Shown here: one piece after another, positions 1 to 64,000 of the stretch | Layout: each line of letters starts with the position of its first letter | Position numbering within the stretch: position 1 is the first letter of the stretch | NCBI RefSeq assembly: GCF_024721115.1 | Contig: NZ_JAMDHK010000003.1 | Location: forward strand, 171,403-235,402 | Source: Salipiger pentaromativorans | GTDB taxonomy: Bacteria > Pseudomonadota > Alphaproteobacteria > Rhodobacterales > Rhodobacteraceae | DNA: 64,000 nt | Direction: 5' to 3' | Position numbers and translations under genes: made by a program | Notes under the pieces: model-generated | What the model saw: only the letters and a program-made list of their open reading frames with translations | Database searches by the model: none | Told to the model about the DNA's origin: nothing

Positions 1-386
1 ATGTCGTCGGCCTCGCCGCGCGACATCCCGCGCACGAGGCGCGGCGCCAGCGTGCAGTTCTCGAGGATCGTCAGATGCGGGAACAGGTTGAAATGCTGGA
101 ACACCATCCCGACCTCCGACCGCACCTTGTCGATGTTCTTGAGGTCTTCCGACAGCTCGATCCCGTCCACCACGATGCGGCCGGACTGATGCGCCTCCAG
201 CCGGTTGATACAGCGGATCATCGTCGATTTTCCCGAGCCCGAAGGCCCGGCGATGACGATCCGCTCGCCACGCTTCACCGTCAGGTCGATGTCGCGCAGT
301 ACGTGGTAGGTTCCGTACCACTTGTTCAGCCCCGAGAGGGTGATGACGGTTTCATCGCCGGGCGGAATGGTCTGTAGGGCGGTCAT
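1..386 (-). CDS. aapP: Polar amino acid ABC transporter ATP-binding protein (partial, cut by window edge)
   Basis: N-terminal 128 residues of an ABC ATPase that powers uptake of polar amino acids from the cytoplasmic side of the membrane. Reading from the ATG at 386 the protein shows the A-loop region NKWYGTYHVLRD, the Walker A motif GPSGSGKST and the Q-loop GMVFQHFNLFPHLT. These match the GlnQ/AapP/BztD family. The C-terminal half with signature and Walker B lies beyond base 1. The gene is last in a minus-strand run that begins with the aapJ-like binding protein at 7097, but three other genes separate it from the permeases. The specific symbol rests on this context; the family is certain. 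Confidence 0.9.
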   Translation of the reverse strand, partial: MTALQTIPPGDETVITLSGLNKWYGTYHVLRDIDLTVKRGERIVIAGPSGSGKSTMIRCINRLEAHQSGRIVVDGIELSEDLKNIDKVRSEVGMVFQHFNLFPHLTILENCTLAPRLVRGMSRGEADD

Positions 387-414
387 GGCGGGTCCTCACT
401 GGGCCGGACGGGTC

Positions 415-1344
415 TCAGGTCGCGATCAGGTGCAGCCAGAGCGTGATGCTGACGACCGAAAGCAGGGTGGACAAAACGATGGTCGATGAGATCTCGGCCT
501 CTCCCGCCTGGTATTTCTTGGCGAGGATATAGCCGTTCACCCCCGACGGCAGCGCCGCGTAAAGCACCGCGACACCGCCGACGATTCCGGGCAGCGCGAG
601 GATCTTGACCGCGATCACCCAGACCGCCAGCGGGTGCAGCCCGAGCTTCAGCGCGCTGAACAGCATGCCGGGCGTGAGGTTCGACAGCAGCCGGAACCGC
701 GCCAGAGACATGCCCATCGCCAGCAGCGCGCAGGTCGAGGTGGTCTTGGCGACGCTTTCGAGCAGGCTCAGCGCAAGGCCGCCCGGAGCGATGCCGATGC
801 CGCGCAGCCCCAGCCCCAGGATCATCGCCAGGATGATCGGGTTTTTCAGCATCGCACGGCCGAGCGACATCAGCCGCGCCCCCGCCTGCCCCTGCCCGCC
901 ATCCGCCTCGACCAGCAGCGTCACCGCCGTCATCATGATCGGCAGATGCACCGCCAGCAGCAGGAACATCGGCACCTGCGCCTGATCGCCCCAGACCTGA
1001 AGGATCAGCGGCACGCCCAGCAGCACGGTGTTGGATTGCGATGCGCTGAAACCGCAGAGCACGCTGGCGCGCCACGGCAGGCCCAGCGCCCGGCGCGACA
1101 CCGCAAGCCCGAGGGACCAGGCAAGCGCCACGCCGATGAAATAGGCGAGAAGATAGCTGGCCGAGATCTCGGCCAGATCGAACGGCCGCGCGAGCGTCAG
1201 CAGGATCAGCGCCGGCACGGCAACCGAAAAGACATATTCGAGCAGACCGGATTCGACCTTTTCCGAGAGATACCCGGAACGGATGGCGATCCAGCCGAGG
1301 GCGATCAGCGAGATCACCGGCAGAATGACGTTGACGATGGACAT
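415..1344 (-). CDS. AEC (auxin efflux carrier) family transporter
   Basis: Integral membrane protein of 309 residues with about ten hydrophobic segments, the usual size for the bacterial AEC family (PF03547). This family exports or exchanges small organic anions such as malate or malonate. The N-terminus (VILPVISLIALGWIAIRSGYL) and the segment with SASQSNTVLLGVPLI are typical of the family. It starts at an ATG 4 bases after the stop of the reductase upstream and is followed 28 bases later by the aapP-like ATPase, so it is probably part of the aap operon. The substrate cannot be read from sequence; the neighbours suggest an organic or keto acid produced from the imported amino acid. Confidence 0.82.
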   Translation of the reverse strand: MSIVNVILPVISLIALGWIAIRSGYLSEKVESGLLEYVFSVAVPALILLTLARPFDLAEISASYLLAYFIGVALAWSLGLAVSRRALGLPWRASVLCGFSASQSNTVLLGVPLILQVWGDQAQVPMFLLLAVHLPIMMTAVTLLVEADGGQGQAGARLMSLGRAMLKNPIILAMILGLGLRGIGIAPGGLALSLLESVAKTTSTCALLAMGMSLARFRLLSNLTPGMLFSALKLGLHPLAVWVIAVKILALPGIVGGVAVLYAALPSGVNGYILAKKYQAGEAEISSTIVLSTLLSVVSITLWLHLIAT

Positions 1345-1348
1345 CCGG

Positions 1349-2368
1349 TCATTCCCCCGCGAGACGGCCGGCCGGCGCGGGGGCCGGGGTGGCCGGAAGC
1401 AGGCCCAGCGCGGTCGCGCGCGCCCGCGTCAGCGCCAGCAGCGCATCGAGGGCCGGGATCGCCATCTGCCGTGCCCGCGCCAGATCGCTGAGTGCCCCGA
1501 GCAGGGTCTCGATCTCTGGCGTGCGCCCGGCCTCGAAATCCTGAAGCATCGAGGATTTGTGCCGTCCCGCCTTCTGCGCCATCTCCGACAGCGACACCAT
1601 CGCGCCGGGCTGTCCGCAGCTTTCGGCAAGCCGGCCCACCTCGGTCCAGGCGGCGCGGGTCAGCCCCTCGAGATCGGGATAGGTCAGCAGACGGCCCGTC
1701 TCCATCCCGGTGAGCGCGCCGATCGGGCCCGACACGCAGTTGAGGCTCAGCTTCTTCCAGATCTCGCGTTCGAAACGCTCGCTGCGCTCCGCCGCGCAGC
1801 TCCCCTGCCGCAGCGCCGCCACCAGCGCGTCGCAGGCATCGCGCCCGGCGGGATGCGCCTCGCCGAAGAGGTAATGACCGCTGTCCGGGTTCGAGTTCCG
1901 GATCACCCCCGGCGCGTCCACATGGTTGGCGGAAAAGGCGATCCCGCCGATGGCGCGCTCGGTGCCCACCGCCGTCTCGAGACGCTCGATCATCCGGCGG
2001 ATCGCCGGCGACCAGGTTTCGATACCGCCGCCGACGCGCGACAGATACCACCAGGGCAGCCCGTTGACGCAATAGGCGATGGCGGTTCCCGGCCCCGAGA
2101 GCCCGCGCAGACCCTCGGCGATCCCGGCCAGCGCCGGGGTCTTCACCGTCGCCACGACCAGATCCTGCACCGGCAGTTCGGCCGGATCCTCGACCGCCAC
2201 CGGGTGGCAGGTCACCGATCCTGCCGAAGAGACCAGCGTCAGCCCGTTTTCCCGGATCGCCGCAAGATGTGCCCCCCGGGCGACGACCGAAACGTCGCAG
2301 CCCGCCTGGGACAATTTCACGGCGAGATGGCCGCCGATGGCCCCTGCCCCGTATACGCAAACCTTCAC
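1349..2368 (-). CDS. Ketopantoate reductase family NADPH-dependent oxidoreductase
   Basis: Protein of 339 residues in the PanE/ApbA family (2-dehydropantoate 2-reductase), which reduces alpha-keto acids with NADPH. The Rossmann motif GAGAIGG is at the N-terminus, and the C-terminal helical domain carries EIWKKLSLNCVSGPIGALTG, which contains the conserved lysine. The start is a GTG with an AGGAGG ribosome-binding site a few bases upstream. Its place between an aminotransferase and an exporter inside an amino acid uptake operon suggests that it reduces the keto acid made from an amino acid rather than making pantothenate. That role is inferred. Many paralogues of this family are not true PanE. 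Confidence 0.8.
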   Translation of the reverse strand: MKVCVYGAGAIGGHLAVKLSQAGCDVSVVARGAHLAAIRENGLTLVSSAGSVTCHPVAVEDPAELPVQDLVVATVKTPALAGIAEGLRGLSGPGTAIAYCVNGLPWWYLSRVGGGIETWSPAIRRMIERLETAVGTERAIGGIAFSANHVDAPGVIRNSNPDSGHYLFGEAHPAGRDACDALVAALRQGSCAAERSERFEREIWKKLSLNCVSGPIGALTGMETGRLLTYPDLEGLTRAAWTEVGRLAESCGQPGAMVSLSEMAQKAGRHKSSMLQDFEAGRTPEIETLLGALSDLARARQMAIPALDALLALTRARATALGLLPATPAPAPAGRLAGE

Positions 2369-2452
2369 CTTGGCCTCCTGTCGTCAGTCTCTGTCGGCCC
2401 CCTCGGGGGACCGGCTGGCGCGTCTTGTCTGTGGGTTTTCCGGATGCCGAGC

Positions 2453-3655
2453 TCAGCTCAGGCTGTTGCAGAAGCGGCGCAGGCGCTCGAGCGCCGCGCG
2501 CAGTTCGTCGGTGTCCATCGAGTAGGAGATGCGCAGGAAGGGCGACATCCCAAAGGCCGCGCCGGGCACGATCAGCACCCCCGCGTGGTCGATGGCGAGA
2601 CGCGCGAAATCCGCGTCGCTCCCGATCGGTTCGCCCGCCTCGGTGCGCCGCCCGATGACCCCCTCGCAGCTTGCGAAGACAAAGAACGACCCCGAGGTCC
2701 GCACCGCCTTGAGCCCGGGCATCTGGTTGACCATGGCAAAGGTCATGTCGCGCCGCGCGCGATAGACCTCGCGGTTCGTCTCCTGATAGCCTTGATCGCC
2801 GTTCAGCGCCTCGATGGCCGCCGCCTGGGAGATCGAGTTCGGCGAGCCCGCGAGATGGCTCAGCATGTTCGACATCCCCCGGATCACCGGTTTCGGGCCT
2901 GCGGCAAAGCCGAGGCGCCAGCCCATCATCACATAGCCCTTGGAAAACCCGTTGATCACGACGGTCCGCGCCCGGGCCGTGTCGCTGATCGCGGCGGGCG
3001 AGACGTATTCGACACCGTCATAGACCAGATGTTCATAGATCTCGTCGGTCACCACGCTGACCTGCGGATGACGCTCGAGCACCGCATAAAGCGCCGCAAG
3101 CTGCGCGCGGTCGTAGATCGCGCCGGTGGGGTTGTTCGGGCTGTTGAGCAGCAGCACCCTGGTTCGCGGCGTGATCGCCTTTTCCAGATCCTCGGGCTGT
3201 AGCAGGAACCCGTGTTCCAGCCCGCAGGGCACCGATACCGGCTCGGCCCCGGCCAGCCGCACGATCTCGGGATAGGAGACCCAGTACGGCGCCGGAACGA
3301 TGACCTCGTCGCCGGGATTGCAGAGCGTCAGGAATGCCGCGTGCAGCAGCGGTTTGGTGCCGTTGGCGACGACCACCTCGTCGGGCGTGTAATCGAGCCC
3401 ATTGTCCCGCTTGAGTTTGGCGGCAATCGCCTCGCGCAGCTCGGGCGTTCCGTCGCCCGGCGAATAGCGCGTATCCCCGGCACGGATCGCGGCGATCCCG
3501 GCCTGCCGGATCGGCTCGGAGGTGTTGAAATCCGGCTCTCCGGCGATCAGCGAGGTCACCTGCCGCCCCTCCTTGCGCAGCTCTGCCGCCCGCCGGATCA
3601 GCGCGATGGTCGCCGAGGGGGGAATATTGGTCACGCGGTCCGCGAGGTCGATCAT
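2453..3655 (-). CDS. Class I/II pyridoxal-phosphate aminotransferase (aspartate aminotransferase-like)
   Basis: Aminotransferase of 400 residues, fold type I, the usual length for AspC/AatA-like enzymes. Visible motifs are IAGEPDFNTSEPI near the N-terminus, NSPNNPTGAIY, the DEIYEHLVYD segment, and GFSKGYVMMGWRLGF holding the PLP lysine, followed by an FLRISYSMD segment carrying the substrate-binding arginine. The start at 3655 (MIDLADRV) was chosen because it aligns with family N-termini and sits 19 bases after the permease stop; an upstream extension would run into the permease gene. In this operon it probably removes the amino group from an imported amino acid. The substrate is unknown. Confidence 0.87.
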   Translation of the reverse strand: MIDLADRVTNIPPSATIALIRRAAELRKEGRQVTSLIAGEPDFNTSEPIRQAGIAAIRAGDTRYSPGDGTPELREAIAAKLKRDNGLDYTPDEVVVANGTKPLLHAAFLTLCNPGDEVIVPAPYWVSYPEIVRLAGAEPVSVPCGLEHGFLLQPEDLEKAITPRTRVLLLNSPNNPTGAIYDRAQLAALYAVLERHPQVSVVTDEIYEHLVYDGVEYVSPAAISDTARARTVVINGFSKGYVMMGWRLGFAAGPKPVIRGMSNMLSHLAGSPNSISQAAAIEALNGDQGYQETNREVYRARRDMTFAMVNQMPGLKAVRTSGSFFVFASCEGVIGRRTEAGEPIGSDADFARLAIDHAGVLIVPGAAFGMSPFLRISYSMDTDELRAALERLRRFCNSLS

Positions 3656-3674
3656 CTGAACATGTCCTTCAAGG

Positions 3675-4760
3675 TCAGTAATGAGAGGCTCTGCGTTCGA
3701 GCCGCGCCGCATAGGACGTGAGCACGTAGCAGAAGGAGAAGTAGAAGAGGGCGGCAAAGACATAGCCCTCGATGTTGAAGCCGGCCCAGGCCGGATCGCG
3801 GGCGGCGAGCTGGATCGCGCCCAGGAAATCCGTCATCCCGATCACGATGATCAGCGAGGTGTCCTTGAAGAAGGAGACGACGATGTTCACCAGCCCCGGG
3901 ATCGAATGGCGGATGACCTGCGGCAGCGTGATCAGCCAGAGCCGGTGCCAACCGCGCAGCCCCAGCGCCGCCGCCGCCTCGCCCTGCCCAGGCGGGATGC
4001 TTTGCAGCCCGCCGCGCAGCGCCTCGGCGATATAGGCCGCCGCGACGATGGTGAAGGCGAGCAGCGCTCGGGTCAGCTTGGGCGGGTTCATGCCCTCGGG
4101 CAGCACGAAGGGCATCATGATCGAGGCGATGAACAGCGTTGCCACCAGCGGCGCGCCGCGGAACAGCTCGATCACCCCGGTGCTCACCCAGCGGAACAGC
4201 CAGAACTCCGACTGCCGGCCCAGCGCCAGCGCCAGGCCGAAGGGAAAGCCCAGCGGCAGCGCGGTAAGGCTGAGCAGCAGCGTGACCGGCAGCCCGCCCA
4301 CCTGCTCCGTCCGCACCCGGTCGAGCCCGAACCCGCCCAGCATGAGCCAGAAGGCCACGCCGATGGTGCCGATCCACAGCGGCACCAGCCAGACCGACCA
4401 GACCCGCGGCACCATGCACAGCGCCATGACCGAGACCATCAGCACGATGGCCAGGACCGCCCGCCACCGGTCGTCCGCGGGCAGCATCCCGAAGACGATG
4501 AGGTTGATCTTCTCGCCGATGAAGGCCCAGCACGCGCCCGAGGCGGCGCGGCACTCCTCGACCGTGCCCGACCAGAGCGCATCGCCGATGCCCCAGTCAT
4601 AAAGCGGCGGCAGGACGAGCCACAGAAGCGCTGCGGAAATCAGGGTGATCGCCGTGTTCAGCTTCGAGCCGAAGAACAGCGCGGAGGCATATCGCACAAG
4701 ACCGAAGCTCGCGCGCCGAGGGCCGTCTTCGGCGGATCCGATGGGTCTGGACTGGATCAT
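3675..4760 (-). CDS. aapM: General L-amino acid ABC transporter permease (AapM-like)
   Basis: Permease of 361 residues with a long N-terminal membrane region followed by a C-terminal His/Glu/Gln/Arg-type permease core, the layout of AapM/BztC proteins. The cytoplasmic coupling segment EALRGGLQSIPPGQGEAAAALG is clear and is followed by PQVIRHSIPG. The ATG at 4760 overlaps the stop of the preceding permease in an ATGA, so the two are translationally coupled. It pairs with the AapQ-like permease to form the membrane channel for polar amino acids. Confidence 0.9.
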   Translation of the reverse strand: MIQSRPIGSAEDGPRRASFGLVRYASALFFGSKLNTAITLISAALLWLVLPPLYDWGIGDALWSGTVEECRAASGACWAFIGEKINLIVFGMLPADDRWRAVLAIVLMVSVMALCMVPRVWSVWLVPLWIGTIGVAFWLMLGGFGLDRVRTEQVGGLPVTLLLSLTALPLGFPFGLALALGRQSEFWLFRWVSTGVIELFRGAPLVATLFIASIMMPFVLPEGMNPPKLTRALLAFTIVAAAYIAEALRGGLQSIPPGQGEAAAALGLRGWHRLWLITLPQVIRHSIPGLVNIVVSFFKDTSLIIVIGMTDFLGAIQLAARDPAWAGFNIEGYVFAALFYFSFCYVLTSYAARLERRASHY

Positions 4761-5983
4761 GACCGGCCTTTCTTCAGCAGACCGCGGTTGAAGCGGTTCA
4801 TCAGCATTGCGGCGATCAGCGTCGGGATGAGATAGCCGAGCAGCATCAGCCCCACGCCCTCGATGCTGTGGCCCGAGATGTTGATGGTGATGGTGAGCGC
4901 CCAGAAGAAATCGGGATAGCCGATCGCGACCGCGAGGCTCGTGTTCTTGATCACGCCGATATACTGCGTGCTCACCGACGGGGTGATCGCCACCAGCGCC
5001 TGCGGGATGACGATCTTGCGCAGGATTTGCAGCTCCGAAAGGCCAAGGCTCGCGCCTGCCTCGCGCTGCCCCCGGGCGACCCCCTCGATGCCGCCGCGCA
5101 CCAGTTCGGCGATGAACGCGCCGGCATAAAGCGATTGCGCGAGGGTCAGCGCGGTATATTCCGGCGTCAGCGTCATGCCGCCCTTGAAGTTGAAGGCGCC
5201 ATGCTCGGGCAGCTCGACCGCCATCGGCGCCACAGCCAGCAGGACAAGGCCAAAGCCCAGCACCGCAGCGCACAGCCGCAGCATCCGCCCCGGCACGGCG
5301 CGGTTCAGCGCCCGTGCGGCACGCGGCAGTACCGCATAGACCAGCACCGCCCCGGCGCCCGCCGCCAGCAGCGCCCAGCCGCCGCCCTCAAAAAGCAGCT
5401 TGGGGATCTGCAACCCGCGCTGGCTGAGAAACACCACATCGCCCAGCGAGATCGCCTGACGCACCGGCGGAAGCTGGAGCAGGATCGTGTACCAGAAGAG
5501 GATTTGCAGCAGCAGCGGGGTGTTGCGCACCACATTCACATAGCCGCCGGTCAGAACCCGCAGCAGCGGGTTATCCGACACCCGCAGGATGCCGACCACA
5601 AGCCCCAGAAACGTCGCCAGCAGACAGCCCACAAGAGCGACCCGCAGCGAATTCGCCGCGCCGGTGACGATGAGCCAGCTCAGCCCGTCCTCGGGGCTGT
5701 AGGGCAGCACGGTTTCCGAAATGGCGATCCCGGCGGGACGGTTCAGAAAGCCGAAATCCAGTTCGAGATTCTGCCGCGCCAGATTCACCTGAAGAATATG
5801 GGTGATCTCGATCAGAAAGGCGAAGAGCAGGCAGGAGCCGACCACCTGAACGATGAACTGCCGTCCCCGCCGCGTGCGCCAGAGCGCCGCGCCCCAAAGG
5901 CTCGGCGGGCGCGGCGGCAGCCGCTGCTCGGGCTCCGCCCGCGCGGGGATGGCCCGATGATCGTTTGCAAGCGTTCTCAACAT
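4757..5983 (-). CDS. aapQ: General L-amino acid ABC transporter permease (AapQ-like)
   Basis: Permease of 408 residues with a short cytoplasmic N-terminus, a first membrane segment and the large periplasmic loop typical of AapQ/BztB, which contains NRPAGIAISETVLPY. The core permease domain has ELVRGGIEGVARGQREAGASLGLSE, the coupling helix that docks with the ATPase. It follows the binding protein gene after a 73-base gap containing a strong hairpin, and its stop overlaps the start of the AapM-like gene. Together they form an aapJQM unit; the ATPase is displaced to the far end of the operon. Confidence 0.9.
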   Translation of the reverse strand: MLRTLANDHRAIPARAEPEQRLPPRPPSLWGAALWRTRRGRQFIVQVVGSCLLFAFLIEITHILQVNLARQNLELDFGFLNRPAGIAISETVLPYSPEDGLSWLIVTGAANSLRVALVGCLLATFLGLVVGILRVSDNPLLRVLTGGYVNVVRNTPLLLQILFWYTILLQLPPVRQAISLGDVVFLSQRGLQIPKLLFEGGGWALLAAGAGAVLVYAVLPRAARALNRAVPGRMLRLCAAVLGFGLVLLAVAPMAVELPEHGAFNFKGGMTLTPEYTALTLAQSLYAGAFIAELVRGGIEGVARGQREAGASLGLSELQILRKIVIPQALVAITPSVSTQYIGVIKNTSLAVAIGYPDFFWALTITINISGHSIEGVGLMLLGYLIPTLIAAMLMNRFNRGLLKKGRS

Positions 5984-6005
5984 GCTCCATGCCCCTGCCG
6001 GTCAT

Positions 6006-6029
6006 GCGGCCCCCCGCTCAGGGGGCCGC
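6006..6029 (-). terminator. Intercistronic hairpin between aapJ-like and aapQ-like genes
   Basis: Perfect 9-bp GC stem (GCGGCCCCC paired with GGGGGCCGC) with a 6-base loop and no U-tract. It lies in the gap after the binding-protein gene. Such hairpins often stabilise the upstream message or partly stop transcription so that the periplasmic binding protein outnumbers the permeases. Seen directly; function inferred. Confidence 0.55.
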
Positions 6030-6056
6030 GCGTCTTTGCGCCGTTCATGCGATCGG

Positions 6057-7097
6057 TCACAGGAGGGGCGGCGGATAATGCAGGCCGCCGTTGAAGTAGA
6101 GATTGTTGTCGCCGCGATCGAGGCCGATGGCCGAGCCCGCGCCGAGATTGCGCTCGTAGAGCTCGCCGTAGTTGCCGATGCTCTTGACGACGTTATAAGC
6201 CCAGTCGTCCTCCAGCCCGATCCCTTCGAAGAACTCGGCCTGCTTGCCGAGGAACCGCTGGATCATCGGCGCGCCCTCCGAGAGCTTGTCATCGACATTC
6301 TCGCTGGTAATGCCGATTTCTTCGGCGATCATGGGCGCATAGACCGTCCAGCGGACGATATTGTACCACTGGTCGTCGCCCTGCCGCACCACCGGCGCCA
6401 GCGGCGATTTCGCCAGGGTCTCGTCCAGCACCACGTAATCGTCGGGATTTTCGGCCACCGAGCGGATCGAGCCCAGATAGGTGCGGTCCGAGGTGAAGAC
6501 ATCGCAGCGGCCCGAGAAGAAGGCGCTGCGCATCTCGTCGAAATTGTCCATGCTGATCGGTTTGAACTCCATGCCGTTGGCGCGGAAGTAATCGCCGATG
6601 GTCAGCTCGGAATTCGACCCCGGCGTCACGCAGACCGTGGCGCCGTCAAGCTCGGTCGCCTTGGTCACCCCCAGCGCCTTGGGCACCATGATGCCCTGCC
6701 CGTCGAACACGGTGACCGGCCCGGACAGGAACCCCAGCGAGGTGTCGCGGGTGAAGGTCGTCGTCACCTGCCGGAACAGGACATCGACCTCGCCCGATTG
6801 CAGCGCCGGAAAGCGCGTGGTGGTGGTGAGCGGGATGAACTCGACCTTTTCGGCATCCCCCAGCACCGCCGCCGCGAGCGCCTTGCAGTAATCGACATCC
6901 ATGCCGCCGGGCACCCCGTTGGAATCGGGATAGCCGAACCCCGGCACGTCCAGCGCGGTGCCGCATTTCAGCACCCCGCGTTCCTTGACGGCATCGAGCG
7001 TCTGGTCGGCAAGCACGGGGGTCGCCAGGCAGGCGGTGACAGCGGCGGCGGTCAGCGCCCGTCCGCTGGAAGAGGTGAGAAGAAAGGAGGGTAGCAT
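6057..7097 (-). CDS. aapJ: Periplasmic amino acid-binding protein of the aap-type ABC transporter
   Basis: Binding protein of 346 residues, family 3 (SBP_bac_3). The N-terminus is a Sec signal peptide that probably ends at ATPVLA-DQ. The mature part begins TLDAVKERGVLKCG and contains DVPGFGYPDSNGVPGGMDVDYC and the NSELTIGDYF ligand-binding region, as in AapJ/BztA. The start at 7097 gives a normal signal peptide and has a GGAAAT-type site upstream; a longer frame to 7175 adds only a non-signal-like leader. First gene of the minus-strand operon, divergent from a LysR regulator. Confidence 0.92.
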   Translation of the reverse strand: MLPSFLLTSSSGRALTAAAVTACLATPVLADQTLDAVKERGVLKCGTALDVPGFGYPDSNGVPGGMDVDYCKALAAAVLGDAEKVEFIPLTTTTRFPALQSGEVDVLFRQVTTTFTRDTSLGFLSGPVTVFDGQGIMVPKALGVTKATELDGATVCVTPGSNSELTIGDYFRANGMEFKPISMDNFDEMRSAFFSGRCDVFTSDRTYLGSIRSVAENPDDYVVLDETLAKSPLAPVVRQGDDQWYNIVRWTVYAPMIAEEIGITSENVDDKLSEGAPMIQRFLGKQAEFFEGIGLEDDWAYNVVKSIGNYGELYERNLGAGSAIGLDRGDNNLYFNGGLHYPPPLL

Positions 7098-7290
7098 CGG
7101 ATTTCCCTGTTTGATGTGCGGACAAACTGTGCAGAGACACGCGGCCCCGGAAACGCCCCAGGACGCGCAGCTCACAAGAACTTCGCAGTTTTTGCTTTTG
7201 ACACAGGCGGTTAGAGAGGAGATCGGTCAGAGACGCCGCCTGATGTGACCAAGCTTAGGTCTGGTCTTTTTTCGCGGCAATCGAGCAAGC

Positions 7291-7307
7291 TGTCATAACA
7301 GATATGG
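7291..7307. promoter_or_regulatory. Putative LysR operator between aapJ-like and lysR genes
   Basis: The sequence TGTCATAACAGATATGG lies 26 bases before the LysR start. It differs at one base from the reverse complement of the site at 8317-8333 in front of ridA. The shared core is the near-palindrome CATATC-T-GATATG. Two almost identical sites before two transcription units next to one LysR gene make it a good candidate binding site. Confidence 0.6.
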
Positions 7308-7332
7308 TAGATTCATCATCGCAGCGGCACGG

Positions 7333-8277
7333 ATGAACGAGAAACAGCTTCAGCAATTCGTCAGGATCACCGAGGCGGGCAGCATCTCGGGGGCCGCCGC
7401 CATGATCGGCATCGACCAGCCCTCGCTCAGCCGCAACCTGCGCGCGCTCGAACAGAATATCGGCGCACAGCTTTTCTACCGCAACGGCCGCGGCGTGCGG
7501 CTCACCTCCTCGGGCGAGGAGTTCCTGGGCATCGCGCGCGATTTCCTCGACGAGCTCGACCGCCTCAGGAGCCGCGTGAACGTCGCCTCCAAGGAGCTTC
7601 AGGGCACGATCTCGATCGGCGCGGTACAGTTCCTGGGCGAGAACTTCGTTCCGCAATGCCTTGCCCGGTTCAAGGAGAAGCACAAGAACGTCACGTTGCA
7701 GGTGACCGGCGGCGGCAGCGGCATCATTCAGGAGATGCTGCTGAGCGGCCGCATCGATCTCGGCCTGCTTTACGACGCCGGGCTCTCGTCCGAGCTGCTC
7801 GCCGAGGTCGTGCTGACCGACCGCGTGGTCCTGCTCGGCAATGCCGAGGCGGCGCGGGCGCATGGCATCGCCGATTGCGGCCGGATCCCGCTGTCGCGGC
7901 TGCACGGTCTGCCGCTGATCTCCGCCAGCCGCGCACATGGGCTGCGCCGCGCGCTGGATGCCGCCGCCCGGCGCCACGGCACCGCGCTGAATGTCGTCTA
8001 TGAGATCGACAGCCTGGTGACGGCACGCACGCTCGCCCTCAAGGGCGAGGCCTTTGCGGTGCTGCCCTTCGGCTCGCTGACCAATTATCTGACCCTGCCC
8101 GACGCCTTCGGGGCGGCCATCGTGGAGCCCGACCTGACGGTCTCGTTCTCGCTTGTCTCGCCGCGCAACCGTCAGCTTGAAAAAGGCGCGCTCGAGCTTG
8201 CCACGATCATCCGGCGCCAGATCCAGACCTACCGCCGGGATCTCGACACGCTCATGCGCACGCATGGCATCGCCTGA
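7333..8277 (+). CDS. LysR family transcriptional regulator
   Basis: Regulator of 314 residues with an N-terminal winged helix-turn-helix (QQFVRITEAGSISGAAAMIGIDQPSLSRNL, with the recognition region SLSRNLRALE) and a C-terminal periplasmic-binding-like effector domain. It is divergent from the amino acid ABC operon and lies just upstream of ridA and a D-amino-acid-dehydrogenase-like gene. It probably controls both, because the same 17-bp element is present in both upstream regions. The inducer is unknown but is likely to be an amino acid or its keto or imino product. Confidence 0.9.
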   Translation: MNEKQLQQFVRITEAGSISGAAAMIGIDQPSLSRNLRALEQNIGAQLFYRNGRGVRLTSSGEEFLGIARDFLDELDRLRSRVNVASKELQGTISIGAVQFLGENFVPQCLARFKEKHKNVTLQVTGGGSGIIQEMLLSGRIDLGLLYDAGLSSELLAEVVLTDRVVLLGNAEAARAHGIADCGRIPLSRLHGLPLISASRAHGLRRALDAAARRHGTALNVVYEIDSLVTARTLALKGEAFAVLPFGSLTNYLTLPDAFGAAIVEPDLTVSFSLVSPRNRQLEKGALELATIIRRQIQTYRRDLDTLMRTHGIA

Positions 8278-8288
8278 GCGCCCGCAAC

Positions 8289-8309
8289 CGGCGGTCCGCA
8301 CGACCGCCG
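8289..8309 (+). terminator. Hairpin after the LysR gene
   Basis: Perfect 8-bp stem CGGCGGTC/GACCGCCG with a 5-base loop, 12 bases after the LysR stop. There is no T-tract, so any terminator activity is uncertain. Confidence 0.4.
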
Positions 8310-8316
8310 CGATTTG

Positions 8317-8333
8317 CCATATCTGATATGACA
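8317..8333. promoter_or_regulatory. Putative LysR operator upstream of ridA
   Basis: CCATATCTGATATGACA contains the palindrome CATATC-T-GATATG and matches the element at 7291-7307 in 16 of 17 positions when reversed. It lies about 107 bases before the ridA start. It probably lets the neighbouring LysR protein control ridA and the following oxidoreductase. Confidence 0.6.
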
Positions 8334-8439
8334 ACGACGGCATTCCCTGAATAGCGGGCGCCGCGCAGACTGCGGCCTCAGCGCCCCCCGCCCCGGCGGG
8401 AGCGGCGCGTAGATTGCCATCTCTACGGGACCGCAAAAC

Positions 8440-8790
8440 ATGATCACCCATTTCGCCCCGTCCGGACACAAGTCGGACATGGTCGCCTATAACGGCCTGC
8501 TCTTCGTGTCGGGCATCGTGGCCTCGGACGACAGCCTGCCAGTCGAAGGGCAGACCGCCGACATTCTTGCCCGGCTCGATACCATGCTCGCCGAGGCCGG
8601 CACGTCGAAGGACCGGGTGCTCTCGGCGACGATCTGGCTGGCCGACATCGCCGACCGCACAAAGATCGCGCCGGCCTGGAACGCCTGGGTGGTGGCGGGC
8701 CACCAGCCCGCCCGCGCCTGTATCGGGGCGGCCCTCGCGGGTCCGGATCTGAAGATCGAGATCGCGCTTGTCGCGGCGCTGGACGCCTGA
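8440..8790 (+). CDS. RidA family enamine/imine deaminase
   Basis: Protein of 116 residues in the RidA/YjgF/UK114 family, which hydrolyses reactive 2-imino acids and enamines to keto acids and ammonia in the cytosol. Family features are the GLLFVSGIVASD strand, the LAEAGTSKDRVLSATIWLADI region and the conserved arginine in ARACIGAALAGPDLKIEIALVA. It is 5 bases upstream of a D-amino-acid-dehydrogenase-like gene, whose imino acid product is the kind of compound RidA proteins remove. That pairing supports the role but the substrate is inferred. Confidence 0.88.
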   Translation: MITHFAPSGHKSDMVAYNGLLFVSGIVASDDSLPVEGQTADILARLDTMLAEAGTSKDRVLSATIWLADIADRTKIAPAWNAWVVAGHQPARACIGAALAGPDLKIEIALVAALDA

Positions 8791-8795
8791 CGCGC

Positions 8796-10037
8796 ATGGC
8801 ACGCCATTTCACCGTTCTGGGCGCCGGCACCGTGGGTGTCTGCACCGCCCTTCAGCTTCTGCGCGACGGCCATCGGGTGACCCTGATCGACCGCGCCGCC
8901 CCGGCCTCGGGCTGTTCCTACGGCAATGCCGGGATCATCCAGGTGGGCGGGCTGGTCCCGCTGGCCAATCCCGGCATTCTGCGGCAGGTTCCGAAGATGC
9001 TGCTCGACCCCGAGGGGCCGCTGCTGATCCGCTGGCAATATCTGCCGCGCCTCATGCCCTATCTGCTGCGCTTCATCGCCTCTGCCCGGCCAGAGCGCGT
9101 GGCCCACGCCGCCAACGCCCTCGGCACGATCCTGGACCGCGCGATCGAGGCGTACCGCCCGCTCATCCAGCAGGCCGGCGCATGGGATATGGTGCGCGAG
9201 ACCGGCGAGCTCTATCTCTACAAGACCGATGCCGCCTATGCGGCGGCGGCTTCCGCACATGCGCTGCGCCGGGCCCATGGCGTCAAGATGGAAGAGATCC
9301 CCGTCGGCGAGCTGAGCCAGCTCGAACCCTGCCTGGCGCCGATCTATCGCCACGCCCTGCTGTTCAACGATTGTATCAGCGTTCGCGATCCGGCGGTCTT
9401 TACCCGCAGGCTGGCCGACGCCTTTCAGGCCGCCGGCGGCACCTGGATCCAGGACGAGATCACCGATCTCGACAGCAACGGCAGCGGCCAGCGGCATCTG
9501 ATCGGCGCGACCGGGCGCCATGCGCTCGACGAGCTTGTGATCGCCACCGGCGCCTATTCCAAACCCTGGGCCAGAAAGCTCGGCTCCTATGTGCCGCTCG
9601 ATACCGAACGCGGCTATCACCTGATGCTGGCGGATCCCGGCGTCGAGACGCAGCGGCCACTGATCTTCGGCGACCAGAAATTCGGCGCCGTCTCGATGCT
9701 GGGCGGGCTGCGGATCGCCGGAACGGCGGAACTGGCCAAGCTCGACATGGCGCCGAACTATGCCCGCGCCCACCGCCTGCTGGGCCTCGCGAAAGAGGCG
9801 CTGCCCGACCTGCGGACCGACAAGGTCACCCCCTGGATGGGGCACCGCCCCTCGACCCCCGACAGCTTGCCGGTGATCTGCCGCGCGCCCGGACGCGACA
9901 AGACCTATTTCGCCTTCGGCCACGGGCATCTCGGGCTGACCATGGGCGGTATCACCGGCCGGCTCATCGCCGATCTCGCCGCCGGGCGCACCCCGCCCAT
10001 CGACATGGCGCCCTTCGACATCGCCCGGTTCTCCTGA
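8796..10037 (+). CDS. FAD-dependent D-amino acid dehydrogenase-like oxidoreductase
   Basis: Flavoprotein of 413 residues in the DAO/DadA family. The dinucleotide-binding motif is GAGTVGVCTALQLLRDGH at the N-terminus, followed by the DadA-like SGCSYGNAGIIQ segment. The C-terminus has GHRPSTPDSLPVICRAPG and GHGHLGLTMGGITGRLIADL, which are typical of DadA-type enzymes that pass electrons to the respiratory chain. It oxidises an amino acid or amine to an imine. Co-transcription with ridA fits imine clean-up. The exact substrate (a D-amino acid, hydroxyproline or similar) cannot be decided from sequence. Confidence 0.85.
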   Translation: MARHFTVLGAGTVGVCTALQLLRDGHRVTLIDRAAPASGCSYGNAGIIQVGGLVPLANPGILRQVPKMLLDPEGPLLIRWQYLPRLMPYLLRFIASARPERVAHAANALGTILDRAIEAYRPLIQQAGAWDMVRETGELYLYKTDAAYAAAASAHALRRAHGVKMEEIPVGELSQLEPCLAPIYRHALLFNDCISVRDPAVFTRRLADAFQAAGGTWIQDEITDLDSNGSGQRHLIGATGRHALDELVIATGAYSKPWARKLGSYVPLDTERGYHLMLADPGVETQRPLIFGDQKFGAVSMLGGLRIAGTAELAKLDMAPNYARAHRLLGLAKEALPDLRTDKVTPWMGHRPSTPDSLPVICRAPGRDKTYFAFGHGHLGLTMGGITGRLIADLAAGRTPPIDMAPFDIARFS

Positions 10038-10052
10038 CCCGGGCCGCGCCGG

Positions 10053-11012
10053 TCAGGCAAAGGCCCCCAGCGCGTGGGTCGCGATGGCGGTGTCCTGAAT
10101 ACCGGTGCCGGTCAGGTCGGCGATGGTGATCTGTTCAGGTGCCGTGCGGCCCGGATGGCGGCCCGCGACGATCTCGCCAAGCTCGGGGAGACCGGCGGGA
10201 TCGGGGGCAAGCCCCGCCGCCAGCACCGCACGCAGCTCGCCCAGATCGCGGGTCTGGCTGACCCGGTCGGCAACATAAAGATCCGCCCGCGCGAAACATT
10301 GCGGATCGAGCTCGTTCTTGCCCGACTGATCGCTGCCCATGGCGGTCACATGCTGCCCCGGACGCAGCCACTCCGCCCGCAGGATCGGCTCGGTGGCCGG
10401 CGTGGTCGTCACGACGATGTCGCCGAAAGCCGCCGCCTCGGCGGGATCGGCACAGGCCCGCACACTCATGCCCTCGCCGCTCAGCTCTTCGGCCAGCGCC
10501 CGCGCCTTGGCGGCATCGCGCGCCCAGATCACCGCCTCGGAGATCGGGCGCACCAGCGCCAGCGCCCGCAGCTGCATCCGCGCCTGAAGCCCGGCGCCGA
10601 AAATCGCCGCCCGGCGGGCATCCGCCCGCGCCAGATGCCGCGCCGCCACGCCGCCCGCGGCGGCGGTCCGCACATCGGTGAGATAGCCGTTGTCGAGCAG
10701 CACCGCCCGCACCCGGCCCGTCTCGCTCGACAGCACCACCATCAGCCCCGAGGTCGAGGGCAAGCCTTTGGCCGGGTTGTCGAAGAACCCCGGCGAGATC
10801 TTGACCGCAAAGCCCGGCAACCCGGGCACATAGGCGGTCTTGACGTCGACCTCGCCATTCACGTCCGGCATGTGCATCGACAGGATCGGCGGCATCGCCA
10901 CCCCGCCCCGCGCCAGCGTGGCAAAGGCCGCCTCGACCACGTCGATGGCGGCGGCATCCAGCGAAATCCGCGCGCGCAGATCCGCCTCGTGCAGAATACG
11001 AATGTCGCTCAT
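10053..11012 (-). CDS. Ornithine cyclodeaminase/mu-crystallin family protein (EutC- or iminosuccinate reductase-like)
   Basis: Protein of 319 residues with the ornithine cyclodeaminase fold: an N-terminal substrate domain (VDVKTAYVPGLPGFAVKISPGFF) and a Rossmann domain with GAGLQARMQLRAL. The family includes true cyclodeaminases, the ectoine-cluster protein EutC and BhcD, the iminosuccinate reductase of the beta-hydroxyaspartate cycle. The start overlaps the stop of the dehydratase upstream in an ATGA, so the two are made together. The combination of threonine-dehydratase-like and cyclodeaminase-like proteins is the one found as EutB-EutC and BhcB-BhcD. By analogy it would reduce an imino acid made by its partner. 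No ectoine hydrolase or BhcA/BhcC gene is in the window. Confidence 0.8.
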   Translation of the reverse strand: MSDIRILHEADLRARISLDAAAIDVVEAAFATLARGGVAMPPILSMHMPDVNGEVDVKTAYVPGLPGFAVKISPGFFDNPAKGLPSTSGLMVVLSSETGRVRAVLLDNGYLTDVRTAAAGGVAARHLARADARRAAIFGAGLQARMQLRALALVRPISEAVIWARDAAKARALAEELSGEGMSVRACADPAEAAAFGDIVVTTTPATEPILRAEWLRPGQHVTAMGSDQSGKNELDPQCFARADLYVADRVSQTRDLGELRAVLAAGLAPDPAGLPELGEIVAGRHPGRTAPEQITIADLTGTGIQDTAIATHALGAFA

Positions 11013-11977
11013 GCGTCCTGCTCCCTCATGATCCGGGCGTGCAGCGCCGGGTCGATGTTGCCGCCCGACAGGATCAGCACCAGCGGGCCGCGATCCGCGC
11101 GCAGCTTGCCGCCAAGGATCGCCCCCGCCCCGACGGCGGCGGCCCCCTCCACGATCTCTCCGTCCTCCCGCGCGAGATGGCGGAGGCCGGCGGCGATCTC
11201 CGCTTCGCTCAGCAGGATCACCTCGTCCACCAGGTCGCGGCACATGGCAAAGGTCAGGCGATTGTCGCGCCCCACGCCGCCGCCCAGCGAGTCGGCCAGC
11301 GTTTCCAGCTCCGCCACCTCGACCGGATGGCCCGCGGCCAGGCTCGCCGCCATGGCCGCCCCGCGCGCCATGCTGATGCCGACGATGCGAATGCCGGGAC
11401 GCAGCGCCTTCGCCGCCAGCGCGACACCGGACAGAAGCCCGCCGCCGGAGAGCGGCACGGCGATGGTGGCCGCATCGGGGAGCTGCGCGAGGATCTCGAG
11501 CCCAAGCGTCCCCTGTCCCGCGATCACATCCGCATGGTCGAACGGCGGGATCAGCGCAAACCCCTCGTCGCGCTCCAGCCGCCGCGCCTCTTCGAAGGCT
11601 TCGTCCTGGCTGGCGCCGGTCACCCGCGCCTCGGCCCCGAGCCCGGCGATGGCCTCGCGCTTGTTGCCGGGCACCAGCCGCGACAGGCAGATCACCGCCG
11701 GCACCCCGCGCTGCCGCGCCGCAAAGGCCAGCGCCCGGCCATGGTTCCCGGTCGAGGCGGTGGTGACCCCGGCAACCGCGCCGAGCCGCGCCACCGCATG
11801 CGCGGCGCCGCGCAGCTTGAAGGCGCCGGTTTCCTGCCGGTGTTCGCATTTCAGCCAGACAGGCCCGCCCGCCCGTGCCGACAGTCCGGGCGAGGGTTTG
11901 ACAGGCGTTTCCCGCACCCGGCCCCGGATCCGCTCCGCCGCCGCCTCGACGTCGTGCAAACTCATCCTGCGATCCAT
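11009..11977 (-). CDS. Threonine dehydratase-like PLP enzyme (EutB/BhcB-like)
   Basis: Fold-type II PLP enzyme of 322 residues. The lysine motif is ETGAFKLRGAAHAV, followed by the substrate loop STGNHGRAL; the glycine-rich phosphate-binding loop is PLSGGGLLSG. These enzymes remove water or ammonia from hydroxy amino acids, giving an imine. It is translationally coupled to the ornithine-cyclodeaminase-like gene, so it probably passes its product directly on. Candidates are a hydroxyectoine-derived acid (EutB) or beta-hydroxyaspartate (BhcB); sequence alone does not decide. The start at 11977 could also be 12 bases further in (MSLHDVEA). Confidence 0.8.
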   Translation of the reverse strand: MDRRMSLHDVEAAAERIRGRVRETPVKPSPGLSARAGGPVWLKCEHRQETGAFKLRGAAHAVARLGAVAGVTTASTGNHGRALAFAARQRGVPAVICLSRLVPGNKREAIAGLGAEARVTGASQDEAFEEARRLERDEGFALIPPFDHADVIAGQGTLGLEILAQLPDAATIAVPLSGGGLLSGVALAAKALRPGIRIVGISMARGAAMAASLAAGHPVEVAELETLADSLGGGVGRDNRLTFAMCRDLVDEVILLSEAEIAAGLRHLAREDGEIVEGAAAVGAGAILGGKLRADRGPLVLILSGGNIDPALHARIMREQDA

Positions 11978-12059
11978 CGGTGGCCCTCCGGTTGCGTTTC
12001 CCGGAGCTTCGGCCGGGCGCCGGACAATGTCCAGAGCCGCCCCGGCCCGCCGCGAGGGG

Positions 12060-13061
<1,002 letters not shown>

Positions 13062-13078
13062 CTAAATGTGCGACAGAC

Positions 13079-13101
13079 GGTGGGCAGATTGCCCACCCTA
13101 C
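13079..13101. repeat. Short palindromic (REP-like) repeat, copy 1
   Basis: Copy with arms GGTGGGCA and TGCCCACC around a GAT spacer and ending CCTAC. It is the reverse complement of copy 2 at 13214-13237. With copy 2 it forms an inverted pair within the nrdE-nrdF gap. A third copy is at 41303-41325. Confidence 0.75.
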
Positions 13102-13213
13102 GGGCGGTGCGCCGCCCTGCGTCTTTCATCTTTCTCAAAATACTCCAGAACACGCTCTCCGCCCCACGCCGCCATATGTACCCGACGCTGGCAGACCGAA
13201 CGCGCGCCCGGCC

Positions 13214-13237
13214 AAGTAGGGTGGGCAATCTGCCCAC
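13214..13237. repeat. Short palindromic (REP-like) repeat, copy 2
   Basis: Begins GTAGGGTGGGCA, is followed by ATC and closes with TGCCCACCC, giving a 9-bp stem with a 3-base loop in RNA. It starts 10 bases after the nrdE stop in the direction of transcription, so the transcript can fold here. It is inverted relative to copy 1, with 112 bases between the two. Confidence 0.75.
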
Positions 13238-13246
13238 CCGCCGCGC

Positions 13247-15427
13247 CTAGAGCGAGCAGGACACGCAACCCTGCACTTCGGTGCCTTCCAGCGCCATCTG
13301 GCGCAGGCGGATGTAGTAGATCGTCTTGATCCCCTTCTTCCAGGCATAGATCTGCGCCCGGTTGATGTCGCGCGTCGTCGCCGTGTCCTTGAAGAACAGC
13401 GTCAGCGACAGGCCCTGATCGACGTGCTGGGTCGCCGCCGCATAGGTGTCGATGATCGCCTCGGCGCCGATCTCATAGGCGTCCTTGTAGAATTCAAGGT
13501 TGTCGTTCGACATGAAGGCGGCGGGGTAATAGACGCGGCCGATCTTGCCTTCCTTGCGGATCTCGATCTTGGCGGTGATCGGGTGGATCGACGAGGTGGC
13601 GTTGTTGATATAGCTGATCGAGCCGGTGGGCGGCACCGCCTGGAGGTTGCGGTTGTAGAGCCCGCCCTCGATCACCGCATCGCGCAGCGCGGCCCAGTCT
13701 TCGCGCCCCGGCACCTCGACGCCGAAGCGCCCGAAGAGCGCCCGCACGGTGTCGGTCTCCGGCAGCCAGTCGCGCTCGACATATTTGTCGAAGAACGAGC
13801 CGTCGGCGTATTTCGACGCCTCGAAGCCCACGAAACTGCGCCCCCGCTCCCTGGCCAGCGCGTTGGAGGCGCGCAGGCAGTGATAGAGCACGGTGGCGAA
13901 ATAGATATTGGTGAAGTCGATCCCCTCGGGCGAGCCGTAATGGATCCGCTCGCGCGCAAGGAAGCCGTGCAGGTTCATCTGGCCGAGCCCGATGGCATGG
14001 CTCTCGTCATTGCCGCGCCGCACCGAGGGCACAGAGTCGATCGACGACATCTCGGACACCGCGTTCAGCGCTCGCACCGCGGTGCCGACCGTGGCGCCGA
14101 GATCGCCGCCATCCATCGCCTTGGCGATGTTGAGCGAGCCGAGGTTGCAGGAAATATCCGTGCCCAGATGCTTGTAGCCGAGATCGTCGTTGAATTCCGA
14201 CGCCTCGTTGACCTGAAGGATCTCGGAACAGAGGTTCGACATGGAGATCCGCCCGGCCACCGGGTTCTCGCGGTTCACCGTATCCTCGAACATGATATAG
14301 GGATAGCCGCTCTCGAACTGGATCTCGGCGATGGTCTGGAAGAACGCCCGCGCATTGATCTTTTTCTTGCGGATCCTGGGGTTATCCACCATCTCGTGAT
14401 ATTTCTCGGTGACCGAGATCTCCGAGAACGCCTTGCCATAGACCCGCTCCACGTCATGCGGCGAGAACAGGTACATGTCGTCGTTCTTCTTCGCCAGCTC
14501 GAAGGTGATGTCGGGGATCACCACGCCGAGGCTCAGCGTCTTGATGCGGATCTTTTCGTCGGCATTCTCGCGCTTGGTGTCGAGGAACCGCAGGATGTCC
14601 GGGTGGTGGGCATTGAGATAGACCGCCCCCGCGCCCTGCCGCGCGCCGAGCTGGTTGGCGTAGCTGAAGGAATCCTCCAGAAGCTTCATCACCGGAATGA
14701 CACCCGAGGACTGGTTCTCGATGCCTTTGATCGCCGCGCCGTGCTCGCGGATATTGGTCAGCATCAGCGCCACACCGCCGCCGCGCTTCGACAGTTGCAG
14801 CGCCGAGTTGATGCCGCGCCCGATGCTTTCCATGTTGTCTTCGAGCCGCAGCAGGAAACACGAGATCAGCTCGCCGCGCTGCGCCTTGCCGGCATTGAGG
14901 AAGGTGGGCGTCGCCGGCTGGAACCGGCCGCCGAGCATTTCCCGCATGAGCTGCATCGCCAGCGCCTCTTCGCCGCGCGCCAGCGTCAGGGCGACCATCA
15001 CCACCCGGTCCTCGAACCGTTCGAGATAGCGCTTCCCGTCGCGGGTCTTCAGCGTGTAGCTGGTGTAGTATTTGAACGCGCCGAGGAAGGTCGGAAAGCG
15101 GAACTTGATCTTGTAGGCGGCGTCCCAGATCTTTGCCAGGAAGGCGTCGTCATACTGGCCCAGCACATGGGCCTCGTAATAGCCCTCATCGACCAGATAG
15201 CGCAGCTTTTCCTCAAGCGAGTGAAAGAACACGGTGTTCTGGTTCACATGCTGGAGGAAATACTGCCGCGCCGCCATGCGGTCGGCGTCGAAGCGGATCT
15301 TCCCCTCGTCGTCATAGAGGTTCAGCATCGCGTTCAGCGCGTGGTAATCCAGACCCTGCCATTCCACCGGCACCGCCTTGGCGGGGGCTGCGTCGTTCAG
15401 ATCGCGGTCGAGAAGTGCGTCTTCCAA
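13247..15427 (-). CDS. nrdE: Class Ib ribonucleotide reductase alpha (catalytic) subunit
   Basis: NrdE of about 726 residues, which reduces ribonucleotides to deoxyribonucleotides. Key elements are the active-site cysteine in [13 protein letters not shown], the NLCSEI loop with the radical cysteine, [10 protein letters not shown] with the second active-site cysteine, and the C-terminal swinging cysteine pair in VQGCVSCSL. No ATP-cone is present at the N-terminus, which separates it from class Ia. No ATG lies at the right place. A TTG at 15427 ([11 protein letters not shown]) gives the normal family length and overlaps the end of nrdI by 31 bases. A 5' extension to 15511 in the same frame reads as the shadow of nrdI. 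Confidence 0.94.
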
Positions 15428-15813
15428 AACCTGTCCAGTCCTTCTCTGACACGGGCGATGTCGGTCTCTGTGCCGGCCAGCTCGAACCGGTAGAGAACGG
15501 GGACGCGACATTTCTGCGCCACCACATCGCCCGCCAGGGCGAACAACGCCCCGAAATTGCGGTTGCCGCCGGCGATCACGCCGCGGAGATGCTGCCTCGT
15601 GTCCGGGTCGTTGAGGAACCGGATCACCTGTTTGTGGACCGCCCCCCGGCCCTGCCCGTCGGCATAGCTGGGCGTCACCAGAACAAAGGGCGCGCGGGGG
15701 GCGGGCATGGGCTCCTCGGGCGAGATCGGGATCCGCTGCGCCGTCAGCCCGAGCCGGGAGACGAAGCGCTGCGTGTTGCCCGAACGCGAGGAGAAATAGA
15801 CCAGCCCGCCCAA
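15397..15813 (-). CDS. nrdI: Flavodoxin-like ribonucleotide reductase maturation protein
   Basis: NrdI of 138 residues, the FMN protein that supplies oxidant for assembling the manganese-tyrosyl radical cofactor of NrdF. The N-terminus [14 protein letters not shown] is the flavin phosphate-binding loop, and [19 protein letters not shown] and [15 protein letters not shown] are the conserved NrdI segments. The start is a TTG 6 bases after the nrdH stop; no in-frame ATG exists nearby. The end overlaps nrdE. Confidence 0.95.
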
Positions 15814-15818
15814 GACAC

Positions 15819-16040
15819 TCAGCTCAGCGCGCTGATCTTGTCGGGGCGGAAGCCGGCCCAGTGATCGTCACCCGCCATCACCACCGGCGCCTGACGGTAT
15901 CCAAGCTCGGTCACCCGGGCCATCGCGTCGGCGTCCTCGGTGAGATCGATCAGGTCGAAGGCGATGCCCTTGGCGGCCAGCGCGCGTGTGGTGGCGGTGC
16001 ATTGCACGCAGGCGGGTTTGGAATACACGGTGATGCTCAT
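15819..16040 (-). CDS. nrdH: Glutaredoxin-like electron donor for class Ib ribonucleotide reductase
   Basis: NrdH redoxin of 73 residues with the redox motif CVQC at residues 11-14 and the C-terminal [23 protein letters not shown], including the WSGF-type segment that is WAGF here. It reduces NrdE in the cytosol. The ATG at 16040 gives the usual length; the frame extends upstream but that part overlaps the leader RNA. First gene of the nrdHIEF operon, 108 bases downstream of a cobalamin riboswitch. Confidence 0.95.
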
Positions 16041-16095
16041 GGTCCGTCCCTTGTCTCTGTCTGCCTGTTGGGCGATGGAGGGAGAGACGCGGACA

Positions 16096-16113
16096 GGCGC
16101 GGACACCCGCGCC
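16096..16113 (-). promoter_or_regulatory. Hairpin between the cobalamin riboswitch and nrdH
   Basis: Perfect 7-bp stem GGCGCGG/CCGCGCC with a 4-base loop in the leader, 56 bases before the nrdH ATG. It has no U-tract. It may be part of the riboswitch expression platform, acting on translation or Rho access. Seen directly; role inferred. Confidence 0.4.
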
Positions 16114-16147
16114 GACCACAGCTCCCGGACCCACCGCCCGGTGTCGT

Positions 16148-16323
16148 GTCGTTGTCCTGGCAGGTCTCCTGACTTGCGGCTCGACTGCCTCGGCCCCCCT
16201 TCCCGGCTGTCCCTGCCAGTGGATCGGGGCCTTGGCTTGCCGCTTACAGTTGCGGGGGCAGTGCCGGATTCTCACCGGCTTCCCTTTTCACCCGCAACGA
16301 GTCGCGGGCACCAAGACAACGAC
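16148..16323 (-). ncRNA. Cobalamin (B12) riboswitch upstream of nrdHIEF
   Basis: The minus strand carries the full set of conserved cobalamin riboswitch elements in order: the P1 strand GTCGTTGTC; then GGTGCCCGCGAC; then GGGAAGCCGGTGAGAATC; then ACTGCCCCCGCAACTG followed by TAAGCGG; then the 3' box GTCAGGAGACCTGCC; and the closing strand GACAACGAC, which pairs perfectly with P1. It reads towards nrdH, not metH. By analogy with other B12 riboswitches, cobalamin binding should lower expression of the genes downstream, here a B12-independent ribonucleotide reductase. Confidence 0.96.
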
Positions 16324-16353
16324 ATATTGCGCACGCGCGCCAATCGACGTCAA
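16324..16353 (-). promoter_or_regulatory. Probable sigma70-type promoter of the nrdHIEF transcript
   Basis: On the minus strand TTGACG (16353-16348) and CAATAT (16329-16324) are separated by 18 bases, and transcription would begin just at the 5' end of the riboswitch. The segment around the -10, GCGCAATATGTCGT, resembles one half of an NrdR box pair (ACACAATATMTTGTGT-like); a second, weaker ATAT-centred match overlaps the -35 at 29-bp centre spacing. The NrdR reading is tentative. Confidence 0.55.
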
Positions 16354-16371
16354 TATCTGGATTTCTCTTTG

Positions 16372-16389
16372 ACGGACCTGCCGGTCCGT
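16372..16389. other. Small inverted repeat in the nrdH-metH intergenic region
   Basis: ACGGACC and GGTCCGT form a perfect 7-bp inverted repeat around TGCC, upstream of both nrd and metH promoters. It could be an operator or a transcribed hairpin of the metH leader. Nothing further supports a function. Confidence 0.35.
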
Positions 16390-16534
16390 TCCTTTGTGAC
16401 AGCCGCTTGCGACCCGGCATCGTCCCCGACCCAAGATGAATCTGCCTCATGAAAAGCATGATCATTATGACCTTCGCTTGCGCAGCCATTTGCCCTAGAC
16501 AGGGCCCGAACCCGAAAAAGGACAAATCGCCGCG

Positions 16535-19500
16535 ATGGCCGCCACAGCTCTTCCCCGCTCGCCCGTCTTTGCCCGCCTGCACGACGCGGCGCGCGACCGC
16601 ATTCTCATCCTCGACGGCGCCATGGGCACGCAGATCCAGAAGCTCGGGCTGGTTGAGGGCGATTTCCAGGGCTGCGGCGGTGGGGCCTGCACCTGCCACC
16701 TGCCGCATGACAGCGACAAGCCGCAGCAGGGCAACAACGACATCCTGAACCTGACCAAGCCCGAGGCCATCGAAGAGATCCACTATCTCTACGCCATGGC
16801 CGGCGCCGATATTGCCGAAACCAACACCTTTTCCTCGACCGTCATCGCGCAGGCCGATTACGGCATGGAACACGCGGTCTACGACCTGAACTATCACGGC
16901 GCCCAGATCGCCCGCCGCGCCATGGACCGCGCCGAGGCCGAGGACGGCCGTCCGCGCTTTGTCGCCGGCGCGCTCGGGCCGACGAACCGCACCGCCTCGA
17001 TCAGCCCGGATGTGAACAACCCGGGCTTCCGCGCGGTGAGCTTCGATCAGCTCCGCGAAGCCTATGGCCAGCAGGTGCGCGCGCTCATCGACGGCGGCGT
17101 CGACATCCTGCTGATCGAGACGATTTTCGACACGCTGAACGCCAAAGCCGCGATCTTTGCCTGCGAAGAGGTCTTCGCCGAACGCGGCGAGCGCCTGCCG
17201 GTGATGATCTCGGGCACGATCACCGACCTGTCTGGCCGGACTCTTTCCGGCCAGACGCCCACCGCCTTCTGGCATTCGGTGCGCCACGCCCAGCCGCTGA
17301 CCGTCGGTCTGAACTGCGCGCTTGGCGCCGCCGCCATGCGTCCGCATCTGGCCGAAATCGCGGGTGTCGCCGACACCATGATCTGCGCCTATCCCAACGC
17401 GGGCCTGCCCAACGAGATGGGCGAATACGACGAGACGCCCGAGCAGATGGCGGCGCAGATCGCGGGATTTGCCCGCGAGGGTCTGCTGAACATCGTCGGG
17501 GGCTGCTGCGGCTCGACCTACGACCACATCCGCGCCATCGCGCAGGCGGTCGCGGGCCACGCCCCGCGCAAGATCCCCGAGGCGCAGCCGCTGATGAAGC
17601 TTTCGGGCCTCGAACCCTTCACGCTGACCAAGGACATTCCCTTCGTGAACGTGGGCGAGCGCACCAACGTCACCGGTTCGGCACGGTTCAAGAAGCTCAT
17701 CACCAACGGCGATTACGCCGCGGCGCTTGATGTGGCCCGCGATCAGGTCGAGAACGGCGCGCAGGTGATCGACATCAACATGGACGAGGGGCTCATCGAC
17801 AGCAAACAGGCGATGATCGAGTTCCTGAACCTCATCGCCGCCGAGCCCGACATCGCCCGCGTGCCGATCATGATCGACAGTTCGAAATGGGAGGTGATCG
17901 AGGCCGGGTTGCAATGCGTGCAGGGCAAATGCATCGTCAACTCGATCTCGATGAAAGAGGGCGAGGAAACCTTCCTTCAGCAAGCCCGGCTCTGCCGCCG
18001 CTACGGCGCCGCCGTGGTGGTCATGGCATTCGACGAAAAGGGCCAGGCCGATACCGAGGACCGCAAGGTCGAGATCTGCGCCCGCGCCTACAAGCTCCTG
18101 ACCGAAGAGGTGGGGTTCCCGCCCGAGGACATCATCTTCGATCCCAACGTCTTTGCCGTCGCCACCGGGATCGAGGAACATGACAATTACGGCGTCGATT
18201 TCATCGAGGCCGCCCGCCGCATCACCCGCGACTGCCCGCATGTGCATATCTCGGGCGGCATCTCGAACCTGTCCTTCTCGTTCCGGGGCAACGAGCCGGT
18301 GCGCGAGGCGATGCACGCGGTGTTCCTCTATCACGGCATTCAGGCCGGGATGGACATGGGCATCGTCAACGCCGGCCAGCTTGCGGTCTACGACCAGATC
18401 GACGCGGAACTGCGCGAGGCCTGCGAGGATGTGGTGCTGAACCGCAAACCCGCGAACGGCGGCAATGCCACCGAGAACCTTTTGGAGATCGCCGAGAAAT
18501 TCCGCGGCCAGGGCGGCGGCAAGACCCGCGAAAAGGACATGTCGTGGCGCGAACTGCCGGTGGCAAAGCGGCTGGAACACGCGCTGGTCAACGGCATCAC
18601 CGAATTCATCGACGCCGATACCGAAGAGGCCCGCCAGCAGGCCGAGCGTCCGCTGCATGTCATCGAGGGCCCGCTGATGGCGGGGATGAACGTGGTGGGT
18701 GATCTTTTCGGCGCGGGCAAGATGTTCCTGCCGCAGGTGGTGAAATCCGCCCGCGTGATGAAACAGGCCGTGGCCGTCCTGCTGCCCTATATGGAAGAGG
18801 AAAAGCGCCTCACCGGCGGCGACGGGCGCGAGGCGGCGGGCAAGGTGCTGATGGCGACGGTGAAGGGCGATGTGCATGACATCGGCAAGAACATCGTCGG
18901 CGTCGTGCTCGCCTGCAACAATTACGAGATCATCGACCTGGGCGTGATGGTGCCCGCCGAAAAGATCCTCGCCACCGCCAAAGCCGAGGGCGTGGATGTG
19001 ATCGGCCTCTCGGGCCTCATCACCCCCTCGCTCGACGAGATGGTGCATGTGGCCTCCGAGATGGAGCGCGAAGGCTTAGACATCCCGCTGCTGATCGGCG
19101 GCGCCACCACATCGCGCGTGCACACGGCGGTGAAGATTCACCCGCGCTACGGCAAGGGTCAGGCGGTCTATGTGACCGATGCCAGCCGCGCGGTGGGCGT
19201 GGTCTCCTCGCTGCTGTCGCCGGTGCAGAAACCCGGCTATGTGGCCAATATCCAGACCGAATATGCCGATGTGGCCGAGAAACACGCCCGCGCGGAGCTG
19301 GCCAAGAAACGCCTGCCGCTGGAGGATGCCCGCGCCAATGCGCTGACGCTCGACTTCGGCAACCATGCGCCGGCCCCCAGCTTTCTCGGCACCCGGGTCT
19401 TCGACGGCTGGGATCTGGCGGAACTGGCCGAATATATCGACTGGACGCCCTTCTTCCGCACCTGGGAGATGAAGGGGGTCTATCCCAAGATCCTCGACGA

Positions 19501-20305
19501 TCCCGAACAGGGCGAGGCCGCCCGCGCGCTTTTTGCCGACGCGCAGGCGATGCTGAAACAGATCATCGCCGAGAAATGGTTCCACCCGCGTGCCGTGGTG
19601 GGCTTCTGGCCGGCCAATGCGGTGGGCGACGACATCCGCCTCTTCACCGGCGAGGATCGCGCCGAGGAGCTGGCCACCTTCTTCACCCTGCGCCAGCAGA
19701 CCGCCAAACGCGGCGACCGGCCCAATGTGGCGCTGTCGGATTTCGTCGCGCCCGAAGGCACGCCGGATTACGTCGGCGGGTTCGTGGTGACGGCGGGCCG
19801 CGAGGAAATCGCCATCGCCAAGGCGTTCGAGGACAAGCACGACGATTATTCCTCCATTCTCGTCAAGGCGCTGGCCGACCGCTTTGCCGAAGCCTTTGCC
19901 GAGCGCATGCACGAGAAGGTGCGCAAGGAGCTTTGGGGCTATGCGCCGGACGAGACGGCCAGCAACGCCGATCTCATCGCCGAGCACTACGCCGGCATCC
20001 GCCCGGCCCCGGGCTATCCGGCACAACCCGACCACACCGAAAAGACCACCCTGTTCGAGCTGCTGGATGCCACCGCGGCCACCGGCGTCGAGCTGACCGA
20101 AAGCTATGCCATGTGGCCCGGGTCCTCGGTCTCGGGGCTCTATATCGGCCATCCCGACAGCTACTATTTCGGCGTTGCCAAGGTGGAGCGCGACCAGGTG
20201 GTCGATTATGCCGCGCGCAAGGGCATGGCGGTGGAAGAGGTCGAGCGCTGGCTCGGCCCGATCCTCAACTACACACCGGGCGCGGCGCAGGTTGCGGCGG
20301 AATAA
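16535..20305 (+). CDS. metH: Cobalamin-dependent methionine synthase
   Basis: Full-length MetH of 1256 residues. The order is the homocysteine-binding domain ([10 protein letters not shown]; zinc cysteines in GLNCALGA and GGCCGS), the methyl-THF domain ([18 protein letters not shown]), the B12 cap and Rossmann domains with [17 protein letters not shown], whose His781 is the lower cobalt ligand, and the C-terminal S-adenosylmethionine reactivation domain ending in [21 protein letters not shown] and [17 protein letters not shown]. It transfers the methyl group of methyl-THF to homocysteine in the cytosol. It is divergent from the riboswitch-controlled nrd operon; no riboswitch was seen on its own strand. 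A long reverse-strand frame inside it is only a shadow. Confidence 0.98.
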
Positions 20306-20314
20306 CGCCGCACC

Positions 20315-20349
20315 GCGCGCCCGGCGGCGGGTTCAGCCGCCGGGCGCGC
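20315..20349. terminator. Bidirectional hairpin between convergent metH and ABC permease genes
   Basis: Perfect 14-bp GC-rich stem (GCGCGCCCGGCGGC and its complement) with a 7-base loop, placed 9 bases after the metH stop and 4 bases beyond the permease stop. It probably ends transcription from both sides, although there is no T-tract. Confidence 0.65.
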
Positions 20350-20352
20350 CGG

Positions 20353-21921
20353 TCATTCCGCCGAGGACATCCCCACGCGCCGCAGCACGCGGCGTTCGAT
20401 GACCACGACAATCTGATAGAACAGCACCGACAGCGCCACCGAAACGGCGGCGACGCTCCAGATCATGCCGTAATCCAGAAAACCCCGGGACTGGTTCAGC
20501 AGATTGCCGAGCCCCTTGCCCGTCGCCAGCCACTCGGCGATCATCACCCCCAGCAGCGCCCGGGGCACCGTCAGCCGGGTCGCCGCGAAGAGATAGGGCA
20601 GCGAGGCGGGAATGGTGACCATGCGGATCTCGGTCCAGCGGCTGGCGCCATAGGCGCGCGGCAGCTCTTCGGCGCTGCGCGGCACCAGCGCCAGCCCCTG
20701 CGCCAGCGTGACGAAGGCCGGAAAGAAGGTGACCGAGATGGTGACCCACAGGGTCAGCGTCGTGCCCCGCCCGAGGATCAGCACCAGAAGCGGCGTCAGC
20801 GCCACCAGCGGCATGGTCTGGGTGATCAGCGCCACCGGCATGAAGGCGGCGATGGCGCGGGGGAAAAGCCGCGAGGAGATCGCCAGCAGGAAGGCAAAGC
20901 CGAGCCCCGCCAGCATCCCGACAAAGGTGATCGGCAGGGTTTCGGCCAGCGCCGCCAGAAGCCTTGCCTGCGCGCTCTCGGCGCTGCGCCCGAGAAAGAG
21001 GTAGTCGATCACCCCCCAGGGGGTTTTCGAGATCAGATCGGGCACGCCGGTCAGACGGATGAAACCCCACCAGAGCAGAAACGGCATCGCGATCGCCGCC
21101 AGCCCCAGCAGCAGGCGCGGCACAGGCGACAGTTTCGCCGGGGCGGCCTCGGGCACCGCGGCGTTCAGCGTCACCGCGCGGCTGGCGCCCAGCATGCGCC
21201 GCGACAGCAGGGCAAAGCCCGCATAGCTGAGCCCGGCGATCACCGTGGCCACCAGCCCGATGCCCCAGAGCCGGTCCGGCTCGCCCCGGCCGAGCGACCC
21301 CAGCAGATAGGTGCCGAGCCCCCAGCGTCCGCCGCCGCCGAACTCGGCGAGGATCGCGCCCAGCACGGCGTTGGGCGCGGCGACGCGCAGCCCGGCCAGG
21401 ATCGCCGGCACCGCGCCCCGAAGCTGCACCAGCCGCAACACGTCCCAGCGCCCGCCACCATAGGCCCGGATCAGGTCCCGGGCGCGGCTGTCGGCCTGGG
21501 TGATGCCGATGACCGTGGCGGTCATGGTGACGAAATAGACCCCCATCGCCGCCAGCGTGACGCGCGGCGCCATGCCCGACAGCGTCAGCACCAGGATCGG
21601 CGCGATGGCGATGGGCGGCAGCGCGAAGACGGCGATATTCACCCCGCGAAAGACCCGCAGCGCGGCGGGGAACAGCGCAAAGATCACCCCGGCGGCGATC
21701 CCCACCAGATTGCCGATCACAAAGCCCAGCCCCGAGGCGTAAAGCGTGGCCCAGATATGCAGCGGGTAATCCGCCCGGTCGATCCAGAGCCGGTGCAGGA
21801 TCTCGGTGAGACCGGGCAGCGCGCCGCCCGCCACCAGATCGAGGCGGCCGACGATCTCCCAGAGGAGCAGCAGGATCGCCGCGTTGCGCAGCCCGCTCCA
21901 GCGCGACGCCTCAGCCGCCAT
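20353..21921 (-). CDS. Fused double-domain ABC transporter permease (NitT/TauT type)
   Basis: Membrane protein of 522 residues made of two consecutive binding-protein-dependent permease domains. The first (about residues 60-250) has the coupling segment DLIRAYGGGRWDVLRLVQLRGAVPAIL, the second (about 320-510) has EELPRAYGASRWTEIRMVTIPASLPYLFAATRL. One polypeptide thus supplies both halves of the channel. It starts inside the end of the ATPase gene (11-base overlap) and forms an operon with an ATPase and an NMT1/THI5-like binding protein. Such transporters import taurine, nitrate, riboflavin, thiamine-precursor or pyrimidine-type compounds. The substrate is unknown. Confidence 0.85.
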   Translation of the reverse strand: MAAEASRWSGLRNAAILLLLWEIVGRLDLVAGGALPGLTEILHRLWIDRADYPLHIWATLYASGLGFVIGNLVGIAAGVIFALFPAALRVFRGVNIAVFALPPIAIAPILVLTLSGMAPRVTLAAMGVYFVTMTATVIGITQADSRARDLIRAYGGGRWDVLRLVQLRGAVPAILAGLRVAAPNAVLGAILAEFGGGGRWGLGTYLLGSLGRGEPDRLWGIGLVATVIAGLSYAGFALLSRRMLGASRAVTLNAAVPEAAPAKLSPVPRLLLGLAAIAMPFLLWWGFIRLTGVPDLISKTPWGVIDYLFLGRSAESAQARLLAALAETLPITFVGMLAGLGFAFLLAISSRLFPRAIAAFMPVALITQTMPLVALTPLLVLILGRGTTLTLWVTISVTFFPAFVTLAQGLALVPRSAEELPRAYGASRWTEIRMVTIPASLPYLFAATRLTVPRALLGVMIAEWLATGKGLGNLLNQSRGFLDYGMIWSVAAVSVALSVLFYQIVVVIERRVLRRVGMSSAE

Positions 21922-22681
21922 GCAGCACCTTTGCGATATGATCGCAGACCGCGTGGAAGGCCGGATCGGAGAACAGCTCGGGCGCGCGCGGGCGGGCGAA
22001 GGGGATGTCGATCACCTCGACGATGCGGCCCGGGTTCGCGTGCATCACCACCACCCGGTCGGCAAGGAACACCGCCTCGTCGATGCCATGGGTGACGAGA
22101 AAGGCGGTCGAGCCGGTCTCGGCCCAGATCCGCTGCAATTCGAGATTCATCTGGCGGCGCAGAATCTGGTCCAGCGCGCCAAAGGGTTCGTCCATGAACA
22201 GGACCTTGGGATGGGTGACCAGCGCCCGGGCGATGGCCACCCGCTGGCGCATCCCGCCCGACAATTCGCCGGGCAGCGCGTTTTCATAGCCCTTGAGCCC
22301 CACCAGCTCGATCATTGCCTGAACCTTGGCGGCATTGGCCCGCAGCGGCTGGCGCAGCACTTCGAGCGGCACCTCGACATTGCGCCGCACCGTGCGCCAG
22401 GGCAGAAGCGCCGCGTCCTGAAACGCCACCCCGGTGACACCGTCGCGCGCCGCGGCAAGCGGCGGCGCGCCGGCGATGCGGACCTGTCCGGCATCGGCGC
22501 TCTCGAGCCCCAGCGCGATCCGCATCACGGTGGATTTGCCGCAGCCCGAAGGGCCGATGATCGCGGTGAAAGAGCCGGACGGGCAGGACAGGGTGACATC
22601 GCGCAGCGCCTCGACCACCTTGCCGCGGCCGGCAAAGGTCTTGCCGACCCCGTCCAGCGCGATCCCGTCCGGCACCTGCAT
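21911..22681 (-). CDS. ABC transporter ATP-binding protein (NitT/TauT type)
   Basis: ATPase of 256 residues with Walker A GPSGCGKST, Q-loop FQDAALLPWRTV, signature LSGGMRQRVAIARAL and Walker B KVLFMDEPFGALD. These belong to the SsuB/TauB/ThiZ group. The ATG at 22681 overlaps the stop of the binding-protein gene by one base (TGATG), and its stop overlaps the permease start. It energises the transporter from the cytoplasmic side. Confidence 0.9.
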   Translation of the reverse strand: MQVPDGIALDGVGKTFAGRGKVVEALRDVTLSCPSGSFTAIIGPSGCGKSTVMRIALGLESADAGQVRIAGAPPLAAARDGVTGVAFQDAALLPWRTVRRNVEVPLEVLRQPLRANAAKVQAMIELVGLKGYENALPGELSGGMRQRVAIARALVTHPKVLFMDEPFGALDQILRRQMNLELQRIWAETGSTAFLVTHGIDEAVFLADRVVVMHANPGRIVEVIDIPFARPRAPELFSDPAFHAVCDHIAKVLHGG

Positions 22682-23652
22682 CAGAGCGCGTCCAGAAGCG
22701 ACGTGTCGAACATGTCGTGGCTGCCGACAATGCCGACCTCTCCCAGCGCCGAGAGGTTCTTTTCGATGTCCTCGCCGGTCATCGCGAAGATGCCTGACGG
22801 GCTTTCGATCAGCGGCTGCTGCGCGGTGTTGAAGAACACCTCGTTGTCGATGGTCCGCCCGGTGCCCTTGAAATGGCTGTCGGCCCATTTCGGCGGCCAG
22901 GCGGCGGGGTCCTTGAAGTTCTCCTCCCAGCCCTTGCGCGACGCCCGCAGCCAGGCAATCAGCAGATCGCGTTTCTCGGCCAGCACCTCTTCGGTCACCA
23001 CCACCGTGTCGTTGTAGATGGTGAACCCGAAATCGTAGAGCAGGAAAGAGGTCGCCTCGACGCCCTGCTGGCCGATCGTGTAGGGCACGTTGGTGGTGAA
23101 ATCGAGGCTGGCGTCGATCTCGCCCTTGATCAGCGGGGTCGGATCGTAGGCATAGGGCACGATATTGACCTGCGACGGGTCGATGCCGTTCAGCTTCAGC
23201 ATCGCGTTGACCGAGATCACATTGACCGGCGGCACCGCCAGCGTCTTGCCGATCAGATCCCTGGGCTCGGCGATCGGGTTCGAGACCAGCGACACGATGC
23301 CGATGGGGTTCTTCTGATACTGCGCCCCGATGATCTTGAAGGGCGCACCCTGCTCGGCGATGGCCTTGATCGTGGTGTCGGGCGTGGTCAGCGCCAGATC
23401 GGCGCGGCCCGCGATGATGGTGCTTTCGGGGATCACGTCGGGCCCGCCCGAGAGATAGCCCAGATCGAGCCCCTCGGCCGCGTAATAGCCTTCGTCCATG
23501 GCCAGGAAATAGCCCGCGAACTCGGCATCGTTGATCCAGGCCGCCTGCATGGTCAGCGGCGTGGCCGCCAGCGCGGAGCGCGGCAGCAGAGGGTTGGCCG
23601 CAGCGGCGGCGGCGGTGCCGAGAAAGCCCCGGCGGGTCAGTCTGAGGGTCAT
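22681..23652 (-). CDS. NMT1/THI5-like periplasmic substrate-binding protein
   Basis: Binding protein of 323 residues with an N-terminal Tat-type signal (LTRRGFLGTAAAAAANP) and the NMT1/THI5 fold: QAAWINDAEFAGYFLAMDEGYYAAEGLDL, then TTPDTTIKAIAEQGAPFKIIGAQYQKNPIG. Proteins of this group bind formylaminopyrimidine, other pyrimidines, riboflavin or aromatic sulphonates. It heads the ABC genes and follows a formyl-THF cyclo-ligase-like gene after a 39-base gap. Ligand not determinable here. Confidence 0.87.
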   Translation of the reverse strand: MTLRLTRRGFLGTAAAAAANPLLPRSALAATPLTMQAAWINDAEFAGYFLAMDEGYYAAEGLDLGYLSGGPDVIPESTIIAGRADLALTTPDTTIKAIAEQGAPFKIIGAQYQKNPIGIVSLVSNPIAEPRDLIGKTLAVPPVNVISVNAMLKLNGIDPSQVNIVPYAYDPTPLIKGEIDASLDFTTNVPYTIGQQGVEATSFLLYDFGFTIYNDTVVVTEEVLAEKRDLLIAWLRASRKGWEENFKDPAAWPPKWADSHFKGTGRTIDNEVFFNTAQQPLIESPSGIFAMTGEDIEKNLSALGEVGIVGSHDMFDTSLLDAL

Positions 23653-23691
23653 GGGTGTCTCCTCTGGGTTCTCATTTGACGGTGAAGAAGG

Positions 23692-24438
23692 TCAGGCAAG
23701 GCCCTGAATCCGCTGCAACTCCTGCAACGGCGGGGTCTCGGCGATCTGCTTGGGGTCGAGCAGCGGCCATTTCACGCCGCGCGGGCGCTTGGCGCGCCGC
23801 TCGACCACATGGGTGCGCGAGGGCGTGAAGATCTTGTCGACCAGGATGTCGGTCTCGGAGGGTTGCAGCTGATCCTCGACAAGCTGCACGTCATGCACCA
23901 CCGCATGCACCGGCGTCGTCTCGCCGACGAGGCCGAGATCGGTGAACATGCCCCATTCGAGATCGAAGAACCCGTGCCCCTTGCCGAAGCGCACACCGTT
24001 CACCGACACCGCCGAGGCGCCGGTCACCAGGTAATCGAACCGGCCCCGGCGGGCGATTTCCTCCAGCGTAATCGGGCGGCCGAAATGCTCCATCCCGTCG
24101 AGCCAGGAGGCATAGAGCGCCGCGCCCTCGGGCACGCGCTCGGGCTCCATCAGCAGGAAGCCCCGGTAGATGCCATAGGTGGACATCACAAAGGGCTTGC
24201 CCGCCTCGATCATCCGCCGCCGCAGATCGGCGAGGCAATTGTCGGGGGTGATGAAGGCAAAGCCGCTGGCCTGATAGGCCGGATCGGCGACCAGCGCGTC
24301 GGTGGCCGTCTCCGAGCCTTCGAAATCGGGGATCACCTCGGCGAAATTGAGATGAAAGCGGGTATCGGGCCTCGCCACGTCATGCAGCCTGGTCCATATT
24401 TTTTCGCGGATAACCTTGGAGGTCGACATCTTGATCAT
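23692..24438 (-). CDS. 5-formyltetrahydrofolate cyclo-ligase family protein
   Basis: Protein of 248 residues in the MTHFS/5-FCL superfamily. The region SKVIREKIWTRLHD is like the N-terminal helix, and FGKGHGFFDLEWGMFTDLGLV matches the conserved GKGxGYxD nucleotide-binding element. The N-terminus of canonical cyclo-ligases is not well matched, so this may be the divergent clade of unknown activity rather than the folate salvage enzyme. It is first in the operon with the NMT1/THI5 transporter and is divergent from an RpiR regulator. An ATG 9 bases in (MSTSKV) is an alternative start. Confidence 0.7.
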   Translation of the reverse strand: MIKMSTSKVIREKIWTRLHDVARPDTRFHLNFAEVIPDFEGSETATDALVADPAYQASGFAFITPDNCLADLRRRMIEAGKPFVMSTYGIYRGFLLMEPERVPEGAALYASWLDGMEHFGRPITLEEIARRGRFDYLVTGASAVSVNGVRFGKGHGFFDLEWGMFTDLGLVGETTPVHAVVHDVQLVEDQLQPSETDILVDKIFTPSRTHVVERRAKRPRGVKWPLLDPKQIAETPPLQELQRIQGLA

Positions 24439-24452
24439 TTCATGTGTTTCAC

Positions 24453-24472
24453 TGTTTCATGAACATGAAACA
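24453..24472. promoter_or_regulatory. Palindromic operator, probably for the adjacent RpiR regulator
   Basis: TGTTTCATG and CATGAAACA form a perfect 9-bp inverted repeat around AA in the 66-base gap between the divergent cyclo-ligase-like and RpiR genes. RpiR proteins bind palindromes of this size next to their own genes. Assignment is inferred from position. Confidence 0.6.
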
Positions 24473-24504
24473 CCAGTTTCTTTCGTCAAGAAGAATTCCG
24501 TCCC

Positions 24505-25353
24505 ATGGCCTCAAGACTGATCCTCAGAATTCAGGAGCGGCAGGCGCGCCTGACCTCGAGCGAAAAGAAGATTGCGCAAGTTCTGCTGCAAAATCAGAAC
24601 CTTGTAGAGACACATACTGCGACCGAGCTGGCCTCGATCGCCGGTGTCTCGAAAGCGACGACTGCCCGTTTTTTCCGCAATCTCGGCTATGCGGACTTTG
24701 AAGAAGTCCGCCTACAGGCCCGGGAAGAGCGCAACCGGCGCGAACCCTACGCCCAGCTCGAATCGACGCCCGAGCCCATCGGCCTGGGGCGGACGATCTC
24801 GGATCACCTCGAGCTGGAGCTGCGCAACATCACCCGCACCTTCGAGGAAATGCGCGCCGATCTGATGCCCGAGCTGGCATCGCTTCTGGCCAATGCGCCG
24901 CGGGTCTGGTTCCTGGGGTTCGGCGACGAACACGGCATGGCGGCGATGGGCGCCTCGATGTTCTCGCGGCTGCGCCACGGGGTATCGCAATTGCAGGGCA
25001 CCGGGCTGAGCTGGGCCAACGAGCTGTCGACGGCGGGCCCGCGCGACGTGCTGGTGCTGCTGACTTTCGAGCCGCGCCCCAAGCTGCTGCGCAGCCTTCT
25101 GGCCCATGCCCGCACCACGCGGATGCGGATCGTGACGGTCACCGATCACGGCTTCCAGCCGCAGGCCGAGCGGTTCTCGGACATCGTCCTGCCCTGCCAT
25201 GCGGCCAGCTATGGCGTGCTGGCGACCCATGCCACCATGCTCTCGGTGCTGCGGCTGATGGCGGTGGCCTATATGGGGCAGAACCCCGAAAGCGTCAGCC
25301 AGCGCATCGCCACGCTCGCCGCCATCGACGAAGAGCTGGACCTTTTCGACTGA
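24505..25353 (+). CDS. RpiR/MurR family transcriptional regulator
   Basis: Regulator of 282 residues with the N-terminal RpiR helix-turn-helix (RLTSSEKKIAQVLLQ, then TATELASIAGVSKATTARFFRNLGYADFEEVRLQ) and a C-terminal SIS domain (PRVWFLGFGDEHGMAAMGASMFSRL) that in this family binds a phosphosugar or related effector. It is divergent from the cyclo-ligase/NMT1 transporter operon, with a perfect palindrome between them, so it probably controls that operon and itself. Confidence 0.9.
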   Translation: MASRLILRIQERQARLTSSEKKIAQVLLQNQNLVETHTATELASIAGVSKATTARFFRNLGYADFEEVRLQAREERNRREPYAQLESTPEPIGLGRTISDHLELELRNITRTFEEMRADLMPELASLLANAPRVWFLGFGDEHGMAAMGASMFSRLRHGVSQLQGTGLSWANELSTAGPRDVLVLLTFEPRPKLLRSLLAHARTTRMRIVTVTDHGFQPQAERFSDIVLPCHAASYGVLATHATMLSVLRLMAVAYMGQNPESVSQRIATLAAIDEELDLFD

Positions 25354-25365
25354 GCCGGGAGCGGA

Positions 25366-26274
25366 TCATTTCGGCGCGGTGATCAGCGCATAATCCTCGG
25401 GCTCGCGATGCAGCGCGAAGTTGAACACATTGGCGCGGATCTCGGTGCAGCGGTCGAGGTCGATCTCCGCCGTGATCACCTCGTCCCCCGCGGTCGCGGC
25501 ACGGGCGAGGATTTCGCCGGTGGGTGCCACGATCACGCTGCCGCCGATCAGTTCCGAGCCTTCCTCCATCCCGGCCTTGGCGACGGCGACCGCCCAGAGA
25601 CCGTTCTGATAACACCCGGCCTGCACCGACAGTTCGTTGTGGAAATATTGCAGGTGATCGTGCTCGGGCGCGGGCGGGTAATGCAGCGGCGTGTTATAGC
25701 CCAGCACCACAAGCTCGGCCCCGCCCAGCCCCAGCATGCGCCAGGTTTCGGGCCAGCGCCGGTCGTTGCAGATGCACATGCCCAGCTTTCCGCCCAGCGT
25801 GTCATAGACCGGAAAGCCCAGATCGCCCTTTTCGAAATAGCGCTTCTCGAGATGCTGGAACGGGCGCCAGGGCTCGTTCCCGCGATGTCCCGGCAGATGG
25901 ATCTTGCGATATTTGCCGACGATCTCGCCCGCCTCGGACACCAGAATGGCGGTGTTGAAATGCCGCCCCTCCGGCGTGCGCTCGGCATAGCCGAGGTGAA
26001 AGCCGATCCCCAGCTCCCGCGCCAGATCGAATAGCGGCTGCACCGTCTCGTTGGGCATCGCGGTCTCGAACCAGCGGTCGATCTCGGCGGGTTCCTCGAT
26101 GAACCAGCGCGGAAAGAAGGTGGTCAGCGCCAGTTCGGGAAAGACCACCAGCGCCGCCCCCCGGGCATGCGCCTGCCGCATCATGGCGCAGAGCCGCGCG
26201 ACGGCGGACGCCCGCGGCTCGTCCTTTGCAATCGGCCCCATCTGGGCGCCCGCGACGACGAATTTCCGGCTCAT
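25366..26274 (-). CDS. Nitrilase-superfamily N-carbamoyl-D-amino acid hydrolase-like enzyme
   Basis: Carbon-nitrogen hydrolase of 302 residues, the size of D-carbamoylases. The catalytic triad is Glu47 (VVFPELALTTFFPRW), Lys124 (GKYRKIHLPGH) and Cys169 (MCICNDRRWPETWRMLG). The stretches PFQHLEKRYFEKGDLGFPVYD and the NDRRWPE site closely follow known N-carbamoyl-D-amino acid amidohydrolases, which split the ureido group to carbon dioxide, ammonia and an amino acid. The start at 26274 overlaps the stop of the M20 hydrolase. Last gene in the TRAP/diaminopropionate operon. Confidence 0.87.
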   Translation of the reverse strand: MSRKFVVAGAQMGPIAKDEPRASAVARLCAMMRQAHARGAALVVFPELALTTFFPRWFIEEPAEIDRWFETAMPNETVQPLFDLARELGIGFHLGYAERTPEGRHFNTAILVSEAGEIVGKYRKIHLPGHRGNEPWRPFQHLEKRYFEKGDLGFPVYDTLGGKLGMCICNDRRWPETWRMLGLGGAELVVLGYNTPLHYPPAPEHDHLQYFHNELSVQAGCYQNGLWAVAVAKAGMEEGSELIGGSVIVAPTGEILARAATAGDEVITAEIDLDRCTEIRANVFNFALHREPEDYALITAPK

Positions 26275-27500
26275 ATCCGTGCTCCTGCCAGATCGCAGAC
26301 GAGGTCGAGCAGCATCTGCGCGCCCGCAGCGCAATCCGCCTCGTCGCTATGTTCCTTCACATTGTGGCTGAGCCCCTTCTCCGAAGGGACAAAGATCATC
26401 GCCGTGGGGCAGAGCGGTGCGAACATCTGCGCGTCATGGCCCGCCCCCGAGGGCATCCTGCGCACGCTCATCTGGCGCGCGCGCGCCGCCGCCTCGACCT
26501 TGCCCACAAGCGCCGCATCGAACCCCACCGGCGCGAACCGGGCCAGCGGCCGGGTGCTCAGCGTGCAGCCCGCCTGCGCCGCCGCCGTCTCGGCAAACCC
26601 GGTCAGGCGCCTTGTCGCCTCGTTCAGCCGGTTGCCATCGGTGTTGCGCAGATCGACCGTCAGCCGCGCCGTCTCGGGCACCACGTTGACCAGACCCGGC
26701 GACAGTTCGAACACCCCCACGGTCGCCACCTGCGGCGGGCCGAACGCGGCGGCGATGGCATCCGCCTCGCGCGCGATGCGCATGGCCACCTGCCCCGCAT
26801 CCCTGCGCAGCGCCATGGGGGTGGTGCCGGCGTGATTGGTCTGACCGTGCACGGTGAATTCGGTCCAGTGAATGCCCTGCACCCCGGTCACCGCGCCGAT
26901 CCGCAGACCCTCGCGTTCCAGCACCGGGCCCTGTTCGATATGCAGCTCCAGATAGGCGGCAGGGACAACCGGCGCGGCGCTGCCGCGATAGCCGATGCGA
27001 TCAAGCTCGGCGCCCACCACACCCGCGCCGTCGGTCGCGGTGACGGCCAGCATCTCGTCGCGCCCCAGCGCCCCGCAATAGACGCCCGACCCCATCATGT
27101 CGGGGGCAAAGCGCGCGCCCTCCTCATTGGTGAAGGCGGCGACGGCCACCGGCGCCTCGGTGTCGATGCCGTTCTCGTTCAGCGTCTCGATCAGCTCCAG
27201 CCCGGCCAGCACACCCAGCGCGCCGTCATAGAGCCCGCCGGTCGCCACCGTGTCGATATGCGAGCCGACCATGACCGGGGCGCCCTGCCCCCGGCCCGCG
27301 CGCAGCCCCCAGATATTCCCGATGGCATCGACAAAGACCGCCAGCCCCAGCCGCTCCATCTCGGCCACCAGCCAGTCGCGCCCGGCCTTGTCGGCGTCGC
27401 CGAGCGCCAGACGGCAGACCCCGCCGCCCTCCAGCGCGCCGATCTCGCCAAGCGCCGTGAGACGGCGCATCAACCGCGCCGGGGAAATGGCGGGGGTCAT
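26271..27500 (-). CDS. M20-family Zn-dependent amidase (N-carbamoyl-L-amino acid hydrolase/allantoate amidohydrolase type)
   Basis: Hydrolase of 409 residues in the hydantoinase/carbamoylase branch of M20. Metal ligands are in VGSHIDTVATGGLYDGALGVLAG, NEEGARF and ELHIEQGPVLE; the dimerisation domain has GQTNHAGTTPMALRRDAG, and the end has PSGAGHDAQMFAPLCPTAMIFVPSEKGLSHN. It removes the carbamoyl group from ureido acids. Its ATG overlaps the lyase stop (ATGA). Two unrelated carbamoylase folds side by side suggest either both stereoisomers or two successive carbamoyl cleavages. Confidence 0.88.
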   Translation of the reverse strand: MTPAISPARLMRRLTALGEIGALEGGGVCRLALGDADKAGRDWLVAEMERLGLAVFVDAIGNIWGLRAGRGQGAPVMVGSHIDTVATGGLYDGALGVLAGLELIETLNENGIDTEAPVAVAAFTNEEGARFAPDMMGSGVYCGALGRDEMLAVTATDGAGVVGAELDRIGYRGSAAPVVPAAYLELHIEQGPVLEREGLRIGAVTGVQGIHWTEFTVHGQTNHAGTTPMALRRDAGQVAMRIAREADAIAAAFGPPQVATVGVFELSPGLVNVVPETARLTVDLRNTDGNRLNEATRRLTGFAETAAAQAGCTLSTRPLARFAPVGFDAALVGKVEAAARARQMSVRRMPSGAGHDAQMFAPLCPTAMIFVPSEKGLSHNVKEHSDEADCAAGAQMLLDLVCDLAGARI

Positions 27501-28738
27501 GCCGCGCCGCCGCGCACGGCCTCTGCCGAACGCCCGACCAGCTCTTCGTAAAGCGCCGGATCGGTGTCGCCCTCGGTGCCGAACACCAGCACCCGCGAGT
27601 CCGCACCGAGCGACAGAAGCCGCCGCGCCTCGGGGTCGCCCATCGCCGCGACCAGCCCCGCAAGCCCCGCGACGGCGGATTCCCCCGCGACAATCGCCGG
27701 ATCGCCGCCCCCGGGCCGCGCCAGCCGGCGCATCGCCGCGATGGCCGAGGCGTCGGTCAGCGCCATCACCGCATCGCCATGATCGCGCAGAATCTCCCAG
27801 GCCAGCGCCGAGACCTCGCCGCAGGCCAGCCCCGCCATCAGCGTGTCGAGATCGCCCTCGACCGGGGTCGGACTGCCCGCCCGCATCGTTTCCAGCCAGC
27901 AGGCGGACAGATCCGGGTCGCAAAGCACCACCAGCGGCCGCGCGGCGCCCCAGCGCCGCACCGCCTGCGCGGTGACGGCGGCGGCCATCCCCCCCACGCC
28001 GGTCTGAAGGAAGATATGGGTCGGCGGCACGGCCATCGCGTCGAAGGCCTCTGCCGCCATCACCTCATAGCCCTGCATCACATCCTTGGGGATCTCCATA
28101 TAGCCTTCGTAAGAGGTATCGGAGACCACGAACCAGCCCTCGCGCGTCGCCGTCTGCTGGGCCTCGCGCACGCTGTCGTCATAATTGCCGGCGCAGCGGC
28201 GCACCTCGGCGCCATAGGCTTCGATGGCGGTCTTGCGCCCCTCCGACACCGTGGCGTGGATGAAGATCACGCAGCCGCAGCCGAAATTCCGCGCGCCCCA
28301 GGCAACCGAGCGCCCGTGATTGCCATCGGTGGCGCAGCACACGGTGATCTTCGCGGCCTCTTCGGGAAAGGCAACCTGCGTCACCTCCGCCATCGTGACC
28401 GCCCGCCCCACCGCCTTCGACAGCTCCTTGGCCAGAAGCCGGGTCACCGCATAGGCCCCGCCTAGCGCCTTGAAGCTGCCGAGCCCGAACCGCGCGCCCT
28501 CGTCCTTGTAGGACAGCGCCGCGATGCCCAGCTCGGCGGCCAGCGCGGGCAAGGCGTGAAGCGGCGTCTCGGCATAGCCGGGCCAGCCGGACACGGTTGC
28601 GCGCGCCAGCGCCAGACCGGCATCGGACAGGATCGCATCCTGTTCGGCCGTCCAGGGTTTGTCTTTCCCTGCCAGCGGGTTGAGGCAAAGAGTGAAGGCG
28701 GCGTCGGTGCCCGCGCCGCGCGTGAATTCGGTGGTCAT
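27497..28738 (-). CDS. dpaL: Diaminopropionate ammonia-lyase
   Basis: PLP enzyme of 413 residues matching DpaL/YgeX, which converts 2,3-diaminopropionate to pyruvate and two ammonia. The PLP lysine is in SYKDEGARFGLGSFKALGGAYAV; ATDGNHGRSVAWGARNFG is the substrate loop, followed by VVSDTSYEGYMEIPKDVMQGY, a marker of this lyase. The start at 28738 gives the family length. It is followed by two carbamoylase-type hydrolases with overlapping start and stop codons, and preceded by a TRAP transporter. This suggests a ureido derivative of diaminopropionate or a related compound as substrate, which is inference. Confidence 0.92.
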   Translation of the reverse strand: MTTEFTRGAGTDAAFTLCLNPLAGKDKPWTAEQDAILSDAGLALARATVSGWPGYAETPLHALPALAAELGIAALSYKDEGARFGLGSFKALGGAYAVTRLLAKELSKAVGRAVTMAEVTQVAFPEEAAKITVCCATDGNHGRSVAWGARNFGCGCVIFIHATVSEGRKTAIEAYGAEVRRCAGNYDDSVREAQQTATREGWFVVSDTSYEGYMEIPKDVMQGYEVMAAEAFDAMAVPPTHIFLQTGVGGMAAAVTAQAVRRWGAARPLVVLCDPDLSACWLETMRAGSPTPVEGDLDTLMAGLACGEVSALAWEILRDHGDAVMALTDASAIAAMRRLARPGGGDPAIVAGESAVAGLAGLVAAMGDPEARRLLSLGADSRVLVFGTEGDTDPALYEELVGRSAEAVRGGAA

Positions 28739-28765
28739 GCGCTGTCCTTGGGGTCTTTCCTGTCG

Positions 28766-28821
28766 CCCGTGTCTTGCACGGGTTTGCCGGGGCGCGAAAG
28801 GGACGGAACGCGCCCCGGCAA
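28766..28821 (-). terminator. Tandem hairpins between TRAP binding protein and diaminopropionate lyase
   Basis: Two perfect stems: 28784-28821, 13 bp (TTGCCGGGGCGCG and complement, 12-base loop), and 28766-28782, 6 bp (CCCGTG/CACGGG, 5-base loop). They lie between the TRAP binding-protein stop and the lyase start. They probably protect or partly terminate the TRAP message so that the periplasmic protein is made in excess. No T-tract follows. Confidence 0.6.
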
Positions 28822-28833
28822 TGGCTGCGCCGA

Positions 28834-29862
28834 TCAGAAGTCGGTTTTCTCTTCCTCGATCGACGCCATCATGGCATCGAGCATCGCCGTGCCCTCGGCG
28901 CCATATTTCTCCGCGATCAGCGTGCGGACCGCCGGCTGCGCGGCCTCGGCGAACTTGGCCTGCTCCTCGGGGGTGACCACATTCACCTCCATCTTCGCCG
29001 CCAGCGCCGGCAGCCCCTTGTCCGAGGCTTCGATGACGCGGCTCATGGCGCGGCCGGCATCGGTGGCGACATCGGCGGCCCATTTCACCAGATACTGGTC
29101 CTCTTCGGACAGCGAGGCCAGGAAATCGGCGTTCATCGTCCAGATATAGGGCGTGATCAGGTGGTTGGTGATCGAGAGATATTTCTGCACCTCGTCGAAC
29201 TTGGCGAAGGCGATGATCGGCACCGGGTTCATCTGGCCATCGGCCACGCCGGTCTGCAACGCGGTATAGACCTCGGCCCAGGGCAACGGCGTCGGCTGGC
29301 CGCCCAGCGACGAGATCATCGCCTCATGAGTCGGCAGGGTCATGGTGCGGATCTTGAGCCCGTCCATATCCTCGACGCTGGCGATGGGGCGCACGCTGTC
29401 GGTGAAGGCGAAGAAGCCGCCGGAATCCAGCAGACCCAGCACCTCAAGGCCGGTCTTCGCCTCGAGATCGGCGACGAATGTCTGGCCGAAGGCGCTGTCG
29501 GTGTCGATCACCTTGGAGGCCACGCCGATATTCGGGAAGGCGAAGGGAATGTCGAACACCCCCACCAGCGGATAATGCTGCGCCATCCCGCCCGAGGAGG
29601 AGATCGTCGTTTCCACGAGGCCCGAACGCACCTGCTCGATCACCTCGTTATCCTTGCCAAGCTGGCCGTTGGGGAAGAGCTGCACCTCGATCCGGCCGTT
29701 GGAATTGGATTCGACCAGCGATTTGAACACCGCCGACATGGCGCCGGAATGCGAGCCGAAGGGATCTTCGGGGTTCAGATGCGCCAGACGGATGGTGATG
29801 TCCTGGGCAAAGGCGCCGGTGGCCATGACGGCTGCGAGGGCGGTGGTTGCGAGGAATTTCAT
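28834..29862 (-). CDS. TRAP transporter periplasmic binding protein (DctP family)
   Basis: Binding protein of 342 residues with a Sec signal peptide (KFLATTALAAVMATGAFA-QD). DctP family features are the early ITIRLAHLNPEDPFGSHSGAM, the arginine in GLKIRTMTLPTHEAMISSLGGQPTPLPWAEVYTALQTGVADGQMNP and the C-terminal helices. It captures an organic acid in the periplasm for the membrane subunits encoded upstream. The ligand is unknown; the downstream lyase and carbamoylases point to a carboxylated amino or ureido compound. Confidence 0.92.
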   Translation of the reverse strand: MKFLATTALAAVMATGAFAQDITIRLAHLNPEDPFGSHSGAMSAVFKSLVESNSNGRIEVQLFPNGQLGKDNEVIEQVRSGLVETTISSSGGMAQHYPLVGVFDIPFAFPNIGVASKVIDTDSAFGQTFVADLEAKTGLEVLGLLDSGGFFAFTDSVRPIASVEDMDGLKIRTMTLPTHEAMISSLGGQPTPLPWAEVYTALQTGVADGQMNPVPIIAFAKFDEVQKYLSITNHLITPYIWTMNADFLASLSEEDQYLVKWAADVATDAGRAMSRVIEASDKGLPALAAKMEVNVVTPEEQAKFAEAAQPAVRTLIAEKYGAEGTAMLDAMMASIEEEKTDF

Positions 29863-29894
29863 ACGGTTTGCTCCCTTGGTTGGTTGCCCGGATC

Positions 29895-31178
29895 TCAGAG
29901 CCCGAGCAGTCTTGGAATGAAGAGGGTCAGGTCGGACCAGTAGGCGACGACGATCAGGATCGCGACTTCGGCCAGGATGAAGGGCCAGAGCTCCTTGGTG
30001 ATCGCCTCGACCTTTTCGCCGGTGACCGAGGCCAGCACGAAAAGACAGGCGCCGACCGGTGGCGTCATCAGCGAGATATTGAGCGCGAGAATGATCATGA
30101 TGCCGGCATGCACCGGCTCCATGCCGATCTGCACCGTCAGCGGCGCCAGCACCGGGGCGAGGATGATCAGCGTGGCGTTGATGTCCATCACCAGCCCGAT
30201 CAGCAGCAACAGCAGCAGGATCAGCGCGATGATGACCATCGGGTTGTCCGAGACCGACAGCATCCCGCTCGCGATGGCCTGCGGGATGCGGTTGAAGGTC
30301 ATCCACCAGCCGAGGATCGAGGCCGAGGCGATGATCAGGAAGATCACGCCGGTGATGCGCGTGGTGCGCACGCCGATCTCGTAAAGATCGCGCCAGCTCA
30401 GCGCGCGGTAGACCAGACCGCCCACCACCAGCGCATAGGCGACGGCGATGGCGGCGGCCTCGGTCGGCGTCGCAAAGCCGCCGAGGATCGAGCCGAGGAT
30501 GAAGACCGGCAGCAGCGCGGCAAGGAAGCCTTCTTTCAGCGCCGCGCCCACGGCGCGGAACGACGGGCGCCCCTCGCCCTTGGGCAGCCTCTTGCGCTTT
30601 GCGGTGAGCGCGATGACGCCCATGCAGATGGCGCAGATCAGCAGCCCCGGCAGGATTCCGGCGGCGAAAAGCCCGGCGATCGACACGCCCATGATCGAGC
30701 CGTAGATGATGGCCAGGGTCGAGGGCGGAATGGTCGGCCCGATGATCGACCCGGCAGCGGTGACGGCGCAGGCATAGGGGCGCGAATATCCCGCCTTCTG
30801 CATCGCCGGCACCAGCGTGTTGCCGAAGGCGGCGCTGTCGGCGGTGGCGCTGCCGGTCAGCCCGGCGAACATCACCGACGCCACCATATTGGAATGCGCC
30901 ATCCCGCCGCGCATCCAGCCCACCAGCGCATCGGCCAGCCGGACCAGCCCCTGCGTGATGCCCGAGCGGTTCATGATCTCGCCCGCGAGGATGAAAAAGG
31001 GCATGGCGAGGAAGGGAAACAGATCGAGCCCGGCGAACATCCGGTCCGGCACCATCTGCATGAAACGCGGCCCCATATCGAGAATGCCCACCACCCCGGC
31101 CACGCCGATGGCGAACCCCACAGGCATTCCGAAGGCGAGCAGCCCGAAAAAGGCGATGGCAACGATCAGCGCACCCAT
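29895..31178 (-). CDS. TRAP transporter large permease (DctM family)
   Basis: Integral membrane protein of 427 residues with about 12 segments, the ion-coupled translocation subunit of a tripartite transporter. FGMPVGFAIG near the start, the GLTGSATADSAAFGNTLVPAM loop and SLMTPPVGACLFVL near the end are standard DctM motifs. The start at 31178 (MGALIVAIAFF) directly begins the first membrane segment and lies 1 base after the stop of the small permease. Confidence 0.94.
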   Translation of the reverse strand: MGALIVAIAFFGLLAFGMPVGFAIGVAGVVGILDMGPRFMQMVPDRMFAGLDLFPFLAMPFFILAGEIMNRSGITQGLVRLADALVGWMRGGMAHSNMVASVMFAGLTGSATADSAAFGNTLVPAMQKAGYSRPYACAVTAAGSIIGPTIPPSTLAIIYGSIMGVSIAGLFAAGILPGLLICAICMGVIALTAKRKRLPKGEGRPSFRAVGAALKEGFLAALLPVFILGSILGGFATPTEAAAIAVAYALVVGGLVYRALSWRDLYEIGVRTTRITGVIFLIIASASILGWWMTFNRIPQAIASGMLSVSDNPMVIIALILLLLLLIGLVMDINATLIILAPVLAPLTVQIGMEPVHAGIMIILALNISLMTPPVGACLFVLASVTGEKVEAITKELWPFILAEVAILIVVAYWSDLTLFIPRLLGL

Positions 31179-31179
31179 G

Positions 31180-31716
31180 TCAGAAATCCTCGTCCATCGG
31201 GGGAAGCGCCGCGCCGGTGCTGTCCGGCGCGCGCTCGGCAAAGACATCGTGGATGCCGGTGAGCAGGAGCTGCACGCAGGCCATGAACGCCGCCAGCGGC
31301 ACGCCCATGAAGGGCCAGCCCTTGGGGATCGAATAGATCATCGTCAGCCGCGAGAACCCCTTCACGGCAAAGCCGATGCCGTAAAAGAACAGCGCCGCGA
31401 AGAAGGCGAAGGCGATCACGTCGAAGGCGATGGCCAGCCAGCGCCGCACCCCCGCGGGCAGGCGCGAGAACACGAACTCCACCCCGATATGTTCGCGATG
31501 CGCGATGCCCGAAGAGACCGCCAGAAGCGCCATCCAGATCATCAGGTAGCGCGCCAGCTCTTCGGTGAAGGTCAGCGGCAGCGGGATCGCGTAGCGCACC
31601 AGAACCCCCAGCCAGACATCCAGCACCAGCAGCACGAGCAGCGCCACGCAGACCCGCTCGACAAGCCAGTTCACGCGCAGGCTCCAGACTCTGGCTGTGA
31701 CGGAGAGTTGGGACAC
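31180..31716 (-). CDS. TRAP transporter small permease (DctQ family)
   Basis: Membrane protein of 178 residues with four segments and the DctQ-typical region [35 protein letters not shown]. It holds the binding protein to the DctM channel. The start is a GTG. First gene of the minus-strand operon; an RpiR regulator is divergent upstream. Confidence 0.9.
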   Translation of the reverse strand: MSQLSVTARVWSLRVNWLVERVCVALLVLLVLDVWLGVLVRYAIPLPLTFTEELARYLMIWMALLAVSSGIAHREHIGVEFVFSRLPAGVRRWLAIAFDVIAFAFFAALFFYGIGFAVKGFSRLTMIYSIPKGWPFMGVPLAAFMACVQLLLTGIHDVFAERAPDSTGAALPPMDEDF

Positions 31717-31755
31717 GGTTCGATTCGCCTCGTCGGGATCACTTGACGCCCCGAT

Positions 31756-31801
31756 TGAAATCCACTTTTCTTACATCGATCAATAATGAAATCAATTTTT
31801 C
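31756..31801. promoter_or_regulatory. Two GAAA-N6-TTTC elements between TRAP operon and RpiR gene
   Basis: TGAAATCCACTTTTC (31756-31770) and TGAAATCAATTTTTC (31787-31801) match in 13 of 15 positions, and each contains GAAA and TTTC arms six bases apart. Their spacing of 31 bp is about three helical turns. They lie in the 103-base divergent region, which is AT-rich compared with its surroundings, and are good candidates for the RpiR binding site. Confidence 0.5.
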
Positions 31802-31819
31802 ACACAAGCGAGACGAGAG

Positions 31820-32677
31820 ATGCCCGGCAAAGCAGCAGCCGCGACGGAGAAGACGATGTCCCAGCGGCTTCACGAGGCCTATGGCGCCCTGCCCGACGGC
31901 GAGCGCCGCATCGCCGACTCCCTTTTGGGCAATCCCGCCGAGCTGGCGGTGCTGACCGCGACGGAGCTGGCCGCGCAGGCGGGCACCTCGAACGCGACGG
32001 TCAGCCGGTTCTTCCGGCGGCTCGGCTATGACAGTTTCGAACAGGCCCGGCAGCAGGCGCGCCGGATGCGCGCGACCGGATCGCCGCTTTACACCGGCAA
32101 CAGCGCGCCGGCGAGCAAGCGGATCTCGGACATCCTGAAAAGCGAGATCGACGTGCTCGAAGGCACGCTCACGCGGCTCAACCCGGTGACCCTGCGCGAG
32201 ATCGTGCAGGCCATGGCCACCGCGCCGCGTATCCGGACACTGGGCTACCGCAACAGCCATTTTCTGGCGCAATACGTCACCGCCCAACTCGGGCAGATCC
32301 GGCGCGCGGTGTCGCCGCTGCTGCTGCCCGGCCAGACCCAGGCCGAGGGCATCGCGCTGCTGACCGAGGGCGATCTGGCGGTGGTGATCGGGCTGCGCCG
32401 GCGTCCGGCCGGGTTCAACCAGGTGGTGGAGGAAATCGCCGCGCGCGGGGCCCGCATCCTGCTGATGGCCGATCAGACGATCCGCGAGGCCCCGGCCCAT
32501 GCCACCTGGACCATCGACTGTCAGGTCGACACGACGCAATTCGCCGATGCCTATTCCGGTGCCATGGCGGTGCTGCGGCTGCTGGCGATCGAGACGCGCC
32601 GCGCGCTGGGAAGCGCCGGACAAAGCTATCTCGAAGAGGTGGAGGCGCTGCGCAACCGGCTTCAGGAGCTGGAGTAG
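31820..32677 (+). CDS. RpiR/MurR family transcriptional regulator
   Basis: Regulator of 285 residues. The helix-turn-helix is in LPDGERRIADSLLGNPAELAVLTATELAAQAGTSNATVSRFFRRLGYDSFEQARQQAR; the SIS domain follows from about residue 125 (PRIRTLGYRNSHFLAQYV). The effector domain differs clearly from that of the other RpiR protein at 24.5 kb. It is divergent from the TRAP/diaminopropionate operon and probably its regulator. An internal ATG at 31856 (MSQRLHEAY) would also give a complete domain. Confidence 0.9.
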   Translation: MPGKAAAATEKTMSQRLHEAYGALPDGERRIADSLLGNPAELAVLTATELAAQAGTSNATVSRFFRRLGYDSFEQARQQARRMRATGSPLYTGNSAPASKRISDILKSEIDVLEGTLTRLNPVTLREIVQAMATAPRIRTLGYRNSHFLAQYVTAQLGQIRRAVSPLLLPGQTQAEGIALLTEGDLAVVIGLRRRPAGFNQVVEEIAARGARILLMADQTIREAPAHATWTIDCQVDTTQFADAYSGAMAVLRLLAIETRRALGSAGQSYLEEVEALRNRLQELE

Positions 32678-32705
32678 CCCGCACCGTCAGACCGGCCCGC
32701 GCCAC

Positions 32706-32738
32706 AAAAAAACGATACGCCGCATCCGCGGCGTATCG
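32706..32738 (-). terminator. Intrinsic terminator of the PQQ alcohol dehydrogenase gene
   Basis: On the minus strand an 11-bp stem (CGATACGCCGC/GCGGCGTATCG) with a 4-base loop is followed by seven T residues. It lies 22 bases after the dehydrogenase stop. This is the clearest Rho-independent terminator in the window; its stem may also slow transcription arriving from the RpiR gene on the other side. Confidence 0.92.
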
Positions 32739-32759
32739 CTGCACCGTCTGTCCGTCAGA

Positions 32760-34526
32760 TCAGTTGGCGGAGGCAAGCTGCTTGGGCAGCTTGAACGTCC
32801 AGACCATGCCGCCCTGATTAAGATAGTTCACCTTCTTGGCGACCTCGCCGCCCCAGAGCGGAACCGCGCCGCCCCAGCCGGACACGATGGAGACATATTG
32901 CTCGCCATCCATCTCCCAGGTGATCGGCTGGCCGACGATGCCCGAGCCGGTCTGGAACGACCACAGCTCTTCGCCGGTCTCGTCATCCAGCGCGATGAAC
33001 TTGCCCTCGGGCGTGCCGAAGAACACCAGCCCGCCGGCGGTTGTCATCGCCCCGCCCCAGAGCGGCGCCTCGTTCTCGTATTCCCATTTCCATTCGCCGG
33101 TGGCCGGGTCGATGGCCTTGAGCGACCCGATATGGTCCTCGTACATCGGCTTGATGGTGAAGCCCGAGCCGAGATAGGCGGCGCCCTTCTTGTAGGTCAC
33201 CGGCTCGTTCCAGATGTCCATGCCCCATTCGTTCGAGGGCACGTAGAACAGCCCGGTCTTCTGGCTGTAGGCCATGGGCATCCAGTTCTTGCCGCCCAGG
33301 AAGCCCGGCGCCGAGAACACCACCTCGCCCTTGCCGCCATCCGCCGCCGCGGTGGGATCGCCGGGACGGTTGTCTTCGTTGTAGATCGGGCGCCCGGTCT
33401 CGTCGATGCCGCTCGCCCAGGTGATGTCCTTGACGAAGGGATGGGCGCTCACGAACGAGCCGTCCTCGCGGTTCAGCACGTAGAAGAAGCCGTTGCGGTC
33501 GGCGGTGGCAAAGCGCTTGTTGCCGTCGGCGTCGGTATAGGCCACGACCTCGTTCACGCCGTCATAGTCCCAGCCCTCGCGCGGGGTGGTTTGGAAGTGC
33601 CACTTGATCTCGCCGGTGGCCGGGTCGATGCCCAGACGCGAGGCGGCATAGAGGTTGTCGCCGGTGTTGCCTTCGGTGGGCGTACCCGCGTTGCGCAGGT
33701 GGCTGTTCCAGGGCGCCGGGTTGCCGGTGCCGAAGACCAGCGTGTCGGTCTCGGCATCGTAGGAACCGCCAAGCCAGGTGGCGCCGCCGCCGGTCTTCCA
33801 CATGTCGCCCGGCCAGGTGGCGTTGAGCGTGCCGGTCATGGTGCTTTCTTCGCCGTTCAACGTGCCCATGTGGCCCTCGATGACGGGACGGGTCCAGACC
33901 ATGTCCCCGGTCTCGACATCGCGCGCCTGCACCTCGCCGACGATGCCGAATTCGCCGCCCGAGTTGCCGGTGATCACCAGCCCGTTCACGATCAGCGGCG
34001 CGGCGGTGTAGGAATAGCCCGCCTTGTAATCGGCGATCTTGTCGCGCCAGACCACATCGCCGGTCTTGCGGTCGAGCGCCACAAGCCGGGCGTCGAGCGT
34101 GCCGAAGATGATCTTGTCGCCATAGATCGCGGCGCCGCGGTTGATCACGTCGCAGCAGGGCAGGATGCCTTCGGGCAGACGCGCATCGTATTGCCAGATT
34201 TCCTCGCCCGTCTTCACGTCGATGGCGTACATCCGCGAATAGGAGCCGGTAACATACATCACCCCGTCATAGACGATCGGCTGGGTTTCCTGGCCGCGCT
34301 GCTTTTCGCCGCCCATGGAAAAGGCCCAGGCGGGCATCAGGTTCTTGACGTTGTCCTTGTTCAGCGTCTCCAGCGGGCTGTAGCGCTGCAGATGGCGCCC
34401 CATGCCGTTGGTGACGACCTGGTTGGTCATGGTCTGGTCGTTGGCCAGATCCTCTTCGGTGACCTGCGCCTGTGCCATGCCGGCGGCAAGCAGACCGGCG
34501 GTCACGGCCAAGATGAAGCGGTTCAT
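32760..34526 (-). CDS. PQQ-dependent periplasmic alcohol dehydrogenase (quinoprotein ethanol dehydrogenase type)
   Basis: Quinoprotein of 588 residues with a signal peptide ([16 protein letters not shown]) and eight-bladed propeller motifs such as [11 protein letters not shown] and [38 protein letters not shown]. The adjacent cysteines C124-C125 in [10 protein letters not shown] form the characteristic disulphide. [20 protein letters not shown] and [11 protein letters not shown] frame the active site. It oxidises a primary alcohol to an aldehyde in the periplasm and passes electrons to a cytochrome c; one is encoded directly upstream. Closer to ExaA/PedE than to MxaF/XoxF. Calcium or lanthanide dependence is not decided here. 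Confidence 0.93.
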
Positions 34527-34614
34527 TGTGTCCTCCCTTCGAGACGGTTCGGAATCCGCGGCACGCTTGGCCGCCCTCCGGTTCAGAGCATCTCCGGCAG
34601 AGCGCCGAAGATGA

Positions 34615-34628
34615 ATTGCACCATGGTC
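34615..34628 (-). promoter_or_regulatory. GACCWWGGTC-type element before the PQQ dehydrogenase
   Basis: Minus-strand GACCATGGTGCAAT, about 90-100 bases before the dehydrogenase start. The same 14 bases occur before the cytochrome c gene (35163-35176), and related palindromes stand before the other PQQ-locus units. Candidate activator site. Confidence 0.5.
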
Positions 34629-34647
34629 GTAAGACCTTTCGGCAGGG

Positions 34648-35055
34648 TCAGTCCTGACCCTCGATGGCGCGGTTGTCCTGCGTGGTGATCGCGGCGAGAT
34701 AGGACAGGATAAAGTCCTGAACGGTGCGGTCCTCGATGCCCACATGGCGCATCTTGGTGCCGGGCATGAAACCGTCATTGTCCTCCATCCAGGCCCGCAG
34801 CGCCGCCGGGGTCCAGACGATTCCCGAGGCGGAAAGCGCGGTGGAATAGTCGTAATCGGGGTAGGTTCCGGCGCCGCGATACAGCACGTTTTCCAGTGGC
34901 GGACCATAGGAAGGATCTTTGGAATCAACGGCATGGCAGCGGCGGCATTCGGAATCGAAAAACTGCTTTCCAGCCGAGACCTTGACCTCGTCGAAAGTGT
35001 TGGCAAGCGCCGGCGTGGCAAGGCAGAGCGCGGCAAGGGCGATGTAACGGTGCAT
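34648..35055 (-). CDS. Periplasmic class I cytochrome c, electron acceptor of the PQQ dehydrogenase
   Basis: Cytochrome of 135 residues with a signal peptide ([15 protein letters not shown]), the haem motif CRRCH at 37-41 and a candidate methionine ligand in MPGTKM (Met102). The layout is that of cytochrome c2/c550 proteins. It lies just upstream of the quinoprotein gene on the same strand, with 121 bases between them, as for ExaB and ExaA. It probably carries electrons from the dehydrogenase to a terminal oxidase. Confidence 0.9.
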
Positions 35056-35451
35056 GGGGATCTCCCGGGGTTTTGCAATCGTTTCGGACACGCGCAACGC
35101 ACCGTTCGCGCAAGGGGCCCGCGTGACCGCCCCGAGTATCCCGCCGGCGCGGGGAGAGGGGTATTGCACCATGGTCTAAAGGCAGGGACGCTCCGGAAGG
35201 CCGGGCAGCCCCTCTGGCGAGAGGGTTTATGGCGGCTTGCGGGCCTGCGCGCCCCTCAACAACGCCGCCAAGTGGGGTGGATCCGTGGCCATGGAAGCCG
35301 GGCCTGCACAAAACGCGGATCTGAAGCCGCTTCGTTCACGGTTTTGCGGCGCGCGGGCGTCATCCACCCCGCCGGGACGGGCGTTGACGGGTACAGGCGC
35401 GCAATGCATGCTCAGGAGGTACATTCACGCCCATTGATCCAGGTATTTCTT
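35056..35451. other. Intergenic region between cytochrome c and lyase-like genes
   Basis: About 400 bases without a convincing gene. It holds the upstream region of the cytochrome gene with a GACCATGGTGCAAT element and, near 35412-35419, an AGGAGG sequence that is too far from the lyase-like ATG to serve it. Small frames here look like chance. Confidence 0.5.
35163..35176 (-). promoter_or_regulatory. GACCWWGGTC-type element before the cytochrome c gene
   Basis: Minus-strand GACCATGGTGCAAT, identical to the element at 34615-34628, located 108-121 bases before the cytochrome start. Both are preceded by a CCTGCC on the same strand. Confidence 0.5.
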
Positions 35452-36195
35452 ATGCGTCATCTATTTCTTGCGTGTCTTTTTTTGATATTCGCGGTGTCGG
35501 CGTCCATCGCCTCCGCACAATCGGGTTTCGGGAAATTTGATCGAGACGCCGCGCGCGGCTCGACCATGGGAATTACGCGAAACATTGCGCATCCCTCTGG
35601 GACTGCCGTGAGGGCATTTTCTCTGCCGGGTGGGGCTTGCAGGGGAGATGATTGTCGAAACGACCGCGAGCGCGCCGAGCTCATCGAAAGCCGCACGGCA
35701 AATCTGGAAGGGCACAGCTATCGCTACACGTTTTCGGTTTTCTTTCCCGCCGATACGCCGGACGTGGGCCCGACGAATTTGATATTCTGGCAGGTCAAGC
35801 CCCACGGGACCGGAAAGCCCTCGATCACGATGGAGCTCGTTGGCAACGATATCAACTTCGTGCTGCACGATCCGTCTCGTTTGCAGGGCGACCGGATGAA
35901 TCCGCTGCGGCCCGTTGTCATACGCCGCGTCGCGCGCGGTGTCCGTGGGCGGTGGCAAGATTTCGTGCTCGACGTTCACTGGTCCAAGCGCAATGACGGC
36001 CGCATTGTCCTGAAGCGCGAAGGACGAGAAGTCCTGTCCCATAACGGGCCCAATATCGACTCGAAAAGCAGTCGCCAGCGCGTCCGTTACGGCCTGTATC
36101 GGAGCTTTCTCAGCCGTTATCTTCAGCGCAACGGCGGCTCGAAATTGCCAACGCAAACCGCCTATTTCGCAAACATTACGCGAGCGCCCCTATAG
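35452..36195 (+). CDS. Secreted polysaccharide lyase-like protein (heparin lyase I fold)
   Basis: Exported protein of 247 residues with a strong signal peptide (MRHLFLACLFLIFAVSASIASA-Q). The body fits the heparin-lyase-I-like family (PF14099): SYRYTFSVFFPADTPDVGPTNLIFWQVKP, then GRWQDFVLDVHWSK, a GREVLSHNGPN turn and RVRYGLYRSF. Such beta-jelly-roll enzymes cleave acidic polysaccharides; catalytic residues cannot be assigned confidently. Its base composition and codon use (many A/T third positions) differ from the neighbours, suggesting later acquisition. It is isolated, on the opposite strand to the flanking genes. An upstream in-frame ATG at 35404 gives a poorer leader. Confidence 0.7.
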   Translation: MRHLFLACLFLIFAVSASIASAQSGFGKFDRDAARGSTMGITRNIAHPSGTAVRAFSLPGGACRGDDCRNDRERAELIESRTANLEGHSYRYTFSVFFPADTPDVGPTNLIFWQVKPHGTGKPSITMELVGNDINFVLHDPSRLQGDRMNPLRPVVIRRVARGVRGRWQDFVLDVHWSKRNDGRIVLKREGREVLSHNGPNIDSKSSRQRVRYGLYRSFLSRYLQRNGGSKLPTQTAYFANITRAPL

Positions 36196-36314
36196 GCAGG
36201 CGCCTGTATTCACCAAACGGGCGGTCGCCGCTTCCGGGGCCGCAGTTGATCTGCCTGGATGGAGCCGTACCGACGCGTCGGCGCCAGCATGCAGCCTTGG
36301 GAACCACTGCCTTT

Positions 36315-36334
36315 AACGGCCGGATCGGGCCGTT
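36315..36334. other. Inverted repeat between convergent lyase-like and Sel1-repeat genes
   Basis: AACGGCC and GGCCGTT form a 7-bp stem around GGATCG in the 171-base gap between converging genes. A weak terminator is possible; there is no clear T-tract directly after the stem. Confidence 0.35.
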
Positions 36335-36366
36335 CACTGAATTCTGTTTTGCCGGCCAACCGCCCC

Positions 36367-36903
36367 TCAGAACACCGGCGCATAGCGCCAGTTATCGGCG
36401 TCCGGCGTGATCTCGTCGAGGTCGTAGCCCGCGCCCTGTAACCGCTTCGCCACCGGCAGCCCCGCGCCCGCCGCCTCGTCGATCAGCTTCCGCCCGGCAG
36501 CCTCGTCCCGAGCGATGCCGAAGCCGCGCATCAGGTTCACACCGTGGTTGAACTTGCCCACCGGGTCGCCCGCCTCGGCGGCCTGCCGGTCCCATTCCGC
36601 CGCCGCATCGGGGTCGAACTCGCCGCCAAAACCGTTCTGCTCCATATAGGACATCCAGGTCATCGCAGCCGTGTAGCCCGCCGCCGCACAGGCCTCGAAG
36701 ATCGTGCGGGCGGTGGCGTGATCGCCGGATTTCGTCATCAGATAGCCCGAGGCGCAGACCATCATGTCGGTGTCGCCCTCCGCCGCGCGGTCGCGCAGCG
36801 ATTGCCAGGTCAGCTCTTCGGGGTTGGTGGTGCCGTATTCGTCCCCCGCCGCCCAGGCTGGCGCCGTCGCCAGCAGGCACAGGGCCGTCAGAATGTTCCG
36901 CAT
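36367..36903 (-). CDS. Secreted Sel1/tetratricopeptide-like repeat protein
   Basis: Protein of 178 residues with a signal peptide (ILTALCLLATAPAWA-AG) and helical repeats of Sel1 type, for example AAEWDRQAAEAGDPVGKFNHGVNLMRGFGIARDEAAGRKLIDEAAGAG. Proteins like this are scaffolds in the periplasm. It is 32 bases downstream of the beta-propeller gene on the same strand and probably belongs to the PQQ operon, although its role there is unknown. Confidence 0.75.
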   Translation of the reverse strand: MRNILTALCLLATAPAWAAGDEYGTTNPEELTWQSLRDRAAEGDTDMMVCASGYLMTKSGDHATARTIFEACAAAGYTAAMTWMSYMEQNGFGGEFDPDAAAEWDRQAAEAGDPVGKFNHGVNLMRGFGIARDEAAGRKLIDEAAGAGLPVAKRLQGAGYDLDEITPDADNWRYAPVF

Positions 36904-36935
36904 CCTCGTCTCCTCTCCCAGATCGCAGCCGAAGC

Positions 36936-37898
36936 TCAGCCCCCGGTCGGACGATAGGCCGCCCCCCAGGGGAAGCGCCCCACCTTGATCGTCTTCACCG
37001 GCTTGCGCTTTGCCACGTCGATCACCGTAACATCGCCGGAGATCCCGTTTGTGGTAAAAAGCGTGCTGTGATCGCCGTCAAAGGCCATGTGCCAGACACG
37101 GCGGCCCACCAGCAGATACTCCTCGACCTCATAGGTCTCGGCATTGACCACCGCGACGTGGTTTGCCGGACCAAGCGCGATAAAGGCAGTCTTGCCGTCC
37201 GGTGTCAGCTCGAACCCCACCGGCTGGATGCGATCCTCATGCACGCCCTTGATGGCGAAATGGAGTTTCGCCTTCTCGGCCTGCGTCGCGGTGTCGAAGA
37301 CCGTGACCGTGCCGCCGATCTCGGCGGAGACCCACAGCTCGGCGCCGTCCTTGACGAATTCCGCATGGCGCGGACGCGAGTCGACCAGCGTATTGGCAAA
37401 GATCGCCTCGCTTTCCGTGTCGATCCAATGCGCCATATTGGTGGTTTCCGAGGTGGTGACCACGATCTTTCCGTCCGGGCTCACCGCCATGCCCTCTGGC
37501 TCGATTCCCACGTCGATCTGTTCGATCACCCGGCGGGTCTCGGTATCGACCACGGTGGTGATCGCGTCATCCTCATTGGCGATATAGAGCCGCCGGTTGT
37601 CCGGATGCAGCACGAATTGCTCGGGGTCCTCTCCCGAAGGCAGATCGTGCAGGATCTCGCCCGAGACCGGGTCCATCACCTGCACCGCGTCGCTGTCGGA
37701 GGCACAGATATAGACCCGCGAATAATCGTGGGAAAAGGTGATGCCGCGCGGGCGTTCGCCGGTGGGAATCGTGCGGGTGACCTCCAGCGTTGCGGTGTCG
37801 ATCACGCTGATCGTGTCGTCCTTTTCATTGGTCACCCAGATTTCGCCGGCGGCGGCGGGCGCGCCCAGCAGGGCCAGCGCAAAAGTCAGTCTCAGCAT
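36936..37898 (-). CDS. PQQ-associated YVTN-type beta-propeller protein
   Basis: Periplasmic protein of 320 residues with a signal peptide (LRLTFALALLGAPAAA-G) and seven-bladed YVTN repeats: EIWVTNEKDDTISVIDTATLEV, RLYIANEDDAITTVVDTETRRV, ELWVSAEIGGTVTVFDT and others. This matches the family that accompanies PQQ-dependent alcohol catabolism genes. It begins one base after the stop of the binding-protein-like gene. The exact function is not known; a role in cofactor or substrate handling around the quinoprotein is possible. Confidence 0.85.
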   Translation of the reverse strand: MLRLTFALALLGAPAAAGEIWVTNEKDDTISVIDTATLEVTRTIPTGERPRGITFSHDYSRVYICASDSDAVQVMDPVSGEILHDLPSGEDPEQFVLHPDNRRLYIANEDDAITTVVDTETRRVIEQIDVGIEPEGMAVSPDGKIVVTTSETTNMAHWIDTESEAIFANTLVDSRPRHAEFVKDGAELWVSAEIGGTVTVFDTATQAEKAKLHFAIKGVHEDRIQPVGFELTPDGKTAFIALGPANHVAVVNAETYEVEEYLLVGRRVWHMAFDGDHSTLFTTNGISGDVTVIDVAKRKPVKTIKVGRFPWGAAYRPTGG

Positions 37899-37899
37899 G

Positions 37900-39069
37900 T
37901 CAGTGCTCCTCGAATGCGCGGCAGGCGCTTTCCGGGGCGTCGCGCCCGAGCGTGTCGAGCTCGTTGCCCTGGTGAAAGAACCCCTCGAGCGGCGCGGTTG
38001 CCACCACCGCCCGGTCGGTGACGATGGGAATGGGCTGGCGAAGCTGCCCGTTCCAGGGGCGAAAGCTCAGCGGGCGGCCCTTGAAACCCGCCAGCTCGAA
38101 ATCCCCGGACAGCATATAGGCGCGCAGCACCGCCACATCGTCCGATCCGGTGCGGGTCACCGCCTCGCCCAGCGCCCGCAGGGCGGCCCAGGCGGCGTAA
38201 TCCTCAGGCGCCATCTCGCGCCCGGCCTGATCCTCGAAGCGCGACTGAAGCTGCGCCGCCCCCCATTGCTCGACCACCGGCGCCCAGGCCTGCGGCACCA
38301 GCTCTTCCGAGCCCGCGACCGGGCGCGGCAGCCAGGTGTTATAGACCACATAGCGGCCGAAATCGCCGATCTCGTCGGCGATGAGCAGCACGTCGTGATC
38401 GCGGAAATCCTGCGTGAAAAGAGGCACCTCGGCGCTGGCGTTGCGGCGCATGTCGGCGTCGAAGACCCAGGTTTTCTCGCCCACAAGCTTCAGGCGGAAT
38501 TTCCCGGCGGAGGCCCGCAGCGCGGCGGCGAAGGCCAGATCGCGGGGGTGACCGCCCTTGATCAGCGCCACATCGGTCCAGCGCCGCTGCACCAGAAACT
38601 GCGCCAGCGCGTCGGCGCGCATGGCGTCCGACGAGATCGTGTGCAGCAGATTGGCGCGGCAGTCCGTGTCGCGCAGCACGGCATCGGGCGCCGTGGCATT
38701 GAAGAGCAGCGCGCCCTGCGCCTCGGGCAGATCGGCGATGGCGGTCAGTACCTCGGCGGACGCGTCCAGCACGATCGCCCGCGAGGAGGCGAGCAGCGCG
38801 CGCGCCGCGGCGATTGCGTCGCCGCCTTCGGGCACCAGAACTTCGGACATGGTGTAGGTCTGGCCGAGAAACCTGCCGGTCGTCGCGTTGTCGCTCAGCC
38901 CCAGCCGCGCGCCCGCGAGGCCAAGATCCTCGGGCACCGCGTCGAGATTCGACAAGACCGGCGGCGCGGGCCGCTCGACCTCCAAATAGCCGATGCGCAG
39001 CTTGGTCTCGGAGGCCGCAGCGGCCCCCAGCACCAGCGAAAACACGGCAGCCAGCCCGATGACACGCAT
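37900..39069 (-). CDS. ABC-type substrate-binding protein of PQQ alcohol dehydrogenase systems
   Basis: Periplasmic protein of 389 residues with a signal peptide (VIGLAAVFSLVLGAAAA-S), related to branched-chain amino acid binding proteins and to the subfamily linked with PQQ-dependent alcohol dehydrogenases. Visible features are LRIGYLEVERPAPPVLSNLDAVPEDLGLAGARLGLSDNATTGRFLGQ and the later FQDF-like TQDFRDHDVLLIADE. No permease or ATPase gene accompanies it in this locus, so it may act alone as a sensor or carrier, or use a transporter elsewhere. The ATG at 39069 fits the signal peptide. Confidence 0.82.
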   Translation of the reverse strand: MRVIGLAAVFSLVLGAAAASETKLRIGYLEVERPAPPVLSNLDAVPEDLGLAGARLGLSDNATTGRFLGQTYTMSEVLVPEGGDAIAAARALLASSRAIVLDASAEVLTAIADLPEAQGALLFNATAPDAVLRDTDCRANLLHTISSDAMRADALAQFLVQRRWTDVALIKGGHPRDLAFAAALRASAGKFRLKLVGEKTWVFDADMRRNASAEVPLFTQDFRDHDVLLIADEIGDFGRYVVYNTWLPRPVAGSEELVPQAWAPVVEQWGAAQLQSRFEDQAGREMAPEDYAAWAALRALGEAVTRTGSDDVAVLRAYMLSGDFELAGFKGRPLSFRPWNGQLRQPIPIVTDRAVVATAPLEGFFHQGNELDTLGRDAPESACRAFEEH

Positions 39070-39121
39070 GAGTAGTCCTCCCTGACGGCAGACTACGCCG
39101 CCGCGCGCCGCGCCGCCGTAA

Positions 39122-39131
39122 GACCATGGTC
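39122..39131. promoter_or_regulatory. GACCATGGTC palindrome in the divergent PQQ promoter region
   Basis: Perfect palindrome between the minus-strand binding-protein gene and the plus-strand cytochrome gene, about 53 and 93 bases from their starts. Related to the elements at 34615, 35163, 39151, 44358 and 46141. Confidence 0.5.
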
Positions 39132-39150
39132 GGAGACGGGCGGGTTTCGC

Positions 39151-39166
39151 GACCAAGGTCCAATAT
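39151..39166 (+). promoter_or_regulatory. GACCAAGGTC element before the PedF-like cytochrome gene
   Basis: GACCAAGGTCCAATAT on the plus strand, 58-73 bases before the start at 39224. It aligns with GACCATGGTGCAAT before the quinoprotein and cytochrome genes, including the CAAT that follows the palindrome. Confidence 0.5.
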
Positions 39167-39223
39167 GGCCCGCAGGGGACCCTTGCTAACCAAAATGAAA
39201 CCAGTGGAAACGGAGGAGGTCCC

Positions 39224-39907
39224 ATGTCCGCCAGAAGAGTTTCGCGCCCTGTCCTGATGGGTGCCGCCGTGTTCGTCGCCGCCGCCAACCTTGCCTTCGC
39301 CCATGGCGATGTCGCCCCGCAGCCCGTCAATACCGACATGCTGCCAGAGGTCGGCGAGGAGTGGCTAAGCGAGAACCCCTATCGCGACGCCGGAGAGGAT
39401 GTCTGGCTGAAGGCGGTGGAGATCGGCTCCTCGGGCTACAACCAGAACTGCGCCCGCTGCCACGGGCTCGAGGTGATCTCGGGCGGTCTGGCCCCGGATC
39501 TGCGCTTTCTGGAGGCCGAGGAATACGGCGACGAATGGTTCATCGAGCGCTTCCGCCACGGCTATACCCAGAACGGCATCACCAAGATGCCCGCCTTCGG
39601 CGAGCTTCTGGGCCAGAAAGCCGCCTGGGCGATCCGCACCTATATCGAGGCACGCCCGGACGATTCCGCCATCGAGGACCAATCGGACGAGCTGAAAGCC
39701 ATCCGCGACCAGCTCGCCGCCGGCGAGGGCGATGTCTCTGCCCTCCAGGCGCGTCTGACCGAGATCGCGGGCGAGATCGAGACGCTGTCGGGCGCGCCCG
39801 TCGCCGACAGCATCGCCTTCCGCGCCGCCAACCAGCTTGCAGCCGATCCCACGGCGACGGCGCATGCCGCCGAGACGCTGACGATCGGGCTGTCTGCGGC
39901 GCACTGA
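39224..39907 (+). CDS. Cytochrome c-550, PedF-like
   Basis: Periplasmic cytochrome of 227 residues with a signal peptide (VLMGAAVFVAAANLAFA-H), the haem motif CARCH at 76-80 and MPAFGELL with a candidate methionine ligand. The stretch GEEWLSENPYRDAGEDVWLKAVEIGSSGYNQNCARCHG is characteristic of PedF-type c-550 proteins of PQQ alcohol dehydrogenase loci. A coiled-coil-like tail (DELKAIRDQLAAGEGDVSALQARLTEIAGEIETL) extends beyond the usual cytochrome domain. The next gene starts one base after its stop. Confidence 0.88.
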   Translation: MSARRVSRPVLMGAAVFVAAANLAFAHGDVAPQPVNTDMLPEVGEEWLSENPYRDAGEDVWLKAVEIGSSGYNQNCARCHGLEVISGGLAPDLRFLEAEEYGDEWFIERFRHGYTQNGITKMPAFGELLGQKAAWAIRTYIEARPDDSAIEDQSDELKAIRDQLAAGEGDVSALQARLTEIAGEIETLSGAPVADSIAFRAANQLAADPTATAHAAETLTIGLSAAH

Positions 39908-39908
39908 A

Positions 39909-40799
39909 ATGTTGCGGCGTCATGTGATCGCCGCGCTGGCCGGGCTTGCATTTGCAGGCCCGGCTTTCGCGCGTTGCGAGGACTGGACCCCCCAGCCGAA
40001 ACCGCAGAACGCCAGCCGCGACATCGTCGGGCAGGATCTCGATACGATTCTCGAGCGCGGCTATATCGACTTCGCGGCCTATGAGGAGTTCCCGCCCTGG
40101 TCCTATGAGGAAAAGGGCAAGCCCGCCGGTGTGGACATCGAGATCGGCCGGCTGATCGCCGCCGATCTCGGGGTGGAGCCGCGCTTTCATCTGGTGCCGG
40201 CGGGCGAGAACCTCGACGCGGATCTGCGCAACAACGTCTGGAAAGGGCCGGTGATCGGCGGACGCGTCTCGAACGTCATGCTGCATGTGCCCTATGACAG
40301 CGCCTATGCCTGCCGCGTGGAGCAGGTCGTGTTCACCGGCCAATACGCCGCCGAGCAGATCGCCATCGCCTATCGCGAAGAGGCCTATCCCGAGGACAAG
40401 CCTGTGCCCGCCTATTTCCGCTTCGACACGGTGGCGGTGGAGAACGACTCGATCTCGGATTTCTACCTCACCTCCTTTGCCGGCGGGCAGCTTGCGCAGG
40501 GGGTGCGGCGCTATCCAAGCTACGCCGCCGCGATGGGCGCGCTGGCGGAGGGCGAGACCATGGCGGCCATGGGGCCTCTGGCGCAGCTCGAAGCGGGTGT
40601 TGCGCCGGGCATCGGCATCCACCAGCCGCCGCTGGCGGGCTTTGCCGTCAGCCGCTGGACCGTGGGGGTGGCGGTGCATATGCGCTACCGCGCGCTCGGC
40701 TATGCGGTGGACGATGCCATTCGCGCGGGGCTCGAGGACGGGCGGATCGCGGCGATCTTTGCGGATCACGGGCTGACGCATCTCGCACCGGAAAGATGA
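39909..40799 (+). CDS. Periplasmic binding protein accompanying the quinoprotein system (MoxJ/XoxJ-like)
   Basis: Exported protein of 296 residues, family 3 binding-protein fold, with a signal peptide (RRHVIAALAGLAFAGPAFA-R). DTILERGYIDFAAYEEFPPWSYEEKGKPAGVDIEIGRLIAADLGVEP is the first lobe. In methanol dehydrogenase loci MoxJ/XoxJ proteins of this kind assist maturation of the quinoprotein. The cysteine pair and long insertions fit that group. It is co-transcribed with the PedF-like cytochrome. Confidence 0.8.
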   Translation: MLRRHVIAALAGLAFAGPAFARCEDWTPQPKPQNASRDIVGQDLDTILERGYIDFAAYEEFPPWSYEEKGKPAGVDIEIGRLIAADLGVEPRFHLVPAGENLDADLRNNVWKGPVIGGRVSNVMLHVPYDSAYACRVEQVVFTGQYAAEQIAIAYREEAYPEDKPVPAYFRFDTVAVENDSISDFYLTSFAGGQLAQGVRRYPSYAAAMGALAEGETMAAMGPLAQLEAGVAPGIGIHQPPLAGFAVSRWTVGVAVHMRYRALGYAVDDAIRAGLEDGRIAAIFADHGLTHLAPER

Positions 40800-40871
40800 C
40801 TCTTTCCGTTGAGTTTCGTCTTTCTCTATGGCAGCTTTTGGCCGATTGCATTCCAGTAAAAGGTCAGAGGC

Positions 40872-41213
40872 ATGAAATTTCTGATATTGATCGCCGCGCT
40901 CGCCGTCGCCCCCGTTGCCGCACTTGCCGAACAATTCAACGGCCAGAAGGCATTCGAAGTTCTGACGGCGCAGAAACGTGTCTATTCGGGCGGCTCTGTC
41001 AGCGTTTTCAACAAGGACGGCACGTTCTGGACAACCCACAAGAACGGGTCGCGGGAAGAGGGCACCTATAAGATCACCAGCTCCGGGACGGTCAAGGTCC
41101 ACGACCAGGCGAATAACAGGAAATACAATTTCGTCATCGGCGAAAAGAAGGGCACCTTCTATTTCACCTACCGGAGCGGGCCAGGACGCGGAAAAACCTA
41201 CACCTTCTACTAA
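40872..41213 (+). CDS. Small secreted protein of unknown function
   Basis: Protein of 113 residues with a clear signal peptide (KFLILIAALAVAPVAALA-E) and a short beta-rich basic body (FNKDGTFWTTHKNGSREEGTYKITSSGTVKVHD). No family is recognised. The pattern of a short strand repeat with G-T-Y-K/T resembles small lipocalin-like or MORN-like folds only loosely. Its lower GC than the neighbours and lack of partners suggest an accessory gene. It lies 72 bases after the PQQ locus cytochrome operon and may be an unrelated insertion. Confidence 0.6.
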   Translation: MKFLILIAALAVAPVAALAEQFNGQKAFEVLTAQKRVYSGGSVSVFNKDGTFWTTHKNGSREEGTYKITSSGTVKVHDQANNRKYNFVIGEKKGTFYFTYRSGPGRGKTYTFY

Positions 41214-41302
41214 GCTCTGACAGGCGTATTTGCGGGTCGCGCAGGGCACCGCAATGCCTCCACGCGGCCCCGGAGCACGTCTTGGGCGGTGGCGTCGCCT
41301 TC

Positions 41303-41325
41303 GTAGGGTGGGCAATTTGCCCACC
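41303..41325. repeat. Short palindromic (REP-like) repeat, copy 3
   Basis: Begins GTAGGGTGGGCA, is followed by AAT... and closes TGCCCACC. It matches the two copies in the nrdE-nrdF gap except for one spacer base. It sits between the converging small secreted protein gene and apbE. Confidence 0.7.
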
Positions 41326-41346
41326 GCCCCCACCGCCCGACACCTC

Positions 41347-42231
41347 CTAAATCGCAACTGTCCGCAAATCCCCGTCCCGATTCACCAGCGTCACGCGGCG
41401 GATGCCCGGCAGCGCCTTTGCAGCTTGCCTGATCTCCTCCGCCGCCATCAGGCAGCAGGCGGTGGAGAACGCATCCGCCAGAGCGGCCCGCTCCGCCTCG
41501 ACGCTCACCGTCGACCAGCGCGCCCCGCCCTGCCCGCGCGGATCGAGGATATGGCCGGTATCGCCCAGCATCAGCGCCCCGGGGCTGGAGGTGGCCACCG
41601 CCGCACCGGTCAGCGTGCGGGTGCCCAGATAGCCCTGCGCGGGATCGGCCAGCCCCAGCCGCCACGGCCCGCCCAGCACGCGGAACTCGCCCGCATCGAC
41701 CAGCGCATGATCAAAGCCCCGCGCCGCCAGCAGCTCCGCCACCGCATCCGTGGCAAACCCCTGCGCGATGCCATTGAAGGTCAGCGCCTGTCCCGGCCCC
41801 AGCACGATCTCCCGGCCCTGCGCCACCCGGTCCCAGCCGACCACAGCACGTGCGGCATCCACGTCACCGCCCAGCGCCAGCGCCTGCCAGAGCGGCTGGA
41901 CGCTGGGATCGAAGGCACCGTCCGTGGCGCGATGCACGGTCTCCGCCATGGAAACCAGCGCGCGAAACTCCTCCGACGGCCTCAACCGCCCGACGCGGTT
42001 CAGCCGCGACAGCTCCGAGCCAGGATCGTAGAGGCTGAAGCAGCGTTCGACCGCGCGCAGCCGCACCACAGCCGCCGCCAGCGCGTCCCCGGCCCCCGGC
42101 CCGTGCAGGGTGATCTCCGCCTCCGCCCCCAGCGCGACGCCGCGCCAGCGGGCGGGCGACATGGCCAGCGCCGGACCCGCGCAGAGCGCCGCCGCCGAGA
42201 TGCTCAGAAATCTGCGCCGGGTCAGGGTCAT
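41347..42231 (-). CDS. apbE: FAD:protein FMN transferase (ApbE)
   Basis: Exported enzyme of 294 residues with a Tat-type signal (LTRRRFLSISAAALCAGPALA). The ApbE signature runs through the protein: FSLYDPGSELSRLNR, DGAFDPSVQPLW, FNGIAQGFATDAVAELL and the metal-binding ADAFSTACCLM. It transfers FMN from FAD to a threonine in partner proteins in the periplasm. Its ATG overlaps the stop of the NosR-like gene, and that protein carries a matching attachment motif, so the pair is very probably enzyme and substrate. Confidence 0.92.
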   Translation of the reverse strand: MTLTRRRFLSISAAALCAGPALAMSPARWRGVALGAEAEITLHGPGAGDALAAAVVRLRAVERCFSLYDPGSELSRLNRVGRLRPSEEFRALVSMAETVHRATDGAFDPSVQPLWQALALGGDVDAARAVVGWDRVAQGREIVLGPGQALTFNGIAQGFATDAVAELLAARGFDHALVDAGEFRVLGGPWRLGLADPAQGYLGTRTLTGAAVATSSPGALMLGDTGHILDPRGQGGARWSTVSVEAERAALADAFSTACCLMAAEEIRQAAKALPGIRRVTLVNRDGDLRTVAI

Positions 42232-44318
42232 TCGGCGGGCACTCTCTCAGCGGATGGAAGCGGGCGCTTGCGGGCTTTCGCCGCCAGCACCAGCGGCACG
42301 CATTGTTTCGGATCGTCATGGATCTTCACGCAGTCAAGGCACTGGAAACACTCGGAATAAGAGATCTTACCGGATTTCTCGATAGCGCCGTAGCGGCAGC
42401 GCACGCGGCAGAGCTGGCAGGGCGATCCGCACTCCTTGCGCCGCGCGATCCAGTCGCGCCCGCGCAGCAGCCCGCCAATGGCCATCACCGCTCCCAGCGG
42501 GCAGAGATAGCGGCAGAACCCCTTGAACAGCACCGCGCTCAGCAAAAGCAGCCCCACCGCCCAGGCGACATAGGGCCAGGCGCGCAGGAAATGCGTGGTG
42601 ATGGCGGTCTTGAAGGGCTCGATCTCGGCCACCGTATCGACCTCGCCCGGCGCGACAAAGACCACCGCGATCATGCCCGCCAGCACGACATATTTCAGCC
42701 CCTTCAGCCGCCGGTCCCAGCGCGGCGCGGGCTCGATCTGCGGCAGGCGCAGCAGGCGCCCCAGATGCGCGGCGAATTCCTGCAACGCGCCGAAGGGGCA
42801 GAGCCAGCCGCAGAAGAACCCCCGCCCCCAGAGTACGAATCCCGCGATGGCCGCGCCCCAGACCAGCAGCGAGAACGGATCGTAGAGCAGGAAGGCGAAG
42901 CTGCCGCCCTCGAACGCCGTGCGGATCACCCCCAGCACCGTGACGATGGACAGTTGCCCCTGCCCCCAGAAGCCCACGACTCCGGTCATCGCCGCCAACA
43001 TGCCCAGCCGCACTGGGGTGAAATACCGCAACCCCGCCAGCCGGTTTTGCGCCGGTCCCACCGCCAGCAACAGGACAATGAGAAAGCCGCAGAGCAGCGC
43101 CAGATCCGTCTGCCGGTTCAGGATCGCCTCGCGCCAGGGCGGCAGCGTCTCGACCGCACCGGGGCGGAGGAAGAACCGCTCGGGCGTGCTGTGGCCGACG
43201 ATCAGTTCCTGCCGTCCGATCTGCGGCTGGAACATGCCATGCGCGCGCACCGCCTCGACCCTGAGCGTCCAGTCCCGCGACGGATCGAAGCCCAGCCGCC
43301 GGTCGGTGCGCAGGATCATCGCCGTGCCCTCGGGCACGCCCTCGGCCAGCTCTACCAGCAGATCGGCGTCGCGCAGCGCCACCGGCAGCCCGTCCTGCCC
43401 GGCCGAGAGCCAGTCGGGCGCGGTGTTGCGCACGAAATCGGGCGAGACCAGCCCGTGCCGTCCCGCCTCGATCAACAGGATCGGCTCTTCGTCGGGCGAG
43501 ATCGCCAGAAAGCGCTGCAACTCGCCCAGCGTATCGGCGCTCAGCGCGGCGCGGGCGATGCTCGGCGGGCCGAGATCGACGATCCAGAGGTCGAGATAGG
43601 CGCCCTCCGGGTCCGCCGCCGCCTCGGGGTCGTCATCCGCCCAGACCGTCCCGGCAAACAGCGCCTCAACCTGGGCATTCGTGACGATCTTATGCGTGGC
43701 GATCCCCTCGGCGACCAGATCCTCCCAGCTGAGCGGCTCGTCGTGATCGGGGTCGGGATAGGCGGGCGGCCCGGCAGAGATGCCCTGCATCTTCTCGCGG
43801 GCCACCTCGCGAGCGGCGGCCATGATGCTTTCATGGGCAATCCGCACGCTGGCGGTCGCCTTGGTCACCCCGTCGAGATAGACCAGCGCCGAGCCGCTGT
43901 CGCCCGCGCCATAGGCGTTGCCCACCACCATGGTCTCGGACATCGAATGGCCCGCATATTGTTCGAGAAACCGCCGCAGCGGCGCCTCGCCCAGCCCCGA
44001 GACGAAGATCGGCTCGTTGTGCGAGATCAGCCGCACGTCGAGGAACTGGCCGTCGAGATCGAGCATCACGAAGACATTGATGGGCGCGCCGGAAAACCCC
44101 GGCAGCGGCGCTATAAGTTCGGTCTCGAACGCATAGCCCGCAAGACCGCCGCCGCTGTTCAGAAGCTCCCACAGGCCCTTGTCGCCCAGCTCCTCGCCCA
44201 GAACATAGGGCGCGTAGACGAATTCCGACATCGCCGCGCGGTCCAGCGGCTCGGCCCGGACAAAGCCGGGCCAGAGAGCGCAAAGACCAAGGAGCAGAGT
44301 GAAGACCAGAGACCGCAT
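42228..44318 (-). CDS. NosR/NirI-like membrane FMN and 4Fe-4S protein
   Basis: Protein of 696 residues: a signal segment, a periplasmic FMN-binding domain with the attachment motif DGVTKATAS (Thr155 the likely FMN site), a long periplasmic part, several membrane segments with CGWLCPFGALQEF and CRYLCPLGAVM motifs, and C-terminal 4Fe-4S cysteines in CGSPCQLCRVRC and CFQCLDC. NosR supports nitrous oxide reductase, but no nos, nir or nor gene is here. Its neighbours are apbE, PQQ alcohol oxidation genes and aldehyde dehydrogenase. It probably moves electrons across the membrane for that system. The ATG at 44318 is preferred to a GTG 9 bases upstream. Confidence 0.88.
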   Translation of the reverse strand: MRSLVFTLLLGLCALWPGFVRAEPLDRAAMSEFVYAPYVLGEELGDKGLWELLNSGGGLAGYAFETELIAPLPGFSGAPINVFVMLDLDGQFLDVRLISHNEPIFVSGLGEAPLRRFLEQYAGHSMSETMVVGNAYGAGDSGSALVYLDGVTKATASVRIAHESIMAAAREVAREKMQGISAGPPAYPDPDHDEPLSWEDLVAEGIATHKIVTNAQVEALFAGTVWADDDPEAAADPEGAYLDLWIVDLGPPSIARAALSADTLGELQRFLAISPDEEPILLIEAGRHGLVSPDFVRNTAPDWLSAGQDGLPVALRDADLLVELAEGVPEGTAMILRTDRRLGFDPSRDWTLRVEAVRAHGMFQPQIGRQELIVGHSTPERFFLRPGAVETLPPWREAILNRQTDLALLCGFLIVLLLAVGPAQNRLAGLRYFTPVRLGMLAAMTGVVGFWGQGQLSIVTVLGVIRTAFEGGSFAFLLYDPFSLLVWGAAIAGFVLWGRGFFCGWLCPFGALQEFAAHLGRLLRLPQIEPAPRWDRRLKGLKYVVLAGMIAVVFVAPGEVDTVAEIEPFKTAITTHFLRAWPYVAWAVGLLLLSAVLFKGFCRYLCPLGAVMAIGGLLRGRDWIARRKECGSPCQLCRVRCRYGAIEKSGKISYSECFQCLDCVKIHDDPKQCVPLVLAAKARKRPLPSAERVPAE

Positions 44319-44357
44319 AGGCCGCACCCTAGCAAGGCGCTGCCCCCCTGCCGATGC

Positions 44358-44367
44358 GACCTAGGTC
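44358..44367. promoter_or_regulatory. GACCTAGGTC palindrome before the NosR-like gene
   Basis: Perfect palindrome 40-49 bases before the NosR-like start. It shares the GACC-WW-GGTC form with the elements of the PQQ locus, and is followed by TGAGACC, which creates a second overlapping inverted repeat with GGTCT. Confidence 0.45.
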
Positions 44368-44407
44368 TGAGACCGGGACGCCACAGGGCGGTTCTGTTTG
44401 GACGGGG

Positions 44408-44450
44408 GAAAATGCGGTGCCTTTGCGGAGAGGAGAAGAAAGGCACCGCA
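44408..44450 (-). terminator. Terminator of the aldehyde dehydrogenase gene
   Basis: TGCGGTGCCTTT and AAAGGCACCGCA form a perfect 12-bp stem with a 14-base loop; on the minus strand it is followed by TTTTCCCCC. It is about 90 bases after the aldehyde dehydrogenase stop and upstream of the NosR-like gene. Confidence 0.7.
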
Positions 44451-44538
44451 GATGTGCCGGTGCGGCCATGGGAGGGACACACGGGCACAGGGGTCGTCCG
44501 GGGCAGGATGCAAGGGGTGCCCCGGACGGGAGGAGCTT

Positions 44539-46059
44539 TTAGAAGAAGCCCAGCTTGTTGGGGTTGTAGCTCATCAGGATGTTCTTGGTCTGCTGGTAGT
44601 GGTCCAGCATCATCTTGTGAGTCTCGCGCCCGATGCCCGACTGCTTGTAGCCGCCGAAGGCCGCATGCGCCGGATAGGCGTGGTAGTTGTTCACCCAGAC
44701 ACGGCCCGCCTCGATCTTGCGGCCGAAGCGGTAGCAGCGGTTCGCGTCGCGGGTCCAGACACCGGCGCCGAGGCCGTACATCGTGTCGTTCGCGATGGCG
44801 AGCGCCTCTTCCTCGTCCTTGAAGGTGGTCACCGAGACGACCGGGCCGAAGATCTCTTCCTGGAAGACGCGCATCTTGTTGTGGCCCTTCAGGATCGTCG
44901 GCTGGATGTAGAAGCCATTCGACAGATCGCCGTTGAAGCGCGCGGCATCGCCGCCCACCAGCACCTCGGCGCCCTCTTCGCGGCCGATGGTGAAGTAGGA
45001 CATGATCTTCGACTGCTGCTCGGCACTGGCCTGGGCACCCACCATGGTCGCCATGTCGCGCGGGTCGCCCTGCTTGATGGCTTTCACACGCTCGATGCAG
45101 CGGGCGATGAACTCCTCATAGATGTCTTCCTGGACAAGCGCGCGGCTCGGGCAGGTGCAGACCTCGCCCTGGTTGAAGGCGAAAAGCACGAAGCCTTCGA
45201 CCGCCTTGTCGAGAAAGGCGTCGTCCTCGGCCATCACGTCGGAGAAGAAGATGTTCGGCGATTTGCCGCCCAGCTCCAGCGTCACCGGAATGAGGTTCTT
45301 GGTGGCGGCCTTCATGATGATGCGGCCGGTCTCGGTCGAGCCGGTGAAGGCGATCTTGGCAATGCGGTTGCTCTCGGCGAGCGGGCCGCCCACCTCGGCG
45401 CCGAAGCCGTTGACGATGTTCAGCACACCGGCGGGCAGCAGGTCGGCGATGAGCTCGGCCAGCACCATGATCGCGGCAGGGGTCTGCTCGGCAGGCTTCA
45501 GCACGATGCAGTTGCCTGCGGCCAGCGCGGGTGCCAGTTTCCAGGCCGCCATCAGGATCGAGAAGTTCCACGGGATGATCTGGCCGACGACGCCCAGCGG
45601 CTCGTGGAAGTGATAGGCGACGGTGTCGGCGTCGATCTCCGACATGGTGCCTTCCTGGCTGCGCAGGACACCGGCGAAATAGCGGAAATGGTCGATCGAC
45701 AGCGGGATGTCGGCGGCGGTGGTCTCACGGATCGGCTTGCCGTTGTCCCAGGTCTCGGCCTGGGCGAGAATGTCGAGGTTTTCCTCCAGACGGTCGGCGA
45801 TCTTCAGCAGCGTGTTGGCGCGCTCGGCGGGCGAGGTTGCGCCCCAGGCATCCTTGGCGGCATGGGCGGCGTCCAGTGCCATCTCGACATCGGCGGCGTC
45901 GGAACGGGCGACTTCGCAGACCTTGCCGCCGGTGATCGGCGTGATGTTGTCGAAGTAGCGGCCGCTCACCGGCGCGACGAATTTGCCGCCGATGAAGTTG
46001 TCGTAGCGGGCCTTGAAGGGCGAGGCATATTTGCCTTCGGTTTCGGTCATGACGTTCAT
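44539..46059 (-). CDS. NAD-dependent aldehyde dehydrogenase (ExaC/AldA-like)
   Basis: Dehydrogenase of 506 residues, the same length as ExaC-type acetaldehyde dehydrogenases. Features are [19 protein letters not shown], the NAD loop FTGSTETGR, the catalytic glutamate in LELGGKSPN, and the catalytic cysteine in [16 protein letters not shown]. It oxidises the aldehyde made by the periplasmic quinoprotein to a carboxylic acid in the cytosol. The start [10 protein letters not shown] has an AGGAGG site 10 bases upstream. Upstream lie two palindromes, one shared with the PQQ genes and one suited to the AcoR-like regulator. Confidence 0.94.
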
Positions 46060-46137
46060 GCTGTGCAGTCCTCCTTGCATCCCGGATCCTCCACCCGGGT
46101 CTGAGGCGAAGGTGGCCATACGGGGGCGCGCTGTCAT

Positions 46138-46153
46138 CCCGACCAAGGTCGGG
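46138..46153. promoter_or_regulatory. CCCGACCAAGGTCGGG palindrome before aldehyde dehydrogenase
   Basis: Perfect 16-base inverted repeat (7-bp arms around AA), 79-94 bases before the aldehyde dehydrogenase start. Its core GACCAAGGTC is identical to the element before the PedF-like cytochrome gene. Confidence 0.55.
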
Positions 46154-46166
46154 TGTCTCGGACATG

Positions 46167-46184
46167 TGTCTCAGCAGTGAGACA
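46167..46184. promoter_or_regulatory. TGTCTCA-N4-TGAGACA inverted repeat, candidate AcoR-type activator site
   Basis: Perfect 7-bp arms with a GCAG spacer, about 108-125 bases before the aldehyde dehydrogenase start. The 18-base form with a four-base centre is typical of sites for Fis-type helix-turn-helix activators such as AcoR. An AcoR-like gene follows 480 bases away. Confidence 0.55.
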
Positions 46185-46665
46185 GTTGCGCGGGACGATT
46201 GCGCCGGACCAGGAGGATCCGGGGCGGGAGTTCGGGGGTTCGCCGGGTGTTTGAGCAGGGCTCATGGAGCGTTTTTCGGCTTCGCGGATGAGATCAATTG
46301 GCAGGTCAGCGGACATGCCTCCTCAATCCCCGCGCCCTTGGCCCGGACTCAAGCCGAAGGCGCCGGGCCCAGTGGCGGCCCGTGACGCGCCGCACCATGT
46401 GTGGAAGACCTTCCTTTATCCCCGCCACATTCGAAGGACCTGGAAGCCAGGCACGGGCGTCAACAAATCGGGAGCCCGCCCGAACGGGGCATGCCGGAGG
46501 CATGACGCTGTACCCGGCTTGTCTTGTGCATGCGGCAAGGTCTTTTCCGGGTCTGACGGGCGGTCACCATTCCGTGCTCGCTCGAGAAACGACAGCTTTG
46601 GCTGCCGCCCCGATCTGCGTATTTGGAAAGAGAAGAAACCAGGAGCGCGGAAATAGGTCCGCCGC
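46185..46665. other. Gene-free region upstream of aldehyde dehydrogenase
   Basis: About 480 bases between the activator-site candidate and the AcoR-like stop. Frames in it lack recognisable domains and start sites. No gene, repeat or RNA is supported. Confidence 0.5.
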
Positions 46666-47589
46666 CTACTCCCCCAGCCCCAGCCGCTTCATCCGGCGGT
46701 AGAGCGTGGCGCGGCCGATGCCCAGCGCCCGCGCGGCCTGGCTGACATTGCCGTCGGCGCGGGTCAGGGCGCGCACCACGGCCGCGCGCTCGGCCTTTTC
46801 GAACCCGCTCGGCCCCTCGTCGCGGCCGAAGAGATCCGAGGCCGGGCGCGGCTTCAGCGCGCCTTTCGCCTCCAGATGGAACGCCCGGCGCGCCCCGCGG
46901 GTGGCGCCGATCACCAGATCGTCGCGATCCACCGCCACCAGCACCGATGCATCGGCCTCGTCGCCATCGCCCACCACGATCCGCGCCTCGGGGAAGGAGG
47001 CACGGAAGAAATCCGCCTCGATCGCGCGGGCGGTCTGCGCCACCGTCGCCGCGATCAGCCGGTTGAACCCCTCGGTCTGGTCGGCACGGGCCGAAGAGAC
47101 GTCGAGCGCGCCCACGATGGCGCCGTCGGGTCCGAAGATCGGCGCGTCCATGCAGCTCATCCCGATATTGCGGGCAAAGAAATGATCGTCGCGGTGGATC
47201 GTCACCCGGCGCTGTTCCGCCAGACAGGTGCCGATCCCGTTGGTGCCCTCGCGCGCCTCGCTCCAGTCGGCGCCGGGCCAGAGCCCCCAGTCGCGGAACA
47301 CCGCCGCATCCGCATCGCCGCAGCGCTGATCGAGCACCAGCCCGTCGCTGTCCGTCAGCAGCACCCCGCAGCCCGAGCTGCCCACCAGCCCGAAAAGCTG
47401 ATCGAGCTTCGGTCCCGCGACCAGCATGAAGCGCTCGTGAACACCCCGGGCCTCGTCCAGCGCCTTGCGGTCCAGCCGCTCGCTGGCCCGGCGCTCGGCC
47501 GGATCGAGCCCGTGATGCTGCATCGAGCGGCGCCAGGAGGCCGCAAGCGACGATTTCGCCGCCGCCTTGTCCGAGACGACGGCCTTCAC
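46666..47589 (-). CDS. AcoR-like GAF and Fis-type regulator lacking the sigma54 ATPase domain
   Basis: Regulator of about 307 residues. The N-terminal LAASWRRSMQHHGLDPAERR and the GAF domain with GCGVLLTDSDGLVLDQR, EAREGTNGIGTCLAEQRRVTIH and FGPDGAIVGALDVSSA are those of AcoR/AcoK activators. The end is a Fis-type helix-turn-helix (NVSQAARALGIGRATLYRRMKRLGL). The AAA+ module that sigma54 activators need is missing; the region between is short. It probably works at sigma70 promoters, sensing an alcohol, aldehyde or ketol. The listed start is a GTG, but an in-frame ATC at 47622 has a far better ribosome-binding site and restores the family N-terminus EHIDRIVKAV. Confidence 0.82.
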   Translation of the reverse strand: MKAVVSDKAAAKSSLAASWRRSMQHHGLDPAERRASERLDRKALDEARGVHERFMLVAGPKLDQLFGLVGSSGCGVLLTDSDGLVLDQRCGDADAAVFRDWGLWPGADWSEAREGTNGIGTCLAEQRRVTIHRDDHFFARNIGMSCMDAPIFGPDGAIVGALDVSSARADQTEGFNRLIAATVAQTARAIEADFFRASFPEARIVVGDGDEADASVLVAVDRDDLVIGATRGARRAFHLEAKGALKPRPASDLFGRDEGPSGFEKAERAAVVRALTRADGNVSQAARALGIGRATLYRRMKRLGLGE

Positions 47590-47742
47590 GATCCTGTCGA
47601 TATGTTCCGAAGCTGGCGTGATGGTTCCTCTCCTCCCGCATCCAGCGCCCCACCGAAGGCCGGAGCGCCTTCGGCGATCCTATGTCCGGTCCGGAGCAAA
47701 GGCTATACGACCAAGGGACAAGGCGCCAGTCACGGAAAGGTC

Positions 47743-47772
47743 AGCGCCCCCGCAGAGGGCTGCGGGGGCGCT
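47743..47772. terminator. Strong hairpin after the aldo/keto reductase gene
   Basis: Perfect 13-bp stem (AGCGCCCCCGCAG and its complement) with a four-base loop, 43 bases after the reductase stop and upstream of the AcoR-like gene. A short TTT follows on the minus strand after a few bases. Probable terminator. Confidence 0.7.
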
Positions 47773-47814
47773 TCGAATACCGGCAAGAGGCCCCGGCTTT
47801 GGAGCCTGCCGCGC

Positions 47815-48678
47815 TTACATCTTGCCGCCGTAGACGGGGAAGACGCTTGCGTCGCCGTAATCCTTGATCTGCTCGATGGTCTTCAGCGCTTCCATATCCG
47901 CGTCGGAGATCTCGAAATCGAGCGCGGCGTTGTCGCGCATGTGATCCGGGTTCGCGGTCTTCGGCAGCGGCAGCAGGCCGAGCTGGAGCACGTAGCGGAT
48001 GCAGAGCTGCGGAATGCTGACGCCGTATTTCGCCGCCATGGCGCCGATCTCGGCATTGTCGAGGATCTTGCCATGGGCGACCGGCGAATAGGCTTCGACC
48101 AGCAGACCCTTGCTTTTGCAATAGTCGATCAGCTCGAAGGGCGTGTTGCTGACATGCGCGAGGATCTGGTTGATCATCGGCTTGACCGAGGCATTGTCGA
48201 GCAGGTTGTCGAGGTCTTCCTTCTGGAAGTTCGACACGCCGATGGCGCGGATCTTGCCCGCCTCATAAGCCTCTTCCAGCGCCTTCCAGGCCGCGAGGTT
48301 GCCCTCGAAGAAACGGTCCTCGCCGCTGAAATCCTGCCACGGCTGCGGGCTGTGGATGATCATCAGGTCGATGTAATCCAGCCCCAGCGCTTCGAGCGAA
48401 CCGTCGATGGCGGCGACCGCGGCGTCATGGGTCTTGATGCCCGCATCGAGCTTGGTGGTCACGAACATCTCTTCGCGCGGGATGCCGCTGGCGCGCACGC
48501 CTTCGCCGACGCCGCGCTCGTTCATATAGGCCTGGGCGGTGTCGATGTGACGGTATCCCAGCTTCGTCGCCGCGATGACGGCCTCGGCGACCTTGTCATC
48601 GTCGATCATCCAGGTGCCGAGACCGAGTTTCGGGATCTTCACGCCATTGGGCAGGGTATAGGTTTCTTGCAGGATCAT
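47815..48678 (-). CDS. Aldo/keto reductase
   Basis: NADPH-dependent reductase of 287 residues with the complete catalytic tetrad: Asp46 and Tyr51 (HIDTAQAYMNE), Lys76 (FVTTKL) and His109 (LMIIHSP). The cofactor region ends with LPLPKTANPDHMRDNAALDFEISDADM. It is of the 2,5-diketo-gluconate/methylglyoxal reductase type that reduces aldehydes and ketones in the cytosol. It is a single gene, separated from the AcoR-like gene by a strong hairpin. Its link to alcohol metabolism is only by position. Confidence 0.93.
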   Translation of the reverse strand: MILQETYTLPNGVKIPKLGLGTWMIDDDKVAEAVIAATKLGYRHIDTAQAYMNERGVGEGVRASGIPREEMFVTTKLDAGIKTHDAAVAAIDGSLEALGLDYIDLMIIHSPQPWQDFSGEDRFFEGNLAAWKALEEAYEAGKIRAIGVSNFQKEDLDNLLDNASVKPMINQILAHVSNTPFELIDYCKSKGLLVEAYSPVAHGKILDNAEIGAMAAKYGVSIPQLCIRYVLQLGLLPLPKTANPDHMRDNAALDFEISDADMEALKTIEQIKDYGDASVFPVYGGKM

Positions 48679-49215
48679 CTTTTCTTCCTTTCGTCTGGGG
48701 CTCATCCGAGCCGCTGTCGTACCGGACCGGGCACGGCCTGCCGCCAGCCTGCGCACCGGCCCATGCGGCCGGGGAGAGGCTGGCGCATGGCGCCGACACA
48801 TCGGGAACGCCCAGCAGGCCCCCGCTCCGTCTGCCCACAATCTAGGCCATGGGGGCCGCCGCGATAATCGACGCAAACCAACACTTACTCATGAGCTGAG
48901 CGCATCAATCGGCCAAGAAATCGCCCGAAGCGACATCAGCCGCGTGGCACGGGGAGCGGCCGGAACCGGCCAAGACGCCACGGCGGGGACAACATGCCCG
49001 GGGACGAGCCGCATGCGCCGATGCGTGACGCGGCCCAGACACCGGATCATGGCGACGCCCCCCGGGGAGAGGCCACCGGGAGTGTGCAGGGGGCGGCAGT
49101 TCCCGCCCTCCAAAGAGACAACGACGCGGCGGGCGATGTGCAACCGGCGCGACAACCGGGCTCAGCGGACGTGGAAACCGCCACAAGCCCGCTTCCGGCC
49201 GTCCCCGGGCGCGGC
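48679..49215. other. Gene-free region between aldo/keto reductase and tautomerase
   Basis: About 540 bases. It contains the reductase upstream region and, at 48958-48971, the palindrome GGCCGG-AA-CCGGCC, which may help end the long catabolic operon that stops at 49216. No frame in it shows domains or a credible start. Confidence 0.5.
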
Positions 49216-49437
49216 CTAATAGGACGGCTTTTTCAGCAGCTCCGGGAGCTTCGGGGCAATATGTTCGGGATAGAACCGGGTTTGCCAGTCCTCCCGGGCC
49301 AGCTCGGTCAGTTCGATGGAGACGTATTTCTCATCCACCCCCAGCGTCCGGCAGGTTTCCCGCGCGATGGCCTGCGCCAGCGCGCGTTTCTGATCGTCGC
49401 TCTTGCCCTCGATCAGCGTCACGGAAATATGCGGCAT
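49216..49437 (-). CDS. 4-oxalocrotonate tautomerase family protein
   Basis: Tautomerase-fold protein of 73 residues beginning MPHISVTLIEGKSDDQKRALAQAI, so that after removal of methionine the catalytic Pro1 is exposed. Members isomerise keto-enol acids or act as small hydratases. The start was chosen for this proline and the normal length; the longer frame is the tail of the synthetase gene on the same strand. Last gene of the Baeyer-Villiger cluster, 40 bases after the acyl-CoA synthetase. Confidence 0.88.
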   Translation of the reverse strand: MPHISVTLIEGKSDDQKRALAQAIARETCRTLGVDEKYVSIELTELAREDWQTRFYPEHIAPKLPELLKKPSY

Positions 49438-49477
49438 CTGTCCTCTCCCTTGTCCCTGTCCTCCGGCGGGCCCCGTC

Positions 49478-51427
49478 TCATGCGGAGCCCGCGCGCATCT
49501 GCGCAACCGCCTCGGCAATGGCGTCGAGCCGCTCCGGATCCTCGATCGTGGCCGGGTAGCTCCAGCGCTCGCCGTCGAGGATCTTGCGGATCACTCCGCG
49601 CAGGATCTTGCCCGAGCGGGTCTTGGGAAGCCCCGCGACCACCAGCACCCCGCGCAGCGAGGCGATGGCGCCGACCGTCTCGCGGACCCGCTGCGACACT
49701 TCGCGCGCGATCTCGGCCTCGCCGCGCGCCGTTCCCGCCTTCATCACGACGATGCCGAAGGGCACCTGCCCCTTGAGCGCATCGCCAATGCCCACCACCG
49801 CGCATTCCGCCAGATCCGGATGGCCCAGCACCGCATCCTCGAGCGCGCCGGTCGACAGGCGGTGGCCCGCGACCTGAATCACATCGTCGGTGCGCGACAT
49901 CACGAAGACATAGCCGTCCTCGTCCATATAGCCGGCATCGGCGGTGTCGTAATAGCCCGGAAACCGGCTGAGATAGGTGTCGCGAAACCGCTGATCGGCG
50001 GTCCAGAGCGTGGCAAAGCAGCTTGGCGGCAGCGGCAGGCGAATGGCGATATTGCCCAGCGCGCCCGGCGGCAGCGGCGCGCCCTCGTCGTCGAGCACGC
50101 GGATGTCGTAACCCGGCATCGCGACGCCGGGCGAGCCGTATTTCACCGGCAAGAGACCCAGACCGGCCGGGTTCGCCGCAATCGCCCAGCCGGTTTCCGT
50201 CTGCCACCAATGGTCGATGACGGGCACGTTCAGACCGGTCTCGGCCCAGATGATCGTTTCGGGATCGGCGCGTTCGCCGGCCACGAACATCTGCCGCAGA
50301 CAAGAGAGATCCCAGCGCCCGATGAAGGCGCCGCCGGGATCTTCGCGCCGGATCGCCCGGATCGCGGTGGGCGCGGCGAACAGCGCCGAGACCCCGTGCT
50401 CGGAAATCACCCGCCAGAAGGTGCCGGCATCCGGCGTGCCCACGGGCTTGCCCTCGAAGAGAACGGTGGCGCAGCCCTGCAACAGCGGCCCGTAGACGAT
50501 GTAGGAATGGCCCACCACCCAGCCGACATCGGAGGCCGCCCAGAAGACCTCGCCCGGGGCCATGCCGTAGACGTTCTGCATCGACCATTTCAGCGCGACC
50601 ATATGACCGCCGTTTTCACGTACCACCCCCTTGGGCTGACCGGTGGTGCCCGAGGTGTAGAGGATATAGAGCGGATCGGTCGCCGCGACCGTGCGGCAGC
50701 CGGCAAGCCTGTCCGCCGCCATCGCCGCATCGACGGCCTGCCGGTAATCGACATCCAGCCCCTCGGTCATCGCGCAGGGCTGTTCCGGCCGCTGCAACAC
50801 GATCCGCGCCGCGGGTTTGTGCGCGGACAGCTCCGTCGCACGGTCGAGCAGCGGCTTGTAGGCGATGACGCGGCCCGGCTCGATGCCGCAGGAGGCGGAG
50901 ACGATCAGGCGGGGCTCCGCATGGTCGATCCGGCTGGCCAGCTCGGCCGCCGCGAACCCGCCGAAGACCACCGCGTGAACGGCGCCGATCCGGGCACAGG
51001 CGAGCATGGCAAACACCGCCTCGGGCACCATCGGCATGTAGATCAGCACGCGGTCGCCCGGCGCCACGCCGCGATCCAGCATCACCTGGGCCAGTGCCGC
51101 CACCTCGCGCTGCAACTCGGCAAAGCTGTAGCGGCGCGCCCGACCGGTGATCGGGCTGTCGTAGATCAGCGCAATCCGCGCACCCTGCCCCGCCGCCACA
51201 TGCCGGTCGATGCAATTGTAGCAGGTGTTGCAGGTGGCATCGGGAAACCATCGCCCATAGGCGCCGCTGTCGGGATCAAAGATCCTCGCCGGCGGCGAAA
51301 CCCAGGAAATCTCCTGCGCGGCGGCGCGCCAGAAGCCTTCGGGGTCCTCCTGCCACGCCGCGTAGCCGCGGCGATAGGCGCTGCCCGCCGCCGGGCCGCT
51401 TGCGGGATGTCCGGCGGCACCGCTCAC
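49478..51427 (-). CDS. prpE: Propionyl-CoA synthetase-like acyl-CoA ligase
   Basis: AMP-forming ligase of 649 residues in the acetyl/propionyl-CoA synthetase family. The A3 motif is YTSGTTGQPKGVV, A5 is DHWWQTETGWAIAANPAGL (close to PrpE rather than Acs), A8 is MSRTDDVIQVAGHRLS and the catalytic lysine is in LPKTRSGKILRG. The start is a GTG whose GTGA overlaps the rhodanese stop, showing tight coupling. It activates a short acid, perhaps propionate released by the pathway in this operon. Confidence 0.88.
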   Translation of the reverse strand: MSGAAGHPASGPAAGSAYRRGYAAWQEDPEGFWRAAAQEISWVSPPARIFDPDSGAYGRWFPDATCNTCYNCIDRHVAAGQGARIALIYDSPITGRARRYSFAELQREVAALAQVMLDRGVAPGDRVLIYMPMVPEAVFAMLACARIGAVHAVVFGGFAAAELASRIDHAEPRLIVSASCGIEPGRVIAYKPLLDRATELSAHKPAARIVLQRPEQPCAMTEGLDVDYRQAVDAAMAADRLAGCRTVAATDPLYILYTSGTTGQPKGVVRENGGHMVALKWSMQNVYGMAPGEVFWAASDVGWVVGHSYIVYGPLLQGCATVLFEGKPVGTPDAGTFWRVISEHGVSALFAAPTAIRAIRREDPGGAFIGRWDLSCLRQMFVAGERADPETIIWAETGLNVPVIDHWWQTETGWAIAANPAGLGLLPVKYGSPGVAMPGYDIRVLDDEGAPLPPGALGNIAIRLPLPPSCFATLWTADQRFRDTYLSRFPGYYDTADAGYMDEDGYVFVMSRTDDVIQVAGHRLSTGALEDAVLGHPDLAECAVVGIGDALKGQVPFGIVVMKAGTARGEAEIAREVSQRVRETVGAIASLRGVLVVAGLPKTRSGKILRGVIRKILDGERWSYPATIEDPERLDAIAEAVAQMRAGSA

Positions 51428-51825
51428 GACGCCTTCCCGCCCTTCTCGCGGGCGCTTACCGGCAGGCCGGCCTTTTTCCAGGTCGAGAACCCCCCGCGCA
51501 TGCTGATCACGTTGAGCCCCATCTCCTGCGCCGTCCGCGCGGCCAGCAGCGACCGCCAGCCCGAGGCGCAGTAGAACACAAACGCCTTGTCCTCGGCGAA
51601 GAAGGGCTTGTGATAGGGGCTTTCCGGGTCGATCCAGAATTCCAGCATGCCGCGAGGCGCCAGGATCGCGCCGGGCAGCATGCCGTCGCGCTCGACCTCG
51701 CGCACATCGCGGATGTCGATGAGCCGATAGCCGTCATCGCCGGAAATCTCCGCCACCTCGCCGACCTCGAGCGATGTCACGAGGGCGTCCGCCTCCGCCA
51801 GAAGCGCCTTGTAGCCTTTTGCCAT
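51424..51825 (-). CDS. Rhodanese-like domain protein
   Basis: Single rhodanese domain of 133 residues. The active-site loop is CASGWRS with Cys86; RLIDIRDVREVERDGMLPGAILAPRGMLEFWID is the conserved N-terminal half and GGFSTWKKAGLPV the end. Such proteins carry a persulphide or bind ligands. It is encoded between an acyl-CoA ligase and an oxidoreductase, where its purpose is not obvious. The start at 51825 has an AGGAG-type site. Confidence 0.9.
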   Translation of the reverse strand: MAKGYKALLAEADALVTSLEVGEVAEISGDDGYRLIDIRDVREVERDGMLPGAILAPRGMLEFWIDPESPYHKPFFAEDKAFVFYCASGWRSLLAARTAQEMGLNVISMRGGFSTWKKAGLPVSAREKGGKAS

Positions 51826-51861
51826 GGTCCTCTCCTCCGTCCCTGTCGCCACCGGCGCGCC

Positions 51862-52896
51862 TCAGCGCAGCCGGATCAGGCGTTTGCCCATGTTCTCGCC
51901 GCGATAGAGCCCGGCAATCGCATCCGGACAGGACTCGATCCCCTCCAGCACGTCCTCGCGCCAGGCAAGACGGCCCTCGCGGATCCACCCCGCCAGCGTG
52001 GCAAAGGCCTCGGCGGATTTGTCGGCGTGATCGAAGGCCAGAAAGCCCTGCATCCGCGCCCGCTTGGTCAGCAGATCGCGCTCGACCCGGGGCCCCTGCG
52101 GCACCGGATCCCAGCTCGAGATCGAGGCGGTGCCGCAGACCACGATGCGCGCGCCGACCGCGATCTGCTGGCGCACCGCATCGCTGATCGGCCCGGCGGT
52201 GTTGTCGAAATAGACGTTGATCCCGTCGGGACAGGCGGCGGCGAGCCCGGCCTCTAGATCCTCGGCGGCATAGTCCAGCACCGCGTCATAGCCGAAGGTC
52301 TCGCGGCAGAGCGCCATCTTGGCCCCGCCCCGGGTGATCCCGACCGTGCGGCACCCGAGGATCTTCGCGATCTGCCCCACCGCCGAACCGACCGATCCGG
52401 CAGCGGTGGAGACAACGACCGTATCGCCCGGCTTCGGCTCTCCGGCGATGGTAAGCCCGAGATAGGCGGCCAGACCGTTCAGCCCGAGCAGCCCCAGCGA
52501 CAGCGAGACCGGCAGGTCGGTCTCGGTCACCTTGCGGATCACCTTGTCCACGCCGACCGTCGCCGCCTCCTGCCAGCCGAACCAGCCGGTCACGATGTCG
52601 CCCTCGGCATAGGCCGGATCGCCCGAGGCCAGCACCTTGCCGACGGCGATGGCGCGCATCACCTCGCCGATCCCGATCGGCGCGGAATAGTTGCTCTTGT
52701 CGGCAAGCCAGCCGCGCATCGCGGGCTCGACCGACAGGTAATGGTTCTCGACCAGGATCTCGCCCGCCGCGGGCGCCGCGACCGTCGCGGTATCCAGCGC
52801 GAAATGCTCGGCCTGGGCGATGCCCTCGACGGGCTTGGCCAGCACGGTGCGGCGGTTCGGGCCGCCGATCTCGGCGGGGGCGGACAATCGGGTCAT
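51862..52896 (-). CDS. NADP-dependent medium-chain reductase (MDR family, CurA/LTB4 dehydrogenase type)
   Basis: Zinc-free oxidoreductase of 344 residues. The N-terminal catalytic fold has LSVEPAMRGWLADKSNYSAPIGIGEVMRA and the cofactor domain has VSTAAGSVGSAVGQIAKILGCRTVGITRG, then INVYFDNTAGPI. The family reduces the double bond of enones and enals. It could act on an unsaturated ketone before Baeyer-Villiger oxidation. ATG overlaps the stop of the FAH-family gene. Confidence 0.88.
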   Translation of the reverse strand: MTRLSAPAEIGGPNRRTVLAKPVEGIAQAEHFALDTATVAAPAAGEILVENHYLSVEPAMRGWLADKSNYSAPIGIGEVMRAIAVGKVLASGDPAYAEGDIVTGWFGWQEAATVGVDKVIRKVTETDLPVSLSLGLLGLNGLAAYLGLTIAGEPKPGDTVVVSTAAGSVGSAVGQIAKILGCRTVGITRGGAKMALCRETFGYDAVLDYAAEDLEAGLAAACPDGINVYFDNTAGPISDAVRQQIAVGARIVVCGTASISSWDPVPQGPRVERDLLTKRARMQGFLAFDHADKSAEAFATLAGWIREGRLAWREDVLEGIESCPDAIAGLYRGENMGKRLIRLR

Positions 52897-53882
52897 TGGC
52901 TTTCCTCCTTGGCAGGCAGGACATGGTTGCGCAGCACGCCCAATCCCTCAACCTCCAGCTCGATGACATCGCCGTCCTGAAGATAGCGGCCCAGCTCCAT
53001 GCCGGTCCCCAGACCGACGGTGCCCGAGCCAAAGAACTCGCCCGGATGCAGCCTCTCGTCCTGCGAGGCATAGGCGATCATGTCCTCGAAACTGTAAATC
53101 ATCCCGTCGGTGGCGCCGTCGCACCACAGCTCGCCGTTCACCCGCGACAGCATCCGCAGCGCATAGGCGTCGGGCACCTCGTCGGCGGTGACGATCCACG
53201 GCCCGATGGCATAGCCGCCCGAGAAATCCTTGGATTTGGCCGGGCCGGTGATGTTGCCGACCTCCGACATCTGGAAATCGCGTGCCGAGAAATCGTTGAA
53301 GACGGTGTAGCCGAAGATGTGATCGCGGGCCCGGGCCTTGGAAATGTCCTCGCCGCCCTTGCCGATATAGATGCCGAACTCCAGCTCGTAATCGAGATGC
53401 GTGCAGCCGCGCGGGCGCCGGAAACCGGTGTCGGTGCCGATCACCGAATAGCGGTTGCCCTTGTAGAAGTTCGGATGGTGCAGAAAGAACGGCGCGATCT
53501 GCGGATTGGCCGGCGGCTCGGGCACAGGTTCTCCGGCCAGCTCGGCCTTGAGCGCCATGAGCGCCGCCGGCGCGCCCAGCATATGGCCCTCGAAGGCGAC
53601 GAAATCGCGGATGCTGCCGGGCACCGGCACCGGCGACAGCAGCCGCACCTCCGACAGTGCCGCGCTCAGCGACGTGTCACCGCCCCGGGTGTCGAAGAGG
53701 CCGCGCGCAGCGTCGAGCCCCCGGTCGCCGGCCTCCATGAGCGCCAGCATGCTCCGGAAGGCGGCCCCCTCGGTGCCCGCCCGCTCTGCCGCCGCCGCGA
53801 GATCGAAGACCCGTGTCTCCGCCGCGTGAACGATACCGATGCGGATCTGGCCGCCGCTGCTTTGATAGGTCGCGAGTTTCAT
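52893..53882 (-). CDS. Fumarylacetoacetate hydrolase family protein
   Basis: Protein of 329 residues with the FAH catalytic fold in its C-terminal two thirds. Metal ligands are suggested by HLDYELEFGIYIGKGG and the aspartate in FNDFSARDFQ; the lysine and glycine-rich GPAKSKDFSGGYAIGPWIVTADE follow. Members hydrolyse beta-diketo acids or decarboxylate or isomerise keto acids. In this operon it is the candidate for carbon-carbon cleavage. It starts 20 bases after the NmrA-like gene, with an alternative nearby codon only 3 bases away. Confidence 0.88.
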   Translation of the reverse strand: MKLATYQSSGGQIRIGIVHAAETRVFDLAAAAERAGTEGAAFRSMLALMEAGDRGLDAARGLFDTRGGDTSLSAALSEVRLLSPVPVPGSIRDFVAFEGHMLGAPAALMALKAELAGEPVPEPPANPQIAPFFLHHPNFYKGNRYSVIGTDTGFRRPRGCTHLDYELEFGIYIGKGGEDISKARARDHIFGYTVFNDFSARDFQMSEVGNITGPAKSKDFSGGYAIGPWIVTADEVPDAYALRMLSRVNGELWCDGATDGMIYSFEDMIAYASQDERLHPGEFFGSGTVGLGTGMELGRYLQDGDVIELEVEGLGVLRNHVLPAKEESQ

Positions 53883-53902
53883 GATGTTCCCATTGCCAAA
53901 AG

Positions 53903-54769
53903 TCAGGTGAAATCTTCGAAGAGACGGCGGAGGACCGTATCGAGCGTGGTCGGCCCCTTGACCGTCTTGTCGGGAGGCGACTCGAAGTCGATCCAGCCCT
54001 CGTTGATGCCGTCGAGCATGCGCATGCGCGGCAGCGGATTGACCATGCCCGAGGCGCGGAAGATGTCCTCCCAGCGGTCGCGGGGCACTTCGCGCACCGC
54101 GACCGGCCGGCCGAGATGCGCGGACATGATCCGCGCCACATCGACCGGGGCGAGCCGGATCTCGTGCTCTAGCTCCACGATCCGCGTGCCGCTCCAGGTC
54201 TCGCGGATCATCTCTGCCGCCAACTCTCCCACATCCGCCGTCGCAGCCATCGGGATCGCCCGGTCGGCGGGTTGCAGGAAGCTGTCGATGACCCCCCTGT
54301 CGCGCGCCGAAACGATGTCGCCGCGGAAGTTCTCCATGAACCAGCCGGGCCGCAGGAAGGCCACCGGCAGATCCAGCCGGCCTAGTGCCTCCTCCATCAG
54401 CGTGCGCTGCGACAGATTGTTGGTCTGGACCGCCTGCGCCCCAACCGAGGACAGGCACACCACCCGCTTCGGCCGCGCCCGGTCCAGCGCCGCAGACACG
54501 GCGGCGACCACTTCGGCGGCCTCCTGAAACCCCGGCGCGGGATCGAAATTCGACGGCGGCAGGATGAAGACGCCCTGCGCGCCGGAAAACGCCTCCGCCA
54601 GCGCGTCGGCATCCTGCATGCGCGCAATCGCCAGCTCGGCGCCGCGCGCGGCCCAGGGCTGGAGTTTCTGCGCGTTCCGTGCCACCGCGCGCACCCGTTC
54701 GCCCCCGTCGAGCAAGGCGCGCGCCATGGCGCCGCCGACCTTGCCGGTTATTCCCGTAATCGCATACAT
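53903..54769 (-). CDS. NmrA-like NAD(P)-binding protein
   Basis: Rossmann-fold protein of 288 residues in the atypical SDR/NmrA group. It has ITGITGKVGGAMARALL at the N-terminus and VVCLSSVGAQ, then FLRPGWFMENF in the middle. Members are either redox sensors or isomerase/reductase enzymes such as quinone reductase. Its start at 54769 is the first residue of the Rossmann strand. Its role in the cluster is unknown. Confidence 0.82.
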   Translation of the reverse strand: MYAITGITGKVGGAMARALLDGGERVRAVARNAQKLQPWAARGAELAIARMQDADALAEAFSGAQGVFILPPSNFDPAPGFQEAAEVVAAVSAALDRARPKRVVCLSSVGAQAVQTNNLSQRTLMEEALGRLDLPVAFLRPGWFMENFRGDIVSARDRGVIDSFLQPADRAIPMAATADVGELAAEMIRETWSGTRIVELEHEIRLAPVDVARIMSAHLGRPVAVREVPRDRWEDIFRASGMVNPLPRMRMLDGINEGWIDFESPPDKTVKGPTTLDTVLRRLFEDFT

Positions 54770-54859
54770 TGCCTTATTCCCGATAATCCCGCGGAGCCGG
54801 TCCAGGCGGCCCGGCACCGGGGGGCGGTCAGGCCGCCCCCCGCACGTCCCGAAGGGCCC

Positions 54860-56464
54860 CTAGTTCACGACGAAGCCGGAATAGCCCTCGTCCACACAGG
54901 CGTTGATGCGTTGCAGGAAATCCGGGATCCCGCGCGCATAGACCATCATCTCGCGCCGCTTCCCCGGAATATTGGCGCCGATGTACCAGGAGTTCGCCTT
55001 GTAGAACATGTCCGAGGTCTGCACCGTGTCGCTGCGCCAGGTCTCGTCCGCCTCGGGCGTCGCCTCGATCCGGGTCTTGCCCTTGACGATCAGGTCGTCC
55101 ACCACGCGGGCGACCCAGTCGCCCTGGAACTCGGCGCAGGACGGGCCGTTGCAGAAGGCCGAGGGGCTCTGCGGGCCGTAAACCATGAACATGTTCGGGA
55201 ATTCCGAGGTGGCCATGCCCAGATGCGCGGCCAGCCCCTCGCTCCAGCGCTCCTGGATCGTGCGGCCGTTGCTGCCCACGATGTCGATGCTGAGCATGCC
55301 GCCCGAGATCGCGTCGAAACCGGTCGCCAGAACAATTATGTCGAAGGGATACTCGGCCTCCGTCGTCTTGATCCCGGTCTCGGTGATCCGCTCGATCGGC
55401 GTCTCGCGCAGATTGACGAGAGAGACATTGTCGAGATTGAAACACTCGAAATAGGTCTGCTCGAGCGAAGGGCGCTTGACGCCGATGGGATGCGGCGGAT
55501 CGGTGGGGGCGAGGATCTCGGCCAGCCTGGGGTCGTTGATGCGCTCGCGCGTGCGGTCGCGCCAGTAGTCATAGACGAGACGGTTCGCCTTCTCGTCCAT
55601 CAGCGTGTCGTAGTAATTCGCCAGCCACGGGTAGAACCCGCCCTTCTCCCAAAGCGCGTCAAAGGTCTTGCGGCGCTCTTCGTCGCTGACCTCGAACACG
55701 CTCTTGGGGATGAAGTCGAAATCGAAGCCGCCAAAGGTCTTTTCCCGCAGCGCATAGGCCGCCGCATAGTCCTTCTTGAGCTGGGCGCTTTCCTCTTTCG
55801 AGATCTTGCGCTGGCGCATCGGCAGGGCCAGCATCGCGGTGCGCTGGAAGACCGTGACCTGTTCGGCGACCTTGCTGGCCTCCTGCACCACCTGCAAGCC
55901 GCTGGCGCCGGTGCCGATCACCGCGATCCGCTTGCCCGTCATGTCGAGCCCGCCCTGCGGCCAGAGCGCGGTGTGCTGCACCACCCCGTTGAAATCCGAC
56001 ATGCCGGGGATGTCCGGCGTGAAGGGTTTCGCCGCGAAGCCCAGGCAGGGCAGCAGGAACCGCGCCCGGACCGCATAGCCATCCTCGGCCGAGATCGTCC
56101 AGACCCTGTCCTCCTCGTCGAACCGGGCCGAGGTGACCTTGGTGCCGAAGCGGATGTCCTTGCTGAGATCCAGCTTCTTGTCGACATAGTCGAAATAGGC
56201 CGCGACCTCTTCGCGCCCGGGATAGAGCTCGGTGAAATCCCAGTCCTGCCAGAGCTCCGGGTCCGAGAACTGATACATGTGCCCCATGGAATCCACCCGG
56301 GCGCCCGGGTAGCAGTTCCAGTACCAGACACCGCCGACATTCTGCCCCGCTTCCAGAAGCAGAACCTTGTGGCCCTTGTCGCGCAGCCGGCGCAGCAGAT
56401 GCAGCCCGCCGAACCCCGCGCCGATGATCACCGCATCGTATGTTTCCACCGCAGTATTGGACAT
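54860..56464 (-). CDS. Baeyer-Villiger flavin monooxygenase
   Basis: Class B flavoprotein monooxygenase of 534 residues. FAD motif GAGFGG at 15-20, the Baeyer-Villiger fingerprint FxGxxxHxxxWP at 158-169 (FNGVVQHTALWP), and the NADPH motif GTGASG at 184-189 are all present, in the spacing of cyclohexanone and phenylacetone monooxygenases. The ATG region NCYPGARVDSMGHMYQFSDPE and VLATGFDAISGGM support it. It inserts oxygen next to a carbonyl, turning ketones to esters and cyclic ketones to lactones. This is the defining enzyme of the catabolic cluster. Substrate unknown. Confidence 0.95.
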   Translation of the reverse strand: MSNTAVETYDAVIIGAGFGGLHLLRRLRDKGHKVLLLEAGQNVGGVWYWNCYPGARVDSMGHMYQFSDPELWQDWDFTELYPGREEVAAYFDYVDKKLDLSKDIRFGTKVTSARFDEEDRVWTISAEDGYAVRARFLLPCLGFAAKPFTPDIPGMSDFNGVVQHTALWPQGGLDMTGKRIAVIGTGASGLQVVQEASKVAEQVTVFQRTAMLALPMRQRKISKEESAQLKKDYAAAYALREKTFGGFDFDFIPKSVFEVSDEERRKTFDALWEKGGFYPWLANYYDTLMDEKANRLVYDYWRDRTRERINDPRLAEILAPTDPPHPIGVKRPSLEQTYFECFNLDNVSLVNLRETPIERITETGIKTTEAEYPFDIIVLATGFDAISGGMLSIDIVGSNGRTIQERWSEGLAAHLGMATSEFPNMFMVYGPQSPSAFCNGPSCAEFQGDWVARVVDDLIVKGKTRIEATPEADETWRSDTVQTSDMFYKANSWYIGANIPGKRREMMVYARGIPDFLQRINACVDEGYSGFVVN

Positions 56465-56500
56465 TTTCTTGTACTCTTTTTCCCTGTTGTCGTGCTGGGC

Positions 56501-57289
56501 TCAGTCCCAATAGGTGCCGCCGGTCGGCAGCCGCTCGAGGTCGAGCCCCTCGTGGCAGAAGAAGGCCGGGATGCCGCCGCTTTCGAGCAGCATCAGGCGC
56601 TGCCGCGAGGCCGTCATCGCGCCGGCGCTCCAGTCCCAGGGCATCGGGATGAACGCCTCGAACTGGTCGCGCTGATGCGACACGTCCGCCGCCAGGACGA
56701 TGCGTCCGCGGTTCGGCAGATCGACGATCAGGCTTTGATGGCCGGGCGCGTGGCCGGGCGTTCGGATGAGCTTGAGGCTGCCGTCCCCGAACAGGTCGCA
56801 ATCGCCGTCGATGAGCTTCCAGTTTAGCTGGTGGACGGATTTGAAATCGTTCTGGCAGTAGACCGGGCTGGTCCAGGGATCGGGGAACAGCGCGTAGCGC
56901 AGCTCGTCCCGCTGGGCGACATGGATCGCGTCGGGGAAATGGGCCATGCCCCCCGCATGATCGAGATGCAGGTGGGAATAGACCACATAGCGCACATCCG
57001 AGGTCTTGATGCCCAGCTTGTCCAATTGCCGGTCGATGACATGATCGCGGGTGAAGGCATGCGCGCCGAAGGCGTCGAAGATGCCCGGCCCCCAATAGCT
57101 GTCGCGCCGCTCGGGATCGGCCACCGCCTCGTTGATCCCGGTATCCCACAGGATCACCCCGTGATCGGGATGCTCCAGCACCGCCGCCGTGGTCGGAATC
57201 GTGACCTCGCCGGGGGCGAAGGTCACAAGTTTCGCTTTCTCAAGCGTCATCGGCCCCACATTCATGGCCGTCATTCTCAGCGCTGACAT
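56501..57289 (-). CDS. Metallo-beta-lactamase-fold hydrolase (lactonase-like)
   Basis: Hydrolase of 262 residues with the zinc site HLHLDH at 106-111 (SHLHLDHAGG), the later histidine in RTPGHAPGHQSL, aspartate in LAADVSHQ and FCHEGLDLERLP at the end. This matches the AHL-lactonase group, which opens lactone rings. Encoded 36 bases upstream of the Baeyer-Villiger gene, it is the obvious candidate to open the lactone or ester produced by that enzyme; that is inferred rather than shown. Confidence 0.88.
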   Translation of the reverse strand: MSALRMTAMNVGPMTLEKAKLVTFAPGEVTIPTTAAVLEHPDHGVILWDTGINEAVADPERRDSYWGPGIFDAFGAHAFTRDHVIDRQLDKLGIKTSDVRYVVYSHLHLDHAGGMAHFPDAIHVAQRDELRYALFPDPWTSPVYCQNDFKSVHQLNWKLIDGDCDLFGDGSLKLIRTPGHAPGHQSLIVDLPNRGRIVLAADVSHQRDQFEAFIPMPWDWSAGAMTASRQRLMLLESGGIPAFFCHEGLDLERLPTGGTYWD

Positions 57290-57385
57290 CTTCTCCTCCT
57301 CAGCATGATCCGCCGCCCCCTCAGTGGCTCTCCTCGCGGCGGATATTGGGGTTTTGCATGCGTTTCCCGGCGCGCCCGCCCGGCG

Positions 57386-58537
57386 CTAGAGACCGAGCTG
57401 GCCGGCAATGACCTTTCTCATGATGTCGTTCGTGCCCCCGCCGATCATCGGGAAATAGGAATCCCGCAGATGCACCTGGGCGGGGTATTCCCGCATGAGC
57501 CCGTAGCCGCCGAAGACCGACATCGCCTCGTGGCAGGCGCGGTGGCATTCCTCGCCGGCGACCAGCTTGGCCGCCGCCGCCTCGATGGTGATCTCCTGGC
57601 CTTTGTCGGCCATCTGCGCGGCGTGATAGGTGTGCAGCGCGGCGGTGGTGATGCGGGCGTGAATATCGACCAGCCGGAACTGGATGGCCTGGAAATTTCC
57701 CACCGGGCGCCCGAACTGGCTGCGCTCGCGGGAATGGCGCAGCGCGGCGTCATAGGCGCTGCGCGCATTGCCAACGGCCAGCGCGGCGGTAAAGATCCGG
57801 TCCACCGTCAGCGACCGGTAGGCGTTCAGAAAGCCGCTGCCGGTCTCGCTCGACAGGGCATGATCGTCGGGCACGAAAACATCGTCGAAGACCAGCTCGG
57901 CAGTGTCCGAACTGCGCACCGAGAACTTGTCGAGCTTCTGGCCGACGCGGAACCCCTCGGACTTGGTATCGACCACGAACATCTCGAGCGCCCGCGCGCC
58001 CTTGTCCGGATCGACGCTGGCCACGACGGTGATGAAATCGGCGACGGTCCCGTTCGTGGTGAACATCTTGGAGCCTCTGAGCACCCAGCCGCCATCGACC
58101 CGCGTCGCCCGCGTCCGCAGCGACCCCGCATCGGAGCCGGCATTGGGCTCGGTGATGGCGAAGGCGCCGATTTTCTCTCCCCGCAGCGCCGGCAGCAGAT
58201 AGGTCTCGCGCAGATGCGCGTTGCCCCATTCCTGGATCGTGTAGGTGGCGGTGGAGCCCTGCATGCAGATGCCCGCCGCAAAGCCCATCGAACCGCGCGC
58301 CAGCTCTTCGCAAAGGATCGCGAAACACAGGTTGGGGTTTTCCAGCCCCGCCCCGCCCGTCTCGGCGGGATACAGCGTGCCGATATAGCCGAGCCCGGCC
58401 AGTTCGCGTGTCAGCGCGTGCTGGAAATCGCCCTCCTCGTCGATGTCCTGCGCCACCGGCACAAGCCGCTCGTCCACCCATCTGGCGACGTGATCGCGGA
58501 ACTCCTCCGCCTCTTCGCAGGCCGATCTGACCATCAT
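57386..58537 (-). CDS. Acyl-CoA dehydrogenase
   Basis: Flavoprotein of 383 residues. GAFAITEPNAGSDAGSLRTRATR is the FAD loop, SVRSSDTAELVFDDVFVPDDH the substrate side, and the end FGGYGLMREYPAQVHLRDSYFPMIGGGTNDIMRKVIAGQLGL carries the catalytic-site signature. It introduces the alpha-beta double bond in acyl-CoA during beta-oxidation. Start is one of two adjacent ATG codons overlapping the stop of the ligase gene, with a GGAGG site before them. Confidence 0.93.
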   Translation of the reverse strand: MMVRSACEEAEEFRDHVARWVDERLVPVAQDIDEEGDFQHALTRELAGLGYIGTLYPAETGGAGLENPNLCFAILCEELARGSMGFAAGICMQGSTATYTIQEWGNAHLRETYLLPALRGEKIGAFAITEPNAGSDAGSLRTRATRVDGGWVLRGSKMFTTNGTVADFITVVASVDPDKGARALEMFVVDTKSEGFRVGQKLDKFSVRSSDTAELVFDDVFVPDDHALSSETGSGFLNAYRSLTVDRIFTAALAVGNARSAYDAALRHSRERSQFGRPVGNFQAIQFRLVDIHARITTAALHTYHAAQMADKGQEITIEAAAAKLVAGEECHRACHEAMSVFGGYGLMREYPAQVHLRDSYFPMIGGGTNDIMRKVIAGQLGL

Positions 58538-60105
58538 CCGGACACCTCCGAGAATTGCTCCCGAAGCGCCCGGCGCAACACCTTGCCGACCCCGCTCTTG
58601 GGCAGGCTGTCGACGATGAAGACCTGCTTCGGACATTTGTAGGATGCGAGCCGCGCGCGCAGTTCGGCGATGACGCGGTCGGCCGAGACCTCGCAGTCCG
58701 GCCGTGGCACGATGGCCGCGACGACCCGCTCGACCCATTTCGGATCGGGCAGCCCGAACACCGCCGCTTCGGCGATCCCCGAGACGCCCATGAGCTGGTC
58801 CTCGACCTCGGTGGGATAGACGTTCTCGCCACCGGTGATGATCATGTCGTTCTTGCGATCGACGAGGAAATGTACCCCCTCCGCATCCGCAAAGCCGACA
58901 TCCCCGGTCCGCAGCCAGCCGTCCCGAAGCTCGGGACTGGCGGTGACGCCCTCCGACCAGAGCCCCGAGAGGCAGCCGGCGCCCGAGACCACAAGCTCGC
59001 CGATCTCACCCGGTCCGGCCATGGCACCCCCGGCGCCACGGATCTGCACCTGGCAACCCGCCACCGGCAGACCGCAGGAGCGCAGCAGCCTTGCATCGCC
59101 GGACAGCACCGCGCGGCGGTGATGCTGCGGGTCCAGCATCGACACGATGCCCGCCTCGGTCGAGCCATAGCCCTGCACGAAGGCGCAGAGCGGCAGCGCC
59201 TCCATCGCCTCCAGCAGCAGCGCCGAGGGCATCGGCGCCGCGGCGTAGAAGATCAGCCGCAACAGCGACAGGTCGTGATCGGCGCGCTGCGGCGCCCGCA
59301 CGAGCGCGGCGACCATGGTGGGCACCAGATGCACGACGGTGATCCGGTCGCGCTCGAGGGTCTCGATCACCCGCGCCGGATCGAACTCCGGCAGGACCGT
59401 CACAGTGCAGCCGCTCATCAGCGCGGGATAGAAATGAAACCACAGCCCGCCGACGTGAAAGAACGGCATCACCGCAAGCACCCGGTCGTCGGCACCGAGC
59501 CCCAGCACCTCCGAGGCGGCGCAGCGCATGTTCGCCAGCACCGCGCGATGCGACAGAACGATGCCTTTCGGCTGCCCGGTGGTGCCGCTGGTGTAGATGA
59601 TGCAGAGCGGATCTTCGGGAGCGACCGCCACCGAAGGCGCCGGCGCGTGCGGGCCGCTGCGGAAACGCACATAGCCCTCCGCAGCGCCGGCCGGACCGTC
59701 GAAACAGATCACCCCGCGCAGGTCCGGCAGATCGCCCTGCGCGGCCTCGATGACCGGCAGGTGGTCGCGGTCGGCAAAGATCAGCGCCGGGTCCGCATGC
59801 CGCAAAAGCCGCCGCAGTTCCTCGGCCGTCAGCCGCCAGTTCAGCGGCACGATCACCAGGCCCGACTGGGCGAGCCCGAAGATCTCGGCGAATTCCAGGC
59901 GGTTGCGCGACAGCACCGCCACCCGGTCGCCCTTGCGCAGCCCGCGTGCGGCCACCGCCGCGTTCAGCTCCGCGATATGGTGCCCGAAGGCCCGGAACCC
60001 GGTCTCTCGCCCGGCCCCGTCGCGCAGCGCGACGCGGCCGGCATGGCGGCGGCAGACCTCGGCGATCAGCGGTCCCAGCGTCGAGAACCCGTCGGGGATC
60101 GTCAT
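58534..60105 (-). CDS. Acyl-CoA synthetase (AMP-forming ligase)
   Basis: ANL-superfamily ligase of 523 residues with YTSGTTGQPKGIVLSH, GYGSTEAGI, TGDVGFADAEGVHFLVDRKNDMIITGGENVYPTEVE and the catalytic lysine in SLPKSGVGKVLRR. It activates a medium-chain or cyclic acid as its CoA ester in the cytosol, providing the substrate for the dehydrogenase and hydratase on either side. The ATG overlaps the hydratase stop (ATGA). Confidence 0.92.
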   Translation of the reverse strand: MTIPDGFSTLGPLIAEVCRRHAGRVALRDGAGRETGFRAFGHHIAELNAAVAARGLRKGDRVAVLSRNRLEFAEIFGLAQSGLVIVPLNWRLTAEELRRLLRHADPALIFADRDHLPVIEAAQGDLPDLRGVICFDGPAGAAEGYVRFRSGPHAPAPSVAVAPEDPLCIIYTSGTTGQPKGIVLSHRAVLANMRCAASEVLGLGADDRVLAVMPFFHVGGLWFHFYPALMSGCTVTVLPEFDPARVIETLERDRITVVHLVPTMVAALVRAPQRADHDLSLLRLIFYAAAPMPSALLLEAMEALPLCAFVQGYGSTEAGIVSMLDPQHHRRAVLSGDARLLRSCGLPVAGCQVQIRGAGGAMAGPGEIGELVVSGAGCLSGLWSEGVTASPELRDGWLRTGDVGFADAEGVHFLVDRKNDMIITGGENVYPTEVEDQLMGVSGIAEAAVFGLPDPKWVERVVAAIVPRPDCEVSADRVIAELRARLASYKCPKQVFIVDSLPKSGVGKVLRRALREQFSEVSG

Positions 60106-60911
60106 GACCGCTGAACCTTGTTCTTCTTCTCGACGAGGAATTCGCGCAGGCGGCGCTTTGCCTCTTCGTCGTTCTGCGCGATGCTGACCATCAGCATCTC
60201 GGTGAACAGCCCCTCCTGCGGCGCCTGTTCGACGATGCGCGGCAGCGCCTGGGTGATCGCGAAATTGGCCAGCGGCGCGTTCCGGGTGATACGTTCGGCC
60301 AGGTCCATCGCTTTCGCGAGCCCCTCGCCCGGACCGACGAGATATTGCGTCAGCCGCAGGTCGCGATGCGCTTCCTCGGCGCCGTAGGTCCGCCCGGTCA
60401 GCATCATGTCCATGACCGTTGCCGCCCCGATCAGCCGGGGCAGCCGCACCGAGCCGCCCGAACCCACGAAGATCCCGCGCATGCCTTCGGGCAAGCCGTA
60501 GAACGCCGAGGGCTCGGCCACCCGCAGATGCGACGCCGCCGCCAGTTCCAGCCCGCCGCCGATCACCGCGCCATGCAGCACGCTGACCACCGGCACGCGG
60601 CAGAACTGAAGCGTGTTGTTCAGACGCTGGCCGATGCCCGAGGTATGGAAACTCTCGATCATGCTGGCCTCGCGCAGCTCGTTCAGGTCGAGCCCGGCGC
60701 AGAAATGGTCGCCCTCGCCGCGCAGCACGATGGCGCGCACCTCCTCCGGGACGTTGCCAAAGGCCGTCTCGAGCCCGAGAACGAGAGCGTCGTTCAGCGC
60801 GTTGCGCTTGGCGGGCCGGTTCAGGGTCAGGATGCCGATGCCCCCGCGCGTTTCGGCGCTCAGGCACTCCGGCAGGCCCGCCTGCCAGAGATCGTGACGC
60901 ACAGCGCTCAT
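60102..60911 (-). CDS. Enoyl-CoA hydratase/isomerase family protein
   Basis: Crotonase of 269 residues. RAIVLRGEGDHFCAGLDLNEL supplies the first oxyanion-hole backbone and VPVVSVLHGAVIGGGLELAAASHLRVAEPSAFYGLPE the second, with a catalytic glutamate region following. It hydrates enoyl-CoA or isomerises double bonds. Its start overlaps the stop of the hydroxyacyl-CoA dehydrogenase. Confidence 0.93.
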   Translation of the reverse strand: MSAVRHDLWQAGLPECLSAETRGGIGILTLNRPAKRNALNDALVLGLETAFGNVPEEVRAIVLRGEGDHFCAGLDLNELREASMIESFHTSGIGQRLNNTLQFCRVPVVSVLHGAVIGGGLELAAASHLRVAEPSAFYGLPEGMRGIFVGSGGSVRLPRLIGAATVMDMMLTGRTYGAEEAHRDLRLTQYLVGPGEGLAKAMDLAERITRNAPLANFAITQALPRIVEQAPQEGLFTEMLMVSIAQNDEEAKRRLREFLVEKKNKVQRS

Positions 60912-61900
60912 AGGCTGGCCTTTCCGTTGAGACCGGGCTGAGACAGATCCGCCTGCGACTGGATGTTCAGAAGCGGGACAAGCTGGTCGTCGCGCCACGC
61001 GCCCCAGGCGTCATTCGCCGCGCCGCTGGACAGCTCGGCCCCCGCCGCGATCAGCGCCGCCCGCACGTCTTCGGTCAGGCAGAGCGGATCGCCGGTGCGC
61101 CACCATTGTTCGATGGCGCCGCCGGCATGGTCGAGAATGCCCCGCATCCCGCCCGCCCCACCGGCCATGTGCAGGGTCATCAGCCCCCCGGTCAGGATCC
61201 AGCGCGGCGCCAACCCGTAGCGGACCGCCGCGTCGATGTCGGACGGGGTGGCAAGCCCTTCGAGAAGACAGCGCACCGCTTCGCGCACCAGCGCGAATTG
61301 AAGCCGGTTCGCCATATGGCCCACGGATTCCCGGTTGAGCTGCACCGGGTGCTTGCCCAGGAACCGTGCGAACCCCATGGCCCAGGCGGTGGTCTCCGCC
61401 GAGGTCTCGAGCCCCGGCACGATCTCGACCAGAGGCATGAGATGCGCCGGAACGAAAGGATGGAACACGACGACACGCTCGGGATGGGCGCAATCCGCCT
61501 GAAGCTCGGTCGGCGGCACGCCGCCGGTGCTGGAAAGGATGATCTTGCCCACCGGCGCCACCGCGTCGGCCTCGGCGATCAGCCGGCGCTTCATCGCGGG
61601 ATCTTCGGGCGCGTTTTCCTGGATCACGTCCGAAGCCTCGACCATATCGGTCAGCGAGGGATAGAAGACCAACCGGTCCAGCGGCGCCTCGGCGGCAGAA
61701 GCAACCCCCAGCTTGCGCAGCGACGGCCAGGCCCGGGCGATAAAGGCCCGTGCCCGCGCCTCGGCCCCCTCGCCGGTGTCATAGGCATTCACCCGAAGCC
61801 CCTTGGCCAGCATCAGCGAGGCCCAGCCCGCCCCGACCGATCCGGCGCCGAGCATGCCGACCGAAGTGACCTTGTCAGGCTCCACCGCAGGCAGTCCCAT
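60908..61900 (-). CDS. 3-hydroxyacyl-CoA dehydrogenase family protein
   Basis: NAD-dependent enzyme of 330 residues. The Rossmann motif GAGSVGAGWAS is near the N-terminus; DVIQENAPED, LSSTGGVPPTEL, HPFVPAHLMPLVEIVPGLET and the helical C-terminal domain are those of the lambda-crystallin/carnitine dehydrogenase branch. It oxidises a 3-hydroxy acid or acyl-CoA. The ATG at 61900 has a GGAAATC site; a GTG 48 bases upstream would give a longer leader. First gene of the catabolic operon after the LysR gene. Confidence 0.9.
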   Translation of the reverse strand: MGLPAVEPDKVTSVGMLGAGSVGAGWASLMLAKGLRVNAYDTGEGAEARARAFIARAWPSLRKLGVASAAEAPLDRLVFYPSLTDMVEASDVIQENAPEDPAMKRRLIAEADAVAPVGKIILSSTGGVPPTELQADCAHPERVVVFHPFVPAHLMPLVEIVPGLETSAETTAWAMGFARFLGKHPVQLNRESVGHMANRLQFALVREAVRCLLEGLATPSDIDAAVRYGLAPRWILTGGLMTLHMAGGAGGMRGILDHAGGAIEQWWRTGDPLCLTEDVRAALIAAGAELSSGAANDAWGAWRDDQLVPLLNIQSQADLSQPGLNGKASL

Positions 61901-62256
61901 TCCGATTTCCCTTTCCGCAATCCGGCGCAGGAATTTCGGATCCCGCACCGCCTCGAAAGCAATTCCGCATTCGACTCTACTGATTCATTTTTTATTGAAA
62001 TCCACCCTGAAAGGATATGATCCATCCCCTATGACCGTTATTCACATTCGGCATAACTTTCAGGACAACCACCTGGATATAAACACACTTGCAAAATACA
62101 GCACCCGCCCACAGCACGCCCCATCGAAACCAGAGAACAACGTTGAATCTGAAATCTTCAGAAACAAAATAGACACCCCCCTCAAAAAAAGAGAGGGTCA
62201 TTTTATTCCATAAAGATCCCCGCCATTAATAGGGATCGCAATTCAAGGAATGCGCC
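61901..62256. promoter_or_regulatory. AT-rich promoter region of the catabolic operon
   Basis: This 356-base gap is much poorer in G and C than its surroundings and holds no recognisable gene. It should carry the minus-strand promoter for the operon starting at 61900. CCTGAAAG (62006-62013) and CTTTCAGG (62057-62064) form an inverted repeat with about 43 bases between, a possible LysR or looping site. A weak CCCTC/GAGGG hairpin at 62179-62197 may end the LysR transcript. Confidence 0.55.
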
Positions 62257-63189
62257 TCAGACGCAATCCTTCTCCCGCGGCGCAACCGCCCCGGACCAGC
62301 CCGATCCGCCGGCGGTCTCGCGCAGGATCTGGAGGATCTCCTTCCGGCATTCCCGCACCGCGCGGCTATGGTTCCGCATCGGGTTGGAATAGAGCGCCCA
62401 GCCCAGGGTCAGCCCCTCGACCGGCGCCCAGAGCACCCGGCCGCTGGCGACAGGGTTGGTCATCGCGCTGGCCGGAACGACGGTGTAGCCGAGCCCGGTC
62501 GCCGAAAGCTCCAGGCAGAGCGCCAGCGTGTCCGTCTCCATCGCGACGTCGAGCGTGGCGCCCTTGCGGGCCATCTCGTGCTCGAATTTCGCGCGCAGCA
62601 GGTTCGGTCTGGCCGGGATGATCATCTTGCGGCCCGCCAGATCCCGAATACGGACGGGCCGGTCGGGCGACAACCCGGACCGCGGCCCGCCGGCAAGCAC
62701 CAGCGGCTCGCGCACCAGCAACCGTTGGCGGTGCTCCTGATTGAGCGAGGTGTCTTCCGGCGCGATGCACATATCCAACAGCCCGGCGTCCATCTGCTCG
62801 CGCAGCATATGGCTGACGGTCTCGCTGACCCGCACCTTGATCCCCAGGTTCCGGGTAAGGATCCGCTCGGCGAATTTCCGGGTCAGCACGCTGCGCAATG
62901 CGGTGGGAAACCCGATGGTTACATTGCCCTGCGCTTTCTGGCCGATCTGTTCGCGCAGCAGATCGAACTGCCGCAGCAGCGGCCGGCTCTGGTCGCGCAG
63001 GATCTTCCCCGCCTCCGTCGTCCGGACCCCGCCACGGCTGCGCACCAGAAGATCGGTGCCAACCTCATGTTCGAGCAGCGCCAGATTGCGCGACAGGGTC
63101 GGCTGGGACATCCCCAGGTCGATGGCGGCCTTGTTGATGCTGCCCAGCTCGACGATGCGGAGAAAATACCCCAAGAGCTTGATGTCCAT
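62257..63189 (-). CDS. LysR family transcriptional regulator
   Basis: Regulator of 310 residues. KLLGYFLRIVELGSINKAAIDLGMSQPTLSRNLALLEHEVGTDLLVR is the winged helix; the effector domain follows. It is transcribed in the same direction as, and just before, the Baeyer-Villiger operon, unlike the usual divergent layout. It probably controls that operon from the AT-rich gap after it. The inducer may be the ketone or its acid products. Confidence 0.9.
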   Translation of the reverse strand: MDIKLLGYFLRIVELGSINKAAIDLGMSQPTLSRNLALLEHEVGTDLLVRSRGGVRTTEAGKILRDQSRPLLRQFDLLREQIGQKAQGNVTIGFPTALRSVLTRKFAERILTRNLGIKVRVSETVSHMLREQMDAGLLDMCIAPEDTSLNQEHRQRLLVREPLVLAGGPRSGLSPDRPVRIRDLAGRKMIIPARPNLLRAKFEHEMARKGATLDVAMETDTLALCLELSATGLGYTVVPASAMTNPVASGRVLWAPVEGLTLGWALYSNPMRNHSRAVRECRKEILQILRETAGGSGWSGAVAPREKDCV

Positions 63190-63210
63190 ATCCCCCTCCG
63201 GCGCCCGGGC

Positions 63211-63969
63211 TCAGCCCGCGTCCCGCGTCCGCTTGCCCAGATAGGCGTCATAGATCCGGTGATCCTCCAAAAGCGCCTCGCTGCGGCCCTCCATCGTCAC
63301 CAGACCGTTCTCCAGCACATAGGCCCGCGTGCTGACCTGAAGCGCCGCGCGGGCGTTCTGCTCGACCAGCACGATGGCGGTGCCGGCATCCGTCAGGTCG
63401 GAGATGATGCTGAAGATCTCCCGCGTGATGATCGGTGACAGGCCGAGGCTGGGCTCGTCCAGCATCAGAAGCTGCGGCTTCGACATCAGCGCCCGGCCCA
63501 GCACAAGCTGCGCGCGTTCGCCGCCCGACAGCGTGCCCGCCTGCTGGCGCAGCCGCTCCTTCAGCTTGGGAAACCGGTGAAACACCTCGTCCATGGTCTG
63601 CCGGTAGTCCCGGTCGCCATTGGTGAAGGGGCGGAAGGCGCCGAGGATCAGGTTGTCTTCCACGCTCATCGTCATGAACAGCTCGCGTGTCTCGGGCACC
63701 AGGCTGACATGTTCCGCGACCCGCTGCTCGACCGTCAGCGACGCGATGTCCCGCCCGCGCAGCCGGATCTCGCCACGCGACCGGAGCAGCCCCATGATCG
63801 CCGAGAGCATGGTGGTCTTGCCGGCGCCGTTCGCGCCGATCACCGAGACGATCTCGCCCGGATCCACCCGGAGGCTCACCCCGAACAGCGCCTCGACATT
63901 GCCATAGGCGACATGCAGGTCGTTGACGGCCAGAACCGCCTCGGTCTCGTTGGAGTGTTCGGAGCTCAT
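63211..63969 (-). CDS. livF: Branched-chain amino acid-type ABC transporter ATP-binding protein
   Basis: ATPase of 252 residues with Walker A GANGAGKTT, LVPETRELFMTMSVEDNLILGAF, signature LSGGERAQLVLGRAL and Walker B LLMLDEPSLGLSP, all typical of LivF. These systems also import aromatic or aliphatic acids and other compounds. Its ATG overlaps the end of the livG gene. It is transcribed towards the LysR gene; uptake of the cluster's substrate is possible but not shown. Confidence 0.93.
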   Translation of the reverse strand: MSSEHSNETEAVLAVNDLHVAYGNVEALFGVSLRVDPGEIVSVIGANGAGKTTMLSAIMGLLRSRGEIRLRGRDIASLTVEQRVAEHVSLVPETRELFMTMSVEDNLILGAFRPFTNGDRDYRQTMDEVFHRFPKLKERLRQQAGTLSGGERAQLVLGRALMSKPQLLMLDEPSLGLSPIITREIFSIISDLTDAGTAIVLVEQNARAALQVSTRAYVLENGLVTMEGRSEALLEDHRIYDAYLGKRTRDAG

Positions 63970-64000
63970 GCTTCCTCTCCCAGATAGGCCCTGATGACCT
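63966..64000 (-). CDS. livG: End of a LivG-type ABC ATPase (partial, cut by window edge)
   Basis: Only the last residues are visible: VIRAYLGEEA followed by TGA. The AYLGEEA end is typical of LivG proteins and the stop overlaps the livF start as ATGA. Assignment depends on the neighbour and on this short tail. Confidence 0.75.
   Translation of the reverse strand, partial: VIRAYLGEEA

Follow-up and report, generated by a model that had tools for sequence, protein, structure and literature searches.

The nrdHIEF Locus and Its Cobalamin Riboswitch

The window, meaning the whole 64-kb stretch of DNA that was analysed, carries on its minus strand the genes of a class Ib ribonucleotide reductase, preceded by a cobalamin riboswitch. 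The features of the locus, in window coordinates, are:

12060-13037, minus strand: nrdF, class Ib small subunit (TIGR04171, 478.7 bits, cut-off 355)
13247-15511, minus strand: nrdE, class Ib large subunit, given as the open reading frame from its first possible start (TIGR04170, 1218.5 bits, cut-off 750, residues 55-754)
15397-15813, minus strand: nrdI (TIGR00333, 136.6 bits, cut-off 74.65)
15819-16040, minus strand: nrdH (TIGR02194, 101.5 bits, cut-off 85.75)
16083-16088, minus strand: GTCTCT, complement of AGAGAC (16058-16053) beside the ribosome site AAGGGA (16052-16047); longest-complement test and minimum-energy fold
16125-16141, minus strand: P13 hairpin, whose loop motif CGGTGGG (16136-16130) can pair with L5 of the aptamer; conserved loop, covarying stem and pairs in the predicted fold
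16142-16330, minus strand: cobalamin riboswitch aptamer (cmscan, RF00174, 148.3 bits, E 1.2e-37, model positions 1-189 of 189)
16317-16332, no strand assigned: putative NrdR box 2, overlapping the -10 element CAATAT (16329-16324) and the 5' end of the aptamer; core 8/10
16348-16363, no strand assigned: putative NrdR box 1, overlapping the -35 element TTGACG (16353-16348); core 8/10, columns conserved in 31 loci
16535-20305, plus strand: metH, a divergent neighbour outside the riboswitch's own transcript (NF007024, 2125.6 bits, cut-off 1497)

The four reductase genes lie in the order nrdH, nrdI, nrdE, nrdF and all score above their curated NCBIfam cut-offs, which bears out the identification of the target as class Ib nrdHIEF made in the earlier sequence-only reading of this DNA. 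The true start of nrdE probably lies further in, because the open reading frame overlaps nrdI. Among the neighbours in the window are a gene for a hydroxyectoine-utilisation dehydratase (EutB) near nrdF (11009-11977, minus strand) and an open reading frame of 522 aa (20353-21921, minus strand) that is matched twice by ABC permease models, as if two permeases had been fused.

The aptamer is the one Rfam match in the whole window that reaches its gathering score, which for RF00174 is 31.5 bits, and the end of the match is separated by 101 nt from the ATG of nrdH, the first base of which is 16040. A full cobalamin riboswitch on the minus strand reading into nrdH, as had been claimed from the letters alone, was therefore recovered by the Infernal search. 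Two details of that claim need adjusting: the match extends to 16330, 7 nt past the end of the span of 16040-16323 first given, and the description of the P1 stem as perfect was slightly too strong, since two of the 12 contiguous pairs that it forms in the predicted fold are U-G.

The Leader Between Aptamer and nrdH

The leader was compared in the window and 29 relatives, locus L031 (genome G149) being left out because its aptamer is decayed. A hairpin with the loop CGRNGGG lies 3' of the aptamer in all 30 leaders, and its stem, P13, covaries, with pair 1 in 29, pair 2 in 30, pair 3 in 26 and pair 4 in 24 of the 30; pair 2 alone is GC in 17, AT in 8, TA in 4 and CG in 1. The CTGCCCCCGC of L5 is exact in 28/30 leaders. 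At the level of sequence, the L5-L13 contact is thus represented by the loop motif, the L5 match and the covarying stem. AdoCbl riboswitches usually rely on a pseudoknot that joins a C-rich loop to sequence beyond the core (PMC2258182), and the P13/L5 pattern fits this.

Closer to nrdH, the 22 nt preceding the ATG were compared with the middle of the leader for the longest run of exact complementarity, whose mean length is 5.93 in cognate leaders, against 5.45 (sd 0.19) when partners are swapped, with 185 of 20000 swaps as high as the cognate mean, and 4.99 in base-shuffled leaders, with 0/500 as high. When alternative pairings were tested by duplex energy, the cognate partners had no significant advantage: 1316, 719 and 2348 of 5000 swaps did as well. 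The minimum-energy fold of the window's leader (z -3.0) pairs GTCTCT with AGAGAC, and has 16049-16045 and the A and U of the ATG paired as well. The ribosome-site complement in the leader is moderately supported.

An alternative is that ligand binding does not block the ribosome site but ends transcription in the leader, possibly by Rho-dependent termination. This explanation draws on a strong 7-bp GC hairpin in the leader, seen in both sequence and predicted fold, and on Propionibacterium acnes, in which a large part of nrdAB transcription appears to stop short of the first gene (PMC3848588). It is nevertheless quite unlikely for nrdHIEF, as the window's leader has neither a T-rich tail nor, on the minus strand, a terminator-like site, and the ribosome-site complement is conserved; a Rho-dependent ending may occur all the same. 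The lack of a terminator in this leader, together with the conserved P13 and ribosome-site complement, makes repression of translation the likeliest mode of control.

Promoter and Putative NrdR Boxes

No promoter was found by a standard sigma-70 scan, and the promoter is seen only through comparison of relatives, in which TTGAC lies 12-30 nt before the aptamer in 30/31 loci, against 6/526 background slots. With the 31 loci aligned on TTGAC, two palindromic cores like CWATATATWG lie across the -35 and -10 elements with centres 31 bp apart. Scored against the NrdR core consensus, which was assumed here as the reference, these give two putative 16-bp boxes spaced 15 bp apart near the promoter, and no other pair in the 64-kb window, nor any in 20 simulated 64-kb sequences, reaches at least 16/20. 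Tandem NrdR boxes are 16 bp long and mostly have 15-16 bp between them (PMC4409342; PMC12051234). The identification of the paired palindromes as NrdR boxes is moderately supported.

The box pair and the riboswitch do not always occur together. At the 16/20 threshold four riboswitch carriers (L046, L074, L101 and L121) are without the pair, which is present in 8 of 22 other loci scanned; among the family loci that lack the riboswitch, those of G076 and G127 keep the pair and those of G086 and G150 do not. In the host genome, no box pair was found in the 500 bases upstream of the nrdJ gene of 1213 aa described below, and the pair upstream of a second, NrdJ-like gene is weak, at 7 and 7 of 10.

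Class II Reductases and Methionine Synthase in the Host Genome

The host genome (5.28 Mb in 39 contigs) holds four cobalamin riboswitches. The three outside the window precede, respectively, TonB receptor and ABC transporter genes of the B12-uptake type (matched by the BtuB and BtuC models at scores under their curated cut-offs), a CbiM/NikL/CbiQ cobalt transporter, and cobW-cobN.

The prediction that another part of the genome would encode a class II NrdJ was borne out: the search found one of 1213 aa (NF005736, 2208 bits, cut-off 1737), together with a second NrdJ-like gene of 768 aa (L013:4997-7303, minus strand, contig C11) that scores 587 bits with TIGR02504 (cut-off 400) and falls under the NF006417 cut-off. 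By eye, both translations contain NPCGE or NPCSE, PTGT and a cysteine-rich C-terminus. No large subunit besides NrdE, NrdJ and the 768-aa product was found in the genome with TIGR02504 at E 0.001. A shorter form like the 768-aa gene accompanies the long NrdJ in many genomes of the family.

No MetE was found in the host genome. Across the 35 nrdE-bearing genomes of the family a strong MetE match (E 1e-100) occurs in only three, two of them above the cut-off, and the remaining 32, the host included, have none, so that B12 is probably still needed for methionine in these bacteria. The proposed exchange of enzymes according to B12 supply is hence upheld as far as the presence of NrdJ goes, but in its simple form is incomplete: without MetE, a shortage of B12 should stop methionine synthesis too, which weakens the idea of a simple adaptation to lack of the vitamin.

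Conservation Within the Family

Among 295 genomes sampled from the family, 35 have a class Ib NrdE at E 1e-200, and in 31 of these a match to RF00174 lies upstream of nrdE on the same strand. Thirty of the 31 are above the gathering score, the exception being G149 at 29.2 bits. In G118 a gap between nrdI and nrdE puts the riboswitch 1.9 kb from nrdE, yet it adjoins nrdH. A permissive Rfam search of the nrd stretches of the other four genomes (G076, G086, G127 and G150) found no riboswitch. A class II enzyme above the TIGR02504 cut-off is present in 34/35 genomes (all but G150), that is, in 31/31 with the riboswitch and 3/4 without; counted by hand, the long NrdJ of ~1,200 residues is present in 30/31 and 3/4.

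The G149 element (L031:1701-1842, minus strand) lies before nrdH and appears decayed, with a recognisable 5' half and a degraded 3' half; this genome has NrdJ and is also one of the three with a MetE match. At four loci (L016, L022, L037 and L038, from G002, G092, G214 and G215) cobalamin riboswitches stand back to back, one for nrdHIEF and the other on the opposite strand, where a periplasmic binding protein gene is found in L016 and CbiM further on in L037.

Conservation in Named Genomes and Association With NrdJ

A scan of named genomes for NrdE was taken as its best 80 loci listed, and is not a census; 78 of these were assessable, L076 and L128 having too little upstream DNA. Among these listed loci the riboswitch is present in 66/78: 63 were recognised by motif (both riboswitch boxes on the operon strand), and Infernal added three of the other 15 (L056, L059 and L074) at 37 to 44 bits. 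Going by record titles, carriers among the listed loci include Rhizobium, Agrobacterium, Shinella, Ensifer, Phyllobacterium and Ochrobactrum. The 12 of the 78 listed loci without a riboswitch come from nine Paracoccus, Haematobacter (L060), Pseudoroseicyclus (L111) and Nesterenkonia (L124). The nine Paracoccus loci (L077, L078, L082, L083, L086, L087, L089, L092 and L094) belong to genomes with a class II enzyme, and other loci of the genus, such as L049 and L073, have the riboswitch, which within Paracoccus was thus apparently either lost or never acquired.

The search for NrdJ in the named set covered 49 of the listed loci, namely 37 positives and all 12 negatives, with 28 positives and L105 left aside. 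A class II enzyme above the cut-off is present in 37/37 positives and 10/12 negatives, neither L111 nor L124 having one, and a long NrdJ (~1,200 residues, counted by hand from frame lengths) in 35/37 and 7/12. The guessed link between riboswitch and NrdJ therefore extends across genomes, to all 31 positives in the family and all 37 searched in the named set. With the two sets pooled, after dropping five positives present in both (L056, L063, L064, L065 and L071), the class II enzyme accompanies 63/63 positives versus 13/16 negatives (Fisher p 0.007, uncorrected for kinship); taken singly, the sets give p 0.11 and 0.056, again uncorrected for kinship. The genomes without NrdJ above the cut-off in these two sets all lack the riboswitch (3/3), a comparison of few cases and uncorrected for kinship.

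A class-level sample of 385 genomes gave four further genomes with nrdE (G333, G387, G429 and G496), kept outside the pooled table; searching the family to which G333 belongs gave only that genome. None of the four has a riboswitch near nrdE. NrdJ is above the cut-off in G496, matches are ambiguous and below it in G387 and G333, and G429 has none but NrdE; the three genomes of this sample without NrdJ above the cut-off are thus also without the riboswitch, two of them with ambiguous sub-cut-off matches. As 10/12 named and 3/4 family negatives, plus G496, keep NrdJ, the enzyme does not require the switch.

The divergent metH had been proposed to make the region a small cobalamin control point, and the element might then serve metH, or both genes. 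The start of metH is indeed only 205 bp from the aptamer, on the opposite strand. The riboswitch lies on the nrd strand, and no Rfam match was found on the plus strand of the window or reading into metH; that riboswitches act on their own transcript counts further against the proposal. The gene was also seen in only 6/34 stretches from relatives; of the 28 in which it was unseen, most extend ~3 kb upstream of nrdH. The window and L028 share the divergent layout, and metH is in tandem in L026, L029, L032, L040 and L043, the last with C-terminal pieces only. The metH neighbourhood recurs and is not required, and a shared control point is very improbable. Least credible of all is that the riboswitch is a relic that no longer affects nrdHIEF, for while the G149 copy is decayed in its 3' half and 4/35 family genomes have no riboswitch, the window copy is the best-scoring of the four in its genome, P13 covaries, and the arrangement is found in 66 of the 78 assessable loci among the best 80 listed.

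Proposed Mechanism

The reading preferred here, to which a probability of about 85% is given, is that nrdHIEF is controlled at two levels: an AdoCbl riboswitch would repress its translation as long as NrdJ can be used, and NrdR would act on its transcription. Transcription would start from the promoter overlapped by the two putative NrdR boxes, at a level that NrdR would set by dNTP. In the mRNA, bound cobalamin would stabilise the contact between loops L5 and L13, and the ribosome-site region of nrdH would then be kept paired and translation blocked; without ligand, the leader would refold and leave the ribosome site free. What the analysis shows directly is the aptamer, the operon, NrdJ in the genome, the conservation and the covariation of P13; that the leader responds to ligand, in which direction, and how it pairs when ligand is absent are inferred. 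A precedent within the alphaproteobacteria is offered by reporters carrying the 5'-UTRs of Caulobacter btuB and metE, with their B12 riboswitches, which B12 shuts off at the level of translation (PMC6538847). The nrdHIEF switch resembles that of metE there in being an alphaproteobacterial B12 riboswitch that would shut off translation of a B12-independent isozyme, but unlike Caulobacter metE and btuB, which concern methionine synthase and B12 uptake, its target is a ribonucleotide reductase.

Relation to Known Systems

The locus, though conserved, is an unremarkable instance of a control scheme already known, to which class Ib adds a further case. In Streptomyces coelicolor, a B12 riboswitch is reported to control nrdABS (Borovok 2006), the operon of an oxygen-dependent reductase that does not use B12; the same cell has NrdJ as well. 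The likeness lies in a riboswitch on the operon of a B12-independent reductase, with NrdJ in the same genome; the S. coelicolor enzyme, however, is of class Ia, with control that is transcriptional going by the title of that work, whereas here the enzyme is of class Ib and control of translation is likelier.

A scheme in two layers, of NrdR boxes and a cobalamin riboswitch in the 5'-UTR, has been proposed for the nrdAB and nrdDG operons of P. acnes, in which nrdJ is proposed to supply most of the activity (PMC3848588). Putative NrdR boxes at the promoter followed by a cobalamin riboswitch in the 5'-UTR are likewise present at nrdHIEF. In contrast to the case studied here, P. acnes is an actinobacterium with class Ia and class III operons, and its nrdAB transcription appears to end early.

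Cobalamin riboswitch regulons have been described from 15 Rhodobacterales and 15 Rhizobiales genomes, with a category of 'isozymes of B12-dependent enzymes' (PMC3766115). The term 'nrd' has no match in the main text of that paper, and, given its coverage of both orders, the nrdHIEF case may already be in its tables. A literature search that covered listings and passages of papers, and the main text of PMC3766115, found no description of a cobalamin riboswitch on nrdHIEF.

What the Switch May Sense

An RNA switch that ties a class Ib reductase to B12 status across Rhodobacterales and Rhizobiaceae would help to predict which enzyme supplies DNA precursors in marine and soil bacteria under B12 scarcity. 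The rarity of strong MetE matches in the nrdE-bearing genomes of the family nonetheless raises the question of which shortage is sensed, as the switch would not give independence from B12 in 32/35 of them unless methionine were supplied, and it may instead guard against a shortage of the adenosyl-cofactor. In a more elaborate form, which is tentative and on balance doubtful, the putative NrdR promoter and the AdoCbl riboswitch would together act as a two-layer gate, in Rhodobacterales apparently unable to do without B12 (no MetE), that senses failure of the adenosyl-cofactor and not lack of the vitamin. Such failure might come from light or oxidative damage, cobalt shortage or poor adenosylation, and class Ib would then be the rescue while MetH continues with methylcobalamin.

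Some further observations were made among the named genomes. One of the plasmid records of Paracoccus denitrificans matches, at 71.9%, DNA that runs from inside the aptamer through nrdH. In Shinella, metE and a gene for a hotdog-domain protein lie just upstream of nrdHIEF and in the same direction. Lastly, nrdHIEF with its riboswitch leader is also found on large plasmids, including Shinella pbSHIWSC3 and Ponticoccus p-SCP4 (L129, L131 and further plasmid matches).
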